64,000 nt of DNA from Microcoleus sp. FACHB-1515 (GTDB taxonomy: Bacteria; Cyanobacteriota; Cyanobacteriia; Elainellales; Elainellaceae): the NCBI RefSeq assembly GCF_014696105.1, contig NZ_JACJPO010000020.1, positions 310,001 through 374,000 of the forward strand, given 5' to 3'. A program made the position numbers and the translations under genes. Below the pieces are notes generated by a model, which searched no databases, was not told the DNA's origin, and saw only the letters and a program-made list of their open reading frames with translations. This document shows, in pieces, positions 1-64,000 of the stretch; the stretch's first letter is position 1; each line of letters starts with the position of its first letter.

Positions 1-2
1 CC

Positions 3-1331
3 ATCGCCCCTGCTGAAATTGCCGCAGTCGGGCTGAGTGCCGCGACGCACAGCTTGATTGCGATCGATCGATCGGGCAACTGTTTAACGCGAAATATCAT
101 TTGGGCGGATAATCGCGGATTGGCTCAGGCCGAAGCATTCAAGCAAAATCCAGCTAGCCATGCGCTCTACCGCCGGACGGGAGCGCCAATTCATCCGGTT
201 TCACCCGTCACAAAGCTGATGTGGATGCGCGAGAAAGATCCGGAAATTTTTCAAAAAGCGGCTCGATTTATTTCGCTGAAAGAGTATTTGCTCTATCGAT
301 TTTTCGGCGTGTTTGCTGTTGATTATTCGATCGCTTCAGCAGGCGGATTTCTCAACCTCAATTCCTTGCAGTGGGACGCAGAAGCTCTAGAAATTGCTGG
401 AATTCAAGCCCGCCAGCTTAGCGAACTTGTGCCAACGACACACATCTTGCGCGACCTCAAGCCCGAATACGCGCAAGCGATGCACCTGAATCCGGCGACG
501 CCGTTTGTGGTGGGAGCTTGTGACGGCGTGCTGGCAAATTTGGGCGTGGGGGCGATCGAACTGGGTCAGGTTGCCGTGACGATCGGAACGAGCAGCGCGG
601 TTCGCACGGTTGTTTCGCAGCCGCGCACCGACGAGCAAGCGCGCACCTTTTGCTATGCCCTGACGGAAAACCATTGGATAATCGGTGGCCCGTCGAACAA
701 TGGCGGCATCCTGCTACGCTGGCTGCGCGACAACTTCTGCTTGCTTGAAGTTCAGCAGGCACAGCAGCAAGGCGTCGATCCGTATCAGGTGATGATCGAA
801 GCTGCCGCTAAAATTGCTCCGGGTGCAGAAGGGTTAATCTGTTTGCCGTATCTGTCGGGTGAACGTGCGCCGCACTGGAACGCGCGGGCGCGAGGCGTTT
901 TCTTTGGACTGGGGCTGCATCACAATCGATCGCACCTGATTCGATCGACGCTCGAAGGCATTTTGTTCGCCGTTTACAGCATCAACTCCGCCCTCGAAGA
1001 CCTCAGCGGCGCAACGCAAGCCTTTCGCGCTTCTGGCGGTTTTGCCCGCTCTCCAATTTGGCTGCAACTGCTGGCTGATTTGTGCGGTTGCGAGGTGCAA
1101 GTTCCCGCCGTCACGGAAGGAAGCGGATTCGGCGCGGCAGTGTTGGCGATGTATGCGGTGGGCGCGATCGATCGCCTCGAAGCGGTTCAGCAGTTCGTGC
1201 AGATTCAAGATTCGTATCAGCCCGATCGATCGAAAACCGAAGCCTATCAGCGAATTTATCCACTGTTCGATCGACTTTACCGCGACAATCTTGACGCTTT
1301 CACTCAGCTTGCTCGCCTCAACCCAGCCTGA
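3..1331 (+). CDS. gntK: Gluconokinase, FGGY carbohydrate kinase family (5' partial)
   Basis: ATP-dependent kinase that most likely phosphorylates gluconate to 6-phosphogluconate for the oxidative pentose phosphate pathway in the cytosol. The frame is open to the left edge, so the N-terminal ATPase-fold residues are missing; a TTG at 54 is internal and not the start. Visible family marks are AAVGLSAATHSL, the RNIIWADNR segment typical of the gluconate branch of FGGY kinases, a GACDGVLANLGVGA stretch, the phosphate loop GTSSAVRT, and ASGGFARSPIW near the C-terminus. About 442 residues remain of a usual ~490-510. Xylulokinase or glycerol kinase are less likely given the IIWADNR segment. The gene converges on the metallophosphoesterase with a 23-base gap and no clear terminator. 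Confidence 0.85.
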   Translation: MAPAEIAAVGLSAATHSLIAIDRSGNCLTRNIIWADNRGLAQAEAFKQNPASHALYRRTGAPIHPVSPVTKLMWMREKDPEIFQKAARFISLKEYLLYRFFGVFAVDYSIASAGGFLNLNSLQWDAEALEIAGIQARQLSELVPTTHILRDLKPEYAQAMHLNPATPFVVGACDGVLANLGVGAIELGQVAVTIGTSSAVRTVVSQPRTDEQARTFCYALTENHWIIGGPSNNGGILLRWLRDNFCLLEVQQAQQQGVDPYQVMIEAAAKIAPGAEGLICLPYLSGERAPHWNARARGVFFGLGLHHNRSHLIRSTLEGILFAVYSINSALEDLSGATQAFRASGGFARSPIWLQLLADLCGCEVQVPAVTEGSGFGAAVLAMYAVGAIDRLEAVQQFVQIQDSYQPDRSKTEAYQRIYPLFDRLYRDNLDAFTQLARLNPA

Positions 1332-1354
1332 TGATTTTTATCTCGTAATGACTG

Positions 1355-2194
1355 CTAGCTTGAACGACCTGGCAACAGCGTAATCACGGTGACTTCTGGC
1401 GGACAAAACAACCGCCCCGGCAGATACGTTCCCAATCCACGATTGACGTAAAGCTGATTGTTGCCGACTTGGTGCAACCCTTGCGACCATTCCCAGTGCT
1501 GCACGATCGTCCGGCAAGATTTTCGCAGATACGGAATTTGCTGCCGCATCGGTTTGGGAACGCAGCGTGCAATGGTGGGAATCCAAGCGGGCAGCGGCTT
1601 CAAACCGGGAATTACCACCTGCCCGCCGTGCGTGTGGCCGGACAACTGCAAATCAACTCGTTTTTCCGCCAAAACAGCCGCGCTGTCAGGATTGTGAGAT
1701 AGGACGAGGCGCGGTGTAGTGTCGGCAAGCCGATCGAGCGTGTGTGGATCGAACGATCGCGACCGGAAATCTGGCAAACCCACGATCGGCAGATCTGCAC
1801 CAAACGGATAAGCAATTTGATTCCACAAAACCGTGATCCCCGCTGCTTCCAAGGTGCGGGTAATCTTATCTTTTGAGTCGTAGTGGCGTAAGTCGTGATT
1901 TCCCAAAACGGCATACAGGCCACAGCGACTTTTGAGCCGCCGCAGCCGATCGACCAGCGGTTCGATCGGGCTAGGATCGTCCGTGACATAATCTCCGGTC
2001 AGGGCAATCAGATCGGGCTGGGCACGATTGCAGGCTGCGATCGCCTCGTTCAGCAGTGATTCTCGCAGTCGCAATCCATCATAGTGAAAGTCGGACATCT
2101 GCACGATGCGGCAGCCTGCCAGCGCGGGTGGCAGATTGGCGATCGTGACCGTAATTGGTTCGACCCGCAGCGATCCAGAAAAAATTGAATGCAT
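1355..2194 (-). CDS. Calcineurin-like metallophosphoesterase (YkuE/YaeI type)
   Basis: Predicted dimetal phosphoesterase of 279 residues. All metal-binding blocks are present in order: DFH at about residues 35-37, GDYVTDD at 67-73, GNHD at 98-101, a central LSHNPD histidine, and SGHTHGGQ near 183-190. This architecture is close to the YkuE/YaeI subgroup, which in other bacteria acts on lipid-linked or UDP-diacylglucosamine-like substrates. The substrate here cannot be told from sequence. No obvious signal peptide or membrane anchor is seen at the N-terminus. The gene stands alone, convergent with the kinase on its left. Confidence 0.85.
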   Translation of the reverse strand: MHSIFSGSLRVEPITVTIANLPPALAGCRIVQMSDFHYDGLRLRESLLNEAIAACNRAQPDLIALTGDYVTDDPSPIEPLVDRLRRLKSRCGLYAVLGNHDLRHYDSKDKITRTLEAAGITVLWNQIAYPFGADLPIVGLPDFRSRSFDPHTLDRLADTTPRLVLSHNPDSAAVLAEKRVDLQLSGHTHGGQVVIPGLKPLPAWIPTIARCVPKPMRQQIPYLRKSCRTIVQHWEWSQGLHQVGNNQLYVNRGLGTYLPGRLFCPPEVTVITLLPGRSS

Positions 2195-2657
2195 AGCTTC
2201 AGGTCTGTTTGTAACTGTAATAAAAGTGAACGGTGGTGCAGCCGATGCAATTGGGAATGCAGGCTGGCGGCGATGATGTTAGCAGCAGATGCCGTGCCGA
2301 TTCTGCCCGGATTCTTTCTACTCTAAGAGAAGGAAGAAGCAAGGGACGACGATGGCAAAGCTAAAGAAATCCCGGTTGTGCGATCGGCTAGGGTCGATCG
2401 CAAGCGAGAATTTGCGTAGCGATGTTACCTTCGGGGAACACTGGGGCAAACTGCACCTAGTTCAGCAAAAACACGATCTGAAATGTCAATTTTTGATAAA
2501 GCACCTATCTTGAGAGGTGCATTTTCGCCAAGATGAAGCTGAGCCATCTGCTGTATCTGAGTTGCGTTGACGATTTCTGCTACGTTCTTAGCAAAATGCT
2601 CGATATTTTTCTGCTTATCCTGCCTGCTCGTTTTTCGTCGTTCATTCACGGGTCACA
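2195..2657. other. Intergenic region between phosphoesterase and secretion operon
   Basis: This 463-base stretch separates divergent genes and should hold both promoters. Two short frames lie in it: a plus-strand 53-codon frame starting at 2352 behind an AGGGA-like site, and a minus-strand 74-codon frame at 2425-2649 from a GTG. Neither resembles a known family to me. The minus frame reads as a plausible helix-rich peptide with a basic N-terminus, but it would begin only 9 bases from the start of the downstream operon. I call neither a gene with confidence. Confidence 0.4.
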
Positions 2658-3407
2658 ATGACAGTCGTTTTGCAAATTGGCGATCGCACGATTACCGCAG
2701 AAGAAATTTTGCCCTTGATTTCGGGGTATCAAATGCTGCCGCAGCTTTTGCGAGAGCTAATCATTGATCAGGCGATCGGCGCGATCGAACTGACGCCCGA
2801 AGAAACGACTGCCGCCTGCCAACAGTTCTGCCACCAGCAGCAAATCGACAGCGAAGAAGCGCGGCAAGCTTGGCTCGGACGCTATGGCATGACCGAGGCA
2901 CAGCTTGAAGCTTTGGCAACCAGAGGACTACGGATCGATCGCTTCAAGCAGGCGACTTGGGGACCAAAGCTCGAATCCTACTTTCTGACGCGCAAAAGCC
3001 AGCTTGATAAAGTCATCTACTCGCTGATTCGCACGCAGGACTTGGGAATCGCCCAAGAGCTTTACTTCCGCATCCACGAAGGCGAACAGAGCTTTGCAGA
3101 ACTGGCTCGCGAATATTCGCAAGGCCCCGAAGCGCAAACCGACGGTTTAATTGGCCCCGTTGAACTCAGCGTTCCGCATCCCACCCTGGCGCAAATCCTT
3201 TCGCTCAGCCAGCCCGGACAGCTTGCCCCACCGACTCGCGTGGGCGAATGGCTCGTCATCGTTCGGCTAGAAAAGTTCATGCCCGCCCAGCTTGACGATA
3301 CAATGCGCCGTCGCCTGCTGAACGAACGCTTTGAAACTTGGCTGCAAGAGCAGCTCGACCAAATTGAATCTGTGAATCTTCCTGCTGCCACGAGTGCCGC
3401 ATCATGA
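2658..3407 (+). CDS. Parvulin-like (SurA/PrsA-type) peptidyl-prolyl isomerase
   Basis: 249-residue protein with an N-terminal helical SurA-like part (about 1-110) and a C-terminal rotamase-like part (about 115-215) containing FAELAREYSQGPEA and the GLIGPVELS segment of parvulins. It has no signal peptide, so it probably works in the cytosol, holding or folding a secreted substrate before export. Its stop overlaps the start of the ABC exporter by four bases (ATGA), which implies translational coupling. PPIases of this type recur beside CLD-type ABC exporters in cyanobacteria (recollection, not searched). Catalytic activity is not proven because parvulin active-site residues are only loosely conserved. 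Confidence 0.8.
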   Translation: MTVVLQIGDRTITAEEILPLISGYQMLPQLLRELIIDQAIGAIELTPEETTAACQQFCHQQQIDSEEARQAWLGRYGMTEAQLEALATRGLRIDRFKQATWGPKLESYFLTRKSQLDKVIYSLIRTQDLGIAQELYFRIHEGEQSFAELAREYSQGPEAQTDGLIGPVELSVPHPTLAQILSLSQPGQLAPPTRVGEWLVIVRLEKFMPAQLDDTMRRRLLNERFETWLQEQLDQIESVNLPAATSAAS

Positions 3408-6388
3408 CCTACACCAAAGTCAACGTTCAAGAATTTTTGGCAACTGTGCCGCCGTTTAGCCAGTTGTCCGCCCAAACGCGATCGAAGCTGGCCGAACAGT
3501 TTCAGCTTTTGCGCTACCGGATGGGACAGGCCATTTTGGTGCGCGATCGCCTCCCCGCCCAACTGTCGATTATTTGGGAAGGCCAAGCCCGCTTCTTGGC
3601 CTACGACCCGCGCACCCAGCGCCCTGTGACGCTAGAGCGGATGTCTACCGGATCGATCTTGGGCGCGATCGGATTAGTGCGCGGTGTACCCTGCGAAACG
3701 GCGATCGCCTCAACGGAAACGGTCTGCCTCGTGATGTCGGCAATGGATTTTGTCAATTTGCTCGATCGCGAACCCGCCTTGAAAAAAGCGTTTGAGCAGC
3801 AAATTTCGCTGGTTGAAGTGTTCGATCTGCTTGGAGCCGAACTGCACCGCCGCGCCGAGGGCGATGTGGACTTGAAAGATTTGGCGATCGAAGCACAAGC
3901 GCAGTCAGAACTGCGCTATCTGTCTTCGGGCACGGCCACTCTACCGCAGTCCAGCGATGGCTCCGCCGCCTCCGGTCGCCTTTGGATGGTTAGCGGGGGT
4001 GGAGCCATTACCGATCATCCGGTTGCCAGTCGCATTGAGCAGGCATCGATCGAAGTCGTCGGCAAGCGTCCCGCTCGGATCATCGGTCTGCCCGCTGCTC
4101 TGCTGCAAACAGATTCGCCAGAAGCCGATCAAGATGTGGCGATTCCGGTCGAGGCGACCTTGGTGGATATTCCCTACGCGCCCGATCGCCCCGCCGAAGG
4201 GGACTACAGCCTCCGCGCCGATGCCGACCAGATCAAGCCGTCCAAGTATCCGCTCGTGCGAGGACGCGGAGCGCTTGACGGCGCGTCGGCCTGCTTCCAA
4301 ATGCTGTGCCAGCACTTCAATCTTCCCTTCCGGCGTGATGTGATTCGCCGCGTCCTCGACAACCAGATGCAGCGCACGGGCGGCTTGTCGCTGGAGCTGT
4401 GCGGCGTGGTTTCGGAACTGATGGGGCTGAACGCGCAGCTTGTTAGCATTCCGGCCAGCGCGATCGGACGGATCGAAGCACCCGCCCTGATCATGTGGCA
4501 GGACACGCTCTCAGTGATTTATGAAGCGAGCGATCGCGAACTGGTGATCGCCGTGCCGGACGTGGGCATCGTCAAGCGCAAACCCGCCGCTTTTGCCGAA
4601 ACTTGGGGCGAAGGCGGACAAGTGTTGATGGTGAAGCCGACGAAGGAAACGCCAACTCGTCGCTTTGGGCTGGAGTGGTTTCTGCCTGCGATCAAGCGCC
4701 ACCGCAAAGTGCTGATCGAAGTGTTTGTCGCCTCGTTTTTCGTGCAGCTTTTCGCCCTCGCCAATCCGCTGATGGTGCAGGTGATCATCGACAAGGTGAT
4801 TGTGCAAAAAAGCGTCGATACGCTGCAAGTTTTGGGCGTTTTCCTCGTCGTGATCTCGATTTTCGAGGCGCTGCTGACGAGCTTGCGAACCTACCTGTTC
4901 GTGGATACGACCAATCGGATCGATATGTCGCTCGGCTCCGAGATTATCGATCACCTGCTGCGTCTGCCCTTGCGCTATTTCGAGAAGCGGCCAGTCGGTG
5001 AACTTTCGACACGAATCGGAGAGCTTGAAAATATCCGCCAGTTTCTCACCGGGACGGCGCTGACCGTCGTACTCGACGCAATCTTCTCGGTGATCTACAT
5101 CATCGTGATGTTCATCTATAGCTGGGTGCTGGCTCTGGTCTCACTGGTGACGATTCCGTTTTTCGTGGCGCTGGCGGCGATCGCTTCTCCGCTGATTCGT
5201 CGGCAACTGCGCGTCAAAGCCGAACGCAACGCTGAAACGCAGTCGTATCTGGTCGAAGTCCTGTCGGGCATTCAAACCGTCAAGGCGCAAAACATGGAAC
5301 TCCGTGCCCGCTGGCAGTGGCAGCAGCGCTACGCCCGCTATGTCAGTGCCGGATTCAAAACGGTTCTGACCGGAACAACTGCCGGATCGACCAGCAACTT
5401 CCTCAATGAACTGTCTGGCCTGCTCGTCCTTTGGGTTGGCGCGTACCTTGTGCTGCAAGGCACGTTGACCTTGGGTGAACTGATCGCCTTCCGAATTATT
5501 GCCGGATATGTAACTGGCCCGCTGCTCAGACTGGCTCAGCTTTGGCAGAACTTCCAGGAAATTGGCTTGTCGATCGAACGGCTGAGCGACATTGTGGACG
5601 CCGCACCGGAAGCAGACGAAATCGATCGCCAAAACATCCCGATGCCCGTCATTCAGGGCGAAGTGAAATACGATGATGTGTCGTTCCGCTTCGGCACGAG
5701 TGGCCCCTTGCAGCTCAATCAGGTGACGCTGGAATTTCCCGCCGGATCGTTCATCGGCATCGTCGGCCAAAGCGGATCGGGCAAAAGTACGATGATGAAA
5801 CTTTTGCCGCGCCTGTACGACCTGGAATCAGGACGGATTTTGATCGACGGCTACGACATCAGCAAAGTGGAACTCTACTCGCTGCGTCAGCAAATCGGCA
5901 TCGTGCCGCAAGACACGCTGCTGTTTGACGGATCGGTGCAGGAAAATATCGCGCTCAACTGCCCGGATGCGTCCGCCGATCAAATCATCGAAGCTGCTAA
6001 AATCGCTGCTGCCCACGATTTCATCATGGGATTGCCGAATGGCTACAATACAAGAGTCGGAGAGCGCGGATCAGCTTTGTCTGGCGGACAGCGGCAGCGG
6101 ATCGCGATCGCTCGCACCGTCCTTCAGTCGCCCTCAATGCTGATTTTGGATGAAGCGACGAGCGCCTTGGACTACGACTCGGAACGGCAGGTGTGCCTGA
6201 ATCTGGCCGAAGCGTTTCGCGATCGCACCGTCTTTTTCATCACGCACCGTCTCAGCACGATTCGCAACGCCGACATGATTGTGCTGATGGACAAAGGCTC
6301 GGTCGTCGAAAAAGGCGTGCATGAAGAACTGATGGCTTTGCGCGGACGGTACTACTGCCTCTACCAGCAGCAAGAATCGCAGATGTAG
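3404..6388 (+). CDS. Type I secretion ABC exporter with cNMP-fold and degenerate C39-like domain
   Basis: 994 residues in three parts. Residues ~13-140 form a cyclic-nucleotide-binding-like fold, but the phosphate cassette lacks the usual Glu and Arg (GAIGLVRGVPCETA). Residues ~283-415 form a C39-peptidase-like domain in which the catalytic Cys is Gly (LDGASACF), the His of the NHF block is replaced, and the ADP Asp is Val. It is therefore a C39-like recognition domain rather than a protease. Residues ~425-994 are a six-helix ABC membrane domain plus ATPase with Walker A GQSGSGKST (~787), signature LSGGQRQR (~893), Walker B LILDEATSALD and H-loop THRLS. It should export an unprocessed protein substrate together with the HlyD adaptor downstream. 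Confidence 0.92.
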   Translation: MTYTKVNVQEFLATVPPFSQLSAQTRSKLAEQFQLLRYRMGQAILVRDRLPAQLSIIWEGQARFLAYDPRTQRPVTLERMSTGSILGAIGLVRGVPCETAIASTETVCLVMSAMDFVNLLDREPALKKAFEQQISLVEVFDLLGAELHRRAEGDVDLKDLAIEAQAQSELRYLSSGTATLPQSSDGSAASGRLWMVSGGGAITDHPVASRIEQASIEVVGKRPARIIGLPAALLQTDSPEADQDVAIPVEATLVDIPYAPDRPAEGDYSLRADADQIKPSKYPLVRGRGALDGASACFQMLCQHFNLPFRRDVIRRVLDNQMQRTGGLSLELCGVVSELMGLNAQLVSIPASAIGRIEAPALIMWQDTLSVIYEASDRELVIAVPDVGIVKRKPAAFAETWGEGGQVLMVKPTKETPTRRFGLEWFLPAIKRHRKVLIEVFVASFFVQLFALANPLMVQVIIDKVIVQKSVDTLQVLGVFLVVISIFEALLTSLRTYLFVDTTNRIDMSLGSEIIDHLLRLPLRYFEKRPVGELSTRIGELENIRQFLTGTALTVVLDAIFSVIYIIVMFIYSWVLALVSLVTIPFFVALAAIASPLIRRQLRVKAERNAETQSYLVEVLSGIQTVKAQNMELRARWQWQQRYARYVSAGFKTVLTGTTAGSTSNFLNELSGLLVLWVGAYLVLQGTLTLGELIAFRIIAGYVTGPLLRLAQLWQNFQEIGLSIERLSDIVDAAPEADEIDRQNIPMPVIQGEVKYDDVSFRFGTSGPLQLNQVTLEFPAGSFIGIVGQSGSGKSTMMKLLPRLYDLESGRILIDGYDISKVELYSLRQQIGIVPQDTLLFDGSVQENIALNCPDASADQIIEAAKIAAAHDFIMGLPNGYNTRVGERGSALSGGQRQRIAIARTVLQSPSMLILDEATSALDYDSERQVCLNLAEAFRDRTVFFITHRLSTIRNADMIVLMDKGSVVEKGVHEELMALRGRYYCLYQQQESQM

Positions 6389-6420
6389 CTTTTGCCCCCT
6401 TCTCATTCTTTAGGTGATGT

Positions 6421-7974
6421 ATGACAGTAACCACCAACGGCCACAACGGACATAACGGCAACGGCAAGCGACCCGCTCCTGCCCCGCAGCCTCCCACTGC
6501 ACCTGCAGAAGCGAAACCATCGCGTCAGGCGATTCGCACCGAGGCATTCGACCAGCCTGTAATCTTGCAGCAAACCGCCTTGTGGTCACGAGCGATCGTC
6601 TGGGGCATCGTCGGCGTTACCACGTTTGGCTTGATTTGGGCTTCCGTTGCCAAGATCGAAGAAGCCGTTCCTGCCACAGGCCAACTGGAGCCACAGGGCA
6701 ACGTCCAGGAAGTGCAGGCTCCCACTGGCGGCGTGGTTCGCGAAATTTTGGTGCGCGATGGACAGGAAGTGAAGCAGGGTGACGTGCTGGTGCGCTTTGA
6801 TGCCACTGCTGCCACTGCACAAGTGCGATCGCTCGAACAGGTGCGTAACTCGCTTCAGCAGGAAAATCGCCTTTATCAAACGCTGCTGCAAAATGGCGGC
6901 TCTGCTTCGCCTGCCGCGCTCGCCGGACTGCCACCCGAAGTGGTTGCCCTGACGACGAGTCGGTCGAATCTCGTTGCAGAAAACAATTTGTTTCGCCGTC
7001 AGCTTGCCGGAGCGGGCGGCGGCGGCTTGAGCGGTGAAGAACAAGCACGACTGGGGGCAATTCGCTCGGAAGCCGATTCGCGCACGGCAGCGGCTCAGCT
7101 TGAAGTGTCACAGCTTCAGCAGCAGTTGAGTCAAACACAAGGTCAGCTTGCCACCGCACGGCAAACTCTAGCGATCAATCAAGGCATTCTTGATGACATT
7201 GCGCCCGTTGTGGAAGAAGGCGCGATCGCTCGCGTTCAATTTTTGCGCCAGCAAACTGAAGTGCTCAACGGTCAGGCAGAAGTCGATCGACTGGTCAAAG
7301 AGCAAGCCCGCCTTCAGTACGCCATTTCGCAAGCAGGCCAGCGCGTCCAAAACACCCGCGACACGACGCAGACTGATTTGCTCGGACGCATTGCCCAAAA
7401 TGACAAAGACATCGCCGAAATCGACAGCCAGCTTAATCGCGCTTTGGTCGAGAACAACAAGCGGTTGGCCGAAGTGAATTCGCAACTGAGTCAGGCACAA
7501 GTCGGCCTGCAATATCAAGAACTCCGCGCTCCCGTCGATGGCGTTGTGTTCGACGTGCAGCCCAAGGGCACAGGCTTTGTTGCAAACACGAGCCAGCCCG
7601 TTCTGAAAATTGTGCCGAGCAATGCGCTGGTGGCTGAAGTGTTTATCACCAATCAGGACATCGGCTTTTTGCATGAAGGCATGGAGGTGGATGTGCGGGT
7701 CGATTCGTTCCCCTCTAGCGAATTTGGCGACATTCAAGGCAAGCTCGTTTCGATCGGCGATGATGCGCTGCCGCCAACGGAAGTGCTGCCTTTCTACCAC
7801 TTTCCGGCCAAGGTGGAACTCGAACGCCAAACGCTCGAAGTCAACGGTCGCCAACTGCCCCTTCAGTCGGGGATGTCCGTTACGGCCAATATTCGCGTCC
7901 GCGATCGCACGGTCATGAGCATCTTCACCGATTTGTTTGACGACAAGATCAACAGCATCCGCACCGTGCGGTAA
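6421..7974 (+). CDS. HlyD-family periplasmic adaptor of type I secretion
   Basis: 517-residue membrane-fusion protein. A Gly/Pro/Asn-rich cytoplasmic N-terminus (1-55) precedes one membrane helix at about 58-78. The first lipoyl half follows (GQLEPQGNVQEVQAPTGGVV), then a long Gln/Ala-rich coiled-coil hairpin (~130-340) that would reach an outer-membrane TolC-like channel, and a second lipoyl half (YQELRAPVDGVVFDV) and beta-barrel. It starts 32 bases after the ABC gene and is surely in the same operon. No TolC-like gene is in the window, so the channel must be encoded elsewhere. Confidence 0.92.
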   Translation: MTVTTNGHNGHNGNGKRPAPAPQPPTAPAEAKPSRQAIRTEAFDQPVILQQTALWSRAIVWGIVGVTTFGLIWASVAKIEEAVPATGQLEPQGNVQEVQAPTGGVVREILVRDGQEVKQGDVLVRFDATAATAQVRSLEQVRNSLQQENRLYQTLLQNGGSASPAALAGLPPEVVALTTSRSNLVAENNLFRRQLAGAGGGGLSGEEQARLGAIRSEADSRTAAAQLEVSQLQQQLSQTQGQLATARQTLAINQGILDDIAPVVEEGAIARVQFLRQQTEVLNGQAEVDRLVKEQARLQYAISQAGQRVQNTRDTTQTDLLGRIAQNDKDIAEIDSQLNRALVENNKRLAEVNSQLSQAQVGLQYQELRAPVDGVVFDVQPKGTGFVANTSQPVLKIVPSNALVAEVFITNQDIGFLHEGMEVDVRVDSFPSSEFGDIQGKLVSIGDDALPPTEVLPFYHFPAKVELERQTLEVNGRQLPLQSGMSVTANIRVRDRTVMSIFTDLFDDKINSIRTVR

Positions 7975-8004
7975 AAGCGCGATCGCAATCTGTGCAGATT
8001 TGCG

Positions 8005-8032
8005 GTAGGGGTGGTTCGCGAACCGCCCCTAC
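8005..8032. repeat. 28-bp near-perfect palindrome, intergenic
   Basis: GTAGGGGTGGTTCGCG followed by its reverse complement with one mismatch. Such GTAGGGGCGGTTCGCGAACCGCCCCTAC palindromes are dispersed between genes in many cyanobacteria (recollection). Here it lies 30 bases after the HlyD stop and could also end that operon's transcript, although no T-run follows it on the plus strand. Confidence 0.7.
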
Positions 8033-8045
8033 GGTAATTGCCAAC

Positions 8046-8067
8046 AAAAAAGGGGCGCATTGCCCCT
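8046..8067 (-). terminator. Rho-independent terminator of the WGxxGxxG gene
   Basis: Read on the minus strand, a GGGGC/GCCCC stem with a five-base loop is followed by a run of six T. It sits 35 bases past the stop of the gene at 8102-8389. Confidence 0.75.
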
Positions 8068-8101
8068 CGTCGGAATCCATCAATTTCAGACGCGGTAAAT
8101 C

Positions 8102-8389
8102 TTAGTAGCGATCGCTGCCCGTCGTGCGGGTGGTGACTTCCGGCTCACGGTAGCGAGTGGGTTCTTCCTTGCGACCTGCCAAACCTGCTAAGCCCAGCAG
8201 ACCCAGCAGACCCAGCCAGCCCCAGTCAAAATTGTTTTCAGTTTCGCGGACGCCGTCGTTGGCTTCGGTTGGCACAGCGGGGTCGGTCGTGGTGGTCGTG
8301 GTGGCCGAAGCGATCGTCGCAGGCAGAACAGCCAAACCCACAGACAGAGCAGTGGCGCTCACCAATTTGGTCAATTTCGAGTTCGTCAT
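8102..8389 (-). CDS. Small secreted WGxxGxxG-type protein
   Basis: 95 residues. An N-terminal signal peptide (MTNSKLTK, then a hydrophobic stretch ending near ATIASA) leads into a Thr-rich linker. The hallmark block DWGWLGLLGLLGLAGLAGR follows at about residues 55-73, and the tail is charged. This matches the WGxxGxxG-CTERM pattern: a Trp-Gly start, a Gly-rich hydrophobic helix and a basic stop, thought to be an envelope sorting signal. Here 22 residues follow the basic stop, longer than in a strict C-terminal sorting tag. The function is unknown. It is monocistronic with its own terminator. Confidence 0.75.
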   Translation of the reverse strand: MTNSKLTKLVSATALSVGLAVLPATIASATTTTTTDPAVPTEANDGVRETENNFDWGWLGLLGLLGLAGLAGRKEEPTRYREPEVTTRTTGSDRY

Positions 8390-8604
8390 TTTAAGCTCCT
8401 TTTTTCAGTCAAATTTTGAGTCGATAACTAACGTTTGCTAGCTATCTGTTTTCGATTGCAAAACTATCGTTACGAATCAAGAATAGCGATCGAGACTGCC
8501 GATTCAAATCAATCTGTGGTAGAGGCTCGATCGATTATTCACTCTTACTCAAGAGATAAAATTAGAAAGAGTCATTCCTCAGCAACCTATCAATTTTTAT
8601 CTGC

Positions 8605-9369
8605 ATGGCCGGACATAGTAAGTGGGCAAATATCAAGCGACAAAAAGCCAGAGTCGATGCCGTTAAGGGCAAGATATTTGCCAAAATCTCGCGCGAAATT
8701 ATTGTGGCGGCTCGCAGTGGCGTTCCTGACCCTGCCGGAAATTTTCAGCTTCGCACGGCGATCGAAAAAGCTAGAGCAGCCGGAATTCCCAACGAAAATA
8801 TCGATCGCGCCATTGCCAAAGGATCGGGCATGGGCGGGTCGGGGGCAGAACTTGAAGCGATTCGCTACGAAGGCTATGGCCCCGGTGGAATTGCAATTTT
8901 GATCGAAGCGTTGACCGACAATCGCAACCGCACCGCTGCCGATCTCAGAGCCGCCTTCAACAAGCGCGGCGGCAATTTGGGCGAAACAGGCTGCGTTGGC
9001 TGGATGTTTGAGCAAAAAGGCGTAATTACAATCGCAGGCGAAATTGATGAAGATGAACTGTTAGAAGCGTCGATCGAAGGCGGAGCCGAATCCTACGAAC
9101 TAATCGCAGACGAAGATGAACCGGGAGCCGATGTCTTCACCGATCCTGCCAATCTAGAAGCTCTGCAAGACTCGCTGAAGCAAAACGGCTATCGCATTGT
9201 GGAAACCGAAGTCCGCTGGATTCCCGGTAATCGAGTGGAAGTGACCGATCCGGATTTGGCGCGATCGCTCCTCAAACTCATGGACGCGCTCGAAGATTTA
9301 GACGATGTGCAAAGCGTTACAGCAAATTTTGAGATGGCCGATGAACTCTTGTCGTTGAGCATGGTGTGA
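8605..9369 (+). CDS. YebC/PmpR-family protein (TACO1-like)
   Basis: 254 residues, full length for the family, opening with the invariant [14 protein letters not shown]. The conserved GRGGNL-type region appears as [18 protein letters not shown]. Members were annotated as DNA-binding regulators, and some bacterial members are now linked to relief of ribosome stalling, like mitochondrial TACO1. The start is the only sensible ATG. The coding end carries a 16-base tandem duplication that spans the stop codon. Confidence 0.95.
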
Positions 9370-9387
9370 CATGAGCATGGTGTGACC
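9356..9387 (+). repeat. Two tandem copies of a 16-bp unit at the yebC stop
   Basis: TGAGCATGGTGTGAC occurs twice at a 16-base period, the first copy containing the yebC stop codon and the second lying just outside. It looks like a recent local slippage duplication. Confidence 0.85.
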
Positions 9388-9529
9388 ATTGAAGGGCGTG
9401 ACAATTCTGGGAAACTGGAGATAGCAGAAGGAGCAAGGATGAAGAATGAAGCGGGCTGATCACGCTTTTGACGCTCCAACTTCTTACCGGACTGACTAGG
9501 GCAGTAACAGATGATGGATCAGGAGTGCA

Positions 9530-10156
9530 ATGGGGCTGGCTGAACAACTTTGGCAGGCAAATCAAGATCTGGCGATCGCCTGTCTCGATCATCCGTTTGT
9601 GCGCGGCATTGGGGATGGGTCGCTGTCGCGCCAAAAATTTGCTAATTACGTTGGGCAAGATGCTTTCTTTCTGGAGGCGTTTGCGCGAGCTTATTCGATC
9701 GCTGCCGCCAAAGCGCCCGACTGGGAAAGCTTCGGTGTGTTTCACACGCTCGCTAACGGCGTGTTGCAAGAGCTTGAGCTGCACGGCAGCTATGCTGCAA
9801 ACTGGGGCGTTAGCCTTGCGAATGTCGAACCGGGATCTGCCACGCGCCACTACACCGATTTTCTGATTGCCACCGCTTGGAGTCAGGAGGTCGGCATGAT
9901 CACAGTGGCAATGCTGCCCTGTATGCGCCTGTATGCTTATCTGGGACAAATGCTCGCGCAGCCGCGCATCCCCAGCCATCAATACGCCGACTGGATTCGC
10001 ACCTACAGCGGTACGGAATTTGCGCCGCTAGTCAAGCAGTTGGCGGAATTGGCCGATCGCTACGCCACCAACAATCCACAGATTCAGGCAACCTACCGCT
10101 ACGCGATGCAGTGCGAACTCAATTTCTTTCAGGCTGCTTGGGTCAGCAAAGACTAA
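9530..10156 (+). CDS. tenA: TenA-family thiaminase II / aminopyrimidine aminohydrolase
   Basis: 208 residues, normal for TenA. It should hydrolyse aminopyrimidines released from degraded thiamin (salvage) and possibly thiamin itself. The catalytic set of the cysteine-type branch is visible: Asp44 in GQDAFF, Cys131 in MLPCMRLY, and Glu196 in MQCELNF. The ATG at 9530 is chosen because AGGAG lies five bases upstream. No other thiamin gene adjoins it. Its end overlaps the end of the opposite-strand DUF1643 gene by four bases. Confidence 0.9.
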   Translation: MGLAEQLWQANQDLAIACLDHPFVRGIGDGSLSRQKFANYVGQDAFFLEAFARAYSIAAAKAPDWESFGVFHTLANGVLQELELHGSYAANWGVSLANVEPGSATRHYTDFLIATAWSQEVGMITVAMLPCMRLYAYLGQMLAQPRIPSHQYADWIRTYSGTEFAPLVKQLAELADRYATNNPQIQATYRYAMQCELNFFQAAWVSKD

Positions 10157-10638
10157 AAGCTTTGCATCAGCGTGTTTCCTCGGACATATAGCGGGTGGCG
10201 CGGCTGATTCGATCGCGTCATCCCCAAACAAAAAGCGCGTTGCCCCTCCAGCAATTTCAGCACGGCTCGATCGCGCCCGTGTAGCGATCCCCAGTTGCCC
10301 CAGGCCAGCACGATCGCATCCGTCTGAGCGCAAACAGTTTGCAGATGGCGATCGTTTTCCTGGCCGATCGGTGCTTTCACTCGACACAACATCTGCGGCT
10401 GCGTGGTGCGGTAGGCAAACAAGTTCACCACATCTACCGCACCATAGCCCCAAGACTGTGCGAACTGAATGCAGCGGCGAATTGTCGGATCGTTGCGATC
10501 GGCATCTGCCGTGCTGGGATTTAGCATTACGAAGCTCAAGCGCGGCAATTCTACATTCCACTCGCGCCACAGCCAATAGCGGTAGGTTTCGCTTTGATCA
10601 AAAACGGCTCCGCTGCGGAGCGATGCAAGCAACGGCAT
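10153..10638 (-). CDS. DUF1643 family protein
   Basis: 161 residues that match the DUF1643 pattern: RYWLWREW near the start, the VMLNPSTADA block at about residues 38-47, DPTIRRC, and VVNLFAYRTT. The function of the family is unknown; members occur widely in bacteria and sometimes near mobile or defence genes. Nothing in the neighbours (TenA, GroEL) suggests a role. It starts from an ATG and is complete. Confidence 0.85.
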   Translation of the reverse strand: MPLLASLRSGAVFDQSETYRYWLWREWNVELPRLSFVMLNPSTADADRNDPTIRRCIQFAQSWGYGAVDVVNLFAYRTTQPQMLCRVKAPIGQENDRHLQTVCAQTDAIVLAWGNWGSLHGRDRAVLKLLEGQRAFCLGMTRSNQPRHPLYVRGNTLMQSF

Positions 10639-10700
10639 CTGGTAAATTCGAGCAGTGATTGGGACTTTCTGATTTTAGGGTGGCGATCGAGCCTGCATCA

Positions 10701-10733
10701 AAAAAACGAGGGGCAGTTCGGAAACCACCCCTC
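10701..10733 (-). terminator. Rho-independent terminator of groEL
   Basis: On the minus strand GAGGGG...CCCCTC encloses an inner GTTTC/GAAC-rich helix and is followed by six to seven T. It lies 28 bases past the groEL stop. Confidence 0.8.
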
Positions 10734-10760
10734 CAGGTTAGTGCGTTATTCAGGCGGACA

Positions 10761-12413
<1,653 letters not shown>

Positions 12414-12443
12414 TTACCGATTTGAAACGCTCCACACTGCAAT

Positions 12444-12470
12444 TTAGCACTCACAGGGTGAGAGTGCTAC
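12444..12470. promoter_or_regulatory. CIRCE operator (HrcA site) of groEL
   Basis: TTAGCACTC, nine spacer bases, then GAGTGCTAC: the CIRCE consensus TTAGCACTC-N9-GAGTGCTAA with only the last base changed. It lies 30 bases upstream of the groEL ATG, the usual operator position. Confidence 0.95.
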
Positions 12471-12576
12471 CTTTTCACGCGGCGATCGCTCGGCGGTTTA
12501 GCGGCGATCGCGGTAGGGATTTCCACACCCTCAAAAAGTTATCACTCACGGTATTCAGGGAGAATTATCGAGCAGC

Positions 12577-12607
12577 AAAAAGCGCCGAAGGTTTGTCCTC
12601 CAGCGCT
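12577..12607 (-). terminator. Probable terminator of the ATP synthase operon
   Basis: On the minus strand an AGCGC/GCGCT stem encloses a partly paired GGAGG/CCTTC region and is followed by five T. It begins 43 bases after the gamma-subunit stop. Confidence 0.65.
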
Positions 12608-12649
12608 TTCCTTGAGTGGACGATCGTGCAATGCTCCTACGGTATGGCT

Positions 12650-13600
12650 CTAGGTCAACGCTTCCGCACCGCCAACCACTTCCAGAATTTCCTGCGTAAT
12701 CGCCGCCTGACGTGCCTTGTTGTAGGTCAGTGTCAAACTGCCGATCAGATCGCTGGCGTTGTCGCTGGCGTTGTTCATCGCGGTCATTCGGGCAGCCAGT
12801 TCACTTGCGGCAGATTCTTGAAGTGCCCGGAGAAGCTGGTTGTTGAGGTAGAGCGGCAGCAGCGCATTAAGAATCTGCACCGGATCTTGCTCGAAGATCA
12901 TATCGGGCGGCAGGCTGCGCTGCGGTGCGCCTTCAATGCGTTGACGTTCAACCTGGAAATCGCCACCGCGAGTGGTGAGGCGGAAGATTTCATCGTCGGC
13001 ATCGTCCAGTCCTTCTGGATCGAGCGGCAGCAGCGTTTGGATGACCGGACGCGAACTGACGAGCGAGACGAACTTGGTGTAGATCATCTCGACGCGATCG
13101 ACCGCTTCACCTAAAAACAAGGAGAGCAGTTCATCGGCAATCTTTGAGGCTTCGGAAGCGGTCGGAATTTGCTCCAATCCAGCAAAAACTTCGGTGATCG
13201 GATGATTGCGCCGCTGGAAATACTGGGCGGCTTTGCGTCCAACGATCACCATTTTGTAGTCGGTGCCTTCGGCTTGCAGTTCGCGGATGCGGTTCTCGGC
13301 GCGGCGGATGACGTTGGCGTTGTAGCCACCGCACAAACCGCGATCGCCCGATACTACGAGCAATCCAACCGTCTGCACATCGCGCTTCCGCAGGAGAGGC
13401 AGATCGGCTTCTTCAAATCGCAGACGAGTTTGCAGACCGTAGAGGACTTGGGCGAGGCGATCGGCAAACGGACGAGTTGCTGTCACCTGCTCTTGAGCGC
13501 GACGAACTTTGGCCGCAGCCACCAGCCGCATTGCTTCAGTAATTTTTTTCGTATTCTTGACCGACTGGATGCGATCGCGAATGAATTTGAGGTTTGCCAT
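12650..13600 (-). CDS. atpC: ATP synthase gamma subunit
   Basis: 316 residues from the ATG at 13600, where the family's [23 protein letters not shown] begins; a longer frame reaching upstream adds a non-family extension. Gamma is the central rotor shaft of F1 and couples the c-ring to catalysis. The cyanobacterial/plastid insertion (~residues 195-235, [15 protein letters not shown]) is present without the plant redox cysteines, as expected for a cyanobacterium. The C-terminal [13 protein letters not shown] block is intact. It is the last gene of the operon, after atpA. The symbol follows cyanobacterial usage; the E. coli name is atpG. Confidence 0.96.
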
Positions 13601-13638
13601 AGCGAGGAGGGAGAGGGGGAGTACACAGGGGTGGGGAA

Positions 13639-13666
13639 GTGGGGGAAGCGATCGCCTCACCCCCAC
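13639..13666 (-). other. Stable hairpin between atpA and atpC
   Basis: In the operon transcript GTGGGGG and CCCCCAC pair perfectly around a 14-base loop that itself contains GCGATCGC. No T-run follows, so this is more likely an RNA processing or stability element or a partial attenuator than a full terminator. Confidence 0.55.
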
Positions 13667-13678
13667 TCCGAATTCCGC

Positions 13679-15196
13679 CTAGATCGATGCCAGGTAGGTC
13701 TTCTTGAATTCAGTGATCGCTTCCTTCAAGAGTTTTTCGGCTTCCTCACCCATTTTCTTCTCGTTGCGAATCAGTTCGAGGAACTGCGGCTTGCTGTTCT
13801 TCAAATAGTCGCGCAGGCCGCTGGTGTATCCCGACACTTTGTCAGCCGGGATATCATCGAGATAGCCGTTGATGCCGGAGTAGATGATCGCGACCTGTTC
13901 GGCCACTGAGAGCGGCGAGTATTGCGGCTGCTTGAGAATTTCCCGCAGACGTTGACCGCGTGCAAGCTGGTTGCGCGTCGCTTGGTCAAGGTCAGAGGCA
14001 AACTGCGAGAAGGCTTCGAGTTCTGCGAACTGTGCGAGTTCGAGTTTCACTTTACCTGCGACCTGCTTCATCGCCTTAGTTTGAGCGGCAGAACCTACAC
14101 GGGACACTGAGATCCCTGCATTCACAGCCGGACGCAAGCCGGAGTTGAACAGGTCGGACGACAAGAAGATTTGTCCGTCCGTAATCGAAATCACGTTCGT
14201 CGGAATGTAAGCCGACACGTCGCCCGCTTGGGTTTCGATGATCGGCAGGGCGGTCATGCTGCCTTCGCCCAATTCAGGGCTGAGTTTGGCGGCACGCTCC
14301 AGCAAGCGCGAGTGGAGGTAGAACACGTCGCCAGGATAAGCTTCACGACCGGGCGGACGACGCAGCAGCAGGGACATCTGGCGATAGGCTTGTGCTTGCT
14401 TCGACAAGTCATCGTAAATGACCAGGGTGTGCTGACCTCGATACATGAAGTATTCGGCCAGGGTTGCACCTGTGTAGGGCGCGAGGTATTGCAGCGTGGC
14501 GGGGTCGTTGGCGTTGGCGGCGACGATGATCGTGTAGTCGAGTGCGCCGCGCTCTTGCAGCACGTTGACGACTTGAGCCACTGTCGAGGCTTTCTGCCCG
14601 ATCGCCACATACACGCAGATCACGTTCTCGCCCTTCTGGTTGAGAATCGTATCGACCGCAACCGAGGTTTTGCCCGTCTGTCTGTCACCGATGATCAGTT
14701 CGCGCTGGCCGCGTCCTACCGGGATCATGGCGTCGATCGCCGTAATGCCCGTTTGCAGCGGCTCGTAAACTGATTTGCGCTCGATGATGCCCGGTGCGGG
14801 AGATTCGATCAGGCGGGTTTCGGTTGTGTTGATTTCGCCTTTACCGTCGATCGGGCGGGCGAGCGCATCCACGACGCGACCGATCATTGCATCGCCAACG
14901 GGAATCGAGGCAATTTTTCCGGTTGAGGTGACGGAGCTACCTTCTTGGATTCCCAAGCCCGCACCCATCAGCACTGCGCCGACGTTATCTTCTTCCAGGT
15001 TGAGGGCGATGCCTACTGTGCCATCTTCAAATTCGAGGAGTTCGCCTGCCATCGCTTGCTCAAGGCCGTAGATGCGGGCGATGCCATCACCGACTTGCAG
15101 CACGGTTCCGACGTTGGAAACCTTTACGTCTTGGTCGTACTGCTCAATCTGCTGGCGAATAATGCTGCTAATTTCGTCCGGTCGAATCGCTACCAT
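13679..15196 (-). CDS. atpA: ATP synthase alpha subunit
   Basis: 505 residues, family-typical. It is the non-catalytic nucleotide-binding subunit of F1. It begins [21 protein letters not shown], carries Walker [14 protein letters not shown] at about 170, the [15 protein letters not shown] block, the PAYNAGIS-type segment as [18 protein letters not shown], and a normal C-terminus. It lies between atpH (36 bases upstream) and atpC (78 bases downstream). Confidence 0.98.
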
Positions 15197-15232
15197 GATT
15201 GTTGCTCTATAGAACGGTTAAGGGGTTTTGAG

Positions 15233-15790
15233 TTAAACGGAACTGGTCAGGCGTAAACCAATCCGTCGCAGTTGTCCGCGCAGACTGGCATCGATCACTT
15301 GGGAGCCGACTTTGATGACCACGCCGCCCATCAGGTCAGGGTCGATGCGCGTTTCGAGATCGACTTGCTGAGCATCCACGAGGCGTCGGACGCGATCTTT
15401 GACGGCTTCTTTCTGTCCGTCATTCAGTTCAACGGCTGAGGTGACTTCTGCCAGAACGGTTTGCCGCAGTTCGCGCAGGAGAGCTTGGAACTGCTTGAGG
15501 ATGCCTTCGAGGAACAGGATACGACCGCGATCGACCAGGACGAGCAAAAAGTTCAGCGTGTAGGGGTGAACCTGATCGTTGGCGATCTGTCGCAAAACGC
15601 CTTTTTTCGCGTCCGGCTTTACGAGCGGGCTGGAGAGCAGCGTTTTGAAGTCTTCCGATTCGTTCAGCAAGCCCAGCAGGTAGTTCACATCGTCGCCAAT
15701 GCGATCGACCTGATTGTTCGACTGCGCGATCGACATCAACGCCTGCGCGTAGGGTTCAAAAATTTCAGACTGAGCGAGATTGTCTTTCAT
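15233..15790 (-). CDS. atpH: ATP synthase delta subunit
   Basis: 185 residues. It attaches the peripheral stalk to the top of F1. The N-terminal helical domain starts IFEPYAQALMSIA, and the C-terminal signature region DPDLMGGVVIKVGSQVIDASLRGQL is clear at about 150-175. It starts four bases after the stop of atpF and precedes atpA, the standard position. Confidence 0.96.
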   Translation of the reverse strand: MKDNLAQSEIFEPYAQALMSIAQSNNQVDRIGDDVNYLLGLLNESEDFKTLLSSPLVKPDAKKGVLRQIANDQVHPYTLNFLLVLVDRGRILFLEGILKQFQALLRELRQTVLAEVTSAVELNDGQKEAVKDRVRRLVDAQQVDLETRIDPDLMGGVVIKVGSQVIDASLRGQLRRIGLRLTSSV

Positions 15791-15794
15791 CTAC

Positions 15795-16322
15795 CTAACT
15801 CCCCATCTGGGCGATCGATCGATCGATAAGCTGCTGCTGCGCGTCGGGGTTGATCGATTGTAGCCTCGATTCCACCTGCTCAAGCGCCAGTTGTGCGACC
15901 CGCTGCCGCAGTTCGCTGATCACGCGCTCCTGCTGTGAATTCAAGTCTTGCGCTGCGGTTGCCTTCAGACGCTCGATGTCTTGCTCAGCCTGAGCGAGAA
16001 TCGCTGCTCTAGCAGACTTGGCGCTTTCCTCGGCACTGGAGCGGATGCGAGCGGCTTCCGTTTGGGCTTGCGCCAGCTTTTGCTGCTGGTCGGCAAGCTG
16101 GGCGGCGGCATCTTGCTTGCGCTTTTCGGCATCGCGGATCGCCGATTCGATCGCAGCCCGTCGATCGCCCAGAGTCTTCCTCACAATGCCGCGCCCGAAG
16201 TACACCAAAACGCCGACGATGATCGAAATGTTGATTAAATTGGTCTCTAAAATATCGAAGTTGAGGCCGAATCCCGCTTCGTATGCCTCCTCAGCGGCGA
16301 CCGCTAGCCATACCATTCCCAT
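15795..16322 (-). CDS. atpF: ATP synthase subunit b
   Basis: 175 residues. One N-terminal membrane helix (LINISIIVGVLVYFGRGIV, about residues 30-48) leads into a long Ala/Glu/Gln coiled coil forming the peripheral stalk together with b'. The N-terminal extension before the helix (EEAYEAGFGLNFDILETN) is characteristic of cyanobacterial b. ATG codons at 16322 and 16316 are both possible starts. Confidence 0.96.
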   Translation of the reverse strand: MGMVWLAVAAEEAYEAGFGLNFDILETNLINISIIVGVLVYFGRGIVRKTLGDRRAAIESAIRDAEKRKQDAAAQLADQQQKLAQAQTEAARIRSSAEESAKSARAAILAQAEQDIERLKATAAQDLNSQQERVISELRQRVAQLALEQVESRLQSINPDAQQQLIDRSIAQMGS

Positions 16323-16344
16323 GATCTTCCTCGCTTGCCTTCTC

Positions 16345-16842
16345 CTAACCGATCGATACGCCGCCTAATAGCTTGTCGAGAATTTGCTGGCTCAAGGCGG
16401 AAACCTGCTGCTCCAGCGTTTGCATCGCTTCTTGCTTTTGGCGATCGAGTTCCTGCTGTGCCTGTTCGCGCTGAGCCTGAGCTTCCTGCTGCGCTTCGGC
16501 AATTTTTTGAGCGGCGATCTTTTGCGCGTCGGCTTGGGCGGCAGTGATTACCGCTTGCGACTGACGGCGCGTTTCTGCCAGTTCTTGTTCGTACTGCTTG
16601 GCGAGGCTTTCGGCTTTCGACAAACGTTCACGAGCGTCCGTGAGATTCGTGCGGACGTAGGTGTCGCGCTCATCGATCGCGTTGCCCAGTGGCTTAAACA
16701 GCAAAGCGTTCAGGACGGCCACCAGCAAGAGAAACTGCACTGCCATCAGGGGCAGCGTGGCATCCAAATCAAATAGTCCGCCGCCACCTTCTTCGGCAAC
16801 AGCTTCAGCAGCTTCAACTGCCAGCAAGATTGTCCAGTGCAT
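16345..16842 (-). CDS. atpF2: ATP synthase subunit b'
   Basis: 165 residues, the second peripheral-stalk subunit found in photosynthetic organisms (also called atpG in cyanobacteria). [19 protein letters not shown] leads through a membrane helix at about 28-48 to [15 protein letters not shown]-like sequence (here [15 protein letters not shown]) and a Gln/Ala-rich coiled coil. It sits between the c-ring gene and atpF. Confidence 0.95.
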
Positions 16843-16912
16843 TGTGCTTGTCTCCCGTCACGTTAAATAGAGCGTGGGGACGAAAGTGACTTGCGCCCCC
16901 ACCTGTGAAGAA

Positions 16913-17263
<351 letters not shown>

Positions 17264-17274
17264 CTACTGGGGAG

Positions 17275-18027
17275 CTAGTGCGCCCCATGCTCTTCGCCGT
17301 GTTCTTCCATCGCTTCCCCGATGTAGGTGGCCGCAAGCGTGGCGAAAATCAGAGCTTGAATTCCACTCAGGAACAAACCCAGCGCCATGACCAGCAGAGG
17401 CACGAACAGGGGAACCAGAAGAACCAGCACACCAACCACCAGTTCATCCGCCAAAATGTTGCCGAACAGACGGAAGCTCAGGGAAAGCGGCTTGGTGAAA
17501 TCTTCAATAATTTTGAACGGCAGCATGAACGGCACAGGCTGCACGTAGTTACCAAAGTAGCCCAGCCCCTTCTTGCTAAAGCCAGCGTAGAAGTAGGCCA
17601 GCGAGGTTAATAGTGCTAAGGCGACAGTGGTGTTAATGTCACTCGTCGGAGCGGCGAGTTCTCCGGCAGGCAGCTTGAACAGCCGCCAAGGAACGAGTGC
17701 GCCTGACCAGTTCGACAAAAAGATAAACAGAAACAGCGAGCCGATAAACGGAACCCAAGGGCGATATTCTTTTTCGCCGATCGAGTTTTTCGCGAGATCT
17801 CTGGTGAAATCAACCGCGTATTCCATCGCGTTTTGAAAGCCTGCCGGAACTCGTTCCACCTTGCGCGTAGCAAGCGTGGCAAACACCAGCAGGATACCGA
17901 TCACCACCCAGGAGGTGAGAATCGTTTCGCCGTGAATTTTAAAGTTGCCAAGCTGCCAGTAAAAGTGATGACCGACTTCGAGTTCCGCCAGGGGGAAGGC
18001 GTTGAAAGAAAAGTTCAACAGTTCCAT
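17275..18027 (-). CDS. atpB: ATP synthase subunit a
   Basis: 250 residues from the ATG at 18027, where the family's start-like [21 protein letters not shown] begins; an upstream GTG at 18069 would add 14 atypical residues. The polytopic membrane protein forms the proton half-channels. The essential Arg is in [20 protein letters not shown] at about residue 180. The C-terminus ends in a charged, His-rich tail ([10 protein letters not shown]). Confidence 0.96.
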
Positions 18028-18074
18028 CGGAAAAAGTTTCCCCAAAATCTTGAATGGTGCTAGGATCACCTGAA

Positions 18075-18509
18075 TCAGTTTGAAGTTGACGCGCTAAGCG
18101 TCGTCCGCAGCATGTAGAAGATGAGCGCAGCCTTGTAGGTGAGGAAACCTAAAAAAATTGGCATGATTTGAAGCTGATTCCAGCGAGAAGCCACTAAAAT
18201 CAAGCCAATCAACAGTGCGAGCCGAGTATTGCTTAATCGATCGCGCTGCCTGCCAAGCTGCTCCACATTTCTTGCCAACATTCTCAAGTAAACCACACCT
18301 GTACACGCTCCAATTAGATAATTGAGCGCAATGTTCAGCGAGTAAGTGACCCATACAGAGAAGAAGACAATTCCAGTCAAAACCAGAGTTGTTTTGAATA
18401 ACTCTTGCTGAAGCTGGTAGTACTCCTGCATGGACGCATTTGGCTCTGGTGGAAGGCCACCAGGTTGCTCCGACTGGGGAGCATCAAGAGGTTGTTCTGG
18501 CGAGTTCAC
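18075..18509 (-). CDS. atp1: ATP synthase protein I (Atp1)
   Basis: 144 residues. A Pro/Gln/Glu-rich N-terminus (1-35) precedes four predicted membrane helices: [46 protein letters not shown] and [19 protein letters not shown]. As the first gene of the ATP synthase operon it fits Atp1, an assembly factor probably for the c-ring. GTG at 18509 or ATG at 18431 (MQEYYQLQQ) could start it; the latter would drop the disordered N-terminus. Confidence 0.85.
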
Positions 18510-18636
18510 GAGTTAGAACCTTGTACCAGAGTGGTTGGCAAGGGGCTACGGCTAACCCCAAAAAAATCATACCACTCGAAGGTAACAATACTTAATTGAG
18601 AAATTTTTCGGGGATCATTTGGGGGATCAACAGCCT

Positions 18637-18732
18637 GCCCTCATCCCCCAACCCCTTCTCCCCAGGGAGAAGGGGAGCCGAACCGGGATCGGAAGTCCCT
18701 CTCCCCTAGGGAGAGGGATTTAGGGTGAGGGC
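18637..18732. repeat. Large imperfect inverted repeat (CCCTCATCCCC family)
   Basis: GCCCTCATCCCCCAACCCCTTCTCCC at the left and CTCCCCTAGGGAGAGGG...TTAGGGTGAGGGC at the right form a 96-base near-palindrome. Elements with this consensus are dispersed intergenically in cyanobacteria (recollection). It lies between the start of the ATP operon and a convergently placed methyltransferase end. Confidence 0.75.
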
Positions 18733-18762
18733 GAGAGCCAGCGGAAAAGCCGATCGCCCCCA

Positions 18763-19953
18763 TCACCGAGCCGTAAGCAAAATTAGCTGCTGTTGCTGGA
18801 GCGATCGCACTCCGTCCAATCCCAACGGCACATCCTTCAAAATCTCCTCCACCGTCCGATTCTCATTGCCATCGCTAGCTTTGAGAAATTGCCACTCCAC
18901 TTCGCTCAAATTGACGATCTGATAGTCGTAGTTAAATAGACAGCGACTATCCCAACCGTCCATGCACGGCGATCGATCGGGGATCGCTTGCAGCAAATCC
19001 TGATCGTTTGACCAATCGGTGCGATCGAACGGTGGACGAGCGAGGAAAAATTCGTAGTGGGCGATCGTTTCCGGGTCGAGCAGTTCGATCAGTCGATAGC
19101 GCTGGCGATCGCTCAGATTTTGGACGCGATCGATTAGATCGGGTGCTTTTCCCAGAAGGCGATTGAGATCCCACACACGCGGATTTGAGAAGCCGACGAA
19201 TTCTAAGCTGGATGCATCGATTAGCTCAAATAGCGTGTCGATGTTGTAGTCAATCTCTTGCGGATGGACATACATATCGGCAAAGCATTCGTCGCGCTGA
19301 TTTTCTATTGACCAGCGTTCCTGTTCGCGCTGTACCAGTCGATTTTTCTCAGGCAGACTGGCGAAGATTTGCCGTCCAACCTGGACGCCGTCCTTGTAGT
19401 CGCCGCGCTGGTCGCCTTGCAGGAGAGCGATCGCCTGCTGCATCAACTTGATTTCATGCCGTCCCAATTCGCCATAGACAAAGATGTGCATCAAGCCGCC
19501 CGGAGCAAGCTTCTTGGCAAGTGACTGGATGCCGCGAATCGGATCGGGGAGGTGATGCAGTACGCCGACGCAGTTAATCAGGTCAAATTCGCCTTCTAGC
19601 TGATCGGCATCGTAGAGCGACAAGTGGTGAAATTTGACGCGGTTTGCGCCCGATCGCTGGCAGCGTTCTTGAGCAACGGCTAAGGCTCCGCTGCTCAGAT
19701 CGATCGCCGTAATGTCAGCTTGCGGATTGAGATGGACGAGATATTCGGTTCCCACTCCCGTACCGCAGCCAGCATCGAGAATGCGGATATTCGAGCGATC
19801 GGGCTTGCGTCCCGTACAGAAGCTATGAGCGGCGAGCCAGTTCCAGCGCCAGTTGTAGCCCGGAGGTGGTTCGTCTAGCAGCGGTTCGGGTGGAAAGGGA
19901 TAGGTGTCGTAAAGTTTGGCGACGGCAGCGCTAACGGTTTGGGGATCAGACAT
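18763..19953 (-). CDS. Class I SAM-dependent methyltransferase
   Basis: 396 residues from the ATG at 19953; a TTG four codons upstream is less likely. Residues ~50-190 hold the Rossmann methyltransferase core: motif I ILDAGCGTGVGTEYL, the acidic end of beta-2 ITAIDLSSGAL, and NCVGVLHHLPDPIRG. It begins YDTYPFPPEP, seen in a subgroup of cyanobacterial methyltransferases. A ~200-residue C-terminal part (after KLAPGG) has no domain I can name. The substrate is unknown, and no neighbour helps. Confidence 0.85.
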   Translation of the reverse strand: MSDPQTVSAAVAKLYDTYPFPPEPLLDEPPPGYNWRWNWLAAHSFCTGRKPDRSNIRILDAGCGTGVGTEYLVHLNPQADITAIDLSSGALAVAQERCQRSGANRVKFHHLSLYDADQLEGEFDLINCVGVLHHLPDPIRGIQSLAKKLAPGGLMHIFVYGELGRHEIKLMQQAIALLQGDQRGDYKDGVQVGRQIFASLPEKNRLVQREQERWSIENQRDECFADMYVHPQEIDYNIDTLFELIDASSLEFVGFSNPRVWDLNRLLGKAPDLIDRVQNLSDRQRYRLIELLDPETIAHYEFFLARPPFDRTDWSNDQDLLQAIPDRSPCMDGWDSRCLFNYDYQIVNLSEVEWQFLKASDGNENRTVEEILKDVPLGLDGVRSLQQQQLILLTAR

Positions 19954-20165
19954 GAGTGCGGACAATGGCAGCGATCTAGAGTCTAGCGAAAGTAGTGTTA
20001 CGATCGCGGCTATTCAGGGAAATCTAAAGAAAATCTAAATGCGGGTGCGCCTACCACCAAGACGCAGAGAACTCGATTGCACATTGCAACCCGCAACTCT
20101 CGCTCATTCTTCAACCAATTGTTTTGCTGTTCAACCCAAACCTTTCATTTCGCCTGAGTTTGCAC

Positions 20166-20672
20166 ATGCAGTCATTTCGCGTTGTCGGTTCCTTGTCGTC
20201 CCATCCAGTTCCAATCGCTGCTTATCCAATTCAAAATGAAAAATTCACCAAACTTGAGCAGCTTTTAGCGACGAAAGAGTGGCAAACTGCGAACCAAGAA
20301 ACCTTTGCAATTCTGTCTAGCATCTGTGGGTTGACCAGCGATCGCACCATCAAGATTGGCAATCTTTCCTGCTACGATCTGCATCTGCTTGACTCGCTGT
20401 GGCTGAAATATAGTCGGGGTCGCTTTGGCTTTAGCGTGCAGCAGCGCATTTGGCGGCAGATGTGTCAGGACGCGATCGAAATTCAAAACACGCAAGACTC
20501 GCGGTGGATACAGTTTTGCGATCGAATAGGCTGGAATGCGCCGACAAACAAGCTCAGCGCTCCAACCGGATATTTTCCGATTTGGGTAGAGGCCAGTCAC
20601 ACACAGCTAACCGCTCATCCCGCTGTTTTTACGCGACTCTACAGCAGGCTCGAAGTGTGTCGATTGCGCTAA
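20166..20672 (+). CDS. GUN4 domain protein
   Basis: 168 residues from the ATG at 20166. The GUN4 fold is seen as KLEQLLATKEWQTANQETFAIL, then LSCYDLHLLDSLWLKYSRGRFGFSVQQRIW, and DSRWIQFCDRIGW. GUN4 proteins bind porphyrins, and the main one activates Mg-chelatase. This copy lacks the N-terminal helical bundle of the housekeeping protein and may be a stand-alone paralog with a sensing role (inference). It is divergent from the methyltransferase and convergent with the MFS gene. Confidence 0.8.
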   Translation: MQSFRVVGSLSSHPVPIAAYPIQNEKFTKLEQLLATKEWQTANQETFAILSSICGLTSDRTIKIGNLSCYDLHLLDSLWLKYSRGRFGFSVQQRIWRQMCQDAIEIQNTQDSRWIQFCDRIGWNAPTNKLSAPTGYFPIWVEASHTQLTAHPAVFTRLYSRLEVCRLR

Positions 20673-20706
20673 CTCGCCTAAGCCGCGATCGCTCTGAGGT
20701 AAGCTG

Positions 20707-21990
20707 CTACAGCACCTTTTGATCGATGGCCGCTCGATGCTCAACAGGTAAAATTCCGGCTCGCTCGTAGATCGGCTTCACCATGCGACGCAGGGAAGGG
20801 AGATGACGCGAAAATGCGATCGCTGCGGCAACGCAGACGCAACCGCCGATCAGCATCGTGTTGGCAACTCCAATGCGGCTGGCTAAACTGCCTGCAAGCA
20901 AATTGCCAAAGGGAACCATCCCTAAAAACGACATCGTAAACAAGCTGAGGACGCGCCCCCGCTTATCATCTTCGACGATCGCCTGCAAGACCGTATTGCT
21001 CGCCGCGATGATCAAGATCGATCCCAGCCCGATCGCTAGCGCAAACAGCAGTGAGAGCCACAAATTGCGCGACTGCGAAAAGGCAATCAGTCCGATTCCG
21101 CTGATGGCAGGAGCAGCAGCAATCACTTTCCCCAGTCCAACAACGGTTTTGCGACTGCTCAGATAGATGCCGCCCACCAGTGCGCCGATTCCCGAAGCCG
21201 ACATCAGCCAGCCCAAAGTGTGTGCGTCGCCGTGCAGAATTTGCGTTGCATAAATGGGAACAAGCGTCGTATATGACATGGCAAAGACACTAAAGGTTGC
21301 CAGCAGCAGCAACACATCGCGAATCGGCGGAAAGCCAAACGCATAGGCGAAGCCTTCACGAATCCGCTGGAGCGGAGTGGCACCGTCGGCCTGCAAGAGG
21401 GGACGCGATCGCAACCGCATCGCCAGCAGTGCCGCGATCACGGCGATGTAGCTAACGCCATCGAGCAAAAAGCAGTAGCCCGTGCCGATGCGAGCAATAA
21501 TTACGCCTGCGATCGCTGGCCCGACCAGTCGCGCTCCGTTCACCAAAGAGGAATTGAGGGCGATCGCGCTGGCGAGATCTTCACGGCGATCGACAATATC
21601 CTTAACTAACGTTTGACGAGCAGGCGCATCAAAGGCGTTGATCAAGCCTTGAAACAAACTCAGCGCGAGAATTTGCCAGATTTGAATGATGCCCGTTAAG
21701 GTTAAGGCGGCCAAGGCAAGCGACTGAATCATCGCCAACACCTGCGTCACCACCAAAATTCGATGCGGATTGCGGCGATCGACCAGAACCCCGCCGAATG
21801 GTGCCAGCACAAAACTGGGAATTTGCCCGACAAAGCCGACCACGCCCAGCATGAGCGCGGAATTTGTTAGCTGATAGACCAGCCAAACCGTCGCGATCTG
21901 CGTCATCCAGGTGCCAATCAGCGACAGTCCCTGTCCGCCAAAAAACAATCGGTAGTTGCGCGATCGCAGGGCAGGAAAACTCAATGTCAT
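20707..21990 (-). CDS. MFS transporter, EntS-like exporter
   Basis: 427 residues from the ATG at 21990 (MTLSFPALRSRNYRLFFGGQ), which matches the usual opening of EntS-type major facilitator exporters; the open frame reaches 57 codons further but runs into a dispersed repeat. Twelve hydrophobic segments are present, with VLVDRRNPHRILV as the loop 2-3 motif. It is likely a drug or siderophore efflux pump. The substrate is unknown. Confidence 0.85.
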   Translation of the reverse strand: MTLSFPALRSRNYRLFFGGQGLSLIGTWMTQIATVWLVYQLTNSALMLGVVGFVGQIPSFVLAPFGGVLVDRRNPHRILVVTQVLAMIQSLALAALTLTGIIQIWQILALSLFQGLINAFDAPARQTLVKDIVDRREDLASAIALNSSLVNGARLVGPAIAGVIIARIGTGYCFLLDGVSYIAVIAALLAMRLRSRPLLQADGATPLQRIREGFAYAFGFPPIRDVLLLLATFSVFAMSYTTLVPIYATQILHGDAHTLGWLMSASGIGALVGGIYLSSRKTVVGLGKVIAAAPAISGIGLIAFSQSRNLWLSLLFALAIGLGSILIIAASNTVLQAIVEDDKRGRVLSLFTMSFLGMVPFGNLLAGSLASRIGVANTMLIGGCVCVAAAIAFSRHLPSLRRMVKPIYERAGILPVEHRAAIDQKVL

Positions 21991-22408
21991 GAATCGATTT
22001 TTTGCAATGCTTTCCGATTTTGCCGCGAAGCAGACCACTGTGCCTCTGTCTGAGTGCTTGTCAGCCTGTTTACGATTCTGGGCAATACAGGATGTCTCTA
22101 ATTCATACAGGGATAACCCAGGAGCCGTGAAATCAATTTCCGGCTCAAAGCGCAAACCCATTCAAATGGGTTAGTAAGGAGTTTAAGTCTGTTTCAACTG
22201 ACTTGAGCTTTCAGCCAGGAAATTCATTTCCTGGTACATGTGCGTAAGTCCCAATTTCGCGCAAGTCCTATTTATAGTGTTGGGCTGCGATCGAGACGCC
22301 ATTGCAGCACACAAATTTTTCCAGTTGACGCATCTTTCGATCGCAACCTACCGTGCTAAACTTAACCGCAAAAATTGGTGGGTTCAATTGCGACCAAGTG
22401 AGCGAGTC
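21991..22408. other. Intergenic region carrying a structured dispersed repeat
   Basis: This 418-base stretch lies between divergent genes. Its centre (22123-22248) is the repeat described separately. The flanks should contain both promoters; I see no gene in it. An open frame crossing it from the MFS gene is an artefact of the repeat having no stop in that frame. Confidence 0.6.
22123..22248. repeat. 126-bp structured dispersed repeat, copy A
   Basis: Near-identical in length and clearly alike in sequence to 59813-59938. It can fold into several helices: AACCCATT/AATGGGTT (22155-22172), AGTC.GTT/AAC.GACT (22186-22203), a perfect nine-pair CCAGGAAAT/ATTTCCTGG (22215-22234), and an outer arm pair AATTTCCGGCT.AAAGC (22135-22151) with GCTTT.AGCC.GGAAATT (22207-22224). 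No coding content. Confidence 0.85.
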
Positions 22409-23287
22409 ATGGAGTTATCGATCGCTTCATCCGGGTGCTGGCGGCGACGGGTTGCCGCACGGCTGCTGATTGCCGCAGTGCTGCTGGGTGGCACAGCCGC
22501 ACCACTGCGAGCGCAAAACATTGTCGATGGTTTGCCGCCGCCACCCAATCTGCCGACCATTCAGCCTGCACTGCCGCCGGAATTTACGGCTCCGGTTTCT
22601 CCTGTTCCCGCTGTCACACCTGCCGATCGCCCCGTCGAAGGAATTCCCTTACAGCCAGAAGCCGATCGGCCATCGTCTGCCTATATGGTGTATGTGGAGG
22701 GCGACAGTCCTTTGCTGCTGGCGCAGGTGCGGCGAGTCGAGTCGAGCGCGTTTGTGGACGATCGCGATGGCGAGCAGGTGATTCAGGCCGGAGTATTTGG
22801 CGAGGAAAACCGCGCTCAGCAGCAAATTCTCGCTTTGCAGCAGCAGGGCATTGAAGCGCAGATGCGTCGGATCACGCGATCGGCTCCGCCAACAATCGAT
22901 CGTGGCGTCTCGGAACAGTATCGCCCAGAGGCAGTAGCAACCAACGGCCTGCCGCCGGATTTGCTGCCGGAAGTGGTGGTTCCCCAGCAGGTCGAGTTTG
23001 GTCAGCCGCTCGCTCCGATCGCGCCTGCCAGTAGTGCAGTCGCAGTCCGCAGCAGTTCCTACTATGTCGTGGTTCCCGGACGGCGATCGAACCTACCGGA
23101 CATTGCCAACTTGGTGACGCTGCTGGGCGGTGGGCTGAACGTCAGCGAAGAGGAAGTGCAAGAACTCGGATCGCCACGTGGCCCGCACGTGTTGGTGGGG
23201 CCGTTTGTCGATCGCCGCACAGCATCGCGCTGGAATCGCTATTTTCGCGATTTCGGCTTGGATGCTCGCGTTTACTATCGCCGTTGA
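22409..23287 (+). CDS. Secreted Pro-rich protein with SPOR-like repeats
   Basis: 292 residues from the ATG at 22409. A signal peptide (basic RRRVAARLL, hydrophobic core, cleavage near LRAQN) leads into a Pro-rich linker. Two segments follow that read like SPOR/tandem alpha-beta repeats: VIQAGVFGEENRAQQQILALQQQGIEAQM (about residues 127-155) and HVLVGPFVDRRTASRWNRYFRDFG near the C-terminus. SPOR domains bind denuded peptidoglycan. It is probably periplasmic. Its stop lies 14 bases before the ATG of the next gene, suggesting an operon. Confidence 0.65.
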   Translation: MELSIASSGCWRRRVAARLLIAAVLLGGTAAPLRAQNIVDGLPPPPNLPTIQPALPPEFTAPVSPVPAVTPADRPVEGIPLQPEADRPSSAYMVYVEGDSPLLLAQVRRVESSAFVDDRDGEQVIQAGVFGEENRAQQQILALQQQGIEAQMRRITRSAPPTIDRGVSEQYRPEAVATNGLPPDLLPEVVVPQQVEFGQPLAPIAPASSAVAVRSSSYYVVVPGRRSNLPDIANLVTLLGGGLNVSEEEVQELGSPRGPHVLVGPFVDRRTASRWNRYFRDFGLDARVYYRR

Positions 23288-23301
23288 AGAATTGCCGCGA
23301 A

Positions 23302-24825
23302 ATGATGGACATTGAGGCGATCGCCGTCACTGCCGCCGAGATGAGCGCGATCGAATCTCGCATTTTTGCCGCTGGAATGCCAGTTGCCGCGCTGATGGAA
23401 AAGGCCGGAATTTTGCTGGCAAACCGAATGCAGCAGCTTCATTGCCATCGTCGCGTTGGCGTGCTGGTCGGAACTGGACACAATGGCGGCGATGCCCTAG
23501 TGGTCGCTCGCGAGCTGCATTTTCGGGGCTATCAGGTACTGCTGCATCAGCCGATCGATCGCGCCAAAGAACTCACGGCAGCACACGCCCGCTACGCGGC
23601 CAGCCTTGGCATTCCGCAAGTTGAACTGGCTGATCTGCTCAACTGCGATTGGATCATCGACGGACTGTTTGGCTTTGGGCTGACCCGATCGATCGAAGGC
23701 AATCTAGCCGAACTGATCGCGCAAATCAATTCCAGCGGCAAAGCGATCGTCAGCATCGATCTTCCCTCTGGCCTGCACACCGACACAGGTGAAGTGATGG
23801 GCACGGCAATTCGCGCTACGCACAGCTTATGTTTGGGCTTGTGGAAGCGAGCTTATCTGCACGATCGCACCTTGCCCTACACAGGTCAAGCAGAGCGAAT
23901 CGACTTTGGCATTTCGATCGCAGAGATTCAAGCTGTACTCGGCACATTGCCCCAACTCCAGCGAGTTACGCCTACGATCGCCCTTGTTCCGCTTGGAGCT
24001 GCGCGATCGCCTCTTTCCCACAAATATCGGCAGGGACACTTGCTCTTGGTCTGCGGGTCGCGGCAATATGGCGGGGCAGCAATTCTGGCAGGACTGGCAG
24101 CGAGCGCCAGTGGCGTAGGAATGTTATCGATCGCCGTGCCCAACACGCTTAAGCCAATCCTCACCGCTCGGCTGCCCGAAGCGCTGATCGTCGGCTGTGC
24201 AGAAACCGAATCAGGTGCGATCGCTCAACTCCCGATCGACCTGAGCAAATACAACGCGATCGCCTGTGGCCCCGGTCTCACCTCGGACGCAACGGCGATC
24301 GTCGAGCAAATTGTGCAGAGCGATCGCCCACTCGTTCTGGATGCAGACGGACTCAACATCATTGCGGAACGGCTGGATCTGCTGCGCGATCGCTCTGCTT
24401 CAACGCTGCTGACGCCACATCCCGGCGAATTCAAGCGGCTCTTTCCCACAATTGCCGTTGACGATCGCCTGATGGCCGTTTGGCAGGCCGCGCAGCAGTG
24501 TGGCGCAACCGTGCTGCTTAAGGGCGCAAGAGTCGCGATCGCTCATCAAGATCAAATGTGGGTCAATCCTGCTAGCACTCCAGCTTTAGCACGGGGCGGC
24601 AGCGGTGATGTGCTGACCGGATTGGCAGGCGGACTGCTGGCCGAAGCGGTTGCTGCGAATCAACCCAATCCGATCGCTCAAATTGCCGTCAGTGCGACTT
24701 GGTGGCACGCGCAGGCCGCGATCGCTACTGCACAGGAACGGAGCGATCGCGGCGTTGATCCGGTGACGCTGTCGCAAGCTTTAATTCCAACGCTGCGCCG
24801 CTGGCTAAGCACCGATCCAGCCTGA
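23302..24825 (+). CDS. nnr: Bifunctional NAD(P)H-hydrate epimerase / ADP-dependent dehydratase
   Basis: 507 residues from the ATG at 23302 (a TTG at 23284 overlapping the previous stop is also possible). The N-terminal YjeF_N epimerase part (~1-210) has GTGHNGGDALVVAR; the C-terminal ribokinase-like dehydratase part (~225-507) has LTPHPGEF and GGSGDVLTGL. Together they repair damaged hydrated NADH and NADPH. Both catalytic domains look intact. Confidence 0.95.
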   Translation: MMDIEAIAVTAAEMSAIESRIFAAGMPVAALMEKAGILLANRMQQLHCHRRVGVLVGTGHNGGDALVVARELHFRGYQVLLHQPIDRAKELTAAHARYAASLGIPQVELADLLNCDWIIDGLFGFGLTRSIEGNLAELIAQINSSGKAIVSIDLPSGLHTDTGEVMGTAIRATHSLCLGLWKRAYLHDRTLPYTGQAERIDFGISIAEIQAVLGTLPQLQRVTPTIALVPLGAARSPLSHKYRQGHLLLVCGSRQYGGAAILAGLAASASGVGMLSIAVPNTLKPILTARLPEALIVGCAETESGAIAQLPIDLSKYNAIACGPGLTSDATAIVEQIVQSDRPLVLDADGLNIIAERLDLLRDRSASTLLTPHPGEFKRLFPTIAVDDRLMAVWQAAQQCGATVLLKGARVAIAHQDQMWVNPASTPALARGGSGDVLTGLAGGLLAEAVAANQPNPIAQIAVSATWWHAQAAIATAQERSDRGVDPVTLSQALIPTLRRWLSTDPA

Positions 24826-24905
24826 ACGTTTGGTAGACACGACACATCGATCGCCCTGATACACACTTACAACTGAAGATCTGACGGGCACAATGGAGAA
24901 CCAGG

Positions 24906-25295
24906 ATGATTTGGCAAAGTGCAACATCAAGTTTGCTGGCAATCGCAACGACATTCATTTTGAGCAGCAATACTTGGGCTACAGAAGCACCACTTCATCG
25001 TTTGACTCAAACAGAAGTGACCGAGCAGATGCAGCAATTGCCTGGATGGACAACCGACGGACAACGAATTTATTGCACCTACGAGTTTGAAAATTTTGTT
25101 GAGGCGATCGCGTTTGTCGATCGCTTAGTTGCACCCGCCGAGTTAGCAGGTCACCATCCCGACATCGCGATCGCTTACAACAAAGTAACTGTCAGCTTAA
25201 CTACCCACGATGTCGGAGGATTGACTGAGCAAGACTTTACACTCGCTCGACAAATCGATCGCCTCGCGGATGAGGAATGTCAAGCTGCTTGCTAA
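24906..25295 (+). CDS. Pterin-4a-carbinolamine dehydratase with apparent signal peptide
   Basis: 129 residues. The enzyme domain (about 30-120) keeps the catalytic histidines: His83 and His84 in GHHPDI and His101 in LTTHDVGGLT, plus the LPGW motif. It should dehydrate 4a-hydroxytetrahydropterin. The N-terminus, MIWQSATSSLLAIATTFIL ending SNTWATEA, reads like a cleavable signal peptide (A-x-A type site near 25-28), whereas family members are cytosolic. If the real start were internal there is no good Met before the domain, which supports the longer form. Standalone gene. Confidence 0.88.
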   Translation: MIWQSATSSLLAIATTFILSSNTWATEAPLHRLTQTEVTEQMQQLPGWTTDGQRIYCTYEFENFVEAIAFVDRLVAPAELAGHHPDIAIAYNKVTVSLTTHDVGGLTEQDFTLARQIDRLADEECQAAC

Positions 25296-25318
25296 CGGAC
25301 TTGCTTAGCGAATCGATT

Positions 25319-25513
25319 CTATCCTTCGAGATCATCGAGTCGATGGCGATCGATCGTCTTTTGCTGATTTTCATCCGCCAGCCAAAACTCGATCGCCTCA
25401 TTCACAACCGCATTCACTGACGAATCTCGAATCGCCGCAACGCTTTGGATGAGTCTATAAACCTCATCCGGCACATAGACCCGAAATTCTCGCTGATCTT
25501 TTCGTTTTGCCAT
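25319..25513 (-). CDS. Small ribbon-helix-helix-like protein (distal to DUF29)
   Basis: 64 residues: a basic N-terminus (MAKRKDQREFRVYVPDEVYRLI), then a helix with SSVNAVVNEAIEFWL, as in ribbon-helix-helix DNA-binding or antitoxin proteins. The C-terminal ENQQKTIDRHRLDDLE is echoed by the protein at 26016-26213, so the two are paralogs. It abuts the DUF29 gene with no gap (stop and start adjacent) and must be co-transcribed. The function is inferred, not known. Confidence 0.6.
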   Translation of the reverse strand: MAKRKDQREFRVYVPDEVYRLIQSVAAIRDSSVNAVVNEAIEFWLADENQQKTIDRHRLDDLEG

Positions 25514-25966
25514 CTATCGATCGCCCGACGGCAAAAACTGATCATCGAGAATTTGGGCGATCGAACAACCACATTCTGCGGGAAAAGTTTCGATCGCCAG
25601 TTCAGTTTCGTTACTCGCCGCTTTTCGTCCACGCTGATAGCATTCGGCCAGCAGTTCCGCCAGATTTGGCCGTAAACTCGGACTTTCTTGCAGCAAATCA
25701 GCAATGCGGTTGCGCTGCTCGTCGATCGTGTTTCGCCAAGATCCGCTACGTCGATTCGGCTGATATTGCCACTTGAGCAAATGCTGTAACAGTACTTCCA
25801 GGCGGCTTTTTAGCTCGCGCCGTTCCGATCGCCCCAAGCTTTCAATCTCCTCCGCGATCGCTTCCCAATCCAATCGATCGAACTGTTGCGACCGGATTTG
25901 CTGAGCGGTCTGCTCCGCCCAGGCAACAAAATCGGTTTCGTACAGTCGGGCTGTAAGTTTAGCCAT
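25514..25966 (-). CDS. DUF29 family protein
   Basis: 150 residues with the DUF29 pattern: YETDFVAWAEQTAQQIRSQQFDRLDWEAIAEEIESLGRSERRELKSRL is the defining N-terminal part, then LLKWQYQPNRRSGSWRNTI. DUF29 proteins are abundant and multi-copy in cyanobacteria, with unknown function. Coupling to a ribbon-helix-helix-like partner suggests a toxin-antitoxin-like pair (inference). Confidence 0.85.
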   Translation of the reverse strand: MAKLTARLYETDFVAWAEQTAQQIRSQQFDRLDWEAIAEEIESLGRSERRELKSRLEVLLQHLLKWQYQPNRRSGSWRNTIDEQRNRIADLLQESPSLRPNLAELLAECYQRGRKAASNETELAIETFPAECGCSIAQILDDQFLPSGDR

Positions 25967-26015
25967 TGTTTTTAAGCGTTGTCGCCAAACTTAAACGATT
26001 CATCCAGTCTAGGAT

Positions 26016-26213
26016 CTAATCTTTTGTTTCAATCTCATCGAGGTTATGTCGATCGATCAGCCGTTGAATCTCATCTTGAGACAGATATAACTCCATCGAT
26101 TCATTGAATAGCTCAGAAATGCTGATGTTTTTCAGGGCGGCAAGCGTCCGAATCAGTGCGGCTGTCCCCTCATCGCAGAACACTCTGAACTCTGGTTTTC
26201 GCTTTGCAGCCAC
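26016..26213 (-). CDS. Second small ribbon-helix-helix-like protein
   Basis: 65 residues, paralogous to the gene at 25319: MAAKRKPEFRVFCDEGTAALIRTLAALKNISISELFNESMELYL, then a tail matching RLIDRHNLDEIE. It lies 49 bases upstream of the DUF29 gene on the same strand, so the order is RHH, DUF29, RHH. It could autoregulate the cluster. Confidence 0.6.
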   Translation of the reverse strand: MAAKRKPEFRVFCDEGTAALIRTLAALKNISISELFNESMELYLSQDEIQRLIDRHNLDEIETKD

Positions 26214-26339
26214 AGCATCACAACGCTAGGAAGAATAAGCTTCATTGTCCTACACCGAATTTTAGCAACGTGGCGTAGTGGTATTGTGGCATTGTGGCAA
26301 ATAGGATATGATTAGCGAAAGCTTATGGAGACAATATCG

Positions 26340-26483
26340 ATGGTGATACTTTCAGATGACGAGGTTGCCCTGATCAAGTCAATCCTCGTTGCACTCAGGG
26401 GCATTAAGGTAGGCGAAATCGATCGAGCTTTGATGATTCTGTCGAAAAAGGACAAGCGCGATCGCTCTGGTTCCGAAAAATAA
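26340..26483 (+). CDS. Possible 47-aa small protein
   Basis: ATG at 26340 has GGAG nine bases upstream and opens a 47-codon frame reading MVILSDDEVALIKSILVAL and onward through IDRALMILSKKD to a charged tail. The composition looks protein-like (amphipathic helices). It precedes XisH by 64 bases on the same strand. I do not recognise a family, and it may be spurious. Confidence 0.35.
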   Translation: MVILSDDEVALIKSILVALRGIKVGEIDRALMILSKKDKRDRSGSEK

Positions 26484-26547
26484 AAAGCAATCGAAATTGT
26501 TGATAAGGGGCTGAGCAAAATCCACTCATTTAGTAGAATCGATCGCA

Positions 26548-26964
26548 ATGGCAAAAGACATTTTTCACGATGCAGTAAAAACTGCTTTGCAAAAGGATGG
26601 TTGGAAAATCACCCACGATCCTTATCGCCTGCGCTATGGCATTGCCGACGTTTATATTGATCTCGCTGCCGAAGAAGCGATCGCTGCCGAAAAAGAAGGA
26701 CGTAAAATTGCCGTAGAGATCAAAAGCTTTGCAAGCGGTTCAACCATTTCTGAGTTTCATACTGCCCTCGGCCAGTTCCTGAACTACCGCATCGCTCTAG
26801 AATCTTCAGAGGAGCCAAACCGCATTCTCTATCTAGCAGTGCCCAGCGATGTTTATCAAACTTTTCTTCGCTTTGAGCCAGCGAAAACTGTAATCGATCG
26901 ATACGACGTTTACCTAATAGTTTACAACCCAATTCAAGAGAGCATCGAACAATGGATCGAGTAG
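26548..26964 (+). CDS. xisH: XisH, fdxN element excision controlling factor-like protein
   Basis: 138 residues. Resembles XisH throughout: MAKDIFHDAVKTALQKDGWKITHDPY at the start and EGRKIAVEIKSF with an E-x-K like PD-(D/E)xK nuclease folds (about residue 55). XisH was named in Anabaena for its need in excision of the fdxN element, but homologs are widespread without that element. No fdxN or XisF recombinase is seen here. It overlaps xisI by 13 bases. Confidence 0.92.
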   Translation: MAKDIFHDAVKTALQKDGWKITHDPYRLRYGIADVYIDLAAEEAIAAEKEGRKIAVEIKSFASGSTISEFHTALGQFLNYRIALESSEEPNRILYLAVPSDVYQTFLRFEPAKTVIDRYDVYLIVYNPIQESIEQWIE

Positions 26965-27269
26965 ATGAATACCGCCAAATTGTGCGCGAATTTCTTCAAA
27001 ACTTCGCCGCTGACGATCCCGAAGCCCAACTGATTTTTGATACTGAGCGCGATCGCTATCTGGTCATGCATATAGGTTGGCGAGGCGACTATCGCATCTA
27101 CGGTTGTGCAATGCAGCTAGATATTATCGATGGCAAAGTTTGGCTTCAGCACAATAGCACTGAAATTGTTATCGACCGAGAACTAATTCAGCGTGGCATT
27201 TCCCGCAAAGATATAATCTTGGGATTTCGATCGCCCAGCATTCGAGAACGTCTTGCAGCGACTCTATGA
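26952..27269 (+). CDS. xisI: XisI, partner of XisH
   Basis: 105 residues, full length for XisI. Blocks seen are MDRVDEYRQIVREFLQ, DTERDRYLVMHIGW, and the closing GISRKDIILGF. It starts inside the end of xisH, so the two are translationally coupled. Its activity is unknown. The pair may act as a nuclease plus inhibitor (inference from the XisH fold). Confidence 0.92.
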   Translation: MDRVDEYRQIVREFLQNFAADDPEAQLIFDTERDRYLVMHIGWRGDYRIYGCAMQLDIIDGKVWLQHNSTEIVIDRELIQRGISRKDIILGFRSPSIRERLAATL

Positions 27270-27516
27270 GGTTGTGAAATTTTGGACGTAATTAATCGCA
27301 TGAGCGATCGCTTCTTGTCGTAGGGAGAAGGAGCGATCGCCTTTCAGTCCAGTCGATCGCGATCGCGATTAGATTTACTCATTCCTGCTTCTCCAAAATC
27401 ATCGAGTCTGTTGTGAGTACGATCACCTGCTCTGACTCCCCAAAGATAATAGGCGATCGATTAGCATAGAACAGGTCTCTATAGATACTCGTACGCCAGA
27501 CAATCTCTCGGTGCAT

Positions 27517-28047
27517 ATGGAAATCAATACAATTGGATTCCTCAAGATAGAACGTTTTGAGAAGGGAGCCGCTACAAGGGGAGCAATTCTAGTTACTGCT
27601 ACAGACACGAAGCCTCTAGAGTTTCGCATCACAGAACCTATTCGCCCACAGAGTTTTCAGGCGATCTTATATGGTGAGTTGCTAGATGAGTATGTTGCAG
27701 TAGAACTGATTGGACTACCTCTTCTCAATGTGTTAGAGAGTAAACCTGATTTGGTTTTAGTGTGCGATGACTTGCTGCTGGGTATAAGCAGCAAACAGCA
27801 AGTTCCGGTAGTCCGGATAGCGAGAGCAGGTGAAACCTTGGGAAAAAAGGAAGCTGAGATTCAGCAACTAATCTCGCCAAATTCAAATTATCCATCAGCA
27901 CAGCTCTACATTCCTGAAAAATATACGGAAAATCGCAAAACAATTGCTGAACAGCTACAAGTGATCTTTTCACTGAAAAACCTTGTAGAACCATTCGAGC
28001 GTCTTGAAAAGGCTTGTACTGATGTGCATCGTACTGAACGCAGGTAA
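27517..28047 (+). CDS. Unknown protein paired with an SNF2 helicase
   Basis: 176 residues from the ATG at 27517 (a GTG two codons earlier is possible). No named domain is recognised. Notable stretches are FLKIERFEKGAATRGAILVT, LEFRITEPIRPQSFQAILYG, and VAVELIGLPLLNVLESKPDLVLVCDD, giving an alternating strand/helix pattern and an acidic patch VCDD. I recall similar sequences beside SNF2 helicases in other cyanobacteria, but this needs a search. It lies 12 bases upstream of the helicase ATG. Base use is AT-richer than the flanks, with no HIP1. Confidence 0.8.
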   Translation: MEINTIGFLKIERFEKGAATRGAILVTATDTKPLEFRITEPIRPQSFQAILYGELLDEYVAVELIGLPLLNVLESKPDLVLVCDDLLLGISSKQQVPVVRIARAGETLGKKEAEIQQLISPNSNYPSAQLYIPEKYTENRKTIAEQLQVIFSLKNLVEPFERLEKACTDVHRTERR

Positions 28048-28059
28048 TAAACAGTGTTT

Positions 28060-30759
28060 ATGAATCCAATCCGCTGGATTGCAAAACAAATTACTCGCAA
28101 AGCATCGGGTGTTTGTCAGCCTGAAATTTATCCAGTTTCAGATTGCAAAATTCAGTCACCACTAATTGCTGCAAAGCGTTTTCGGCTGCCTAACGTTTTA
28201 GTATCTGCTGACCTTCACTCCGCAGTAGTAGAAAGCAGATCATCAGCTAACCTGCTGCCACAAATACCCAAAATTCATGAAATATCAGAACCATTTAATA
28301 AGCTCGACATCTCAGCTTATGCCAGTGTCGAGATTGCGACGCCAGAAATTCTTGAATTAACTGACTGGCTGGCTGAAGCAGCCTGCTCCAGGAATCATGT
28401 AGAAACTCTCGCAGTTCCCAATATCTATAGATACAGAAATATTGAGAAGTTTAGAGTAGCAGTACTGACAGATTGGTTCTTCGCTTTAGATATTCCTCAG
28501 ATATTAGAAGATTTTTTTGCTACTCTCGATAGACCAGAAATCTTAAAGTGTTGTTTTAGTCAAAACGGACAACAAGGGAAGATACAATCAATTCAAGAAC
28601 CTTTAAGAAAACGGAAGAACATACAGGAAGGAAAGGACAAAGCTCTATTTAAGTCACCGAGCTACTGCGAAATTCTACACCCTATTCTCCTACCACCCTT
28701 ACATCTAGAAGATTATGATAGCCTAGATTTTTATAGCCCGTTACGTGATTACCAAAAGCAAGGTGTTAAGTTCCTGTTTGATAATCAATCAGCATTGCTA
28801 GCGGACGAAATGGGAACTGGGAAAACCGTTCAAGCAGTAAATGCGCTGCGATTACTATTTCGTCAAGCACACATTAGATCGGTTCTGATTGTTTGCCCTC
28901 CTGCTGTTATTGGTAGCGTTGATCTAAGTATTGAAACTGGCAACTCTGAAGGATGGAGAGGACATCTCTATCACTGGGCATCAGAGTTGCAAGTTGCTGT
29001 TATGCATGGCATGACGAAAGAACAAAGAAGGCTAAACTGGTGTAAACTTTTTCATGTTTATATTACAACCTACGATACTTTGAGAGGCGATCTAACTGAA
29101 GGTGTACTCGTGGATCTCCAACAATTTGACTGCGTCATTCTAGATGAAGCCCAAAAAGTTAAGAACAGAAATACAAAGACGGCAAGAGCCATTTATGGCC
29201 TTCAGACAAATTATCGTTGGGCTTTAACTGGTACACCAGTTGAGAATCGATTAGATGATGTGAAAGCATTGTTTGATTTTATTCGTCCGGGAACTTTTTT
29301 GGGAAGTGCTGAGTATTCGCCCCAGGACGTTTCAAGCACTATCAAGCCGTTTGTGTTGCGTCGCTTGAAGCAGGATGTTTTGCAAGATCTTCCTGATAAG
29401 GAGAGGCAGGAGGTCTGGCTTGATTTGGATACCGTCCAGCAAAACGCTTACGATCAAGTATTAGATGCAGGTCGTAGAAAGATTGAAACTTCACTAAATG
29501 GAGAACAAGCGTCTCAAACTAAAAGCCATATTTTTGCATTGATAACACAACTGAAGCAAATTTGTAATTTCGCGAAAGAAGAAACAACAAGCCCTAAAGC
29601 AAAGGTATTGCTGGAAACATTAGAAACTATTGCAGCCAACCAGAAAAAAGTACTTGTCTTCTCTCAATACCGGACACAAGGAACGGATAAGATCGCCAAG
29701 CTACTGACTCAAGCAGGAATCCGTTATGTATTTTATAAAGGATCACAAGAGCAGAAAAACCAAGCTCTAAGTGATTTCAAGAATAAATCAGAAGTTACAG
29801 TTTTTCTATCAACAATTCAAACTGCTGGATATGGTATCACTCTAACTGAAGCAACATATGTTATTCATTTTGACCATCCTTGGAATCCAGCTAGGATGCA
29901 AAATGCCGAGGATCGCGTGCATCGATTCGGTCAAGAGAAAGGAGTAACAATTTACAGTTTCTGGATGAAAAACACCATTGAGGAACGGATCAAAAAGAAG
30001 CTAATTGATAAGCGCATCTTGATTGATAATACAATCAATAGCTTGGCTGTTGGAGTAGATGATGATAAACTGTTGTCCACCGAAGATTGGCTAGATATCT
30101 TTGATATTAAGCTTGTCAAGAAGACAGTGAATGGGCAAGCTGATGTTGGAAAGTTAGATCAAAAGATTCAAGCTAGACGGTTAGTGGGGCGATCGAACCT
30201 TCAGAACAATCAGAATAAACTCTCTCCACCCAGTGACTCGTCTCGCCTCATGCATGAGGTGGAACAAATTAAGCGGACGTTAGAAACCCTAGCTGATTCA
30301 TCACAACGCATGATTAATGTCCAAGGAAACCACATTTACATATCTGTAAAGGAACTCACATTAATGTCAGATCAACAACCCGTTTTTAATCAGCAAGGCG
30401 CAACTATCGGTGTTAACTACGCCGCTAAAGATAGCAATCCTAAAGTTATTCAGAACGTTCAAAACACTCAAAATTCCTCGGAGACAGCTCTAGCTGCTGT
30501 TGTGGAAGTTATTCAGGCGTTGAAGCAGAAAAATACCCTTGTGAAAGATGAGCAACAGGCGCTCAGCATTATTGATGCAGAGTTTAAAGAGATTAGAGCT
30601 AAACAGCTTCCTCAGTGGCGGGATTTGATAAATGTTAAACGTCTCTGGAACGGTGGAAAGAAAGCAGCAGTCAAAGTTGCAGAACATTTCACCGAGTCTG
30701 ATCCTTGGGGTAAAGGTTTTATAGCCTTCCTTGAAGGCGTTAGTGAGGACATAGAGTAA
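28060..30759 (+). CDS. SNF2-family DEAD/DEAH-box helicase/translocase with unusual N- and C-terminal regions
   Basis: 899 residues from the ATG at 28060 (a GTG two codons before is also in frame). Residues ~1-225 are unassigned. The SNF2 motor spans ~225-660: Q-like YQKQGVKFL, Walker A ADEMGTGKTVQAV (~249), DEAQKVKN (~363), LTGTPVENRLDD, VFLSTIQTAGYGITLTEA, and motif VI AEDRVHRFGQ (~617). It should be a dsDNA translocase. Residues ~735-899 hold a coiled segment, then FNQQGATIGVNYAAKDSN and a helical tail, a layout I have seen on cyanobacterial NTPase/pentapeptide conflict proteins. Together with the preceding gene it forms an AT-rich, HIP1-free two-gene unit. Confidence 0.9.
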   Translation: MNPIRWIAKQITRKASGVCQPEIYPVSDCKIQSPLIAAKRFRLPNVLVSADLHSAVVESRSSANLLPQIPKIHEISEPFNKLDISAYASVEIATPEILELTDWLAEAACSRNHVETLAVPNIYRYRNIEKFRVAVLTDWFFALDIPQILEDFFATLDRPEILKCCFSQNGQQGKIQSIQEPLRKRKNIQEGKDKALFKSPSYCEILHPILLPPLHLEDYDSLDFYSPLRDYQKQGVKFLFDNQSALLADEMGTGKTVQAVNALRLLFRQAHIRSVLIVCPPAVIGSVDLSIETGNSEGWRGHLYHWASELQVAVMHGMTKEQRRLNWCKLFHVYITTYDTLRGDLTEGVLVDLQQFDCVILDEAQKVKNRNTKTARAIYGLQTNYRWALTGTPVENRLDDVKALFDFIRPGTFLGSAEYSPQDVSSTIKPFVLRRLKQDVLQDLPDKERQEVWLDLDTVQQNAYDQVLDAGRRKIETSLNGEQASQTKSHIFALITQLKQICNFAKEETTSPKAKVLLETLETIAANQKKVLVFSQYRTQGTDKIAKLLTQAGIRYVFYKGSQEQKNQALSDFKNKSEVTVFLSTIQTAGYGITLTEATYVIHFDHPWNPARMQNAEDRVHRFGQEKGVTIYSFWMKNTIEERIKKKLIDKRILIDNTINSLAVGVDDDKLLSTEDWLDIFDIKLVKKTVNGQADVGKLDQKIQARRLVGRSNLQNNQNKLSPPSDSSRLMHEVEQIKRTLETLADSSQRMINVQGNHIYISVKELTLMSDQQPVFNQQGATIGVNYAAKDSNPKVIQNVQNTQNSSETALAAVVEVIQALKQKNTLVKDEQQALSIIDAEFKEIRAKQLPQWRDLINVKRLWNGGKKAAVKVAEHFTESDPWGKGFIAFLEGVSEDIE

Positions 30760-30807
30760 AACCTTTACATGGGCCATGAAGAGCGATCGCCCCTCATCTT
30801 CACGACA

Positions 30808-30823
30808 AGAAGCGATCGCTTCT
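30808..30823. repeat. HIP1 with extended 16-bp palindrome between convergent genes
   Basis: AGAAGCGATCGCTTCT is a perfect palindrome built on GCGATCGC. It marks the return of HIP1 sites just past the HIP1-free SNF2 unit, and lies in the 71-base gap between the SNF2 gene and acs. Confidence 0.7.
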
Positions 30824-30830
30824 CACTTCA

Positions 30831-32798
30831 TCAACCTTCTTCGCGCAATTTATCCAAGACCGATCGATCTTCGAGCGTTGAAGTATCGCCGGCGACTTCT
30901 TGGCCTGCGGCGAGATTTCTCAAGAGGCGGCGCATGATTTTGCCCGATCGGGTTTTTGGGAGGGCATCGCTGAAGCGGATTTCTCCCGGACGAGCGATCG
31001 CGCCGATTTCCTGCGTGACGTGCTTTTTAAGAGCCGATCGCAGTTCTTCGCTGCCGCTGAAGCTGCCTTCGAGGATGACGAACGCGACGATTTCCTCGCC
31101 CTTGAGGTCGTCCGGTTTGCCGACGACAGCGGCTTCTGCCACAGCCGGATGTGAGACCAAGGCGGATTCGATTTCCATCGTGCCCAAGCGGTGGCCGGAA
31201 ACGTTGAGGACATCATCGACGCGACCCATCACCCAGAAATAGCCGTCCTCGTCGCGTCTGGCTCCGTCTCCTGCGAAGTAGGTGTAGTGGCCGTCTTTGG
31301 GCGGGATATGTTCCCAGTAGGTGCGGCGGAAGCGATCGGGATCGCCGTAAACCGTCCGCATCATTCCCGGCCAGGGATGCTGCACGGCCAGATAGCCGCC
31401 TTGATTGACGCCGACCGAATTGCCGTCGAGATCCACCACATCTGCGAGAATGCCGGGGAAGGGGCGCGTCGCCGATCCGGGCTTGGTGGCGATCGCTCCC
31501 GGCAAAGGCGTAATCATGATCCCGCCCGTCTCGGTTTGCCACCAGGTATCCACGATCGGACAGCGTTCACCCCCAATCACGCGGTAATACCACATCCAGG
31601 CTTCCGGGTTGATCGGTTCGCCAACAGTTCCCAACAGGCGCAGGGAAGATAGATCGCGCTGCTTCGGCAGATGTTCGCCCATCTTGATGAAGGCGCGGAT
31701 CGCGGTTGGAGCCGTGTAGAAAACGTTGACGCCGTATTTTTCGATCACGTCCCAAATTGCACCGGGATTCGAGGGACGCGCCACGCCTTCGTACATCAGC
31801 GTCGTTGCGCCGTTCGACAGGGGGCCATAGACGATGTAGCTGTGTCCGGTAATCCAGCCGACATCAGCGGTACACCAGTAAACATCGGTGTCTTTGAGGT
31901 CAAAAATCCACTTGGTTGTGATGTGCGAATAGAGGTTGTAGCCGCCAGTCGTGTGAACGACGCCCTTCGGCTTTCCCGTACTGCCGGATGTGTAGAGAAT
32001 GAACAGCAAATCTTCGCTGTCCATCGGTTCGGCAGGACAATCAGTAGAAACACCCTTGCGGATTTCATGCCACCAGTGATCGCGCCCTTCCTGCATATTC
32101 ACACCTTGATTGGTGCGCTGTACGACAAGGACGCTTTCCACTGTCACATTCGGATCGGCCAGAGCTTTATCGACCTGTTCTTTCAATGGAACGATCGCAT
32201 CCTTGCGCCAGCCGCCATCAGCCGTAATCACCAGCTTCGCCTTACCGTCAATCAGGCGATCGCGCAACGCCTCGGCACTGAAGCCGCCGAACACAACCGT
32301 ATGCGCCGCACCGATTCGGGCACAAGCTAGCATTGCGATCGCCGCTTCGGGAATCATCGGCATATAAATTCCGATCACGTCGCCTTTGGTCGCGCCTAGC
32401 TGCTTGAGGACGTTGGCGAACTGACACACTTCGCGATGCAGTTGTGCATACGTGAGCGTGCGCGAGTCTCCGGGTTCGCCTTCCCAAATTAGGGCGGCTT
32501 TGTTGCGGCGGGCGGTGGTCAGGTGGCGATCGAGGCAGTTGTAGGAAATGTTGATCTTGCCGCCGACAAACCACTTGGCGAAAGGTGGTTGCCAGTCCAG
32601 CACCGTTTGCCATTTCTCAAACCAGTGGAGTTCTTGCTCGGCCAGTTCTGCCCAAAATTTTTCCGGGTCGGCTTTGGCGCGATCGTAAAGCTGCTGATAT
32701 TCGGCCAAGCTTTTGATCTGCGCTTGGGCGGCAAATTCGGCAGGCGGCTCAAATAAACGGCCTTCTTGCAGGATGGATTCGATCGAGGATTCTGACAT
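30831..32798 (-). CDS. acs: Acetyl-CoA synthetase (acetate--CoA ligase)
   Basis: 655 residues, full length. AMP-forming enzyme: acetate + ATP + CoA to acetyl-CoA. It shows the P-loop-like [19 protein letters not shown] (about 265-283), the WWQTETGG motif (~415), and the C-terminal [11 protein letters not shown] whose Lys is the known acetylation/catalytic site. Single gene; convergent with the SNF2 gene. Confidence 0.97.
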
Positions 32799-32949
32799 AA
32801 GTTCGCGGCAGTCGAAATCAAAGATGTGTAACGAGATTTATCTGTTTAACACAATACGTTTTCGCCTGCCGATCTGAGTGAGCGATCGGGTTTTCCTTAA
32901 CGTTTCGTTGCTGACGGGGATTAGAAAAGTATCGATAAAACTCGCGTCC

Positions 32950-33165
32950 TTACTCTTTCTCCAGGCAAGCTAAAGCCTCTTCTTGATTCAGCAAAGAACT
33001 CTCCTGCGCTTCATCCATTGCTCTGCTCAAACAGTAATCTTCAATTCGCTCTAGTATTTCCTCAAGCGAAATGTTTTCAGGAAAAAGCTGTCGCCAAAAT
33101 TCGATCGGGACGACAACCGCTTTAAGTTGACCTTGTTTATCAGTGAGATATTCGACTTCTAGCAT
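32950..33165 (-). CDS. Small antitoxin-like protein
   Basis: 71 residues from the ATG at 33165 (MLEVEYLTDKQGQLKAVVVPIEFWRQLFP); a longer frame upstream overlaps the zinc-finger gene and is unlikely. The opening beta-hairpin followed by an acidic helical tail (ENISLEEILERIEDYCLSRAMDEAQES) resembles many short cyanobacterial antitoxins. No toxin-like partner lies downstream, but two TA-like genes lie 50 bases upstream on the same strand. Confidence 0.5.
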   Translation of the reverse strand: MLEVEYLTDKQGQLKAVVVPIEFWRQLFPENISLEEILERIEDYCLSRAMDEAQESSLLNQEEALACLEKE

Positions 33166-33214
33166 GATGTTGATGGGTTGTGATGAATCGATCGGAGTGT
33201 CGCAATCAAACTTT

Positions 33215-33463
33215 TCAGCTATAGCTGGCGACTGCAACCGGACGCTCGATCGATCGCTGCTTGCGTTCACGCTTAATCTTTTCAATTTGATGCAGTGTTT
33301 CTGCGGTCAAGTAGCTTTCACCGCAATGAGGACAGCTAATCATAGGAATATTTTCAATCACGAGTAGATCTTGACCTTTGCCATAAGTTCTACTCACTCT
33401 GCGGATTCGCGCTCCAGCTTGGCCGCAAATGTCACAGGCGATCGATTTGTCTTGATTCAACAT
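33215..33463 (-). CDS. YgiT-type zinc finger protein (antitoxin-like)
   Basis: 82 residues. Two Cys pairs, CDICG (near residue 10) and CPHCG (near residue 44), flank a beta segment ISCPHCGESYLTAET; the layout is that of the YgiT/MqsA N-terminal zinc finger. In known systems this is the antitoxin of an RNase-like toxin. Its start overlaps the stop of the DUF4258 gene by seven bases, so the order is DUF4258 then zinc finger, like mqsRA. It lacks the C-terminal HTH of full MqsA. Confidence 0.8.
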   Translation of the reverse strand: MLNQDKSIACDICGQAGARIRRVSRTYGKGQDLLVIENIPMISCPHCGESYLTAETLHQIEKIKRERKQRSIERPVAVASYS

Positions 33464-33738
33464 AAGTAAACCGTGATAATTACAACTTTTCCGGTTAATC
33501 CTAGTTTAACAATCACTTCAGCTTCATCATTCTCAATAGTCAATCCTTTGATTCGATATTTCCACTCGCCTGTATTTCTGTCTTTCTGACGCTCTAGAAT
33601 TTCACCTGTAAGCACGATCGATTCAATATCAAAGATTGGCAAATCATCGTCTGTCATTTCTTCTTCTGCATGAAGCGTCATTACATACTGGCGCTGGCGA
33701 ATTTTCTCCTGTATTTGTTGCAGAACTTGATTAAACAC
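33457..33738 (-). CDS. DUF4258 protein, probable toxin of the YgiT pair
   Basis: 93 residues from a GTG at 33738. The DUF4258 mark is MTLHAEEEMTDDDLPIFDIESIVLTGEI, with YRIKGLTIENDEAEVIVKL and VVIITVYL following. DUF4258 is related to the BrnT/MqsR-like RNase fold, hence the toxin guess. It is first in the cluster and overlaps the zinc-finger gene. Confidence 0.75.
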   Translation of the reverse strand: MFNQVLQQIQEKIRQRQYVMTLHAEEEMTDDDLPIFDIESIVLTGEILERQKDRNTGEWKYRIKGLTIENDEAEVIVKLGLTGKVVIITVYLC

Positions 33739-33835
33739 AAATTGATGCCGCTTCGGTCTTCAGCTATTGTAAAGCGATCGCCCCAATCGATCGAACTTGT
33801 AGAAGTGAGTTTGGAGAAGTCGATTACTTGCAATC

Positions 33836-35227
33836 TTAAAACGATGATGCAACTGCGGCTGAAATAATGCCTTGTGCCTCTAAATAAGCTCCCGCTCGTA
33901 ACAGTTTCGCCTCCTGATAAGGTGCAGCGATCAGTTGGACACCGAGCGGCAATCGATCGCGAAACTGCAACGGCACGGACAAAACGGGCAGACCGATGAA
34001 GGAAAGCGGCTGCGTGAACATACCGAGATTGGGGCGCACCAGCATTTCAACTCCGGCGATCGTCATTTTTTCCTGACCAATTTTTGTGGCGGAGCAAGGC
34101 GTAGTCGGTGCGAGGATGACATCGACCGATTCAAACACTTCGCGGACGCGATCGCGATACCACTGACGAAACCGCTGCGCCTGAATGTACCAGCTTGCGG
34201 GAATCATTGCGCCTGCAAGGAAGCGATCGCGAGTGGCCGGATCAAAATCTTGGGGACGAGTCTGCAAATCTTTCAGGTGCAAATTGCTGCCTTCGCAAGC
34301 GGTGATGATGAAGGCGGCGGCGCGGGCGCGATCGGCTTCGGGGAGGGTGACGCGATCGACTGTGCCGAGAGCAGCGGCAATTTGTTCGACAGCGGCAAGT
34401 GCTTCCGGTTCGGCTCCGGTTGCGAAGTAGCCATCGGCAACGGCGATGTGTAAACCGTCGAGGCCGCGATCGAGTTGCGGCGAACACATCTCCGGTAGGC
34501 GATTTGTGCAAACGGGATCGCTGAGATCTTCGCCCTGAAGCAGATCGAAGATGAGCGCGATATCGCGGATCGATCGCGCAAATGGGCCAATGTGGTCGAG
34601 GCTGTTGCAGAACAGGTAAGCGCCCGATCGCGATAAACGCCCGTAAGTCGGCTTCAATCCCAAGATGCCGCACAAAGAAGCCGGAACGCGAATCGAGCCA
34701 TTTGTGTCGGAACCGAGGCTGATCGGAACAAGGCCACCTGCGACGGCTGCGGCTGATCCGCCTGACGAACCGCCTGCGATTCGGGTGCGATCGTGTGGAT
34801 TGCGAACGGCTCCGTAGTGATGATTTTCGGTCGTGAAGCCGTAGGCATATTCGTCCATCGTCAAGGCTCCGACCAGCACGGCTCCGGCTCGCTTGAGGGC
34901 AGCGACGGCAAAGGCATCGGCTGTTGCAGGCGGCAAATCGCGATTGATTTTTGATCCGGCGATCGTCACCACTCCGGCAATATCAAACAAATCTTTGACC
35001 GCAAATGGCGCACCCGCCAACTGTCCAGGATCTTCGCCCTGCGCGACAGTGGCATCCACAGCCGCCGCCTGTGCTAAGGCTGATTCCGCCAAAACTGTTG
35101 TAAAGCAGTTCAAATCGGAAGCTGTGATTCGATCGATCGCTGCCTGCGTCACGTCAACTGCCCGCACCGCTTGCGATCGCACCGCTGCGGCAATCGCGAT
35201 CGCATCCGCAGTTGCAAAATTAATCAC
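33836..35227 (-). CDS. AtzE-family amidase
   Basis: 463 residues, amidase-signature family. The Ser-cisSer-Lys triad is visible: Lys in GAPFAVKDLFD, and the two serines in RIAGGSSGGSAAAVAGG, with SDTNGSIRVPAS. Closest in type to AtzE (1-carboxybiuret hydrolase) because the adjacent small gene is AtzG/DUF4089-like. Starts with GTG overlapping that gene's stop (GTGA). The physiological substrate in a cyanobacterium is unknown, possibly a urea-related carboxylated amide. Confidence 0.88.
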   Translation of the reverse strand: MINFATADAIAIAAAVRSQAVRAVDVTQAAIDRITASDLNCFTTVLAESALAQAAAVDATVAQGEDPGQLAGAPFAVKDLFDIAGVVTIAGSKINRDLPPATADAFAVAALKRAGAVLVGALTMDEYAYGFTTENHHYGAVRNPHDRTRIAGGSSGGSAAAVAGGLVPISLGSDTNGSIRVPASLCGILGLKPTYGRLSRSGAYLFCNSLDHIGPFARSIRDIALIFDLLQGEDLSDPVCTNRLPEMCSPQLDRGLDGLHIAVADGYFATGAEPEALAAVEQIAAALGTVDRVTLPEADRARAAAFIITACEGSNLHLKDLQTRPQDFDPATRDRFLAGAMIPASWYIQAQRFRQWYRDRVREVFESVDVILAPTTPCSATKIGQEKMTIAGVEMLVRPNLGMFTQPLSFIGLPVLSVPLQFRDRLPLGVQLIAAPYQEAKLLRAGAYLEAQGIISAAVASSF

Positions 35228-35412
35228 GGCTCAAACCTCGGCGCAGCAACCAAATCAGTCGGTAGGGGAAATTCTAGAAATGCTTGGGCGATCGATCGAA
35301 TCCGCTCGAAATTTGCGGTCACTCCCGCCTGATAATCAGCGATCGGCAGGTCAAGCGCGATCGCCTGCTGCTCAACAAAAGCCGTCACATCCAACTGATT
35401 CGGTTCAGGCAT
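35224..35412 (-). CDS. DUF4089/AtzG-like small subunit
   Basis: 62 residues from the ATG at 35412 (MPEPNQLDVTAFVEQQAIAL). The helical pattern DYQAGVTANFERIRSIAQAFLEFPLP is that of AtzG-like proteins that form a complex with AtzE amidases. It overlaps the amidase start by four bases, so fixed stoichiometry is likely. Confidence 0.8.
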   Translation of the reverse strand: MPEPNQLDVTAFVEQQAIALDLPIADYQAGVTANFERIRSIAQAFLEFPLPTDLVAAPRFEP

Positions 35413-35501
35413 ACGCACCAGATTGCGGGAGGTACGCCCCGATTTTGCCATGAAGGGACGTTGAGCATCAGTAAAATTTGACCTTTTTAGGCAGGAGCAT
35501 C

Positions 35502-35533
35502 AAAAAAGGGCGATCGACTGGCGATCGCCTTTT
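35502..35533 (-). terminator. Rho-independent terminator of leuA
   Basis: On the minus strand GGCGATCGCC and GGCGATCG-type arms pair around a short loop and are followed by six T. It lies just past the leuA stop; note that HIP1 sequence provides the stem. Confidence 0.75.
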
Positions 35534-35551
35534 CCTCAATTCACAAACAAT

Positions 35552-37171
35552 CTAGCCGACGGGCTGCTGTGCCTGATCGTGCTGAGGATGCAGAACTTTT
35601 CCGCTCTGCAAACTGGCCGAAAGCCGATTCAGCGCGTTCATGTAGGCCAAGGCCGAAGCGACGATGATATCCGTATTTGCCGCATGACCGGAGAACAAGC
35701 GATCGTCATGCTTCAGCCGAATCGTCACTTCACCGAGCGCATCGATTCCTGCCGTGACGGACTGAACCGAATATTCGATTAGCTGATTCGGCACATCGAC
35801 AACGCGGTTGATCGCTTTGTAGACGGCATCAACGGGACCTGTTCCGATCGCTGCATCCGTCAGTTCTTCGCCGTCCGGTGTGCGAATCGTCACGGTGGCA
35901 GTGGGACGAGCGTGATCGCCGCAGGACACCTGAATATGCTCTAGCTTGAACAGTTCGGGAGCCTGCTGCGTTTCGTCGTTGACGATCGCCTCCAAGTCGC
36001 GATCGGTGACTTCTTTTTTCTTGTCGGCCAGTTCCTTGAACCGCAAGAACGCTTTGTTGACATCTTGTTCTGACAGTTCGTAGCCCAGTTCTCTCAGGCG
36101 AGTGCGGAAGGCGTTGCGACCGGAGTGCTTGCCCAAAACCAGCGTCGTGTCGCTGAGGCCGATCGTCTGCGCCTCCATAATTTCATAGGTCTGCTTGTTT
36201 TTGAGCATTCCATCTTGGTGAATGCCCGATTCGTGCGCGAAGGCATTTGCGCCGACGATCGCTTTGTTCGGCTGCACCAGCATTCCCGTCAGATTCGACA
36301 CCAAGCGCGAGGTTTTGTAGATTTCCTGCGTGTTGATGCTTGTCAGTGGTTCTGTGGAGTCTGGGGAACGACCCAAGAACGGATTGAAATACTGTCGCCG
36401 CACGTGCAGCGCCATCACCAGTTCTTCCAAAGCGGCATTTCCTGCCCGTTCACCAATGCCGTTGATCGTGCATTCAAGCTGTCTCGCGCCATTTTTGACG
36501 GCTTCCAGGAAACTGGCGACGGCTAATCCTAAGTCGTTGTGACCGTGAACCGAGATGATCGCCTGATCGACATTCGGCACATTCTCGCGAATGCCGCGAA
36601 TCAGATTGCCAAACTCCGAAGGCGTCATGTAGCCGACCGTATCGGGAATGTTGATCGTTTTGGCTCCCATTGCGATCGCCCGCTCCAAAACCTGATAGAG
36701 GAATTGCGGATCAGACCGAGCCGCATCCATCGGGGAGAACTCCACGTCATCCACGAACGATTTGGCATAGGCGACCATTTCTTCCGCGATCGCCAGCACT
36801 TCCGATCGCGATTTCTTAAGCTGATACTCCAGATGAATATCGGAAGTCGAAATGAAGGTGTGAATGCGCGGCTTGGCGGCAGGTTGGAGCGCTTCCGCAG
36901 CGGCTTTGATGTCGTCGCGAATCGCTCGCGCCAAGCTGCAAATCACGGGGCCGTTTTCGGTTCCAACCGCCTGCGCGATCTTCTGAACGGCCTCAAAATC
37001 TCCGGGGCTAGCAAACGCAAATCCGGCTTCAATCACGTCCACGCCCAGTCGTGCTAGCTGCCGTGCGATCGCCAGTTTTTCGTCCACGTTCAGGGTTGCG
37101 CCCGGAGCTTGTTCGCCATCGCGGAGGGTGGTGTCGAAAATGATGATGCGGTCAGACTGGGAAGTACTCAT
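35552..37171 (-). CDS. leuA: 2-isopropylmalate synthase
   Basis: 539 residues. Condenses acetyl-CoA with 2-oxoisovalerate, first step of leucine synthesis. [16 protein letters not shown] (near residue 13), the metal motif [10 protein letters not shown] (~205), and AGNAALEE are present, and a C-terminal regulatory LeuA dimer domain (~400-520) is intact, so leucine feedback is expected. Citramalate synthase is unlikely. Monocistronic, with its own terminator. Confidence 0.96.
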
Positions 37172-37257
37172 GGATGGATTGACACTAGAAAGTAACAGAT
37201 GCGTCGAAAGACATACCCGCTATTGTAGTGCGTCAATTCTGCGGTCAGACAAATTTT

Positions 37258-37776
37258 TTAGATGTCGATTTTTTCGATGTAGGTGCGAATGTCGTTGAGG
37301 TCGATGTAGCGATCGGTCGCATTCCGCAATTCCCGCGCGATCATGCCTTCAGTGGAGACGACTGTGATGTGCGTATTTTTGGCTCGCAGCAGTTCGATCG
37401 CCCGCTCAAAATCGCCATCGCCACTAAACAAAATGACGCGATCGTACTGGTCAACCGTGCTGAACATATCGACGACAATTTCGATGTCTAAATTTGCTTT
37501 TTGCGAATAGCGTCCTGACGTGTCGTCATAGTATTCTTTCAAAATTTTGGTGCGAACCGTGTAGCCTAAGCTGATTAACGCATCGCGAAAGCCGCGCTGG
37601 TCTTGCGGATCTTTTAATCCCGTGTACCAAAAGGCATTCACCAGCATGATGTTGGGTTCCTGCGTGAAATAGCGCAAGACGCGACGCGGATCGAAAAACC
37701 AGCCGTTTTTTTGCTGTGCATAGAACATATTGTTTCCGTCTACAAAGATGGAGAGACGGTTATTTGTAGAAGACAT
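37258..37776 (-). CDS. NYN-domain (LabA/DUF88-like) protein
   Basis: 172 residues of PIN-like fold. Acidic active-site blocks are FVDGNNMFYAQ (Asp near 13), a central DIEIVVDM, and LFSGDGDFERAIELL. This is the LabA/DUF88 NYN group. LabA in Synechococcus elongatus acts in circadian output; other NYN proteins are RNases. Whether this is LabA proper or a paralog cannot be told here. Confidence 0.85.
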   Translation of the reverse strand: MSSTNNRLSIFVDGNNMFYAQQKNGWFFDPRRVLRYFTQEPNIMLVNAFWYTGLKDPQDQRGFRDALISLGYTVRTKILKEYYDDTSGRYSQKANLDIEIVVDMFSTVDQYDRVILFSGDGDFERAIELLRAKNTHITVVSTEGMIARELRNATDRYIDLNDIRTYIEKIDI

Positions 37777-37995
37777 AGAAGTTTAGACCTAATTAAATAA
37801 AGCGAGATCAAATTAGACTGAAATGGTGAATCAATTGGCGCGATCGCCAGCCGACTCAAGCTTAAAACTGATAGCTTAACCTAAGTTAAAAGTATTTTAG
37901 CTTACCAAAACTTTTGAGCAATCTTGACCCTAAATACATCAATCTCAAGTAGGAAATTTGCAATTGGAGACGATCTACTGTTCGATTGGCAAGAC

Positions 37996-38020
37996 AAAAA
38001 GCGATCGAATCAGCGATCGC
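37996..38020 (-). terminator. Terminator of the sulfurtransferase gene
   Basis: Minus strand GCGATCG/CGATCGC stem with a six-base loop followed by five T, about 30 bases past the stop. Confidence 0.7.
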
Positions 38021-38048
38021 CAGCAACGGCTATTTTTTTCCTCAAAAA

Positions 38049-38864
38049 CTAATTGGACACTTCCAGCAGATAAGAACACCAATCGCTCCAGCTTCCGGCA
38101 TAAAGCTTGGCTTTCCGTCCGGCCAGTTCCAGCGATAGCAAATTGACGCAGGCCGTGACGCCCGACCCACAATAAACCATCAGTTCTGAGGTAGACAGCA
38201 CGGTTGACCAGCGCTGCTGCTGTTCGGCGATCGGCCTAAGGTAGCCATCTGCCTGAGTTGCCTCTTGCCAAGGATAGTTCATCGCTCCGGGAATGTGACC
38301 CGCGATCGGATCGATCGGTTCCCGCTCGCCGCGATAGCGTTCTGGCTCGCGAGAATCAATCAGCATCGCATCGTTCGATCGCGCTTTCACCTGTTCAATA
38401 TTCACGACGCGATCGCGCTGCAAATTCACCAAAAATTCACCGGATCTTTGAGGCGGAATGATTGTGGTGTGGGAATATTTTGCATTGAGCCAGCCTTGAT
38501 ATCCACCATCGAGAACCGCAACGCGATCGTGTCCCAAATAGCGCAGCAGCCACCAAAATCTCGCTGCAAACGCCAAGCGCGAATTGTCATAGGCAACTAC
38601 AAATGTGTCGGCACTGATGCCTGCCTGCGCCAATTTTGCTGCCAAAACTTCAGGCTCTGGCAGCGGATGCCGTCCGCCATGCTGCTGAACTGGACTCGAT
38701 AAATCTTGATTCAAATCGAAATAATATGCTCCGGGAATATGACCTGCTTCGTATTGCTGACGACCTAGCGATGCATCAGCTAGCGAAAAGCGACAGTCCG
38801 CAATCACTACGTTGCGATCGTCAAGATGGTGAGCAAGCCATTCAGCCGAAACGATCGAAAGCAC
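38049..38864 (-). CDS. sseA: 3-mercaptopyruvate-type sulfurtransferase
   Basis: 271 residues, two rhodanese domains. The N-terminal domain is inactive; the C-terminal one carries the loop CGSGVTA at about residue 232, the form seen in mercaptopyruvate sulfurtransferases rather than the CRKGVT of thiosulfate enzymes. VLDGGYQGWLN marks the domain linker. Starts at GTG. Cytosolic persulfide donor. Single gene. Confidence 0.9.
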   Translation of the reverse strand: MLSIVSAEWLAHHLDDRNVVIADCRFSLADASLGRQQYEAGHIPGAYYFDLNQDLSSPVQQHGGRHPLPEPEVLAAKLAQAGISADTFVVAYDNSRLAFAARFWWLLRYLGHDRVAVLDGGYQGWLNAKYSHTTIIPPQRSGEFLVNLQRDRVVNIEQVKARSNDAMLIDSREPERYRGEREPIDPIAGHIPGAMNYPWQEATQADGYLRPIAEQQQRWSTVLSTSELMVYCGSGVTACVNLLSLELAGRKAKLYAGSWSDWCSYLLEVSN

Positions 38865-39567
38865 GAGTTAAACAAAATTGAGGATTGTTTTAATTCTAGG
38901 AGCCAATTGTAATTTACAGTCAATGAATCAACTGGATGATTTCTGTTAGCACTCATTCTTTGATATCTTCATATTTCAGTTCATAAGTGCGGGTGCTGGG
39001 TCAAATCAGTGCCTGAATCGCGATCGACGCAACTTTGCAAAACGGCCTCACTGCCAAGCCGATCGATCAGGCCAGTTCTGAGCAAGCATCAAGATTTGTT
39101 ATCGAAATCATCGTAATTGAGCCTTAAAAATCGTGGAGCACAATGGCGAAAACCCACGATGCGCTTGCCCGACGCAGTGCTTAGCGATCGCGCCCCTACA
39201 AGCTGCTTGAGGACAATGGACGGGTGACGGCTCAATTCTGCATGGCTCAATCTCTTGCTAAAATTTTGGCAAGAAATCTAGTGATCTCACCAGCAATTGA
39301 ATCGCTTGGCGTAGCCGCAACACTGTATCAGGGCGAACTGCATTTGTCCCAAGCGATCGCCAATACTGTCAAAGCCATGCAGATTCAAGTAGTTCACTTG
39401 TTTTTAATCTCAGTAATAAGCCTGATTTCGTCATGATACTAATTGAACATACTAAGCTTATATCTTCACAGTTACCCTCGATCGAATGCTTCGCTGCCAA
39501 GCGTTCGATGTCAGGCTGGGCAACCATTTCTCGCTCCTAGGTAAACGATTGAAAGTAAGCGTCTCCT
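38865..39567. other. 703-base intergenic region, mostly without recognisable genes
   Basis: I see no convincing gene. A 64-codon plus-strand frame at 39242-39436 (MAQSLAKILARNLVI start) has no recognisable family. It contains a near-perfect 22-base palindrome, TCTTGC.AAAATTTT.GCAAGA, at 39253-39274. Scattered HIP1 sites lie throughout. Upstream regulation of the HD-GYP gene may be here. Confidence 0.4.
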
Positions 39568-40587
39568 GTGAATTACACTGACTCTGAACGCCCCAAGGTC
39601 TTAGTAGTTGACGATCATCCAGCTAGCCGCATGACGGCTGTTGCACTTCTAACCGTTGATGGTTATGAAGTGCTGGAAGCAGATAGCGGAGCGGCTGCCC
39701 TGAGTCGCGTTGCTGAATCTGATCCAGATTTAATTTTGCTCGATGTGATGATGCCGGGTATGGATGGGTTTGAAGTTTGCCGTCGCCTCAAGCAGGACGA
39801 GCAGACGCGCCTCACACCTGTTATCTTTGTCACCGCGCTCAACGATCGACGCGCTCGTGTACGTGGCATCGAAGCGGGCGGAGACGATTTTCTCACCAAG
39901 CCGTTTGACCAGCTTGAACTGTCGGCCAGAGTCAAATCACTGATTCGCCAAAAGCGCCTCAACGAAGACCTTGACCATGCGGGGCAAGTGCTGTTTTCGA
40001 TCGCTCGCACAGTTGAAAGCCGCGATCCCAACACGGGCGATCACTGCGAGCGACTGGTCAATCGTGGCCGAGCTTTTGGTGAATTTCTCAATCTGTCACG
40101 CAACGACATTCGCGACCTCCAGTGGGGCGGCTACCTACACGACATTGGCAAGGTTGGAATTCCCGATGCAGTTCTGCTCAAAATGGGCAAGCTCACGCCT
40201 GAAGAGTGGGAAATTATGCGGCAGCACGTTTTGATTGGCGAGCGCATCTGCCAGCCCTTGCGAACCATGCGCGGCGTGGTACCAATTATTCGCCATCACC
40301 ACGAACGTTGGGACGGCTCCGGCTACCCAGACCAGCTCAAGGGTGACGAAATTCCCTACCTCGCTCAGGTGTTTCAACTGGTCGATATCTACGATGCGCT
40401 GACGCATGAGCGCCCCTACAAGCGAGCTTTCACACCGGAAGAGTCCCTGGCAATCATGGCTGAGGAAACAGCTCGTGGCTGGCGCAACCCCCGCCTGATG
40501 GAACAGTTCGCCGAATTTGTGCGTCTGACCCAGGTAGAAGCTGCGATCGCCCCTGATCGCGCCAAGTCTCCAATGTTGCAAGTGTAA
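39568..40587 (+). CDS. Response regulator with HD-GYP c-di-GMP phosphodiesterase
   Basis: 339 residues from GTG. The receiver domain (~10-125) shows VVDDHPASRM, the phospho-Asp in LILLDVMMPGMDGFE, and LTKPFDQLEL. The HD-GYP domain (~145-330) has GDHCERL, YLHDIGKVGIPDAVLLK and HHERWDGSGYP, all catalytic blocks intact. It should degrade c-di-GMP when phosphorylated. No kinase gene is adjacent. The upstream gap is long (703 bases). Confidence 0.94.
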   Translation: MNYTDSERPKVLVVDDHPASRMTAVALLTVDGYEVLEADSGAAALSRVAESDPDLILLDVMMPGMDGFEVCRRLKQDEQTRLTPVIFVTALNDRRARVRGIEAGGDDFLTKPFDQLELSARVKSLIRQKRLNEDLDHAGQVLFSIARTVESRDPNTGDHCERLVNRGRAFGEFLNLSRNDIRDLQWGGYLHDIGKVGIPDAVLLKMGKLTPEEWEIMRQHVLIGERICQPLRTMRGVVPIIRHHHERWDGSGYPDQLKGDEIPYLAQVFQLVDIYDALTHERPYKRAFTPEESLAIMAEETARGWRNPRLMEQFAEFVRLTQVEAAIAPDRAKSPMLQV

Positions 40588-40971
40588 TTGCTTTGTTACG
40601 ATCGCCCAGCTTTGGGCACTCTAAAGCCAGGGTGAACTACTGATTTGCTTGAGGATAGAAGTTATATGGTGTCTGCTTCATATGGAAAGCAATCCGTATA
40701 AACTTCCAGTAAATCATGTCATTTTGTTTAAATCGCCCAAAGAACCTTGTGCCATGATGGATTCGCTAGTTGTTGACTGTCGCAGATTTGCTCTTACCCT
40801 GTCAGACAACTACCGTTTCTTCATTCCGTCGGCTCAGACAATTTCTGGCCGATCCAAGGCATTTGCTCTAAGATTTGCAAGGGACTGTCACAAAACTACA
40901 CAATTCCAGTTTCACAGGCTCCACCTGATGAAAAGCCACAAGGCGAGAGATGAGATGTTCTTGAGGTTCAG
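40588..40971. other. Intergenic region before the WecG-type gene
   Basis: A 97-codon frame (ATG at 40682, longer from a TTG) ends exactly on the ATG of the glycosyltransferase by an ATGA overlap. The composition (Arg, His, Phe-rich, no family) is not convincing, so I do not call it a gene; the overlap may be chance. Nothing else seen. Confidence 0.35.
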
Positions 40972-41790
40972 ATGATCAAAATCCTAAACTTAAACATTCA
41001 TAATTTTTCACGCTTACAGCTACTCAATGACCTCGATCGCGGCGTTGTGTTTACCCCGAATGTCGATCACCTGATGAAGCTTCAGCATGACACGGAATTC
41101 TACGAGGCATATTGTGCTGCGGATTATGTCGTCTGCGACAGCAAAATTGTCCTTTGGGCGTCAAAGTTCTTACGAACACCCTTAAAAGAAAAGATCTCAG
41201 GCTCAGACCTGTTTCCTGCCTTTTATGAGCATCATCGGCACAATGAAGAAATTAAAATTTTCCTGCTAGGTGCTCGTCAAGGTGTTGCCTGCGAAGCACA
41301 GCGACGCATCAATGCAAAGGTCGGTCGCTCGATCGTCGTAGCTGCTCACTCGCCCTCATTCGGCTTTGAGAAGAACGAAGCCGAGTGCGAACAGATTATT
41401 GAAATGGTGAATCGCTCTGGCGCAACCGTTTTGGCAATCGGTGTGGGCGCACCCAAGCAAGAAAAGTTTATTCACGAGCACAAGCACCGAATGCCAGGTG
41501 TCAAAATCTTTTTGGCGATCGGTGCAACGATTGACTTTGAAGCTGGAAACGTGAAGCGATCGCCCCGTTGGATCAGTGAAATGGGCATGGAGTGGATCTA
41601 CCGCCTGATTGCCGAACCGCGCCGATTGTGGAAACGCTATTTGATCGAAGATCTGCCGTTTGTTTGGCTGATTCTCAAGCAAAAGCTCAATCTATACGCT
41701 GAGCCGTTCAGCGAGATGCCGCCCGTTGAGTCACATTGCTTTCAAGAAGGCTTTCAAGAAGTTCTGCCTGTCTCAGGCAAAGCTCAATAG
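40972..41790 (+). CDS. WecG/TagA/CpsF-family glycosyltransferase
   Basis: 272 residues. Markers are TPNVDHLMKLQHD (about 25-37), the DSKIVLWASKF block, GSDLF, and the family signature GVGAPKQEKFI at about 160. These enzymes add N-acetylmannosamine-type sugars to lipid-linked precursors of polysaccharide. GAGG lies five bases upstream of the ATG. No other exopolysaccharide gene is adjacent; a WcaI-type gene is 9 kb away. Confidence 0.92.
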   Translation: MIKILNLNIHNFSRLQLLNDLDRGVVFTPNVDHLMKLQHDTEFYEAYCAADYVVCDSKIVLWASKFLRTPLKEKISGSDLFPAFYEHHRHNEEIKIFLLGARQGVACEAQRRINAKVGRSIVVAAHSPSFGFEKNEAECEQIIEMVNRSGATVLAIGVGAPKQEKFIHEHKHRMPGVKIFLAIGATIDFEAGNVKRSPRWISEMGMEWIYRLIAEPRRLWKRYLIEDLPFVWLILKQKLNLYAEPFSEMPPVESHCFQEGFQEVLPVSGKAQ

Positions 41791-41823
41791 TCTGCGCCAA
41801 TCGTTTTTGATAGTTGGCGATCG

Positions 41824-42363
41824 CTAGTGCCAGCAGTAAAAGCTAACCGCCGTATTGCCGTAGATTTTCTGGCGATACGGCGTCAAACCTTCAGGCACAG
41901 GCAGCGATCGATCGGGGCTATGTTCAACGGCGAGTTCTCCCGCTGCATCCAGCAGGTGATGACGAGCGATCGCGTCCAGAACTGGTGCATAAAGTGCGCT
42001 GGCGTAGGGCGGATCGAAGTAAATGCGATCGAACGCTTGTCCGTGCAGGCGCGAAAGCTGCTGGACGACATCACCACGCCAAATACGAAACTCTTGGTCT
42101 GGACGAGCGATACTCTGCCAGTTCTGCCGAATCACCGAGCAGGCCGGAGCGGACTGCTCAATTCCGACTACAAGAGCCGCTCCTCGACTCAAGGCTTCGG
42201 CTCCCATTGCACCGCTGCCCGCACACAGATCCAGCCAGCGGCAGCCCGCGATCGCACCGTGCCAAATGTTAAAGATGGCTTCTCGCACTCGTGCGGGCGT
42301 TGGTCGGGTTGCCAATCCGGGCAGCGTTTTCAGCGGACGGTTGCCGTGAATGCGGAGCGTCAT
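41824..42363 (-). CDS. rsmD: 16S rRNA (guanine966-N2)-methyltransferase
   Basis: 179 residues. MTLRIHGNRPLKTLPGLATRPTPARVREAIFNI is the family opening, WLDLCAGSGAMGAEALSRGA is SAM motif I, and the catalytic IYFDPPY is intact near 115. Modifies G966 of 16S rRNA. Three bases separate it from hisH upstream on the same strand, so they share a transcript. Confidence 0.95.
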   Translation of the reverse strand: MTLRIHGNRPLKTLPGLATRPTPARVREAIFNIWHGAIAGCRWLDLCAGSGAMGAEALSRGAALVVGIEQSAPACSVIRQNWQSIARPDQEFRIWRGDVVQQLSRLHGQAFDRIYFDPPYASALYAPVLDAIARHHLLDAAGELAVEHSPDRSLPVPEGLTPYRQKIYGNTAVSFYCWH

Positions 42364-42366
42364 GAA

Positions 42367-43014
42367 TTAAAGTCCCGCTCCGACCATTTGCCGATCGCGC
42401 ACGTGCTGCACAAAGTTGGAGAGAATCTTGAGGCCAGCCACCGAGGATTTCTCCGGGTGAAACTGCACGGCCATCAGGTTATCACGAGCGATCGCCGCTG
42501 TCACCTGCTGCGTTCCGTGTGTAATCGTCGCGGCGCGGACGGTCGGATCGATCGGGTCAGCATAAAACGAATGCACAAAATATGCCCAGGGATCAGGCGG
42601 AAGCTGATTCCACAGCGGCAAATGAGGCTGCGTCAGTTCAAGCTGATTCCAGCCCATGTGCGGAATGGTAATTCCCGGTTCAGGACGAAAGCGGCGCACC
42701 GTTCCGGCAATGACGCCTAATCCCGGTTCACCGCGACCTTCTTCGCTGCCGTCGAGCAGAATTTGCAGGCCAAGGCAAATGCCTAGAAATGGTTTGCCGC
42801 TGGCAATAATGTCTCGAATCGGCGAAATCAAATCGCGCGATCGCAAATGGGCGATCGCCGGATCAAACGCACCCACACCTGGCAGAACAACGGCATCCGC
42901 TGCTTCTAGATCGCGCACATCATCGGTGACATGAGGCGTTGCGCCTGCTTGCTCTAGTCCTTTACAGGCCGAGTGCAAATTTCCCATGTCGTAGTCCACT
43001 ACGGCGATGATCAT
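42367..43014 (-). CDS. hisH: Imidazole glycerol phosphate synthase glutaminase subunit
   Basis: 215 residues. Class I amidotransferase with nucleophile Cys80 in LGICLGLQ and His186/Glu188 in VQFHPEKSS. Supplies ammonia to HisF in histidine synthesis. Co-transcribed with rsmD. No other his gene is present, as usual for dispersed cyanobacterial his genes. Confidence 0.97.
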   Translation of the reverse strand: MIIAVVDYDMGNLHSACKGLEQAGATPHVTDDVRDLEAADAVVLPGVGAFDPAIAHLRSRDLISPIRDIIASGKPFLGICLGLQILLDGSEEGRGEPGLGVIAGTVRRFRPEPGITIPHMGWNQLELTQPHLPLWNQLPPDPWAYFVHSFYADPIDPTVRAATITHGTQQVTAAIARDNLMAVQFHPEKSSVAGLKILSNFVQHVRDRQMVGAGL

Positions 43015-43407
43015 CTTTCCTCCTGATTGCGCGATCGTCGTTAATTCCGCTTCTAGTCACATTATCGCGCGGCAATGCTGAAAACGAAGCCTCCTACACG
43101 ATCGCAGGCCGGACGCAACGAGAGTTATCGTTCTGTAAAGAGCAATGACGTGATTGTTACAAGTTACCGTCAGCAACAATCAAGCTGCGATCGCCAGAAC
43201 CAGCGCATGATGAGGCTGAGGGCGATCGCAGCTTGATTAAGCCGATCGAGGTTGAAGTTAAATCTTCTTGCAAATGCCCACAATGCTGCGCGTACACGCT
43301 TGAATGAAATCAGTTCAGCGCTTCGCAGTCCTGGCGCACAGGTCAGCAAATGACCTCAAATTGTGCTGTCAAACTGCGTCCGGCCACCTCTGCACCTGAC
43401 AGCCGAC
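43015..43407. other. Intergenic region with a perfect 18-bp inverted repeat
   Basis: This 393-base region separates divergent hisH and a small hypothetical gene. It holds the 18-base perfect inverted repeat at 43178-43238 described separately. No gene seen. Confidence 0.5.
43178..43238. repeat. Perfect 18-bp inverted repeat with 25-base spacer
   Basis: AATCAAGCTGCGATCGCC at 43178-43195 and its exact reverse complement at 43221-43238, spaced by 25 bases. The HIP1 octamer sits inside each arm. There is no T-run on either side; it lies in a divergent promoter region. Confidence 0.9.
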
Positions 43408-43692
43408 ATGAATTGGTTTCTTCAGCTTAATCGACTGATTTTAGACTTCTACCGTGAAGACCCAAACGAGCTGCGACAGCTACAGGCGCTACGTCACTGC
43501 CGCATTTCTCGGCGGTGGGGCGTCTTACGCATCAACTGCTACTCATTGGAATCGGTCAATCGCATCGTCGCGGCTGCAAGCTTGATTAAAGCGCCGATCG
43601 CCCAGCTTCGGATTGCCCAGCAGATCGACATTTACTTTCATCGCGATCGCGTGGCGACGATGCCGATTTCGTCATCCAAGCTGACCACCTAA
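43408..43692 (+). CDS. Hypothetical cyanobacterial-type protein
   Basis: 94 residues from the ATG at 43408; a longer frame starts at 43363. Sequence MNWFLQLNRLILDFYREDPN... with RRWGVLRINCYSLESVNRIVAAA is compact and mixed alpha/beta. I do not recognise a named domain. Ends three bases before the DoxX gene's end on the other strand. Confidence 0.6.
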   Translation: MNWFLQLNRLILDFYREDPNELRQLQALRHCRISRRWGVLRINCYSLESVNRIVAAASLIKAPIAQLRIAQQIDIYFHRDRVATMPISSSKLTT

Positions 43693-43695
43693 AGC

Positions 43696-44232
43696 CTACT
43701 GCTTCGAGGCGGTTTCCGCAGTTTGATACGACGCTTCCAGCGCTTCACGCTGTTGAGCCGTCTGCGGCAAGGCGGCGTTGAGCCATCCGGCCAGCAGCGA
43801 ATCGATCGAAAACAATCCAGCCCCATTCACCGCAAAGAACAAGAAGCAGGCCGCATACAGCATCGACAGCTCCAGATAGGGAATGCTGAAGCCTGCTACT
43901 TTGATGTGGTGGAACATGGCAACGGCCATTGTGAAGAACAATCCAGCCGCAGCAGGGCGAGTGAACAAACCGATCGCCAGCAGCGGAGCGCCAATCAGTT
44001 CGGTGAAGGCCGCGCAGTAGCTAAAGAAGATGGGAAAAGGCAGACCAATGACTTTCACATACGCTTCGGCAAAGCTTTCGATGTTCGAGAGCTTGTCGAG
44101 GCCATTGTGGATCATCACCAAGCCTGCGACAACCCGCAGGATCGTCCAGGCTGTTTGTGACCAGTAGTTGGGCGCAAGGCTCGGTCGCAAAGCTGCAACC
44201 GCCAGCGTTGAAAGGCGTTGAGTGAGCGTCAT
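43696..44232 (-). CDS. DoxX family membrane protein
   Basis: 178 residues, four predicted membrane helices, including TILRVVAGLVMIHNGLDKL at the start and FFTMAVAMFHHIKVAGF in the middle, which fit DoxX/SURF4. The actual function is not known for most members; some sit in redox-detox loci. Single gene. Confidence 0.88.
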   Translation of the reverse strand: MTLTQRLSTLAVAALRPSLAPNYWSQTAWTILRVVAGLVMIHNGLDKLSNIESFAEAYVKVIGLPFPIFFSYCAAFTELIGAPLLAIGLFTRPAAAGLFFTMAVAMFHHIKVAGFSIPYLELSMLYAACFLFFAVNGAGLFSIDSLLAGWLNAALPQTAQQREALEASYQTAETASKQ

Positions 44233-44422
44233 GAGTCTTATGAAGATATGTAAATGAGTTGTTCTATGAAGAACTATAACAAATATAAACTTATGTTAAT
44301 CGATCGCTGCGCTACAGTTTCAGCGAGAAAACCGCCATCCGAAGTAGAGATCGATACAGGGCAGAAGCAAAGTCAACCGCTAAGGTTCACTCACCAGCGA
44401 TCGCCTGCTGTCTGCTGCCTTT

Positions 44423-45301
44423 TCACACCGCTTGAACGCAATATTGACGGCAGGTGATGACGGGCGAATCAGTGTGACCATGCAGCGGACACTCGATCGC
44501 AGCGCAAGATTGACAGTCGGCCTGAACGGGTAGTTCGGCGGTTGAACTGTAAATGCTGATCTGCTGGCTAACAAAGCCTTGCACTTCCAGGTCGGAGAGT
44601 CGATCGCAAATCAGAATCGCTGCTGGAATGTTGAGTTTCGCTTTGGCATAGTTAATCTTTTCTAAGGTGTGGCGAAAGCTTTGCGGCTCGGTTTCGATTT
44701 CAACCAAAACCTGTCGCGGCTGGCTGCGAAAGCACGGCGGCTTGTCTTGCTCGAAGCGGTCTTTATATTGCAGCGTGACGCGACCGTTGGCATAGCGCAA
44801 GGTGCGAAGCTGACGCAAAAACGGCACGGTGAAATTGCCCTCTGCGTCGATCGAATACCACCAAGATTTGTACCAGCCTTCTGAGGAAAGATGCAAAATT
44901 TCTTCGACCTGAGCCGGAGAAAACTCGGCTTGCTGAAGCAGGGCGATCGCCTGCGCGAGCGAAATCGACTGGCCGAGCGTTTGCAGTTCCGATTCGCACT
45001 TGAGCGATCGCGGATCGGGACGTTGAGTTGCAGCCGTTGCGTCTGTGTCGATCGAATCGGCCAGGATGCAGTGAATCTGCTCAACGGTGAGGACGCCATC
45101 AGCAGCTTTTTTGCCAACGGGTACGCCGATCGCGGCAGACACCGCTCCAAGCTGATGGGCAGGCAGAACAGCAGGCAAACAGTTGAGCAGCAGCGATCGC
45201 AGCAGCGATTCGTCTGCGATCGCGAGAGCAATTTGCACCTGATCGTGAAGTGAAGCGGCGACGCGATCCGGGTGCGGGTAGGTCGAAACAAAATGAGTCA
45301 T
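44423..45301 (-). CDS. Hypothetical protein with cysteine-rich C-terminus
   Basis: 292 residues, no named domain. The middle has YKSWWYSIDAEGNF and RVTLQYKDRF, a mixed alpha/beta stretch. The last ~40 residues hold CQSCAAIECPLHG, then CRQYC: a Cys-x2-Cys-x4-Cys pattern plus a second Cys-x3-Cys, likely a metal site. An N-terminal helical part has VGKKAADGVLTVEQI. Probably cytosolic. Its role is not known. Confidence 0.7.
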   Translation of the reverse strand: MTHFVSTYPHPDRVAASLHDQVQIALAIADESLLRSLLLNCLPAVLPAHQLGAVSAAIGVPVGKKAADGVLTVEQIHCILADSIDTDATAATQRPDPRSLKCESELQTLGQSISLAQAIALLQQAEFSPAQVEEILHLSSEGWYKSWWYSIDAEGNFTVPFLRQLRTLRYANGRVTLQYKDRFEQDKPPCFRSQPRQVLVEIETEPQSFRHTLEKINYAKAKLNIPAAILICDRLSDLEVQGFVSQQISIYSSTAELPVQADCQSCAAIECPLHGHTDSPVITCRQYCVQAV

Positions 45302-45520
45302 GGCAGCGATTCCATGCAGACTTTCATTGTGACGCAGGGATTGCGGATGCTGATCGGCTGCTGCAACCTTTGCAAAATAGCGTTACCAATGCTCAAGTTT
45401 GAAGATAAAACTTCGCTTGAAATTCACTAAACTTCAAGGCTTTATTTACAGATTGATACCAAACTGCCCAACTGCACACCTGCTGTGGGAATACTGATAA
45501 CTACGCATCAACTTGGCACT

Positions 45521-45640
45521 ATGCAAGGCTCACAGATTTCTGGCTCAATTGATCAGCAGCAAGAGAATTTAAACAGTCAAGTAGACATTCAAGCAATGGT
45601 CGATCGCCAGCTTTCGATCGCACAGGTGGAGCAGTCGTGA
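45521..45640 (+). CDS. Possible 39-aa leader peptide coupled to the diguanylate cyclase
   Basis: ATG at 45521 opens a 39-codon frame (MQGSQISGSIDQQQEN...) whose stop overlaps the GTG start of the next gene in GTGA. Its composition is Gln/Ser-rich, with no known family. It could be a translationally coupled upstream peptide, or part of an older longer N-terminus in a shifted frame. Confidence 0.45.
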   Translation: MQGSQISGSIDQQQENLNSQVDIQAMVDRQLSIAQVEQS

Positions 45641-46650
45641 AGTCGCTTGAGGAAGTGACCTTAAGGAATCGATCGGTGCAACCTCGTGTGCAAATCTCAG
45701 CCGCTCCGCAGATTTTGGTGGTGGATGATGAAAGAACCATGCGCTTGCTGCTGAGCCACATGATGCTGCAAGAAGCGTATCAAGTCATTTCCGTTTGTAA
45801 CGGTGCGGAGTGTTTGGCCTTGTGTCAGCAGCAGTTGCCCGATTTGATTTTGCTCGACGCGCTTATGCCTGTGATTGACGGCTTTGACTGCTGTGCCGCG
45901 CTTCAGCAGCAGTTTGGCGAGCAGTGTCCGCCTGTGCTGATGATTACGAGTTTGGAAGATCAAGTCTCGGTCGATCAGGCATTTGCCGCAGGCGCGAGCG
46001 ACTACATCACCAAGCCGATCCACTGGGCAGTGCTGCGGCAGCGCGTCCGCCGTCTGCTGCAAATGCACGCCACGATCGCAGAACTTCAGCAAAAAATGGA
46101 GCAAGAGCGATTGCTGATGGCGCAGCTTGAAGCCGCCAACGCTGCGCTAAAGCGACTTGCCGCGATCGATGGCCTGACGCAAATTGCCAATCGTCGCTGC
46201 TTTGACGAGTGCCTAGCGCGGGAATGGCGACGACTGGAGCGCGATCGCGCTCCGCTCTCGCTGATTTTGTGCGATGTCGATCGCTTCAAGCGCTATAACG
46301 ACACCTACGGACATCATGTCGGCGATCAATGCCTCAGGTACGTGGCGCGACTGCTTGAGCAGGTGGAGGCGAACAGTTTTGCGGCTCGCTATGGCGGCGA
46401 AGAATTTGCGCTGATTTTACCAGACTATGAAGCGAGCGAAGCGGCAGCAGTGGCGCGATCGATTCAAGCCAATCTGTGGACACAAGCGATTCCGACTGAT
46501 GAACCTGCACAAACGATCACCTTAAGCTTTGGCATCGCCTGCCTGATTCCGTCTGACTCAGTTGCACCCGCTGAACTGGTTGCCCAAGCCGATCGCGCCC
46601 TCTACCAGGCCAAGCAGACCGGACGCGATCGAATTGTGGTTGCCAGCTAA
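45637..46650 (+). CDS. Response regulator diguanylate cyclase (REC-GGDEF)
   Basis: 337 residues from GTG. Receiver domain ~22-145 with VVDDERTMRLL, phospho-Asp in LILLDALMPVIDGFD, and YITKPIHW. A short coiled coil (~150-175) links to the GGDEF domain, whose active site is intact (RYGGEEFALILP). The RxxD inhibitory site five residues upstream is absent (EANS there), so the usual product-inhibition site is missing. Synthesises c-di-GMP on phosphorylation. Probably opposes the HD-GYP regulator 5 kb upstream. Confidence 0.94.
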   Translation: MKSLEEVTLRNRSVQPRVQISAAPQILVVDDERTMRLLLSHMMLQEAYQVISVCNGAECLALCQQQLPDLILLDALMPVIDGFDCCAALQQQFGEQCPPVLMITSLEDQVSVDQAFAAGASDYITKPIHWAVLRQRVRRLLQMHATIAELQQKMEQERLLMAQLEAANAALKRLAAIDGLTQIANRRCFDECLAREWRRLERDRAPLSLILCDVDRFKRYNDTYGHHVGDQCLRYVARLLEQVEANSFAARYGGEEFALILPDYEASEAAAVARSIQANLWTQAIPTDEPAQTITLSFGIACLIPSDSVAPAELVAQADRALYQAKQTGRDRIVVAS

Positions 46651-47447
46651 GAAATCGCTGCGATCGCAGGCTCCAAAAAGCTGCACCGCTCCAGAATTTG
46701 ATATAGATTGACTCCCGATTCGAGCAGGCAGGCGTGGCCGCTGTTGGGCAAAAGATGCATCCGCGCATTGGGAAGTTCGCGCGTGAGCAGTTCGGCTTCG
46801 ACGCGCGACGGTAAAACTCGATCGTCTTGGCTGGCGATGATCAAAACGGGCTGAGTGATGCGCTGAAGCTGAGCGGGCGTAATGTGAAACTGGCTGAGCA
46901 GCGACAATCGCCAAACCGAGCTTTCCTGCGTCACCGACAGCATTGCTTTTAACAAAGCACGGCGATCGGCACTTTCCACCTGCCCCAGCGAAGCGAGAAA
47001 CGGCATGAACGCCACACAACCCGCGCGATACAGCGGTTCAGGCAGCAAGCGCGTCATCTGCGTACTCCACTGTACCCAGGGATAGCGATGAAATGAGGAA
47101 GCCGGATTAACCAGAATCACGCGGCGAAACAGATGTGGCGAGTGCAGCGCAACTTTGATCGCTAGACACGCACCGAACGATTCACCACACAGATAAACGG
47201 TGCGTTCGTTTTCGTGGCGCATTTCGGCTTTGATCAGGGCGATCGTTTGTTCGGTCAAATCTTCCCAACTGGTGAGGTCATCAGGCGGAATCGACAAACA
47301 GCGCACCTCAAATCGAGATTCTAGCCCTTCGGTTTGCGTCCGCAAAAGCTGCCCAGTGCCGTCCATTCCCGGCAGAAATACGAACAGCGGTGCATCAGGG
47401 CGAGAGGTTTGCGGTTGCAAAAACCGCAGCGGATTGGCAGCAAGCAT
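46647..47447 (-). CDS. Alpha/beta hydrolase
   Basis: 266 residues from the ATG at 47447 (a TTG three codons upstream also possible). FVFLPGMDGTGQLL carries the oxyanion region, the nucleophile elbow is CGESFGACLA (Ser near 93), and a late catalytic His is in LLPNSGHACLLESG. A general esterase/lipase type; substrate unknown. Ends overlap the cyclase by four bases, tail to tail. Confidence 0.85.
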   Translation of the reverse strand: MLAANPLRFLQPQTSRPDAPLFVFLPGMDGTGQLLRTQTEGLESRFEVRCLSIPPDDLTSWEDLTEQTIALIKAEMRHENERTVYLCGESFGACLAIKVALHSPHLFRRVILVNPASSFHRYPWVQWSTQMTRLLPEPLYRAGCVAFMPFLASLGQVESADRRALLKAMLSVTQESSVWRLSLLSQFHITPAQLQRITQPVLIIASQDDRVLPSRVEAELLTRELPNARMHLLPNSGHACLLESGVNLYQILERCSFLEPAIAAIS

Positions 47448-47680
47448 CGGCGACAAGCGAGGAAAATAAGCAATCTTACTTACCTATCTAGTTTACTCGA
47501 TCGCCTGGCCGAATGCTCAGGGCGAATTTCCTCATCCGGTTGGCGGAGGCTTCTGCGGGAAAACTCTATCTTCGTCAAGACTTCACAAAGCACTATTTTC
47601 TCTAAGGTAAAAAGATAAAGAAATTTGTTTTGCCTTTTTTCCATACCCTTTTATCTCGTTTTTGAGCAGGAGCATTTAAC

Positions 47681-47899
47681 ATGTTGCTATTCACGGTTGA
47701 GGAACTTGAACAGCGCGGCATTCCTTACAACCAAAAGTCGCAGTTTGTATTTCAAGGACGATTGTTCACCAAAACAATTTCCTTTTCGCAGCGCATTCGC
47801 GAGACGGCGATCGAACTATACAAAAGCTATCTCAATTCTGGCGTGTTCTGCATGTTAGTTGAAACGCCAGAATATGTCACGATTTGTCGGCAAAAGTAA
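47681..47899 (+). CDS. Small hypothetical protein
   Basis: 72 residues, MLLFTVEELEQRGIPYNQKSQF..., with AGGAG upstream (position ~47668-47672). The composition and the Shine-Dalgarno site make it likely real. It contains two Cys and is mixed alpha/beta. I do not recognise a family. Convergent with the GH13 gene. Confidence 0.6.
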   Translation: MLLFTVEELEQRGIPYNQKSQFVFQGRLFTKTISFSQRIRETAIELYKSYLNSGVFCMLVETPEYVTICRQK

Positions 47900-47921
47900 G
47901 CGATCGCGGGTGCGCTCACAA

Positions 47922-49907
47922 TTAAACTGGTGCACCCGCAACGCTTGCATAAACCTTCGCTTCCCAGGGAAAAATCGGTTCGCGTCCTTGCCAGCGACGA
48001 TCGATCGATCGGTTTTGTGTAACTTCCTTCCAATGCTGGTTGTCAGGCAAGTTCGGCCAGTTGGGAATCACGTATTCTGCTTCGGCAGATTCACCATTGG
48101 GTGTTCCATAGTCTGAGAAGTTCGCCACGACAACCACCAAATTTTCACCATAGCCGCGCTGCCAAACTAAAACGCGCTTTCCCTCATCGAAATCGACATG
48201 CAGAAAAACCGTGTCGTTGGTGGCAAGCGCATCTGAGGTTGTGCGAAGGTGTACCAGTCGTGCCACATAATCAAAGATTCGTTTGCGCCAATCTTCATTC
48301 ATACGGTTGTAGTTGACCGGATCAACCTGCTTATTGGAACCGTGTTCTTCAATTTCTAGATCGTGCTGATCGGCAAATTCATCGCCCGCCAAAATCATCG
48401 GAATTCCAACTGCCGTAAGCAGACAAACAAAGGCGAGCTTGATGCGTTCTTCGCAGTCGATCACGCCGTTACTAACTAGATAGTTATAAATCCGTTCATT
48501 GCCATATCCGCCAACATCATGCGAGGTGAGATAGTTCACTGCTTGTGTACAGTCGCGAAAGCCGAGTAAGCGACAGTCAATTAGTTTTCGCACACTCCAC
48601 TCAAAGCTGTCACCCGAACTCGATCGCCCCAGAATCACCTGTCGCAGAATCTGCTTAAACCGCTCATTCCACAAGCCATCTAGTCGATTTTGATGCACAA
48701 GGGCAAGCGGTACGCTGAGTTCTTCCCCGACAACCAAAAAGCGATCGTCGCTGCCGTTGCGATCGCGCCAAATTTGTCGAGCGAAGTCCTTGAATTCCTG
48801 CAAAAAATCGTAGTTGCCGACGTTGTTAACGCTATCGAGTCGTAAGCCATCGACACGGTAATAGAGCATCCAGTGCGCCATGTGTGCCTTGAGGTATTCA
48901 CGGGCAGGCACATAGCGATCGCGCGTTCCCGTCAGCGGATGATAGCCTTCAACCCAGTAGTTGTACTTAAACAAGTCGCCGCCAAATCCGTCGCGATCGC
49001 CTTGTTCCGGGTCACGAGTCGGATCGCCGATCGGTTTCCAGTGAATGTAGAAGTCCAGAAAGTTGACGTTGTGGTAGGGATTGGAGCGCGAAAAGGCCAT
49101 CACCGCATCCAGAAAAAAGCGGATGCCGTGCTGATGGCACACCTTAATCAAATTTGCTAGATCGGTTGAGGCGTTGGGTGCATCTTGTCCGTCTGGCCGA
49201 CCGAGATCGTAGTCAGCGGCAAAATAGTTGGCCGTGCCGTAGCCCCACCTGTATTTATCCTCGTTGTCTTTATCTACGCTGTCGGCAGGCGGCAGCAGTT
49301 CGATCGCATTCACGCCCAATTCCAGCAAATGTGCTTTGCCCGATCGCAGCGCGTCCGTCTCCTGAAAATCTGGGGCTGCGACTTCCGGCTGCACCAGCGC
49401 AACCACGTCGCGAAACGTGCCTGTTCCAATGCCCGCACTGCTGCGAGTCCAGCGGGTCGGCAGTTCGTAGATCACCAGTCGATGGTTGGGCGGCAGCGAG
49501 TCCAGCGGTGCGTCGTCTTGCCAATCTGGTTGTTTGCGGTCGGGATCGCAAGGCAGCAGTTGCTCGTTTTGGTAGAGAATGACGCTGGCCGGATTGCCGC
49601 TGCCATCCGGCGCAAGAAACCGCCGATCGATCGTTGTCGCAACCGGATCGGTGCAGTACACAATCTGCGGGTCACGCGAGTAAACTGAGGCGTTTTGCAC
49701 TTTGAACCAATACCAATACACCTGCCCGTCTGTTAGCCCAGCATCGGTGGCCGCCAGTTCCCACAAATCGGGAAAGCTCGATCGCTTCAGCGGAATTTCT
49801 CGGCAGTTGCGATCGCTCGATCGAATAATCAGCGCAGGCGTTGAGTTTCCAGCGGGACGCCACAAGACAAAATGCGTTTGCTGGCGGCGAAACAAATCGA
49901 TCAACAT
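47922..49907 (-). CDS. GH13 alpha-amylase family glucan enzyme
   Basis: 661 residues from the ATG at 49907 (MLIDLFRRQQTHFVLWRP); a longer frame overlaps the promoter. An N-terminal beta-sandwich (~1-110) with DGQVYWYWFKV precedes the (beta/alpha)8 barrel. Catalytic Asp is in DGLRLDSVNNV, acid Glu in VVGEELSV, and the third Asp in TSHDVGG. The C-terminal beta-domain is present. Likely acts on glycogen, either hydrolase or branching type; a debranching enzyme is possible. Confidence 0.88.
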   Translation of the reverse strand: MLIDLFRRQQTHFVLWRPAGNSTPALIIRSSDRNCREIPLKRSSFPDLWELAATDAGLTDGQVYWYWFKVQNASVYSRDPQIVYCTDPVATTIDRRFLAPDGSGNPASVILYQNEQLLPCDPDRKQPDWQDDAPLDSLPPNHRLVIYELPTRWTRSSAGIGTGTFRDVVALVQPEVAAPDFQETDALRSGKAHLLELGVNAIELLPPADSVDKDNEDKYRWGYGTANYFAADYDLGRPDGQDAPNASTDLANLIKVCHQHGIRFFLDAVMAFSRSNPYHNVNFLDFYIHWKPIGDPTRDPEQGDRDGFGGDLFKYNYWVEGYHPLTGTRDRYVPAREYLKAHMAHWMLYYRVDGLRLDSVNNVGNYDFLQEFKDFARQIWRDRNGSDDRFLVVGEELSVPLALVHQNRLDGLWNERFKQILRQVILGRSSSGDSFEWSVRKLIDCRLLGFRDCTQAVNYLTSHDVGGYGNERIYNYLVSNGVIDCEERIKLAFVCLLTAVGIPMILAGDEFADQHDLEIEEHGSNKQVDPVNYNRMNEDWRKRIFDYVARLVHLRTTSDALATNDTVFLHVDFDEGKRVLVWQRGYGENLVVVVANFSDYGTPNGESAEAEYVIPNWPNLPDNQHWKEVTQNRSIDRRWQGREPIFPWEAKVYASVAGAPV

Positions 49908-50287
49908 GGCATCTCCCAAGCTTGTAATGAGATGTTCCTGATGGAAGGTTCGATCGAGATTGAAGCACATTGCGAGCGGTTGCAAAGCTTACAGTTTCCT
50001 AAAGCTTGCCGCTGGCGCGATCGCGTTGGCGCTTTGGTGGCAGCGGTTGGCGTTACACTGTAACCTGTTGCATCTCGCGTTTTTACAATTTGCATTGTGC
50101 GATCGCGGTTTGCATTGTGCGATCGCGTTGATCCCGGTTGGCTGGAAGGGTGGCTAGCGTTGTGCGGGGGCGACAGAGCTGGAGCGTCGCTGCTTGGAGT
50201 TCGACTTGCAGGTGGCGATCGCTGCGTGCAACAGCGTTTCAACTACTAGCTCGATCGTTCTTGCTTTGTCGCTGAGCGTCTCCATTC
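49908..50287. other. Intergenic region with a short tandem repeat
   Basis: 380 bases between divergent genes. Two tandem 20-base units, TGCATTGTGCGATCGCGGTT, lie at 50091-50130 (the second with the last bases changed). No gene was found. Confidence 0.55.
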
Positions 50288-51577
50288 ATGCGAATTTTGA
50301 TCTATTCCTATAACTATCATCCAGAGCCGATCGGAATTGCGCCGCTGATGACCGAACTGGCCGAAGGACTCGCTGCACGCGGGCATCAGGTGCGCGTAAT
50401 CACCGGAATGCCCAACTACCCGGAACGCCGCATTTATCCGGCCTATCGCGGCAAATGGTACGACACCGAAATTCGCAACGGCGTCAAAATTCAGCGCAGC
50501 TACGTTTGGATTCGTCCCAAACCAAATTTGCTGACGCGCATTTTGCTCGATGGCAGCTTTGTCGTGACGAGCCTTCTGCAAGCGCTGCGCGGCTGGCGAC
50601 CCGACGTGATTCTCTACACCGCTCCGCCGCTGCCTGTGTGTGTGCCCTGTGTGTTGCTCTCCTGGCTGTATGGCTGTCCGATCGTGCTGAATTTGCAGGA
50701 CATTTTGCCGGAAGCGGCAATTCGGCTGGGACTGGTACGAAATAAGCTGGCAATTCGCGTTTTTCAGGCGTTGGAGAAGTTTGCTTATCGATCGGCCAAT
50801 CAAATCTGCGTGATTGCCGAAGCGTTTCGCGAAAATCTGCTGACAAAAGGCGTTCCCGCCGAAAAGCTCGTTTGCATTCCCAACTGGGTCAACACCGATT
50901 TCATCTGCGCTTTGCCGCGCCAAAACGCCTTTCGGCAAGCGCACGATCTGCAAAACAAATTTGTCGTGATGTATTCCGGCAACATCGGCCTGACGCAAGG
51001 GCTGGAAACGGTTGTGCGAGCAGCCGCGAAATTGTGTCACCTGCCTGAAATTGTGTTTGTCATTGTCGGTGAAACCGAAGCGCTGGCGCAGTTGCGATCG
51101 ATTTGCGAAACCTATGACGCGCCCAATGTGCGGCTGCTGCCGTTTCAGCCGCGATCGCGCCTGCCGGAAATGCTGGCTGCCGCTGATGTGGGTCTGATCG
51201 TGCAAAAGCGCAACGTCGTTTCGTTCAACATGCCTTCAAAGATGCAGCTCATCCTTGCCAGCAGCCGCCCGATTATTGCCTCTGTTCCGCTGGACGGCAC
51301 GGCAGCACGAGCCGTTTTGGAAAGCGGTGGCGGCATGGTGATTGAACCAGAGCAGCCCGATCGCTTAGCTGAAATTGTCTTGCAGCTTTATCGCGATCCG
51401 CAGCGGGCGCAGCGCTTGGGACAGCAAGGCCGCCGTCATGCGATCGACTGCTACGATTTTGAGCAGGCGTTGAGCCAGTATGAATCACTGTTTGCCCAAC
51501 TGAGCGGTCAACCGGGAGCGGCTAGGATTGAATCGCCCGCAGTCGATCAGGCGGCAGTTGCAGACCTCAAGCAATAA
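50288..51577 (+). CDS. WcaI-type glycosyltransferase (GT4 family)
   Basis: 429 residues. MRILIYSYNYHPEPIGIAPLMTELAEGLAARGHQVRVIT is the family opening. Retaining glycosyltransferase of GT-B fold: VMYSGNIGLTQGLETVV is the C-domain nucleotide-sugar site start, and PSKMQLILASSRPII is the usual E/S-x7 region. Probably adds a sugar during exopolysaccharide or LPS-like synthesis. Followed at 13 bases by the DUF4350 operon, with which it could be co-transcribed. Confidence 0.88.
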   Translation: MRILIYSYNYHPEPIGIAPLMTELAEGLAARGHQVRVITGMPNYPERRIYPAYRGKWYDTEIRNGVKIQRSYVWIRPKPNLLTRILLDGSFVVTSLLQALRGWRPDVILYTAPPLPVCVPCVLLSWLYGCPIVLNLQDILPEAAIRLGLVRNKLAIRVFQALEKFAYRSANQICVIAEAFRENLLTKGVPAEKLVCIPNWVNTDFICALPRQNAFRQAHDLQNKFVVMYSGNIGLTQGLETVVRAAAKLCHLPEIVFVIVGETEALAQLRSICETYDAPNVRLLPFQPRSRLPEMLAAADVGLIVQKRNVVSFNMPSKMQLILASSRPIIASVPLDGTAARAVLESGGGMVIEPEQPDRLAEIVLQLYRDPQRAQRLGQQGRRHAIDCYDFEQALSQYESLFAQLSGQPGAARIESPAVDQAAVADLKQ

Positions 51578-51590
51578 CCAATCTTAGGCA

Positions 51591-52697
51591 ATGACGAAGC
51601 GCAATCGCTGGCAGTGGTTTATCGGATTGGCGATCGGGGCGATCGTGCTGCTGACGCTCATTCTCGCTCCGGGCGGCAGCATCGAACGACGCGGCTCAAC
51701 CTACAATCGCGCTCCCGACGGCTATGCTGCTTGGTTTGCCTATATGCAGCAGCAGCAGATTCCTGTTGAGCGGTGGCAGCGATCGATCGCTGATTTGGTA
51801 AACGCAACCGAACCGACGACCCTGCTGCGCGTCAACTATGAACTGCAAGGCGGAACGCTGCTCAGCCTCGACGAGGGAGTTGAAGATTGGCTCAAGCGCG
51901 GCAATACGATAATCGAGCTTGGCATCTATGCGCCCGCCACTCGCGCCCCGTTCACGACAAAGCAGGAAAGTCCGCAGGGCGAAGTCAAAATCGAAACGAC
52001 GCGCCGCGTTTCATCTGGCGGACTTTTGAGCGATCGCTTTGGGTCGATCGTTTGGCGAGAACGAGTCGGGCGCGGCCAAGTCATTCGTGCGACAACGCCG
52101 TATCTTGCCGCCAACGCCTACCAAAACGAACCTGGAAACTTCGCGTTTTTGGCGGAACTGGTACGGCAAAACAACGGGCGAATTTTGATTGACGAATTTC
52201 TGCACGGCTACCGCGACCCCGACGCAGAATCGACAGTCGCCGATCCCACAACGTCCGACAGTTTAGCTGGATATCTGGCAAGAACGCCGCTGCTGCTGAT
52301 TCTAATTCAGGCGATCGTCTTGTTTTTCGTTGTGCTGTGGAGCCAAAATCGGCGATTTGGTGCGCCCATGTCGATCGCGTCGCCCGCGATCGACAACAGC
52401 GAAGCCTACATTCAAGCCTTAGCAGGTGTGCTGCACAAAGCCGGACGCAGCGAATTTCTGATCGACACGATCGGCAAAGCCGAACAGCTTCACATTCAAC
52501 GCGCCCTCGGTCTGGGAACCATACCGATCGATCCTGAAAACCTAAGAATCGCTTGGCAGCAGCAGACCGACCGATCCGCCGCCGACCTGGATGCCGTGCT
52601 GAATCCGCCGTTTGCCAATCGACGAGCCAGCGATCGCGACCTGCTAACCTGGTTGCAAGCCATCCAATCTGTCCGCAAACAGTTGGACAACTCCTGA
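51591..52697 (+). CDS. DUF4350 membrane protein
   Basis: 368 residues. One membrane helix near the N-terminus (WFIGLAIGAIVLLTLILAPG), a periplasmic-like DUF4350 region (SYNRAPDGYAAWFAYMQQQ), then a second helix (LLLILIQAIVLFFVVLW) before a cytosolic tail. In many bacteria DUF4350 precedes a MoxR ATPase and a DUF58 protein, exactly as here, perhaps as a chaperone assembly for envelope proteins (inference). Confidence 0.9.
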   Translation: MTKRNRWQWFIGLAIGAIVLLTLILAPGGSIERRGSTYNRAPDGYAAWFAYMQQQQIPVERWQRSIADLVNATEPTTLLRVNYELQGGTLLSLDEGVEDWLKRGNTIIELGIYAPATRAPFTTKQESPQGEVKIETTRRVSSGGLLSDRFGSIVWRERVGRGQVIRATTPYLAANAYQNEPGNFAFLAELVRQNNGRILIDEFLHGYRDPDAESTVADPTTSDSLAGYLARTPLLLILIQAIVLFFVVLWSQNRRFGAPMSIASPAIDNSEAYIQALAGVLHKAGRSEFLIDTIGKAEQLHIQRALGLGTIPIDPENLRIAWQQQTDRSAADLDAVLNPPFANRRASDRDLLTWLQAIQSVRKQLDNS

Positions 52698-52733
52698 AGC
52701 TATCTTTCCCCTCACTCCTCACCCTTTTCTTCC

Positions 52734-53684
52734 ATGTCAGAGCTTTCCGCCACAATTTCCCGCCTCGGTCAAACCCTGAATCAAGTTGTGGTCGGGCAAA
52801 AAGCGATCGTGCAGCAGCTCATGGTCGCGCTGCTTTCGGGCGGACATGTGATCCTCGAAGGCGTACCGGGAACCGGAAAAACGCTGCTCGTTAAGGCGCT
52901 GGCGCAATTGGTGCAGGCCGACTTTCGCCGCATTCAACTGACACCGGACATTTTGCCCTCGGATATTCTCGGTACAACGATTTTTGATTTGAACACGCGC
53001 AGCTTCAGCCTCAAGAAGGGGCCAGTGTTCACTCAGATTTTGCTGGCCGACGAAATCAACCGCACGCCGCCAAAGACGCAAGCCGCTCTGCTGGAAGCGA
53101 TGGAAGAGCAGCAGGTAACGCTGGACGGGCAGAGTTTGCCGTTGTCGGAACTGTTTTGGGTGATCGCCACGCAAAACTCGCTGGAGTTTGAGGGAACTTA
53201 TCCGTTGCCGGAAGCCCAGCTCGATCGATTCCTGTTTAAGCTGCTGGTTGGCTATCCCGAAACTGCTGCCGAAAAGCAAATGCTGCTCAACTCGCAAGCT
53301 GGATTTCAAGCCAAACGCCTAGACCTCGCCAAGCTCAAACCGATCGCCACCGTCGAGCAAATTTTGCAAGCGCGGCAGTCCGTGCGGTCGATCGAAGTGC
53401 AAGAGCCAATTCTCGACTATCTGCTGGCTGTTGTCGGTCGGACGCGCAAACATCCGGATCTCAACCTTGGAGCCTCCCCGCGATCGGCAGTCACTTGGCT
53501 GCAAGCGAGCAAAGCCCACGCTTGGCTGGCAGGCCGATCGTTCGTCACGCCCGACGACATCAAGGCGATCGCCCCGCCGCTCTTGCGCCACCGCTTGATT
53601 TTGCGTCCTGAAGCGCAACTCGACGGACTGGCAATGGATGCGGTGATTTCCGGCGTTCTCAATCAAGTTCCTGTTCCTCGCTAG
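52734..53684 (+). CDS. MoxR-family AAA+ ATPase
   Basis: 316 residues. Walker A GVPGTGKTLLVKAL (~45), Walker B LLADEINRTPPKTQAALLEAMEE, and sensor ATQNSLEFEGTYPLPEAQLDRF. Cytosolic chaperone ATPase, likely acting with the DUF58 protein next to it. Starts at ATG in the DUF4350-MoxR-DUF58 operon. Confidence 0.95.
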   Translation: MSELSATISRLGQTLNQVVVGQKAIVQQLMVALLSGGHVILEGVPGTGKTLLVKALAQLVQADFRRIQLTPDILPSDILGTTIFDLNTRSFSLKKGPVFTQILLADEINRTPPKTQAALLEAMEEQQVTLDGQSLPLSELFWVIATQNSLEFEGTYPLPEAQLDRFLFKLLVGYPETAAEKQMLLNSQAGFQAKRLDLAKLKPIATVEQILQARQSVRSIEVQEPILDYLLAVVGRTRKHPDLNLGASPRSAVTWLQASKAHAWLAGRSFVTPDDIKAIAPPLLRHRLILRPEAQLDGLAMDAVISGVLNQVPVPR

Positions 53685-53689
53685 CCGTC

Positions 53690-55003
53690 ATGATTGCTTC
53701 GTTTCGCGTTTATCTGCTGCTGCTGTTGGGATTGGCGATCGTCCTGCCGCTCTCGATTTTTGGCTTCCTGCCACCGCTTCAGCTTGTCGGAATTCTGCTG
53801 ATCTTTGATTTCGTTGTCCTGCTCGTGACGCTGTGGGATGCGCGGCGCACGAAGGCAGATCGCGTCTCGGTCGAATGGCATCGGCTCGATCGCCTGTCGA
53901 TCGGACGCGATAATCCCGTCACGCTGCAAGTTCGATCGGGCAAGCGCCCAGCCGAAGTTCAACTGCGCGACGACTATCCGCAGCAATTCGCCGTTTCTGC
54001 GCCGCAACTGCAAGCTATCTTGCCACCGAACACAACCGAAGACTTGAGCTACACGATTCATCCCGATCGACGCGGCGAATTTCACTGGGGCAACCTTCAG
54101 GTGCGGCAGCGATCGCCCTGGAAGCTGGCGTGGCACAGTTGGAAAGTCGATCAAGATCAAGCTGTCGCGGTTTACCCGGACTTGATCGGGCTGCGATCGC
54201 TTTCAATCCGCCTGACCTTGGAATCGACTGGTTCAATCCGTCGAGCGCGGAGATTAGGAGCCGGAACGGAATTTGCTGAACTGCGCGAATACGGCATTGG
54301 TGACGATCCGCGCTTCATCGACTGGAAAGCGACCGCAAGGCGCGGCCAGCCCCTCGTGCGCGTTTTAGAACCGGATCAGGAGCAAACGCTAATTATTCTG
54401 CTCGATCGCGGACGACTGATGACCGCGAGAGTACAAGGCTTAACCCGCTTCGACTGGGGCTTAAACGCCACGCTTTCCCTCGCCTTGGCTGGGCTGCACC
54501 GGGGCGATCGCGTCGGCGTCGGCGTGTTCGATCGCCAGATGCACACTTGGGTTCCCCCGGAGCGTGGGCAGCAGCACCTCAATCACTTGCTGGAACGCCT
54601 GACGCCGATCGAACCCGCTTTGCTTGAACCTGACTACCTCGGAGCCGTGACGACGATCGCCAATCAGCAAACGCGCCGCGCCTTGGTCGTGCTGATTACC
54701 GATCTTGTCGATACGACGGCTTCCTCAGAACTGCTCGCCGCGCTGGGACGACTCGCCCCGCGCTATCTGCCCTTTTGCGTCACTCTGCGCGATCCGCAAC
54801 TCGATCGACAGGCGCAAACCGTCAGCACCGACATTCCCGCTACCTATGCGCGAGCAGTGGCGATCGATCTGATCGCCCAGCGGCAAATTGCCTTTGAACA
54901 GCTTAAGCAGCAAGGCGTTCTCGTCCTCGATGCGCCTGCGAATCAAATTTCGGAAGAACTCGTCGATCGCTATTTGCAGCTAAAAGCCCGCAACAAACTT
55001 TAA
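53690..55003 (+). CDS. DUF58 protein with VWA-like fold
   Basis: 437 residues. Two N-terminal membrane helices (VYLLLLLGLAIVLPLSIFGF and LQLVGILLIFDFVVLLVTL). The DUF58 mark is LREYGIGDDPRFIDWKATARRG at about 200-220. A VWA-like C-terminal region has IILLDRG and ALVVLITDLVD. It is the presumed substrate-binding partner of MoxR. Begins five bases after the MoxR stop. Confidence 0.95.
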   Translation: MIASFRVYLLLLLGLAIVLPLSIFGFLPPLQLVGILLIFDFVVLLVTLWDARRTKADRVSVEWHRLDRLSIGRDNPVTLQVRSGKRPAEVQLRDDYPQQFAVSAPQLQAILPPNTTEDLSYTIHPDRRGEFHWGNLQVRQRSPWKLAWHSWKVDQDQAVAVYPDLIGLRSLSIRLTLESTGSIRRARRLGAGTEFAELREYGIGDDPRFIDWKATARRGQPLVRVLEPDQEQTLIILLDRGRLMTARVQGLTRFDWGLNATLSLALAGLHRGDRVGVGVFDRQMHTWVPPERGQQHLNHLLERLTPIEPALLEPDYLGAVTTIANQQTRRALVVLITDLVDTTASSELLAALGRLAPRYLPFCVTLRDPQLDRQAQTVSTDIPATYARAVAIDLIAQRQIAFEQLKQQGVLVLDAPANQISEELVDRYLQLKARNKL

Positions 55004-55069
55004 AAGCATCGCAACTGTAACGGTGAAGACGGAAAGACATTTCGCCTCCACCGCTTGCAAAATCGATCG

Positions 55070-55633
55070 CTACACCAACAGCGGCGCGGCGATCGCCTCT
55101 TCCACCTGCTTCAGTGCAGTCTCCAAATCGTCGTTGACGATGCAGATGTCAAACTCGCTGGCAGCTTCGATTTCAATTTGGGCGCGGCGGAGGCGACGGG
55201 CGATCGCATCGTCGGAATCTTGGCCGCGATCGCGCAGACGGTGTTCAAGTTCGGTCAGCGAAGGCGGCAAGATGAAAATCCGCAGCGCTTCAGGGAAGGT
55301 TTCGCGGACTTGACGAGCGCCTTCTAGCTCAATTTCCAGCAGCACCCACTTTCCCGCTTTGATTTGCTGCTCGACCGGGCGGCGCGGCGTACCGTAAAAG
55401 TTTCCGGCAAATTCTGCCCATTCCAACAGTTCGCCGTTGGCAACCATTTCGCAGAACTGCTCGCGAGCGGTGAAGTAGTAGTGTTTGCCTTCGATTTCTC
55501 CGGGACGGGGAGCGCGAGTCGTCACGGAAACGGAAAAACTCAGATTCGGCTGTCGCTGAAGGAGCGATCGCACCAATGTACCTTTGCCAACTCCGCTGGG
55601 GCCAGTTAAAACAATTAATCTACCCGTACTCAT
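55070..55633 (-). CDS. gmk: Guanylate kinase
   Basis: 187 residues. P-loop [14 protein letters not shown], then [15 protein letters not shown] and the C-terminal lid region, all typical. GMP + ATP to GDP + ADP. Lies downstream of the RemA-like gene on the same strand, an arrangement also found in Bacillus (remA-gmk). Confidence 0.96.
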
Positions 55634-55711
55634 GATCTCCTGCTCTAGGATGATGCGATCGTGCAGTGCTAAGAAATTCCATTCTACTCGTTACCATCGC
55701 TACCGATTCAC

Positions 55712-56344
55712 TCAATCCTCGCTGGTGCTATCTTTGCTGACCACAAAGCGATTGGCAACGGTTTCCGGCTGAATTGCGGAAAGAATAATGTGCCCAAAAT
55801 CTGTAATAATCACTGCTCGCGTCCGCCGTCCATACGTGGCATCCACAAGCTGGCCGCGATCGCGAGCATCGGTAATGATGCGCTTGATCGGAGCCGATTC
55901 GGGGCTGACGATCGCAATCACGCGATTGGCAGAAACGATGTTGCCAAATCCGATGTTAATCAGCTTAATGTCCATAGAATCGGAATCCACAGAGGAGAGC
56001 GGGGACAAGCGGTCGCTTCTTTCAAACACAAAGCGCTGGGCAACGGTTTCCGGCTGAATCGCGGAAAGAATAATTTCGGCTTCGGTCGTCGCAGCAAAAT
56101 GCGGATTGAGCGTCAGTGTATTCAATTTGGGATGTGCGGATGAATGGGGCGATCGACGATCGCCTTGTGTGGTCACAATCACCGCTCGAATCGGGCGACC
56201 TGTCGTTGTGTCGCTGAGTCGTTGCCGCGATCGCGCTTCTTGGATCAGGCGGCGAATCGGCGCAGAATCCGGGCTAATAACGGCGACTACTTCACTTGCC
56301 AAAACGGTATTGCCAAACCCAATGTTGATAAGCTGAAACTGCAT
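55712..56344 (-). CDS. Fused double RemA/DUF370 protein
   Basis: 210 residues containing two RemA (DUF370) domains in one frame. The N-terminal one (1-~106) reads [20 protein letters not shown]..., with a ~25-residue insertion (residues ~61-86) before [15 protein letters not shown]. The C-terminal one (124-210) is the typical [33 protein letters not shown] form. The inner ATG at 55975 has no good Shine-Dalgarno site, which favours one fused product. RemA regulates matrix genes in Bacillus and binds DNA as a multimer. A fusion would fix a two-domain unit. Confidence 0.88.
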
Positions 56345-56588
56345 ATTTCATTGACATCAGGCGGCTTGGCAGCGCTTGCAAAAGGTTAGTTTTAATGGTA
56401 TCTGCAAAAATTTTGCCTAACAAGGCGATATTGTGCCGAAACCGCGATCATCCATAGACTTCCAGCGTTTTTCTACCTTTTGGTATAAATTTCCCTTGAG
56501 TTTCTGCGGATGGGAGCGAAGTATGCTGAGAGGGGGCTAGGGGTTAGGAGTTAGGGCGATCGCATTTGCATCAATAGAGAGAATCTGC

Positions 56589-58307
56589 TTGCAACCTGTT
56601 GACTTTACGACTTTGACTGCTGCCTGTGCAGAACTGCGCCGCGACTGGCTTCCGGCTCGGCTGGAGCAGGTTTATCAGCGCGATCGCTTCACGCTTTCAC
56701 TTGCTCTCCGCACGCTGCAAAAGCGCGAGTGGCTGACGATTTGCTGGCATCCGCAGGCCGCACGAATTGGCATTGAGGATGCACCGCCGCGATCGCCCGA
56801 CACCTTCACGTTCAGCCAGCAGTTGCGCCATCAGCTTAGCGGGTTAGCGCTGGTGGGAATTGAGTTCATTGCGCCTTGGGAACGAGCGCTCGATCTTCAG
56901 TTCTCGCGGCGTCCGGGCGATCCGGCTCTGTGGCATCTCTATGTTGAGGTGATGGGCAAGTACAGCAACGTGATTCTCACCACTGCCGATCGCCAAGTTG
57001 TCACGGTCGCGCATCAGGTGAGCGCTCAACAGTCCAGCGTCCGCCCGATTCAAACCGGACAGCCGTATGAATTTCCGCCGAGTTTGAACGATCCGATTCC
57101 GAGTTTGGCTGAATCGATCGATCGATGGCGCGATCGCGTCGGCCTGATCCCCGCACCACTGAAGCGCAATTTGCTCCGCACCTATCGCGGCCTCAGTTCT
57201 GCCCTCGTCTTGTCGATGATTGAGGCGGCGGGACTAGAGGGCGATCGCACGACGGACACGCTGAGCGAATCAGAGTGGAAAAGTTTGTTCGATCGCTGGC
57301 AGGAATGGCTGAGCGCGATCGAGCAGCAACAGTTCGATCCGGCTTGGCGCGAATCGGGCTACACGGTTCTAGGCTGGGGTGCGGTGCGTCCGGCCAAATC
57401 CGTGCAGCAGCTTTTGAACGACTACTACAGCGAGCAACTGCGCCAGCAAGAATTTGTGCAGCTAAAGCAGCAGTTGACTCAAAAACTGGCGAATCTGTTG
57501 AAAAAATTGTACGTCAAGGCAGCGGATTTTCGATCGCGCCTCACCCAGTCCGACAACGCCGAATCGTTTCGCGAACAAGCCGATTTGCTGATGGCCTATC
57601 TGCACGAATGGCAACCGGGAATGAAGTCGATCGACCTCCCCGATTTCACGACGGGTGAACAGATAACGATTCCCTTAAATCCTGAGAAAAATGCGGTTTT
57701 GAACGCGCAGGCGCTTTACAAACGCCATCAGAAATTGAAGCGATCGAGAGCGGCGATCGATCCACTTTTAGCCGAAGTTCAAACGGAAATTGACTATCTT
57801 GAACAGGTCGAAGATGCCGTTCGGCAAGCTTCCGAAACGAGCCAAGAAGATTTGCAGGCGTTGCAGGAAATTCGATCGGAACTGATCGCGCAGGGCTACA
57901 TGGAAGACCCCGATCAAAGACTGCGTGAAACAAACGAATCAACTGATTTTCGTCATTACAAAACGCCAAGCGGATTTGAAGTTTGGGTCGGGCGAAACAA
58001 CGGGCAGAACGATCGCCTGACTCGCATCGCTAGCGATTACGACTTGTGGTTCCACACACAGGAAATTCCCGGTAGTCATGTGCTTTTGCGGCTATCTGCG
58101 GGAGATGCGCCGGACGAGACGGATTTGCAGTATGTGGCGAATGTGGCGGCGTATTTTAGTCGAGCACGGCAGAGCGATCGCGCCCCAGTTGTCTACACGG
58201 AGCCGAGGAATGTGTATAAACCGAAAGGCGCAAAACCGGGGATGGTTATCTATAAACAAGAGCGGATTTTGTGGGGAGAGCCGCAACAGTTTAATCCGGC
58301 GACTTAG
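56589..58307 (+). CDS. Rqc2/NFACT-family ribosome quality-control protein
   Basis: 572 residues from TTG (MQPVDFTTLTAACAELRRDWLPARLEQ). NFACT-N at 1-~240, coiled coil at ~290-430, and NFACT-R with DFRHYKTPSGFEVWVGRNNGQNDRLT at ~455. RqcH homologs add Ala tails to stalled nascent chains. In cyanobacteria such proteins are often annotated fibronectin-binding. Overlaps the opposite SDR gene by 17 bases at the end. Confidence 0.92.
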   Translation: MQPVDFTTLTAACAELRRDWLPARLEQVYQRDRFTLSLALRTLQKREWLTICWHPQAARIGIEDAPPRSPDTFTFSQQLRHQLSGLALVGIEFIAPWERALDLQFSRRPGDPALWHLYVEVMGKYSNVILTTADRQVVTVAHQVSAQQSSVRPIQTGQPYEFPPSLNDPIPSLAESIDRWRDRVGLIPAPLKRNLLRTYRGLSSALVLSMIEAAGLEGDRTTDTLSESEWKSLFDRWQEWLSAIEQQQFDPAWRESGYTVLGWGAVRPAKSVQQLLNDYYSEQLRQQEFVQLKQQLTQKLANLLKKLYVKAADFRSRLTQSDNAESFREQADLLMAYLHEWQPGMKSIDLPDFTTGEQITIPLNPEKNAVLNAQALYKRHQKLKRSRAAIDPLLAEVQTEIDYLEQVEDAVRQASETSQEDLQALQEIRSELIAQGYMEDPDQRLRETNESTDFRHYKTPSGFEVWVGRNNGQNDRLTRIASDYDLWFHTQEIPGSHVLLRLSAGDAPDETDLQYVANVAAYFSRARQSDRAPVVYTEPRNVYKPKGAKPGMVIYKQERILWGEPQQFNPAT

Positions 58308-59088
58308 GCTGCGGACGCAACAATTTGCCGATCATGCTAGACAGCCATTCTCGCGGCAGCAGGCGGTAGCTACTGGCGAATAGCTGATTGTAAATTTGTC
58401 CGGGAACGACGATCGCCTGTCCTTTTTCCAAAGCATCTAGCGCTTGAGTCACGACCGTTTTCTTATCAGTTGCAGCACGAGCGGCTACGTTCGCCAAGTT
58501 AGGCGGAAAGTCAGCTTCGTCAAAGAAATTTGTTTCGGTTGGTCCCGGACAAAGCGCTAAAATTCGCACCCCAAATTCGCGATTTTCCTCGATCAAAGCT
58601 TCGGTGAAACTGAGGACAAATGCTTTTGTTGCTGCATATACGGCGAGGTAGGGCATTCCTTGAAAAGCGGCAGTCGAGGCGAGGTTGATGATGCTGCCCG
58701 ATCGCCGCGATCGCATCTCCTGCAAATACTGATGCGTCAGATCCACTGTTGCCGAAACATTAAGCTGCACCATATCGAGTTGACGCTGGCGATCGATGTC
58801 TGCAAACGCGCCATATTCGCCAAATCCGGCATTATTCACCAGCAAATCAACGGTTAAACCCAATTCTCTGACGCGATTAAAAACGATCGTAGCGGCATTC
58901 GGCGCGGTGAGATCTTGGACGATCGTTTCTACCTGCACCTGATGTTGAGTTCGCAGTTGCTCGGCTAGCTGATCGAGCTTGTCTTGCGATCGAGCTACAA
59001 GAATCAGATTCGTCGATCGCGCTGCTAAAGTTTGTGCAAAGGTTGCACCAATTCCCATTGATGCGCCAGTAATCAAAGCGGTCTTCAT
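58291..59088 (-). CDS. Short-chain dehydrogenase/reductase
   Basis: 265 residues. NAD(P)-binding TGASMGIGATF, NNAGFG, catalytic Ser in INLASTAAF, and YAATKAFV with the Tyr-x3-Lys pair. A classical SDR; substrate unknown. It follows the YlxR gene by two bases and may be co-transcribed. Confidence 0.9.
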   Translation of the reverse strand: MKTALITGASMGIGATFAQTLAARSTNLILVARSQDKLDQLAEQLRTQHQVQVETIVQDLTAPNAATIVFNRVRELGLTVDLLVNNAGFGEYGAFADIDRQRQLDMVQLNVSATVDLTHQYLQEMRSRRSGSIINLASTAAFQGMPYLAVYAATKAFVLSFTEALIEENREFGVRILALCPGPTETNFFDEADFPPNLANVAARAATDKKTVVTQALDALEKGQAIVVPGQIYNQLFASSYRLLPREWLSSMIGKLLRPQPKSPD

Positions 59089-59090
59089 TG

Positions 59091-59342
59091 TTATTTTTGT
59101 GAGAGTCGATCGCTTAAAGCCTGATACAAGCTGTTATCAACCTGAGCCTTTAGAGCGCGACCGAGACGATTTTTCTTTTGGGCAGCTTGCAAACATTGGG
59201 CTGTCGGACAAAGATAGGCCGATCGCCCCATACCTTCATCGAGTCGCACCGTTCCCGAAGGATGCTCGCGCACAACTCGCCAAAATTCCGACTTGGAGGC
59301 GAGCTTGCGACAACTGACACAGCGGCGATCGTTGATCGGCAT
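59091..59342 (-). CDS. ylxR: YlxR (DUF448) family protein
   Basis: 83 residues with MPINDRRCVSCRKLASKSEFWRVVR and GRSAYLCPTAQCLQAA, the conserved YlxR blocks. Probable nucleic-acid-binding regulator. Usually sits between nusA and infB; here it is in a cluster with an SDR and a Hlip, an unusual context. Confidence 0.9.
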   Translation of the reverse strand: MPINDRRCVSCRKLASKSEFWRVVREHPSGTVRLDEGMGRSAYLCPTAQCLQAAQKKNRLGRALKAQVDNSLYQALSDRLSQK

Positions 59343-59360
59343 AGGGCAATCAAAACGCAG

Positions 59361-59531
59361 TTAGTAGAGGCCAAGCCACTCTAGCAAACCTTGACCTGTG
59401 AAGTATTCGATCAGCAGCGTGGCAACAAATCCGATCATCGCAGCGCGACCGTTGAGACGTTCGGCATAGTCGTTGAAACCAAACTTCGGCTCTTGCAGTT
59501 TTGGGGTAACGGTAGGTTGAGATTGCGTCAT
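59361..59531 (-). CDS. hli: High-light-inducible protein (Hlip/SCP)
   Basis: 56 residues from the ATG at 59531 (MTQSQPTVTPKL). Chlorophyll-binding helix: NDYAERLNGRAAMIGFVATLLIEYFTGQG, the ExxNGRxAMIGF motif of Hlips. One membrane helix. Photoprotective chlorophyll/carotenoid binding, induced by high light or stress. Followed by YlxR at 18 bases. Confidence 0.95.
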   Translation of the reverse strand: MTQSQPTVTPKLQEPKFGFNDYAERLNGRAAMIGFVATLLIEYFTGQGLLEWLGLY

Positions 59532-60052
59532 GGCTTTTTTACAAATCTTCATTTATTGTAGGAGCGATCGCGCAGCACTGCCGAAACGGATTCGTGCAAC
59601 GCTGCCGGAACGGATTCGCGCTTGCGATCGCCTAGGCCGTGAAAAACCCGCTTGATCCTCCCCACCCCATAACAAGGAGGGAGTCATCCTCAAAGTCCCC
59701 CTTATCAAAGGGGATTTAGGGGATCGATCGCATACCCTGCACTTCCGCTAGCGCTTTGAAAACATCTCCTAGCCTCCACTGGCTCGAGAAATCAAAACAG
59801 GACGGCGGCAAAAGCCGTGCAATCAATTTCCGGCTGAAAGCGCAAACCCATTCAAATAGGTTAGGGTGACAGGCTAAGTCTGTTGAAACGGACTGGAGCT
59901 TTGAGCCAGAAAATTGAGTTCCTGGTGATAGGCGTAAGCGATCGAATCTGTTTCGCGAAGGTCGATCGCCCCTTAAGAAACATCCCGACTGGAACCGAAA
60001 CCGCGAGAATGCTAGTCTAGCTGCGAAATAGCAACACTCCCCATCGCTCCCC
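59532..60052. other. Intergenic region stacked with repeats
   Basis: A 521-base gap between divergent genes. It contains two tandem ~22-base ctgccg(a/g)aacggattcg units (59577-59620), a CCCCCTTATCAAAGGGGATTTAGGGG block (59694-59719) of a kind common between cyanobacterial genes, and the second 126-base structured repeat. No gene seen. Confidence 0.65.
59813..59938. repeat. 126-bp structured dispersed repeat, copy B
   Basis: Partner of 22123-22248. The middle helix AGTCTGTT/AACGGACT pairs better than copy A (one G-T wobble), while the first and third helices have mismatches. The overall length is the same. Confidence 0.85.
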
Positions 60053-60964
60053 ATGAACACACGCCACTCCGGGCACTGGCTCAAAACCATTCGCCCCTTC
60101 ACCCGCTATCTCTGGTCGCACAAAATTTTAGTTACCCTGGTGCTGGGATCGATCGCCCTCCTCACCTGGCTCACAACGCCCGCCCAAGCCTTCCAAGTCC
60201 AAGTTTCCCCAACCAATCCGCAGCTTGGCGACACAATTTCCGTCATTGTTCCCGCCGAAGGCAACGCTGCACCAACCGTGACGTTGGGCGATCGCTCCTA
60301 CCCGTCCTATCCAATTTCAGGCAATCGCTTCCGTGCCTTTGTGCCGACCAGCCCGCTCGATCGCCCCGGACGATTGAATTTGCGCGTGAATCGAGGTGGC
60401 GAGACACAAGCGATCGCCTTGAACCTGCGTGGACGCTCCTTTCCCACTCAGCGGATTACCGTGCGCGGCGGCGGCTCAGACGGAACTGATTTTGAGATGA
60501 ATCGCGTTGCTCAGTTTCGCGAAGTGCGATCGCCACAAAAGCTTTGGAGTGGCGCAATGCAGCGCCCCAATCGCGGTGAAGTCAGCTCAGTTTATGGGGT
60601 TCGTCGCTATTACAACGGCGTATTTGCCGAAAACTACTATCACCGAGGCGTTGATTATGCAGGCGGCAGCGGATCGCCAATCATTGCTCCAGCCGCAGGT
60701 CGCGTCGTGCTGGTCGGTCGTGTTGCGGATGGCTTTCGACTGCACGGCAACACGATCGGCATCGATCACGGGCAAGGGGTGAGCAGCATTTTCATTCACC
60801 TCAGCCGCATCGACGTGCAAGAAGGCGACAGCGTGCAGGCCGGACAGACGATCGGCACGTTGGGTGCTACAGGTTCCGCCACAGGTCCAAACCTACATTG
60901 GGGGCTGTACGTGAACGGCGTTGCAGTTGATCCGGTTCCCTGGCGCAATCAGGGATTTGAGTAA
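60053..60964 (+). CDS. M23 (LytM/lysostaphin-like) peptidase-family protein
   Basis: 303 residues. A cytosolic basic N-terminus then one signal/anchor helix (VTLVLGSIALLTWLT) with A-x-A (TPAQAF) cleavage. A beta-rich region precedes the M23 domain: Zn ligands HRGVD (His, Asp), IHLSRI (His) and LHWG (His) are present, but the HxH first His is Asn (GPNLHWG), so activity may be low or lost. It likely binds or trims periplasmic peptidoglycan. Single gene. Confidence 0.9.
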   Translation: MNTRHSGHWLKTIRPFTRYLWSHKILVTLVLGSIALLTWLTTPAQAFQVQVSPTNPQLGDTISVIVPAEGNAAPTVTLGDRSYPSYPISGNRFRAFVPTSPLDRPGRLNLRVNRGGETQAIALNLRGRSFPTQRITVRGGGSDGTDFEMNRVAQFREVRSPQKLWSGAMQRPNRGEVSSVYGVRRYYNGVFAENYYHRGVDYAGGSGSPIIAPAAGRVVLVGRVADGFRLHGNTIGIDHGQGVSSIFIHLSRIDVQEGDSVQAGQTIGTLGATGSATGPNLHWGLYVNGVAVDPVPWRNQGFE

Positions 60965-61076
60965 ACTGCCGTTTCTCGATGGATCTACTCAGATCGTTAG
61001 AGGCATAACCTGTCGGCAGCAGCGTATTCTATAGGCAAACTATGTTAAGAAAGTTTGAAGAAGCGCTGCCGTGTCT

Positions 61077-62456
61077 ATGTCAAATGCGATCGCCCGGATA
61101 CGCTTTTACCGCCAACAATCGATCGCTGGGAGCCTCCTTACGATCGGCCTTTTGCTGGGCGGCTGCAATTTGATTCCTGCCGGAGAAGCCCAAACTCAAC
61201 CGCCTGGGCAAAGTCAGCAACCCCCCGCTGTCGATGCCCAAGTTGCTCAAACAGGCCGCGTTGAGAACGACCCGGAATACACGGGCACAACGCGCCCTTA
61301 CCGCGAAGTGTCGCTGCGATCGCAAGTCACAGGTCAACTGGTGAATCTCACGGTTGACACAGGTGATTCAGTGCAGCAGGGACAAACGATCGGTCAGCTT
61401 GACGGCGAAACGCTCAGAGCCGCCGTCCTGGAAGCCGAAGCAGAAGTGGCCGCCCGCGAATCGGAAGTTGCCAGCGCTCAAGCGGAAGTCAACAACGCCG
61501 TTACGCAAGTCAATCAGGCACAGCTTGAACTGGCACAGGCGCGATCGGATGCCGATCGACTAGGTCAGCTTTTTCGCAGCGGCGCGATTCCCGAACAGCA
61601 ATACGAAACGAGCTTAACGGCAGTGGGAACGGCGCAGCAGGCGGTGCGATCGGCTCAGGCAACGGTGCGGACGCGCCAGCAGGCCGTCGCCGCCGCGCAG
61701 CGTCGGGTGCAAGCGCAGCAAGCGGCAGTGGCGCAGTTGCAAAAGCAGCAGTCTTTCGCCGTGCTGACTTCTCCTGTCACAGGTTTGGTGCTGGAGCGCG
61801 TCACAGAACCGGGAAATTTGGCGCAGGTCGGCAGCGAAATCTTGAGGCTGGGTGATTTTAGCCAGGTGAAAATCGTGGTGCAGGTGTCAGAACTAGAGCT
61901 TGCCAACATTCGCCCGAATCAAACGGTGCAAGTGCGGCTCGATGCATTTGGCGATCGCACGTTCACCGGACGAGTCACCCGCATCTCGCCCGCCGCCGAT
62001 CCCCAAGCTCGCCTGATCCCCGTTGAAGTGACGATCCCGAATGTCGATCGCCGCATCGGAAGCGGATTGCTGGCTCGTGTCCAGTTCACTCAGCCAGAAG
62101 CCGATCGCGTAGTGATTCCGGAATCGGCACTGCAAGATTCCGGGGAGCGATCGAGCGAAGCGCCATCCGGTGAATCGTCTGCGGCTGCTCCATCTGCCGA
62201 TCAGTCAGCCAGCCAGTCAGCCAACAGCCAGCCAGATAGCCAGCCGACCGAGGGCAAAATTTTTGTGGTCAATGGCAGCGGCGAATCGGCCACTGTCAGC
62301 GAACGAACGGTGAGACTGGGCGATCGCGCGGATGGTCAGGTAGAAGTAATTTCTGGCCTGAGATCCGGAGAATCGATCGTGATTCGCAGCAGCGGTGAGC
62401 TAGAAGACGGCGCAACCGTGAGACTCAGCATAATCTCAGAAACTCCTAATTCCTAA
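61077..62456 (+). CDS. RND efflux periplasmic adaptor (lipoprotein)
   Basis: 459 residues from ATG at 61077 (a GTG at 61071 also in frame). Lipobox LLLGGC near residue 29. Lipoyl halves [24 protein letters not shown] and [12 protein letters not shown], a long Ala/Gln coiled coil between them, and a beta-barrel. A Ser/Gln-rich insertion with repeated [13 protein letters not shown] near residue 380 is a low-complexity linker. Starts an operon with the RND permease (gap 4 bases). Confidence 0.9.
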
Positions 62457-62460
62457 CCGA

Positions 62461-64000
62461 TGGCGAATTCTTCTGGTTTCAGCATCAGCGCCCTTTCCAT
62501 TCGGCGGCACATCGGCACGCTGATGTTGACGTTAGCCGTGATCGTCTTGGGCGTGTTCTTCATCACGACGCTTCAGGTCGATTTGCTGCCTTCCATCACC
62601 TATCCGCGCATCGGCGTTCGCGTCAATGCGCCTGGAATTTCGCCGGAGGTTGCCGTTGATGAGGTGACGCGCCCTTTAGAAGAAGCGCTTTCTGCAACGG
62701 AAGGCGTCGTGCAGGTGTATTCGCAAACTCGCGAAGGCCAGGTGAGTCTCGACTTGTTCTTTCAGCCTGGAGGCAATATCGATCAGGCGCTGAACGACGC
62801 GACGGCAGCATTCAACCGCGCCAGAGCAAATCTGCCAGACACGATCGAAGAACCGCGCCTGTTCAAAGTTGATCCCTCCCAGCTTCCGGTCTACGAATTT
62901 GCTTTGACTTCGCCCTCGCTTGAAGCTTCGGATTTGCGCGTGTTTGCCGATGAAGAACTCAGTCGCGAACTGGGTGTGATTTCTGGCGTTGCCTCAGTTG
63001 ATGTGGCGGGCGGCGTCGAGGAAGAAGTCAACGTGACGATCGACCTCGATCGCCTGCAAGCGCTGGGCGTCGGACTGACAGACGTACTCGATCGCTTGAC
63101 GGAAACCAATCAAGACATTTCTGGCGGACGAATTTTGGGTGAAAACTCGGAACCGTTGACGCGGGCGATCGGGCGGTTTCAAGACGCCAACGAAATTGCC
63201 GATGTCTCATTTCTCGTCGGTGAATCTCAGGGTGAATCTCAGAATGCCTCAACCGCTGAGGCGACCGCAACGCCTGATCCCCTGCCACCCCGTCGCGTTT
63301 ACCTACGTGATTTTGCCAAAGTCGTAGACGGAACGCAGCAGCAGCGCATCTTCGTGTCGCTCAACGGTCAGCCTGCGGTCAAGCTTAGCGTTCAGAAGCA
63401 GCCGGACGCGAATACGATCGCCGTTGTCGATGGTGTCAAGCAGCGGATCGAGCAGCTACGCCAGTCGGGACTAATCCCCGAAGATATGCAGCTTTTGCCG
63501 ACGCTCGACGAATCGGTGTTCATCCGCAACGCGATCTCGAACGTAACTTCTTCGGGCTTGATCGGGGCGGGCTTGGCTGCGATCGCCGTTCTTCTGTTTC
63601 TTGGCTCGCTGCGGCAAACCTTCATCATCGTGCTGGCAATTCCTCTGGCAACGCTGGCCGCAATTATTTTGATGGGCTTATTTGGCTTGTCGCTGAACGT
63701 TTTTAGCTTGGGCGGTTTGGCCTTGGGCGTGGGGATCGTGGTGGACAACGCGATTGTGATGCTGGAGACGATCGCAGACGGAGCCGGACTGACACCCGGA
63801 CAAGATTCTCGATCGCGACTGACGCCCCGACAGCTTATCGATCAGTCGATTCGCAGCAGTCAAGAAGTCGAATCGGCCTTGATTGCTTCCACTAGCACAA
63901 ACCTCGTTGCCGTTTTGCCATTTTTGCTGATCGGCGGCTTCATCGCCCTGCTGTTTAACGAACTGATTTTGACGATTACGTTTGCGGTTGCTGCCTCAAT
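62461..64000 (+). CDS. RND (AcrB/CusA-type) efflux permease, 3' truncated by window end
   Basis: At least 513 residues visible, from the ATG at 62461 (MANSSGFSISALSIRRHIGTLM...). Typical RND opening with TM1, then the porter region with LPSITYPRIGVRVNAPGISPEVAVDEVTRPLEEAL, and GGLALGVGIVVDNAIVMLE in the first TM bundle. The frame is open to the right edge. A hydrophobe/amphiphile or metal efflux pump; substrate undetermined. Shares an operon with the adaptor. Confidence 0.93.

Follow-up and report, generated by a model that had tools for sequence, protein, structure and literature searches.

RuvC domains have an RNase H fold. Among the DNA motors that accompany proteins of this fold, HerA is FtsK-like and DinG is a different SF2 helicase, and neither is of the SNF2 type. 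The literature excerpts used here propose that pPIWI-RE is part of an RNA-dependent restriction system (PMC3702460) and describe a phage-encoded Cas9 with an inactivated RuvC domain that adjoins an SNF2 helicase (PMC10910872). Conflict systems coupled via effector-associated domains (EADs) are the subject of a further work, whose excerpted part lists a helicase of the SWI2/SNF2 clade with a Z1C domain among the effector-side domains (Kaur et al., 2020; PMC7159879). No title or abstract opening in the literature searched names an endonuclease V (EndoV)-like protein paired with an SNF2 motor. The two-gene unit analyzed here, encoded on a stretch of 64,000 nucleotides from Microcoleus sp. FACHB-1515 (the window), is probably an undescribed genome-conflict system. 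The first-pass annotation had already put it forward as a candidate undescribed system, and the libraries searched hold no description of the pair.

Gene A (27517..28047, + strand) runs from an ATG at 27517 to a TAA ending at 28047 and encodes a protein of 176 aa. It is followed by the SNF2 gene (28060..30759, + strand), which encodes 899 aa from its ATG at 28060, or 901 aa if an alternative GTG start at 28054 is used; the intergenic distance is 12 nt or 6 nt, respectively. Coordinates re-read from the sequence thus agree with the spacing of 12 nt and the common strand given in the first-pass annotation. The pair is also AT-richer than its flanks, as had been stated: the GC content amounts to 40-45% across 26-31 kb vs. 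about 50-59% in most other 1-kb intervals, and third-position GC is 0.36 in A and 0.33/0.39 in the SNF2 gene, whereas six flanking genes have values of 0.45-0.66 and the XisH, XisI, and DUF29 genes of 0.42-0.54. The HIP1 octamer (GCGATCGC) occurs 128 times in the whole window (5.2 expected) and is absent from 27367-30782. This absence had been noted correctly, but it is weak evidence: a longer HIP1-free gap at 13656-18800 contains ATP-synthase genes (gene names assigned by eye), so that lack of the octamer does not demonstrate foreign DNA and was discarded as proof of it. Regarding the neighboring genes named earlier, XisH, XisI, and DUF29 exceed the Pfam cut-offs, but both RHH calls remain below them. 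No sigma-70-like match was detected 5' of gene A, and the region contains 3 such matches in total vs. 6.7 expected.

A survey of co-occurrence, recommended in the first-pass annotation, revealed that the pair recurs. Symplocastrum harbors an intact pair in the order A then SNF2, 5 nt apart, Stenomitos carries a remnant of both genes, and Okeania has kept the SNF2 gene without A. Intact pairs are known in two genomes only, and A was found in 2 of 388 genomes of the window's class (own genome included), where the class and phylum searches are samples with overlapping draws and one search scored 2 candidates per genome. The codon-position identities between the window and Symplocastrum (A, 0.62/0.73/0.47; motor, 0.72/0.86/0.47) suggest that selection acts on both proteins. 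A phage-type integrase is encoded about 4 kb from the Stenomitos remnant (Pfam E 1.8e-12). IS-like genes, recognized by eye, adjoin the same remnant. The unit is rare and apparently mobile, and its patchy occurrence and AT-richness are in line with the accessory character ascribed to it earlier. Unrelated genes that became neighbors by chance would be conceivable in an island that is AT-rich and holds several small accessory genes, but this reading is hardly probable, the least so of all considered here: gene order and near-abutting ends are the same in Symplocastrum, Stenomitos has a remnant of both genes, and the genomic surroundings of the three loci differ, while protein identities of 50-68% argue against one recent transfer as the common source of all three.

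The SNF2 protein can be divided into four parts. An N-terminal region (residues 1-225; 28060..28734, + strand), rich in P-x-[IV] and assigned to no family, precedes the motor (28735..30039, +), which shares 70% identity with its Symplocastrum orthologue. Pfam places SNF2-rel_dom at residues 233-505 and Helicase_C at 517-626, both above cut-off, and the motifs GTGKT, DEAQ, TGTP, GYGITLT, and DRVHRxGQ are intact; the motor is complete, as first annotated. The region behind it had been described as a tail of ~165 residues and is in fact longer, comprising about 240 residues: a linker (30040..30381, +), of which only the first part is similar between orthologues, and a C-terminal tail module of ~125 aa (30382..30756, +) that is shared with other proteins. 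The motor matches the profiles of ZorD, DpdE, and DrmD, which would be expected if a DISARM, Zorya, Dpd, or BREX system had degenerated to its SNF2 gene alone and the small gene next to it were unrelated. Such an origin is very improbable. The best matches cover only the motor (for ZorD, from profile position 443), the NCBIfam scores for these defense helicases are far below cut-off, and A stays next to the orthologues in Symplocastrum and Stenomitos and has no PADLOC match. A remnant of DISARM, Zorya, or Dpd was hence rejected on account of the motor-only matches. The first-pass annotation had further stated that DISARM-type partners are absent, and indeed a scan of A, XisH, XisI, and ten further proteins encoded nearby (13 in total) gave no match to a Drm partner model (drmA/drmB/drmC or methyltransferase) or to ZorA/ZorB. 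The ten neighboring genes matched no PADLOC model at E<=0.001; a match of XisH to REase_II (E 0.023) was dismissed as noise.

At the sequence level, A is related to no family model: it has no match at E<=1 in Pfam, PADLOC, and PHROGs, and its one NCBIfam match (E 0.07) is meaningless. Searched by sequence against the PDB, A yielded no match at E<=10, and a further PDB sequence search did not retrieve EndoV. Three candidates were rejected, namely Crov588 (a match from this further search, E 3.4e-5, a value summed over repeats none of which is significant singly), matches of Symplocastrum A on Sinorhizobium plasmids (E 0.2-1), the best of which is antisense to a VapC gene, and a match to A (E 0.008) that has two in-frame stops and was left out of the A family. 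No homologues were found in viral contigs, plasmids, and phages. An exact-peptide-pattern scan of genome contigs likewise detected none; since it missed the copies of Stenomitos and Symplocastrum, such scans give lower bounds.

Structure prediction, which had been proposed for the 176-aa protein, is more informative. An AlphaFold2 model built from 9 sequences reaches a pLDDT of 89.2 and a pTM of 0.88 (an earlier model from 3 sequences, pLDDT 41, was discarded) and is predicted to adopt an RNase H-like fold closest to endonuclease V. Thus, the earlier statement that A lacks a recognizable domain holds for the sequence libraries, which are silent, but not for the predicted fold. The top Foldseek matches of the model in the PDB are EndoV structures (best E 3.7e-6), with a loose top alignment (TM 0.44, rmsd 9.8), and its top viral structural match is EndoV as well (E 2.2e-4). 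VIA aligns 164 of the 176 residues with EndoV (Z 12.9, rmsd 3.4) and gives lower Z values for Piwi (11.1), a NurA-like protein (10.2), and UvrC (8.9). In a comparison of profiles by hhalign, A and EndoV score 24.1, while none of 60 column shuffles exceeds 21.6 (P 0.0095), at a low probability of 4.3%; a global profile alignment of the two gave no result. The link between A and EndoV is drawn mainly from predicted structure.

The modeled similarity to EndoV (PF04493; PDB 4nsp, 4xpu, and 2w35) extends over nearly the full length of A and includes part of what we take to be the catalytic site, to which nfi contributes E82 (helix Glu) and D103 (strand-4 Asp). Within the A family, E63 (Glu or Asp), D84, and E158 are conserved. 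E/D63 and D84 are present in 14/14 A proteins (window included), 21 residues apart without gaps, and the same gapless spacing separates the equivalent residues in 8/8 EndoVs; the hhalign alignment places nfi D103 on residue 83 of A, one off from D84. E158 is found in 13/13 A proteins and an acid at 155 in 12/13 (Asn in the window); either may be the counterpart of nfi D206 near the C-terminal helix. A C-terminal motif resembling EP-x(1-2)-R is common to A and EndoV, as judged by eye. In contrast, the first-strand catalytic Asp of EndoV (nfi D35, Asp in 8/8 EndoVs) is absent from A, where any given column of strand 1 (residues 5-14) holds an acid in at most 2 of the 14 proteins; the FRE and DGxG motifs are not kept as such (by eye), and sequence libraries do not call A an EndoV. 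Since the first-strand Asp is missing and the helix acid and strand-4 Asp are retained, A is probably a binding subunit or an altered nuclease, as far as the model goes.

A homologues also occur in other classes of the cyanobacterial phylum, in genomes that we infer to belong to non-photosynthetic relatives; A-like proteins may exist in planctomycetes, too. A sigma-factor gene lies directly 5' of A in 9 of the 11 loci outside the class (motif scan; two copies were checked with profile models), and an ORF follows A directly 3' in all 11 (by eye), this downstream gene B being recognized by motif scan in 4 of them and otherwise by eye. No SNF2 gene was found in the six A loci tested outside the class. 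The sigma gene preceding A and the lack of a defense context at these loci suggest that the ancestral role of A may be regulatory. It could be supposed from this arrangement that A, as an ancestral partner of a FliA/WhiG-type sigma operon, steers a RapA-like, SNF2-type transcription remodeler in cyanobacteria, which we consider quite unlikely: no sigma gene next to the pair is apparent from the ORF lists of the window, Symplocastrum, and Stenomitos, and homology of gene B to the N-terminus of the SNF2 protein is not supported (probability 0.1 by hhalign, from a B alignment without the L073 and L074 forms and with stop-to-stop extensions in some rows). One family outside the class has A in 6/6 sampled genomes, so the A family can be a core gene. 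This favors an accessory role in DNA repair or genome maintenance, with an EndoV/NurA-like subunit and an SNF2 remodeler acting on damaged or hemi-modified host DNA and no part in defense, as does the combination of an RNase H-fold partner with a translocase in HerA-NurA (7f6d, VIA Z 9.1). We regard this as unlikely, yet less so than the regulatory pair; in the window's class, A is very patchy, resides in an AT-rich island, and has a decayed copy.

The N-terminal region of the SNF2 protein contains the pattern P-x-[IV], picked post hoc after inspection of the sequences, 9 times in the window (2.46 expected; 0/2000 shuffles as many) and 7 times in Symplocastrum (2.13 expected, p 0.003), and no enrichment is seen in Okeania. 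With a looser pattern, p values are 0.01, 0.12, and 0.23 for the window, Symplocastrum, and Okeania, respectively. Among B proteins, 1 of 7 is enriched in P-x-[IV] at p<0.05, and all values for the looser pattern are >=0.17. A might bind such motifs, but this is pure conjecture.

The C-terminal tail module is common to NACHT-HEAT, HEAT, and Roc-COR proteins and stand-alone small proteins. A search of the phylum, scoring up to 8 candidates per genome, detected the window's tail in 13 of 377 genomes (own genome included; several matches partial). Its carriers comprise NACHT-HEAT, HEAT, and LRR-Roc-COR proteins, short stand-alone proteins, and possibly a wHTH protein, with the tail located at or near the C-terminus in those read; the window's own genome encodes two copies. 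Orthologous SNF2 motors differ in their C-terminal tails, an apparent exchange seen in a small set of SNF2 proteins. The Symplocastrum tail, different from that of the window, shares 80% identity with the tail of a protein of 660 aa that matches PDC-M36A, a candidate family of PADLOC (E 5.6e-26), and 62% with a stand-alone gene that adjoins a NACHT gene and is located on a plasmid of Crinalium. In the search for Pfam EAD families, the Symplocastrum tail yielded no match at all, and the Okeania tail reaches EAD9 at E 0.057 and 13.6 bits, below the cut-off of 25. By analogy, the tail may be an adaptor-like module that acts in the way of effector-associated domains. That NACHT and Roco proteins carry such tails as well further argues against a mere repair accessory.

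Starting from what was computed, i.e. the paired genes, their recurrence, the fold of A, the motor motifs, the differing tails, and the presence of tails on NACHT, Roco, and candidate-defense proteins, we infer a role in defense and likewise the binding, translocation, and recruitment it would entail. The reading we tentatively prefer, at close to even chances with its mechanism included, is an accessory, horizontally moving two-gene system directed most likely against invading DNA. A, EndoV-shaped with an RNase H fold and probably catalytically dead or altered, would bind a nucleic-acid structure or the N-terminal region of the SNF2 protein and thereby give the latter its target. The SNF2 protein would translocate along duplex DNA with ATP, and its C-terminal tail, an EAD-type adaptor, would recruit or assemble other proteins with a like tail, in a manner likened to death-like adaptors. 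Counting against this reading are the small number of intact pairs, the ten neighboring genes devoid of PADLOC matches, the sigma-factor context of A outside the class, the loose alignments between A and EndoV, and the few orthologous tails compared. A bolder version, doubtful but slightly more plausible than the repair accessory, envisages an undescribed class of invader sensor. Here, a pseudo-nuclease with the shape of EndoV, derived from an old family of the cyanobacterial phylum, would load the SNF2 protein, and a swappable tail would connect the latter to different NACHT, Roco, or nuclease effectors, making the DNA motor the core of a modular death-type signaling network. If true, conflict pairs of an RNase H-fold protein and a helicase would be joined with adaptor-coupled immune networks, two themes that the literature excerpts used here do not connect. 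The A family, which has no Pfam, NCBIfam, PHROG, or PADLOC model, gains a confidently predicted fold and a testable role, and the tail module, without a Pfam match, can serve as a probe for further partners.

Compared with described systems, the unit resembles Zorya (ZorD), Dpd (DpdE), and DISARM (DrmD) in its motor domain and differs in the N- and C-terminal parts and the partner genes. With pPIWI-RE/DinG and HerA-NurA, insofar as the excerpts used describe them, it would share the coupling of an RNase H-fold protein to a DNA motor, but the motors are of other types, and no REase gene was found here. The phage Cas9, in the excerpt available, likewise combines an RNase H-fold domain devoid of catalysis with an associated SNF2 helicase, but it is Cas9-sized, has an active HNH, and is encoded in phage genomes; the parallel with A may be no more than an analogy. 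In EAD systems, as excerpted, SNF2 is an effector-side component rather than a core paired with an A-like gene, and no EAD is among the Pfam matches of the window's tail at E<=5; what both appear to have in common is a small non-enzymatic terminal module carried by a core NTPase and by separate immune-type proteins.

The pair consists of gene A (27517-28047, plus strand; 176 aa) and, 12 nt beyond it, an SNF2 gene (28060-30759, plus strand; 899 aa), an arrangement already described in the first-pass annotation, whose reading of the unit as AT-rich is also confirmed by the base composition of the window. The HIP1 octamer is missing from the pair as claimed (0/128 octamers of the window lie inside it). 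This is a weak mark, since a longer HIP1-free gap of 5.1 kb with normal GC (13656-18800) contains ATP-synthase genes (names assigned by eye); HIP1 absence was thus ruled out as a mark of foreign DNA here. The assembly that contains the window comprises 5.79 Mb in 96 contigs. Just upstream of gene A lie XisH (Pfam E 6.6e-54) and XisI (1.1e-33) at 26548-27269; a second XisH is found on another contig (C52) of the same genome. On the minus strand, a DUF29 protein is located between two small RHH-like proteins (25319-26213), possibly forming a small accessory module. The earlier naming of these neighbours holds for XisH, XisI, and DUF29, while the RHH-like pair stays under the Pfam cut-offs. Beyond an acs-like gene, three consecutive minus-strand genes (32950-33738) might represent toxin-antitoxin genes: one encodes a DUF4258 protein (Pfam E 2.2e-12), another a small zinc-ribbon protein that matches the MqsA antitoxin below threshold, and the third a protein with a RelB-like antitoxin domain (E 2.3e-15).

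Protein A has zero matches in Pfam, PADLOC, PHROGs, and PDB sequences and gives only noise in NCBIfam; it is single-copy in its own genome, with one other match at E 0.68. The SNF2 protein harbors the full motor with its motifs (Pfam and motif location), as had been stated. Its best PADLOC/NCBIfam matches (ZorD, DpdE, and a pilus-regulating Snf2) all span the motor, those in NCBIfam lying far under the cut-off, and its nearest paralogue in the genome shares 38% identity over the motor only.

Recurrence of the pair is patchy. BLAST detects A in two of 388 class genomes and the SNF2 N-terminus in one of 376, the window's own genome being counted in the former and the sole hit in the latter. A pattern-based scan of genome contigs for the SNF2 protein yielded three further loci. 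The Symplocastrum torsivum pair sits between hemB-like and histidine-kinase-like genes (names by eye); its A has 181 aa and is 50% identical to that of the window, and its SNF2 gene (885 aa; 52% identical, 70% in the motor) begins 5 nt further on. The Stenomitos rutilans copy (A 62%, SNF2 68% identical) is a remnant: A stops at 117 aa, the SNF2 reading frame is devoid of its front part, IS-like genes adjoin (by eye), and a phage-type integrase gene is located about 4 kb away. In Okeania SIO3B5, the open part of the SNF2 frame begins at about the position of Symplocastrum residue 35; an in-frame stop lies close to its start and a TnpB-like fragment upstream (by eye), and A was not found on the 9.8-kb contig. 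A or part of it is hence kept at three of four orthologous SNF2 loci, window included, the fourth being disturbed on the A side. Co-occurrence across cyanobacteria is borne out by one further intact pair and one remnant, but not by the Okeania contig. Both proteins diverge in concordance, and in both genes codon positions 1 and 2 are better conserved than position 3, as expected under selection on proteins.

The supposed lack of a recognizable domain in A is valid for sequence libraries but not at the fold level. An AlphaFold2 model from nine sequences reached pLDDT 89.2 and pTM 0.88 (three sequences: pLDDT 41). Foldseek placed endonuclease V (EndoV) on top with E 3.7e-6, yet TM 0.44 and rmsd 9.8, followed by Argonaute/Piwi; the top viral structural match is also an EndoV. 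VIA-align, which re-scores candidates supplied by Foldseek, gave Z 12.9 for human ENDOV (rmsd 3.4, 164 residues), 11.7-12.9 for the EndoV chains listed, and 12.1 for the archaeal protein 2qh9, compared to at most 11.1 for Piwi, 10.2 for NurA-like 1zup, 9.1 for NurA, and 8.9 for UvrC. EndoV, UvrC, NurA, and Piwi are placed together in one RNase H-like superfamily in PMC3985635. Sequence support for a relation to EndoV appears modest: hhalign of 14 A proteins versus eight EndoVs scored 24.1 (P 0.0095), exceeding 60/60 column shuffles (best 21.6), with a profile-profile probability of only 4.3% and no global alignment obtained. E/D63 and D84 of A are 21 residues apart, gapless in 14/14 proteins, the same spacing as E82-D103 in 8/8 EndoVs (nfi numbering), although hhalign places D103 one residue away from D84. 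A counterpart of the first-strand Asp (D35, 8/8 EndoVs) is missing, the strand-1 columns of A being acidic in at most 2/14. RNase H-like enzymes with an incomplete site are often inactive (PMC3985635). A is predicted to be an altered enzyme or a subunit with a binding role; a composite site to which a partner protein adds the missing part is a further possibility.

Outside the window's class, the A family occurs in other surroundings. A profile of three A proteins matched 8/377 phylum genomes: the own one, six out-of-class genomes (E 7e-13 to 1e-20), and a weak, broken match that was dropped. A wider profile matched 7/46 genomes in the class of genome G598, including all six sampled from one family. 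A sigma-factor gene lies directly upstream in 9/11 loci read (motif scan; FliA/WhiG models at L071, sigma-70 domains at L085), and an acyl-CoA dehydrogenase gene in the remaining two (L074 by Pfam, L073 by eye). Immediately 3' of A, 11/11 loci have an ORF of about 190-340 aa (by eye). In the order sigma factor - A family - gene B, conserved at L070, L071, L072, L075, and L083-L087, gene B encodes about 280-340 aa; three copies scanned hit no Pfam/NCBIfam family over cut-off. Since a SNF2-like ORF was found at none of the six loci tested, the association of the family with SNF2 looks secondary.

The SNF2 tail, previously taken as about 165 residues, ends in a module of about 125 residues common to other proteins. 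Matches occur in 13/377 genomes, the own one counted. Three genomes have the module on NACHT-HEAT proteins (53-66% identical); other carriers are HEAT proteins (one in the own genome), LRR-Roc-COR proteins (in genome G344 and on an Acaryochloris plasmid), a protein whose winged-helix match is below threshold, and small proteins of 126-173 aa that stand alone. In two more carriers, a NACHT-HEAT protein (L058) and a protein with NACHT under cut-off (L060), the match covers part of the module. The short proteins at L052, L053, L054, and L059 are mostly tail module, possibly free adaptors or decoys. Stenomitos SNF2 has the window-type tail (52%); among the window, Symplocastrum, and Okeania proteins, similarity is limited to the first stretch beyond the motor. 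A 660-aa protein (L031 28-2010, genome G171) that matches the PADLOC candidate family PDC-M36A (E 5.6e-26) and has no Pfam match at E<=1 ends in a tail 80% identical to that of Symplocastrum SNF2. The Symplocastrum tail also shares 62% identity with a stand-alone gene adjoining a NACHT gene (E 3.1e-10) on a Crinalium plasmid and 36% with one that, on a Nostoc plasmid, adjoins a gene for a formylglycine-generating enzyme. Carriers of the window and Symplocastrum tails do not overlap among the loci compared. Neither the A family nor the window tail has a model in the libraries searched.

A role of the pair in genome conflict is indicated by tails common to NACHT, Roco, and candidate-defence proteins, by patchiness, by the AT-rich island, and by the decayed copy with an integrase gene nearby. 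Against this reading speak the sigma-gene context of A relatives, the number of intact pairs (just two), and the absence of recognized defence neighbours, none of the ten neighbouring proteins being matched by a PADLOC model at E<=0.001. In the most likely mechanism, of which we infer every biochemical step, A would act as recognition or loading subunit and the SNF2 protein would be the translocase, its tail linking it to effectors whose genes lie elsewhere; the predicted fold of A and the SNF2 motor suggest an involvement of DNA.

In the literature search, such a pair was named in no title or abstract opening; its components are of known kinds, namely SNF2 motors, RNase H-fold partners, and coupling of the effector-associated domain (EAD) type. 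A loose parallel is described in PMC10910872, where a SNF2 helicase is associated with a phage Cas9 whose RuvC domain is inactivated. Section 30 of PMC7159879 describes EADs as small modules that occur in fusion with both core components and effectors and for which homotypic coupling is proposed. The Okeania tail matches EAD9 below threshold; the window tail lies outside the Pfam EAD set. The sharing of tails seen here follows the same pattern as the EAD systems of that section.
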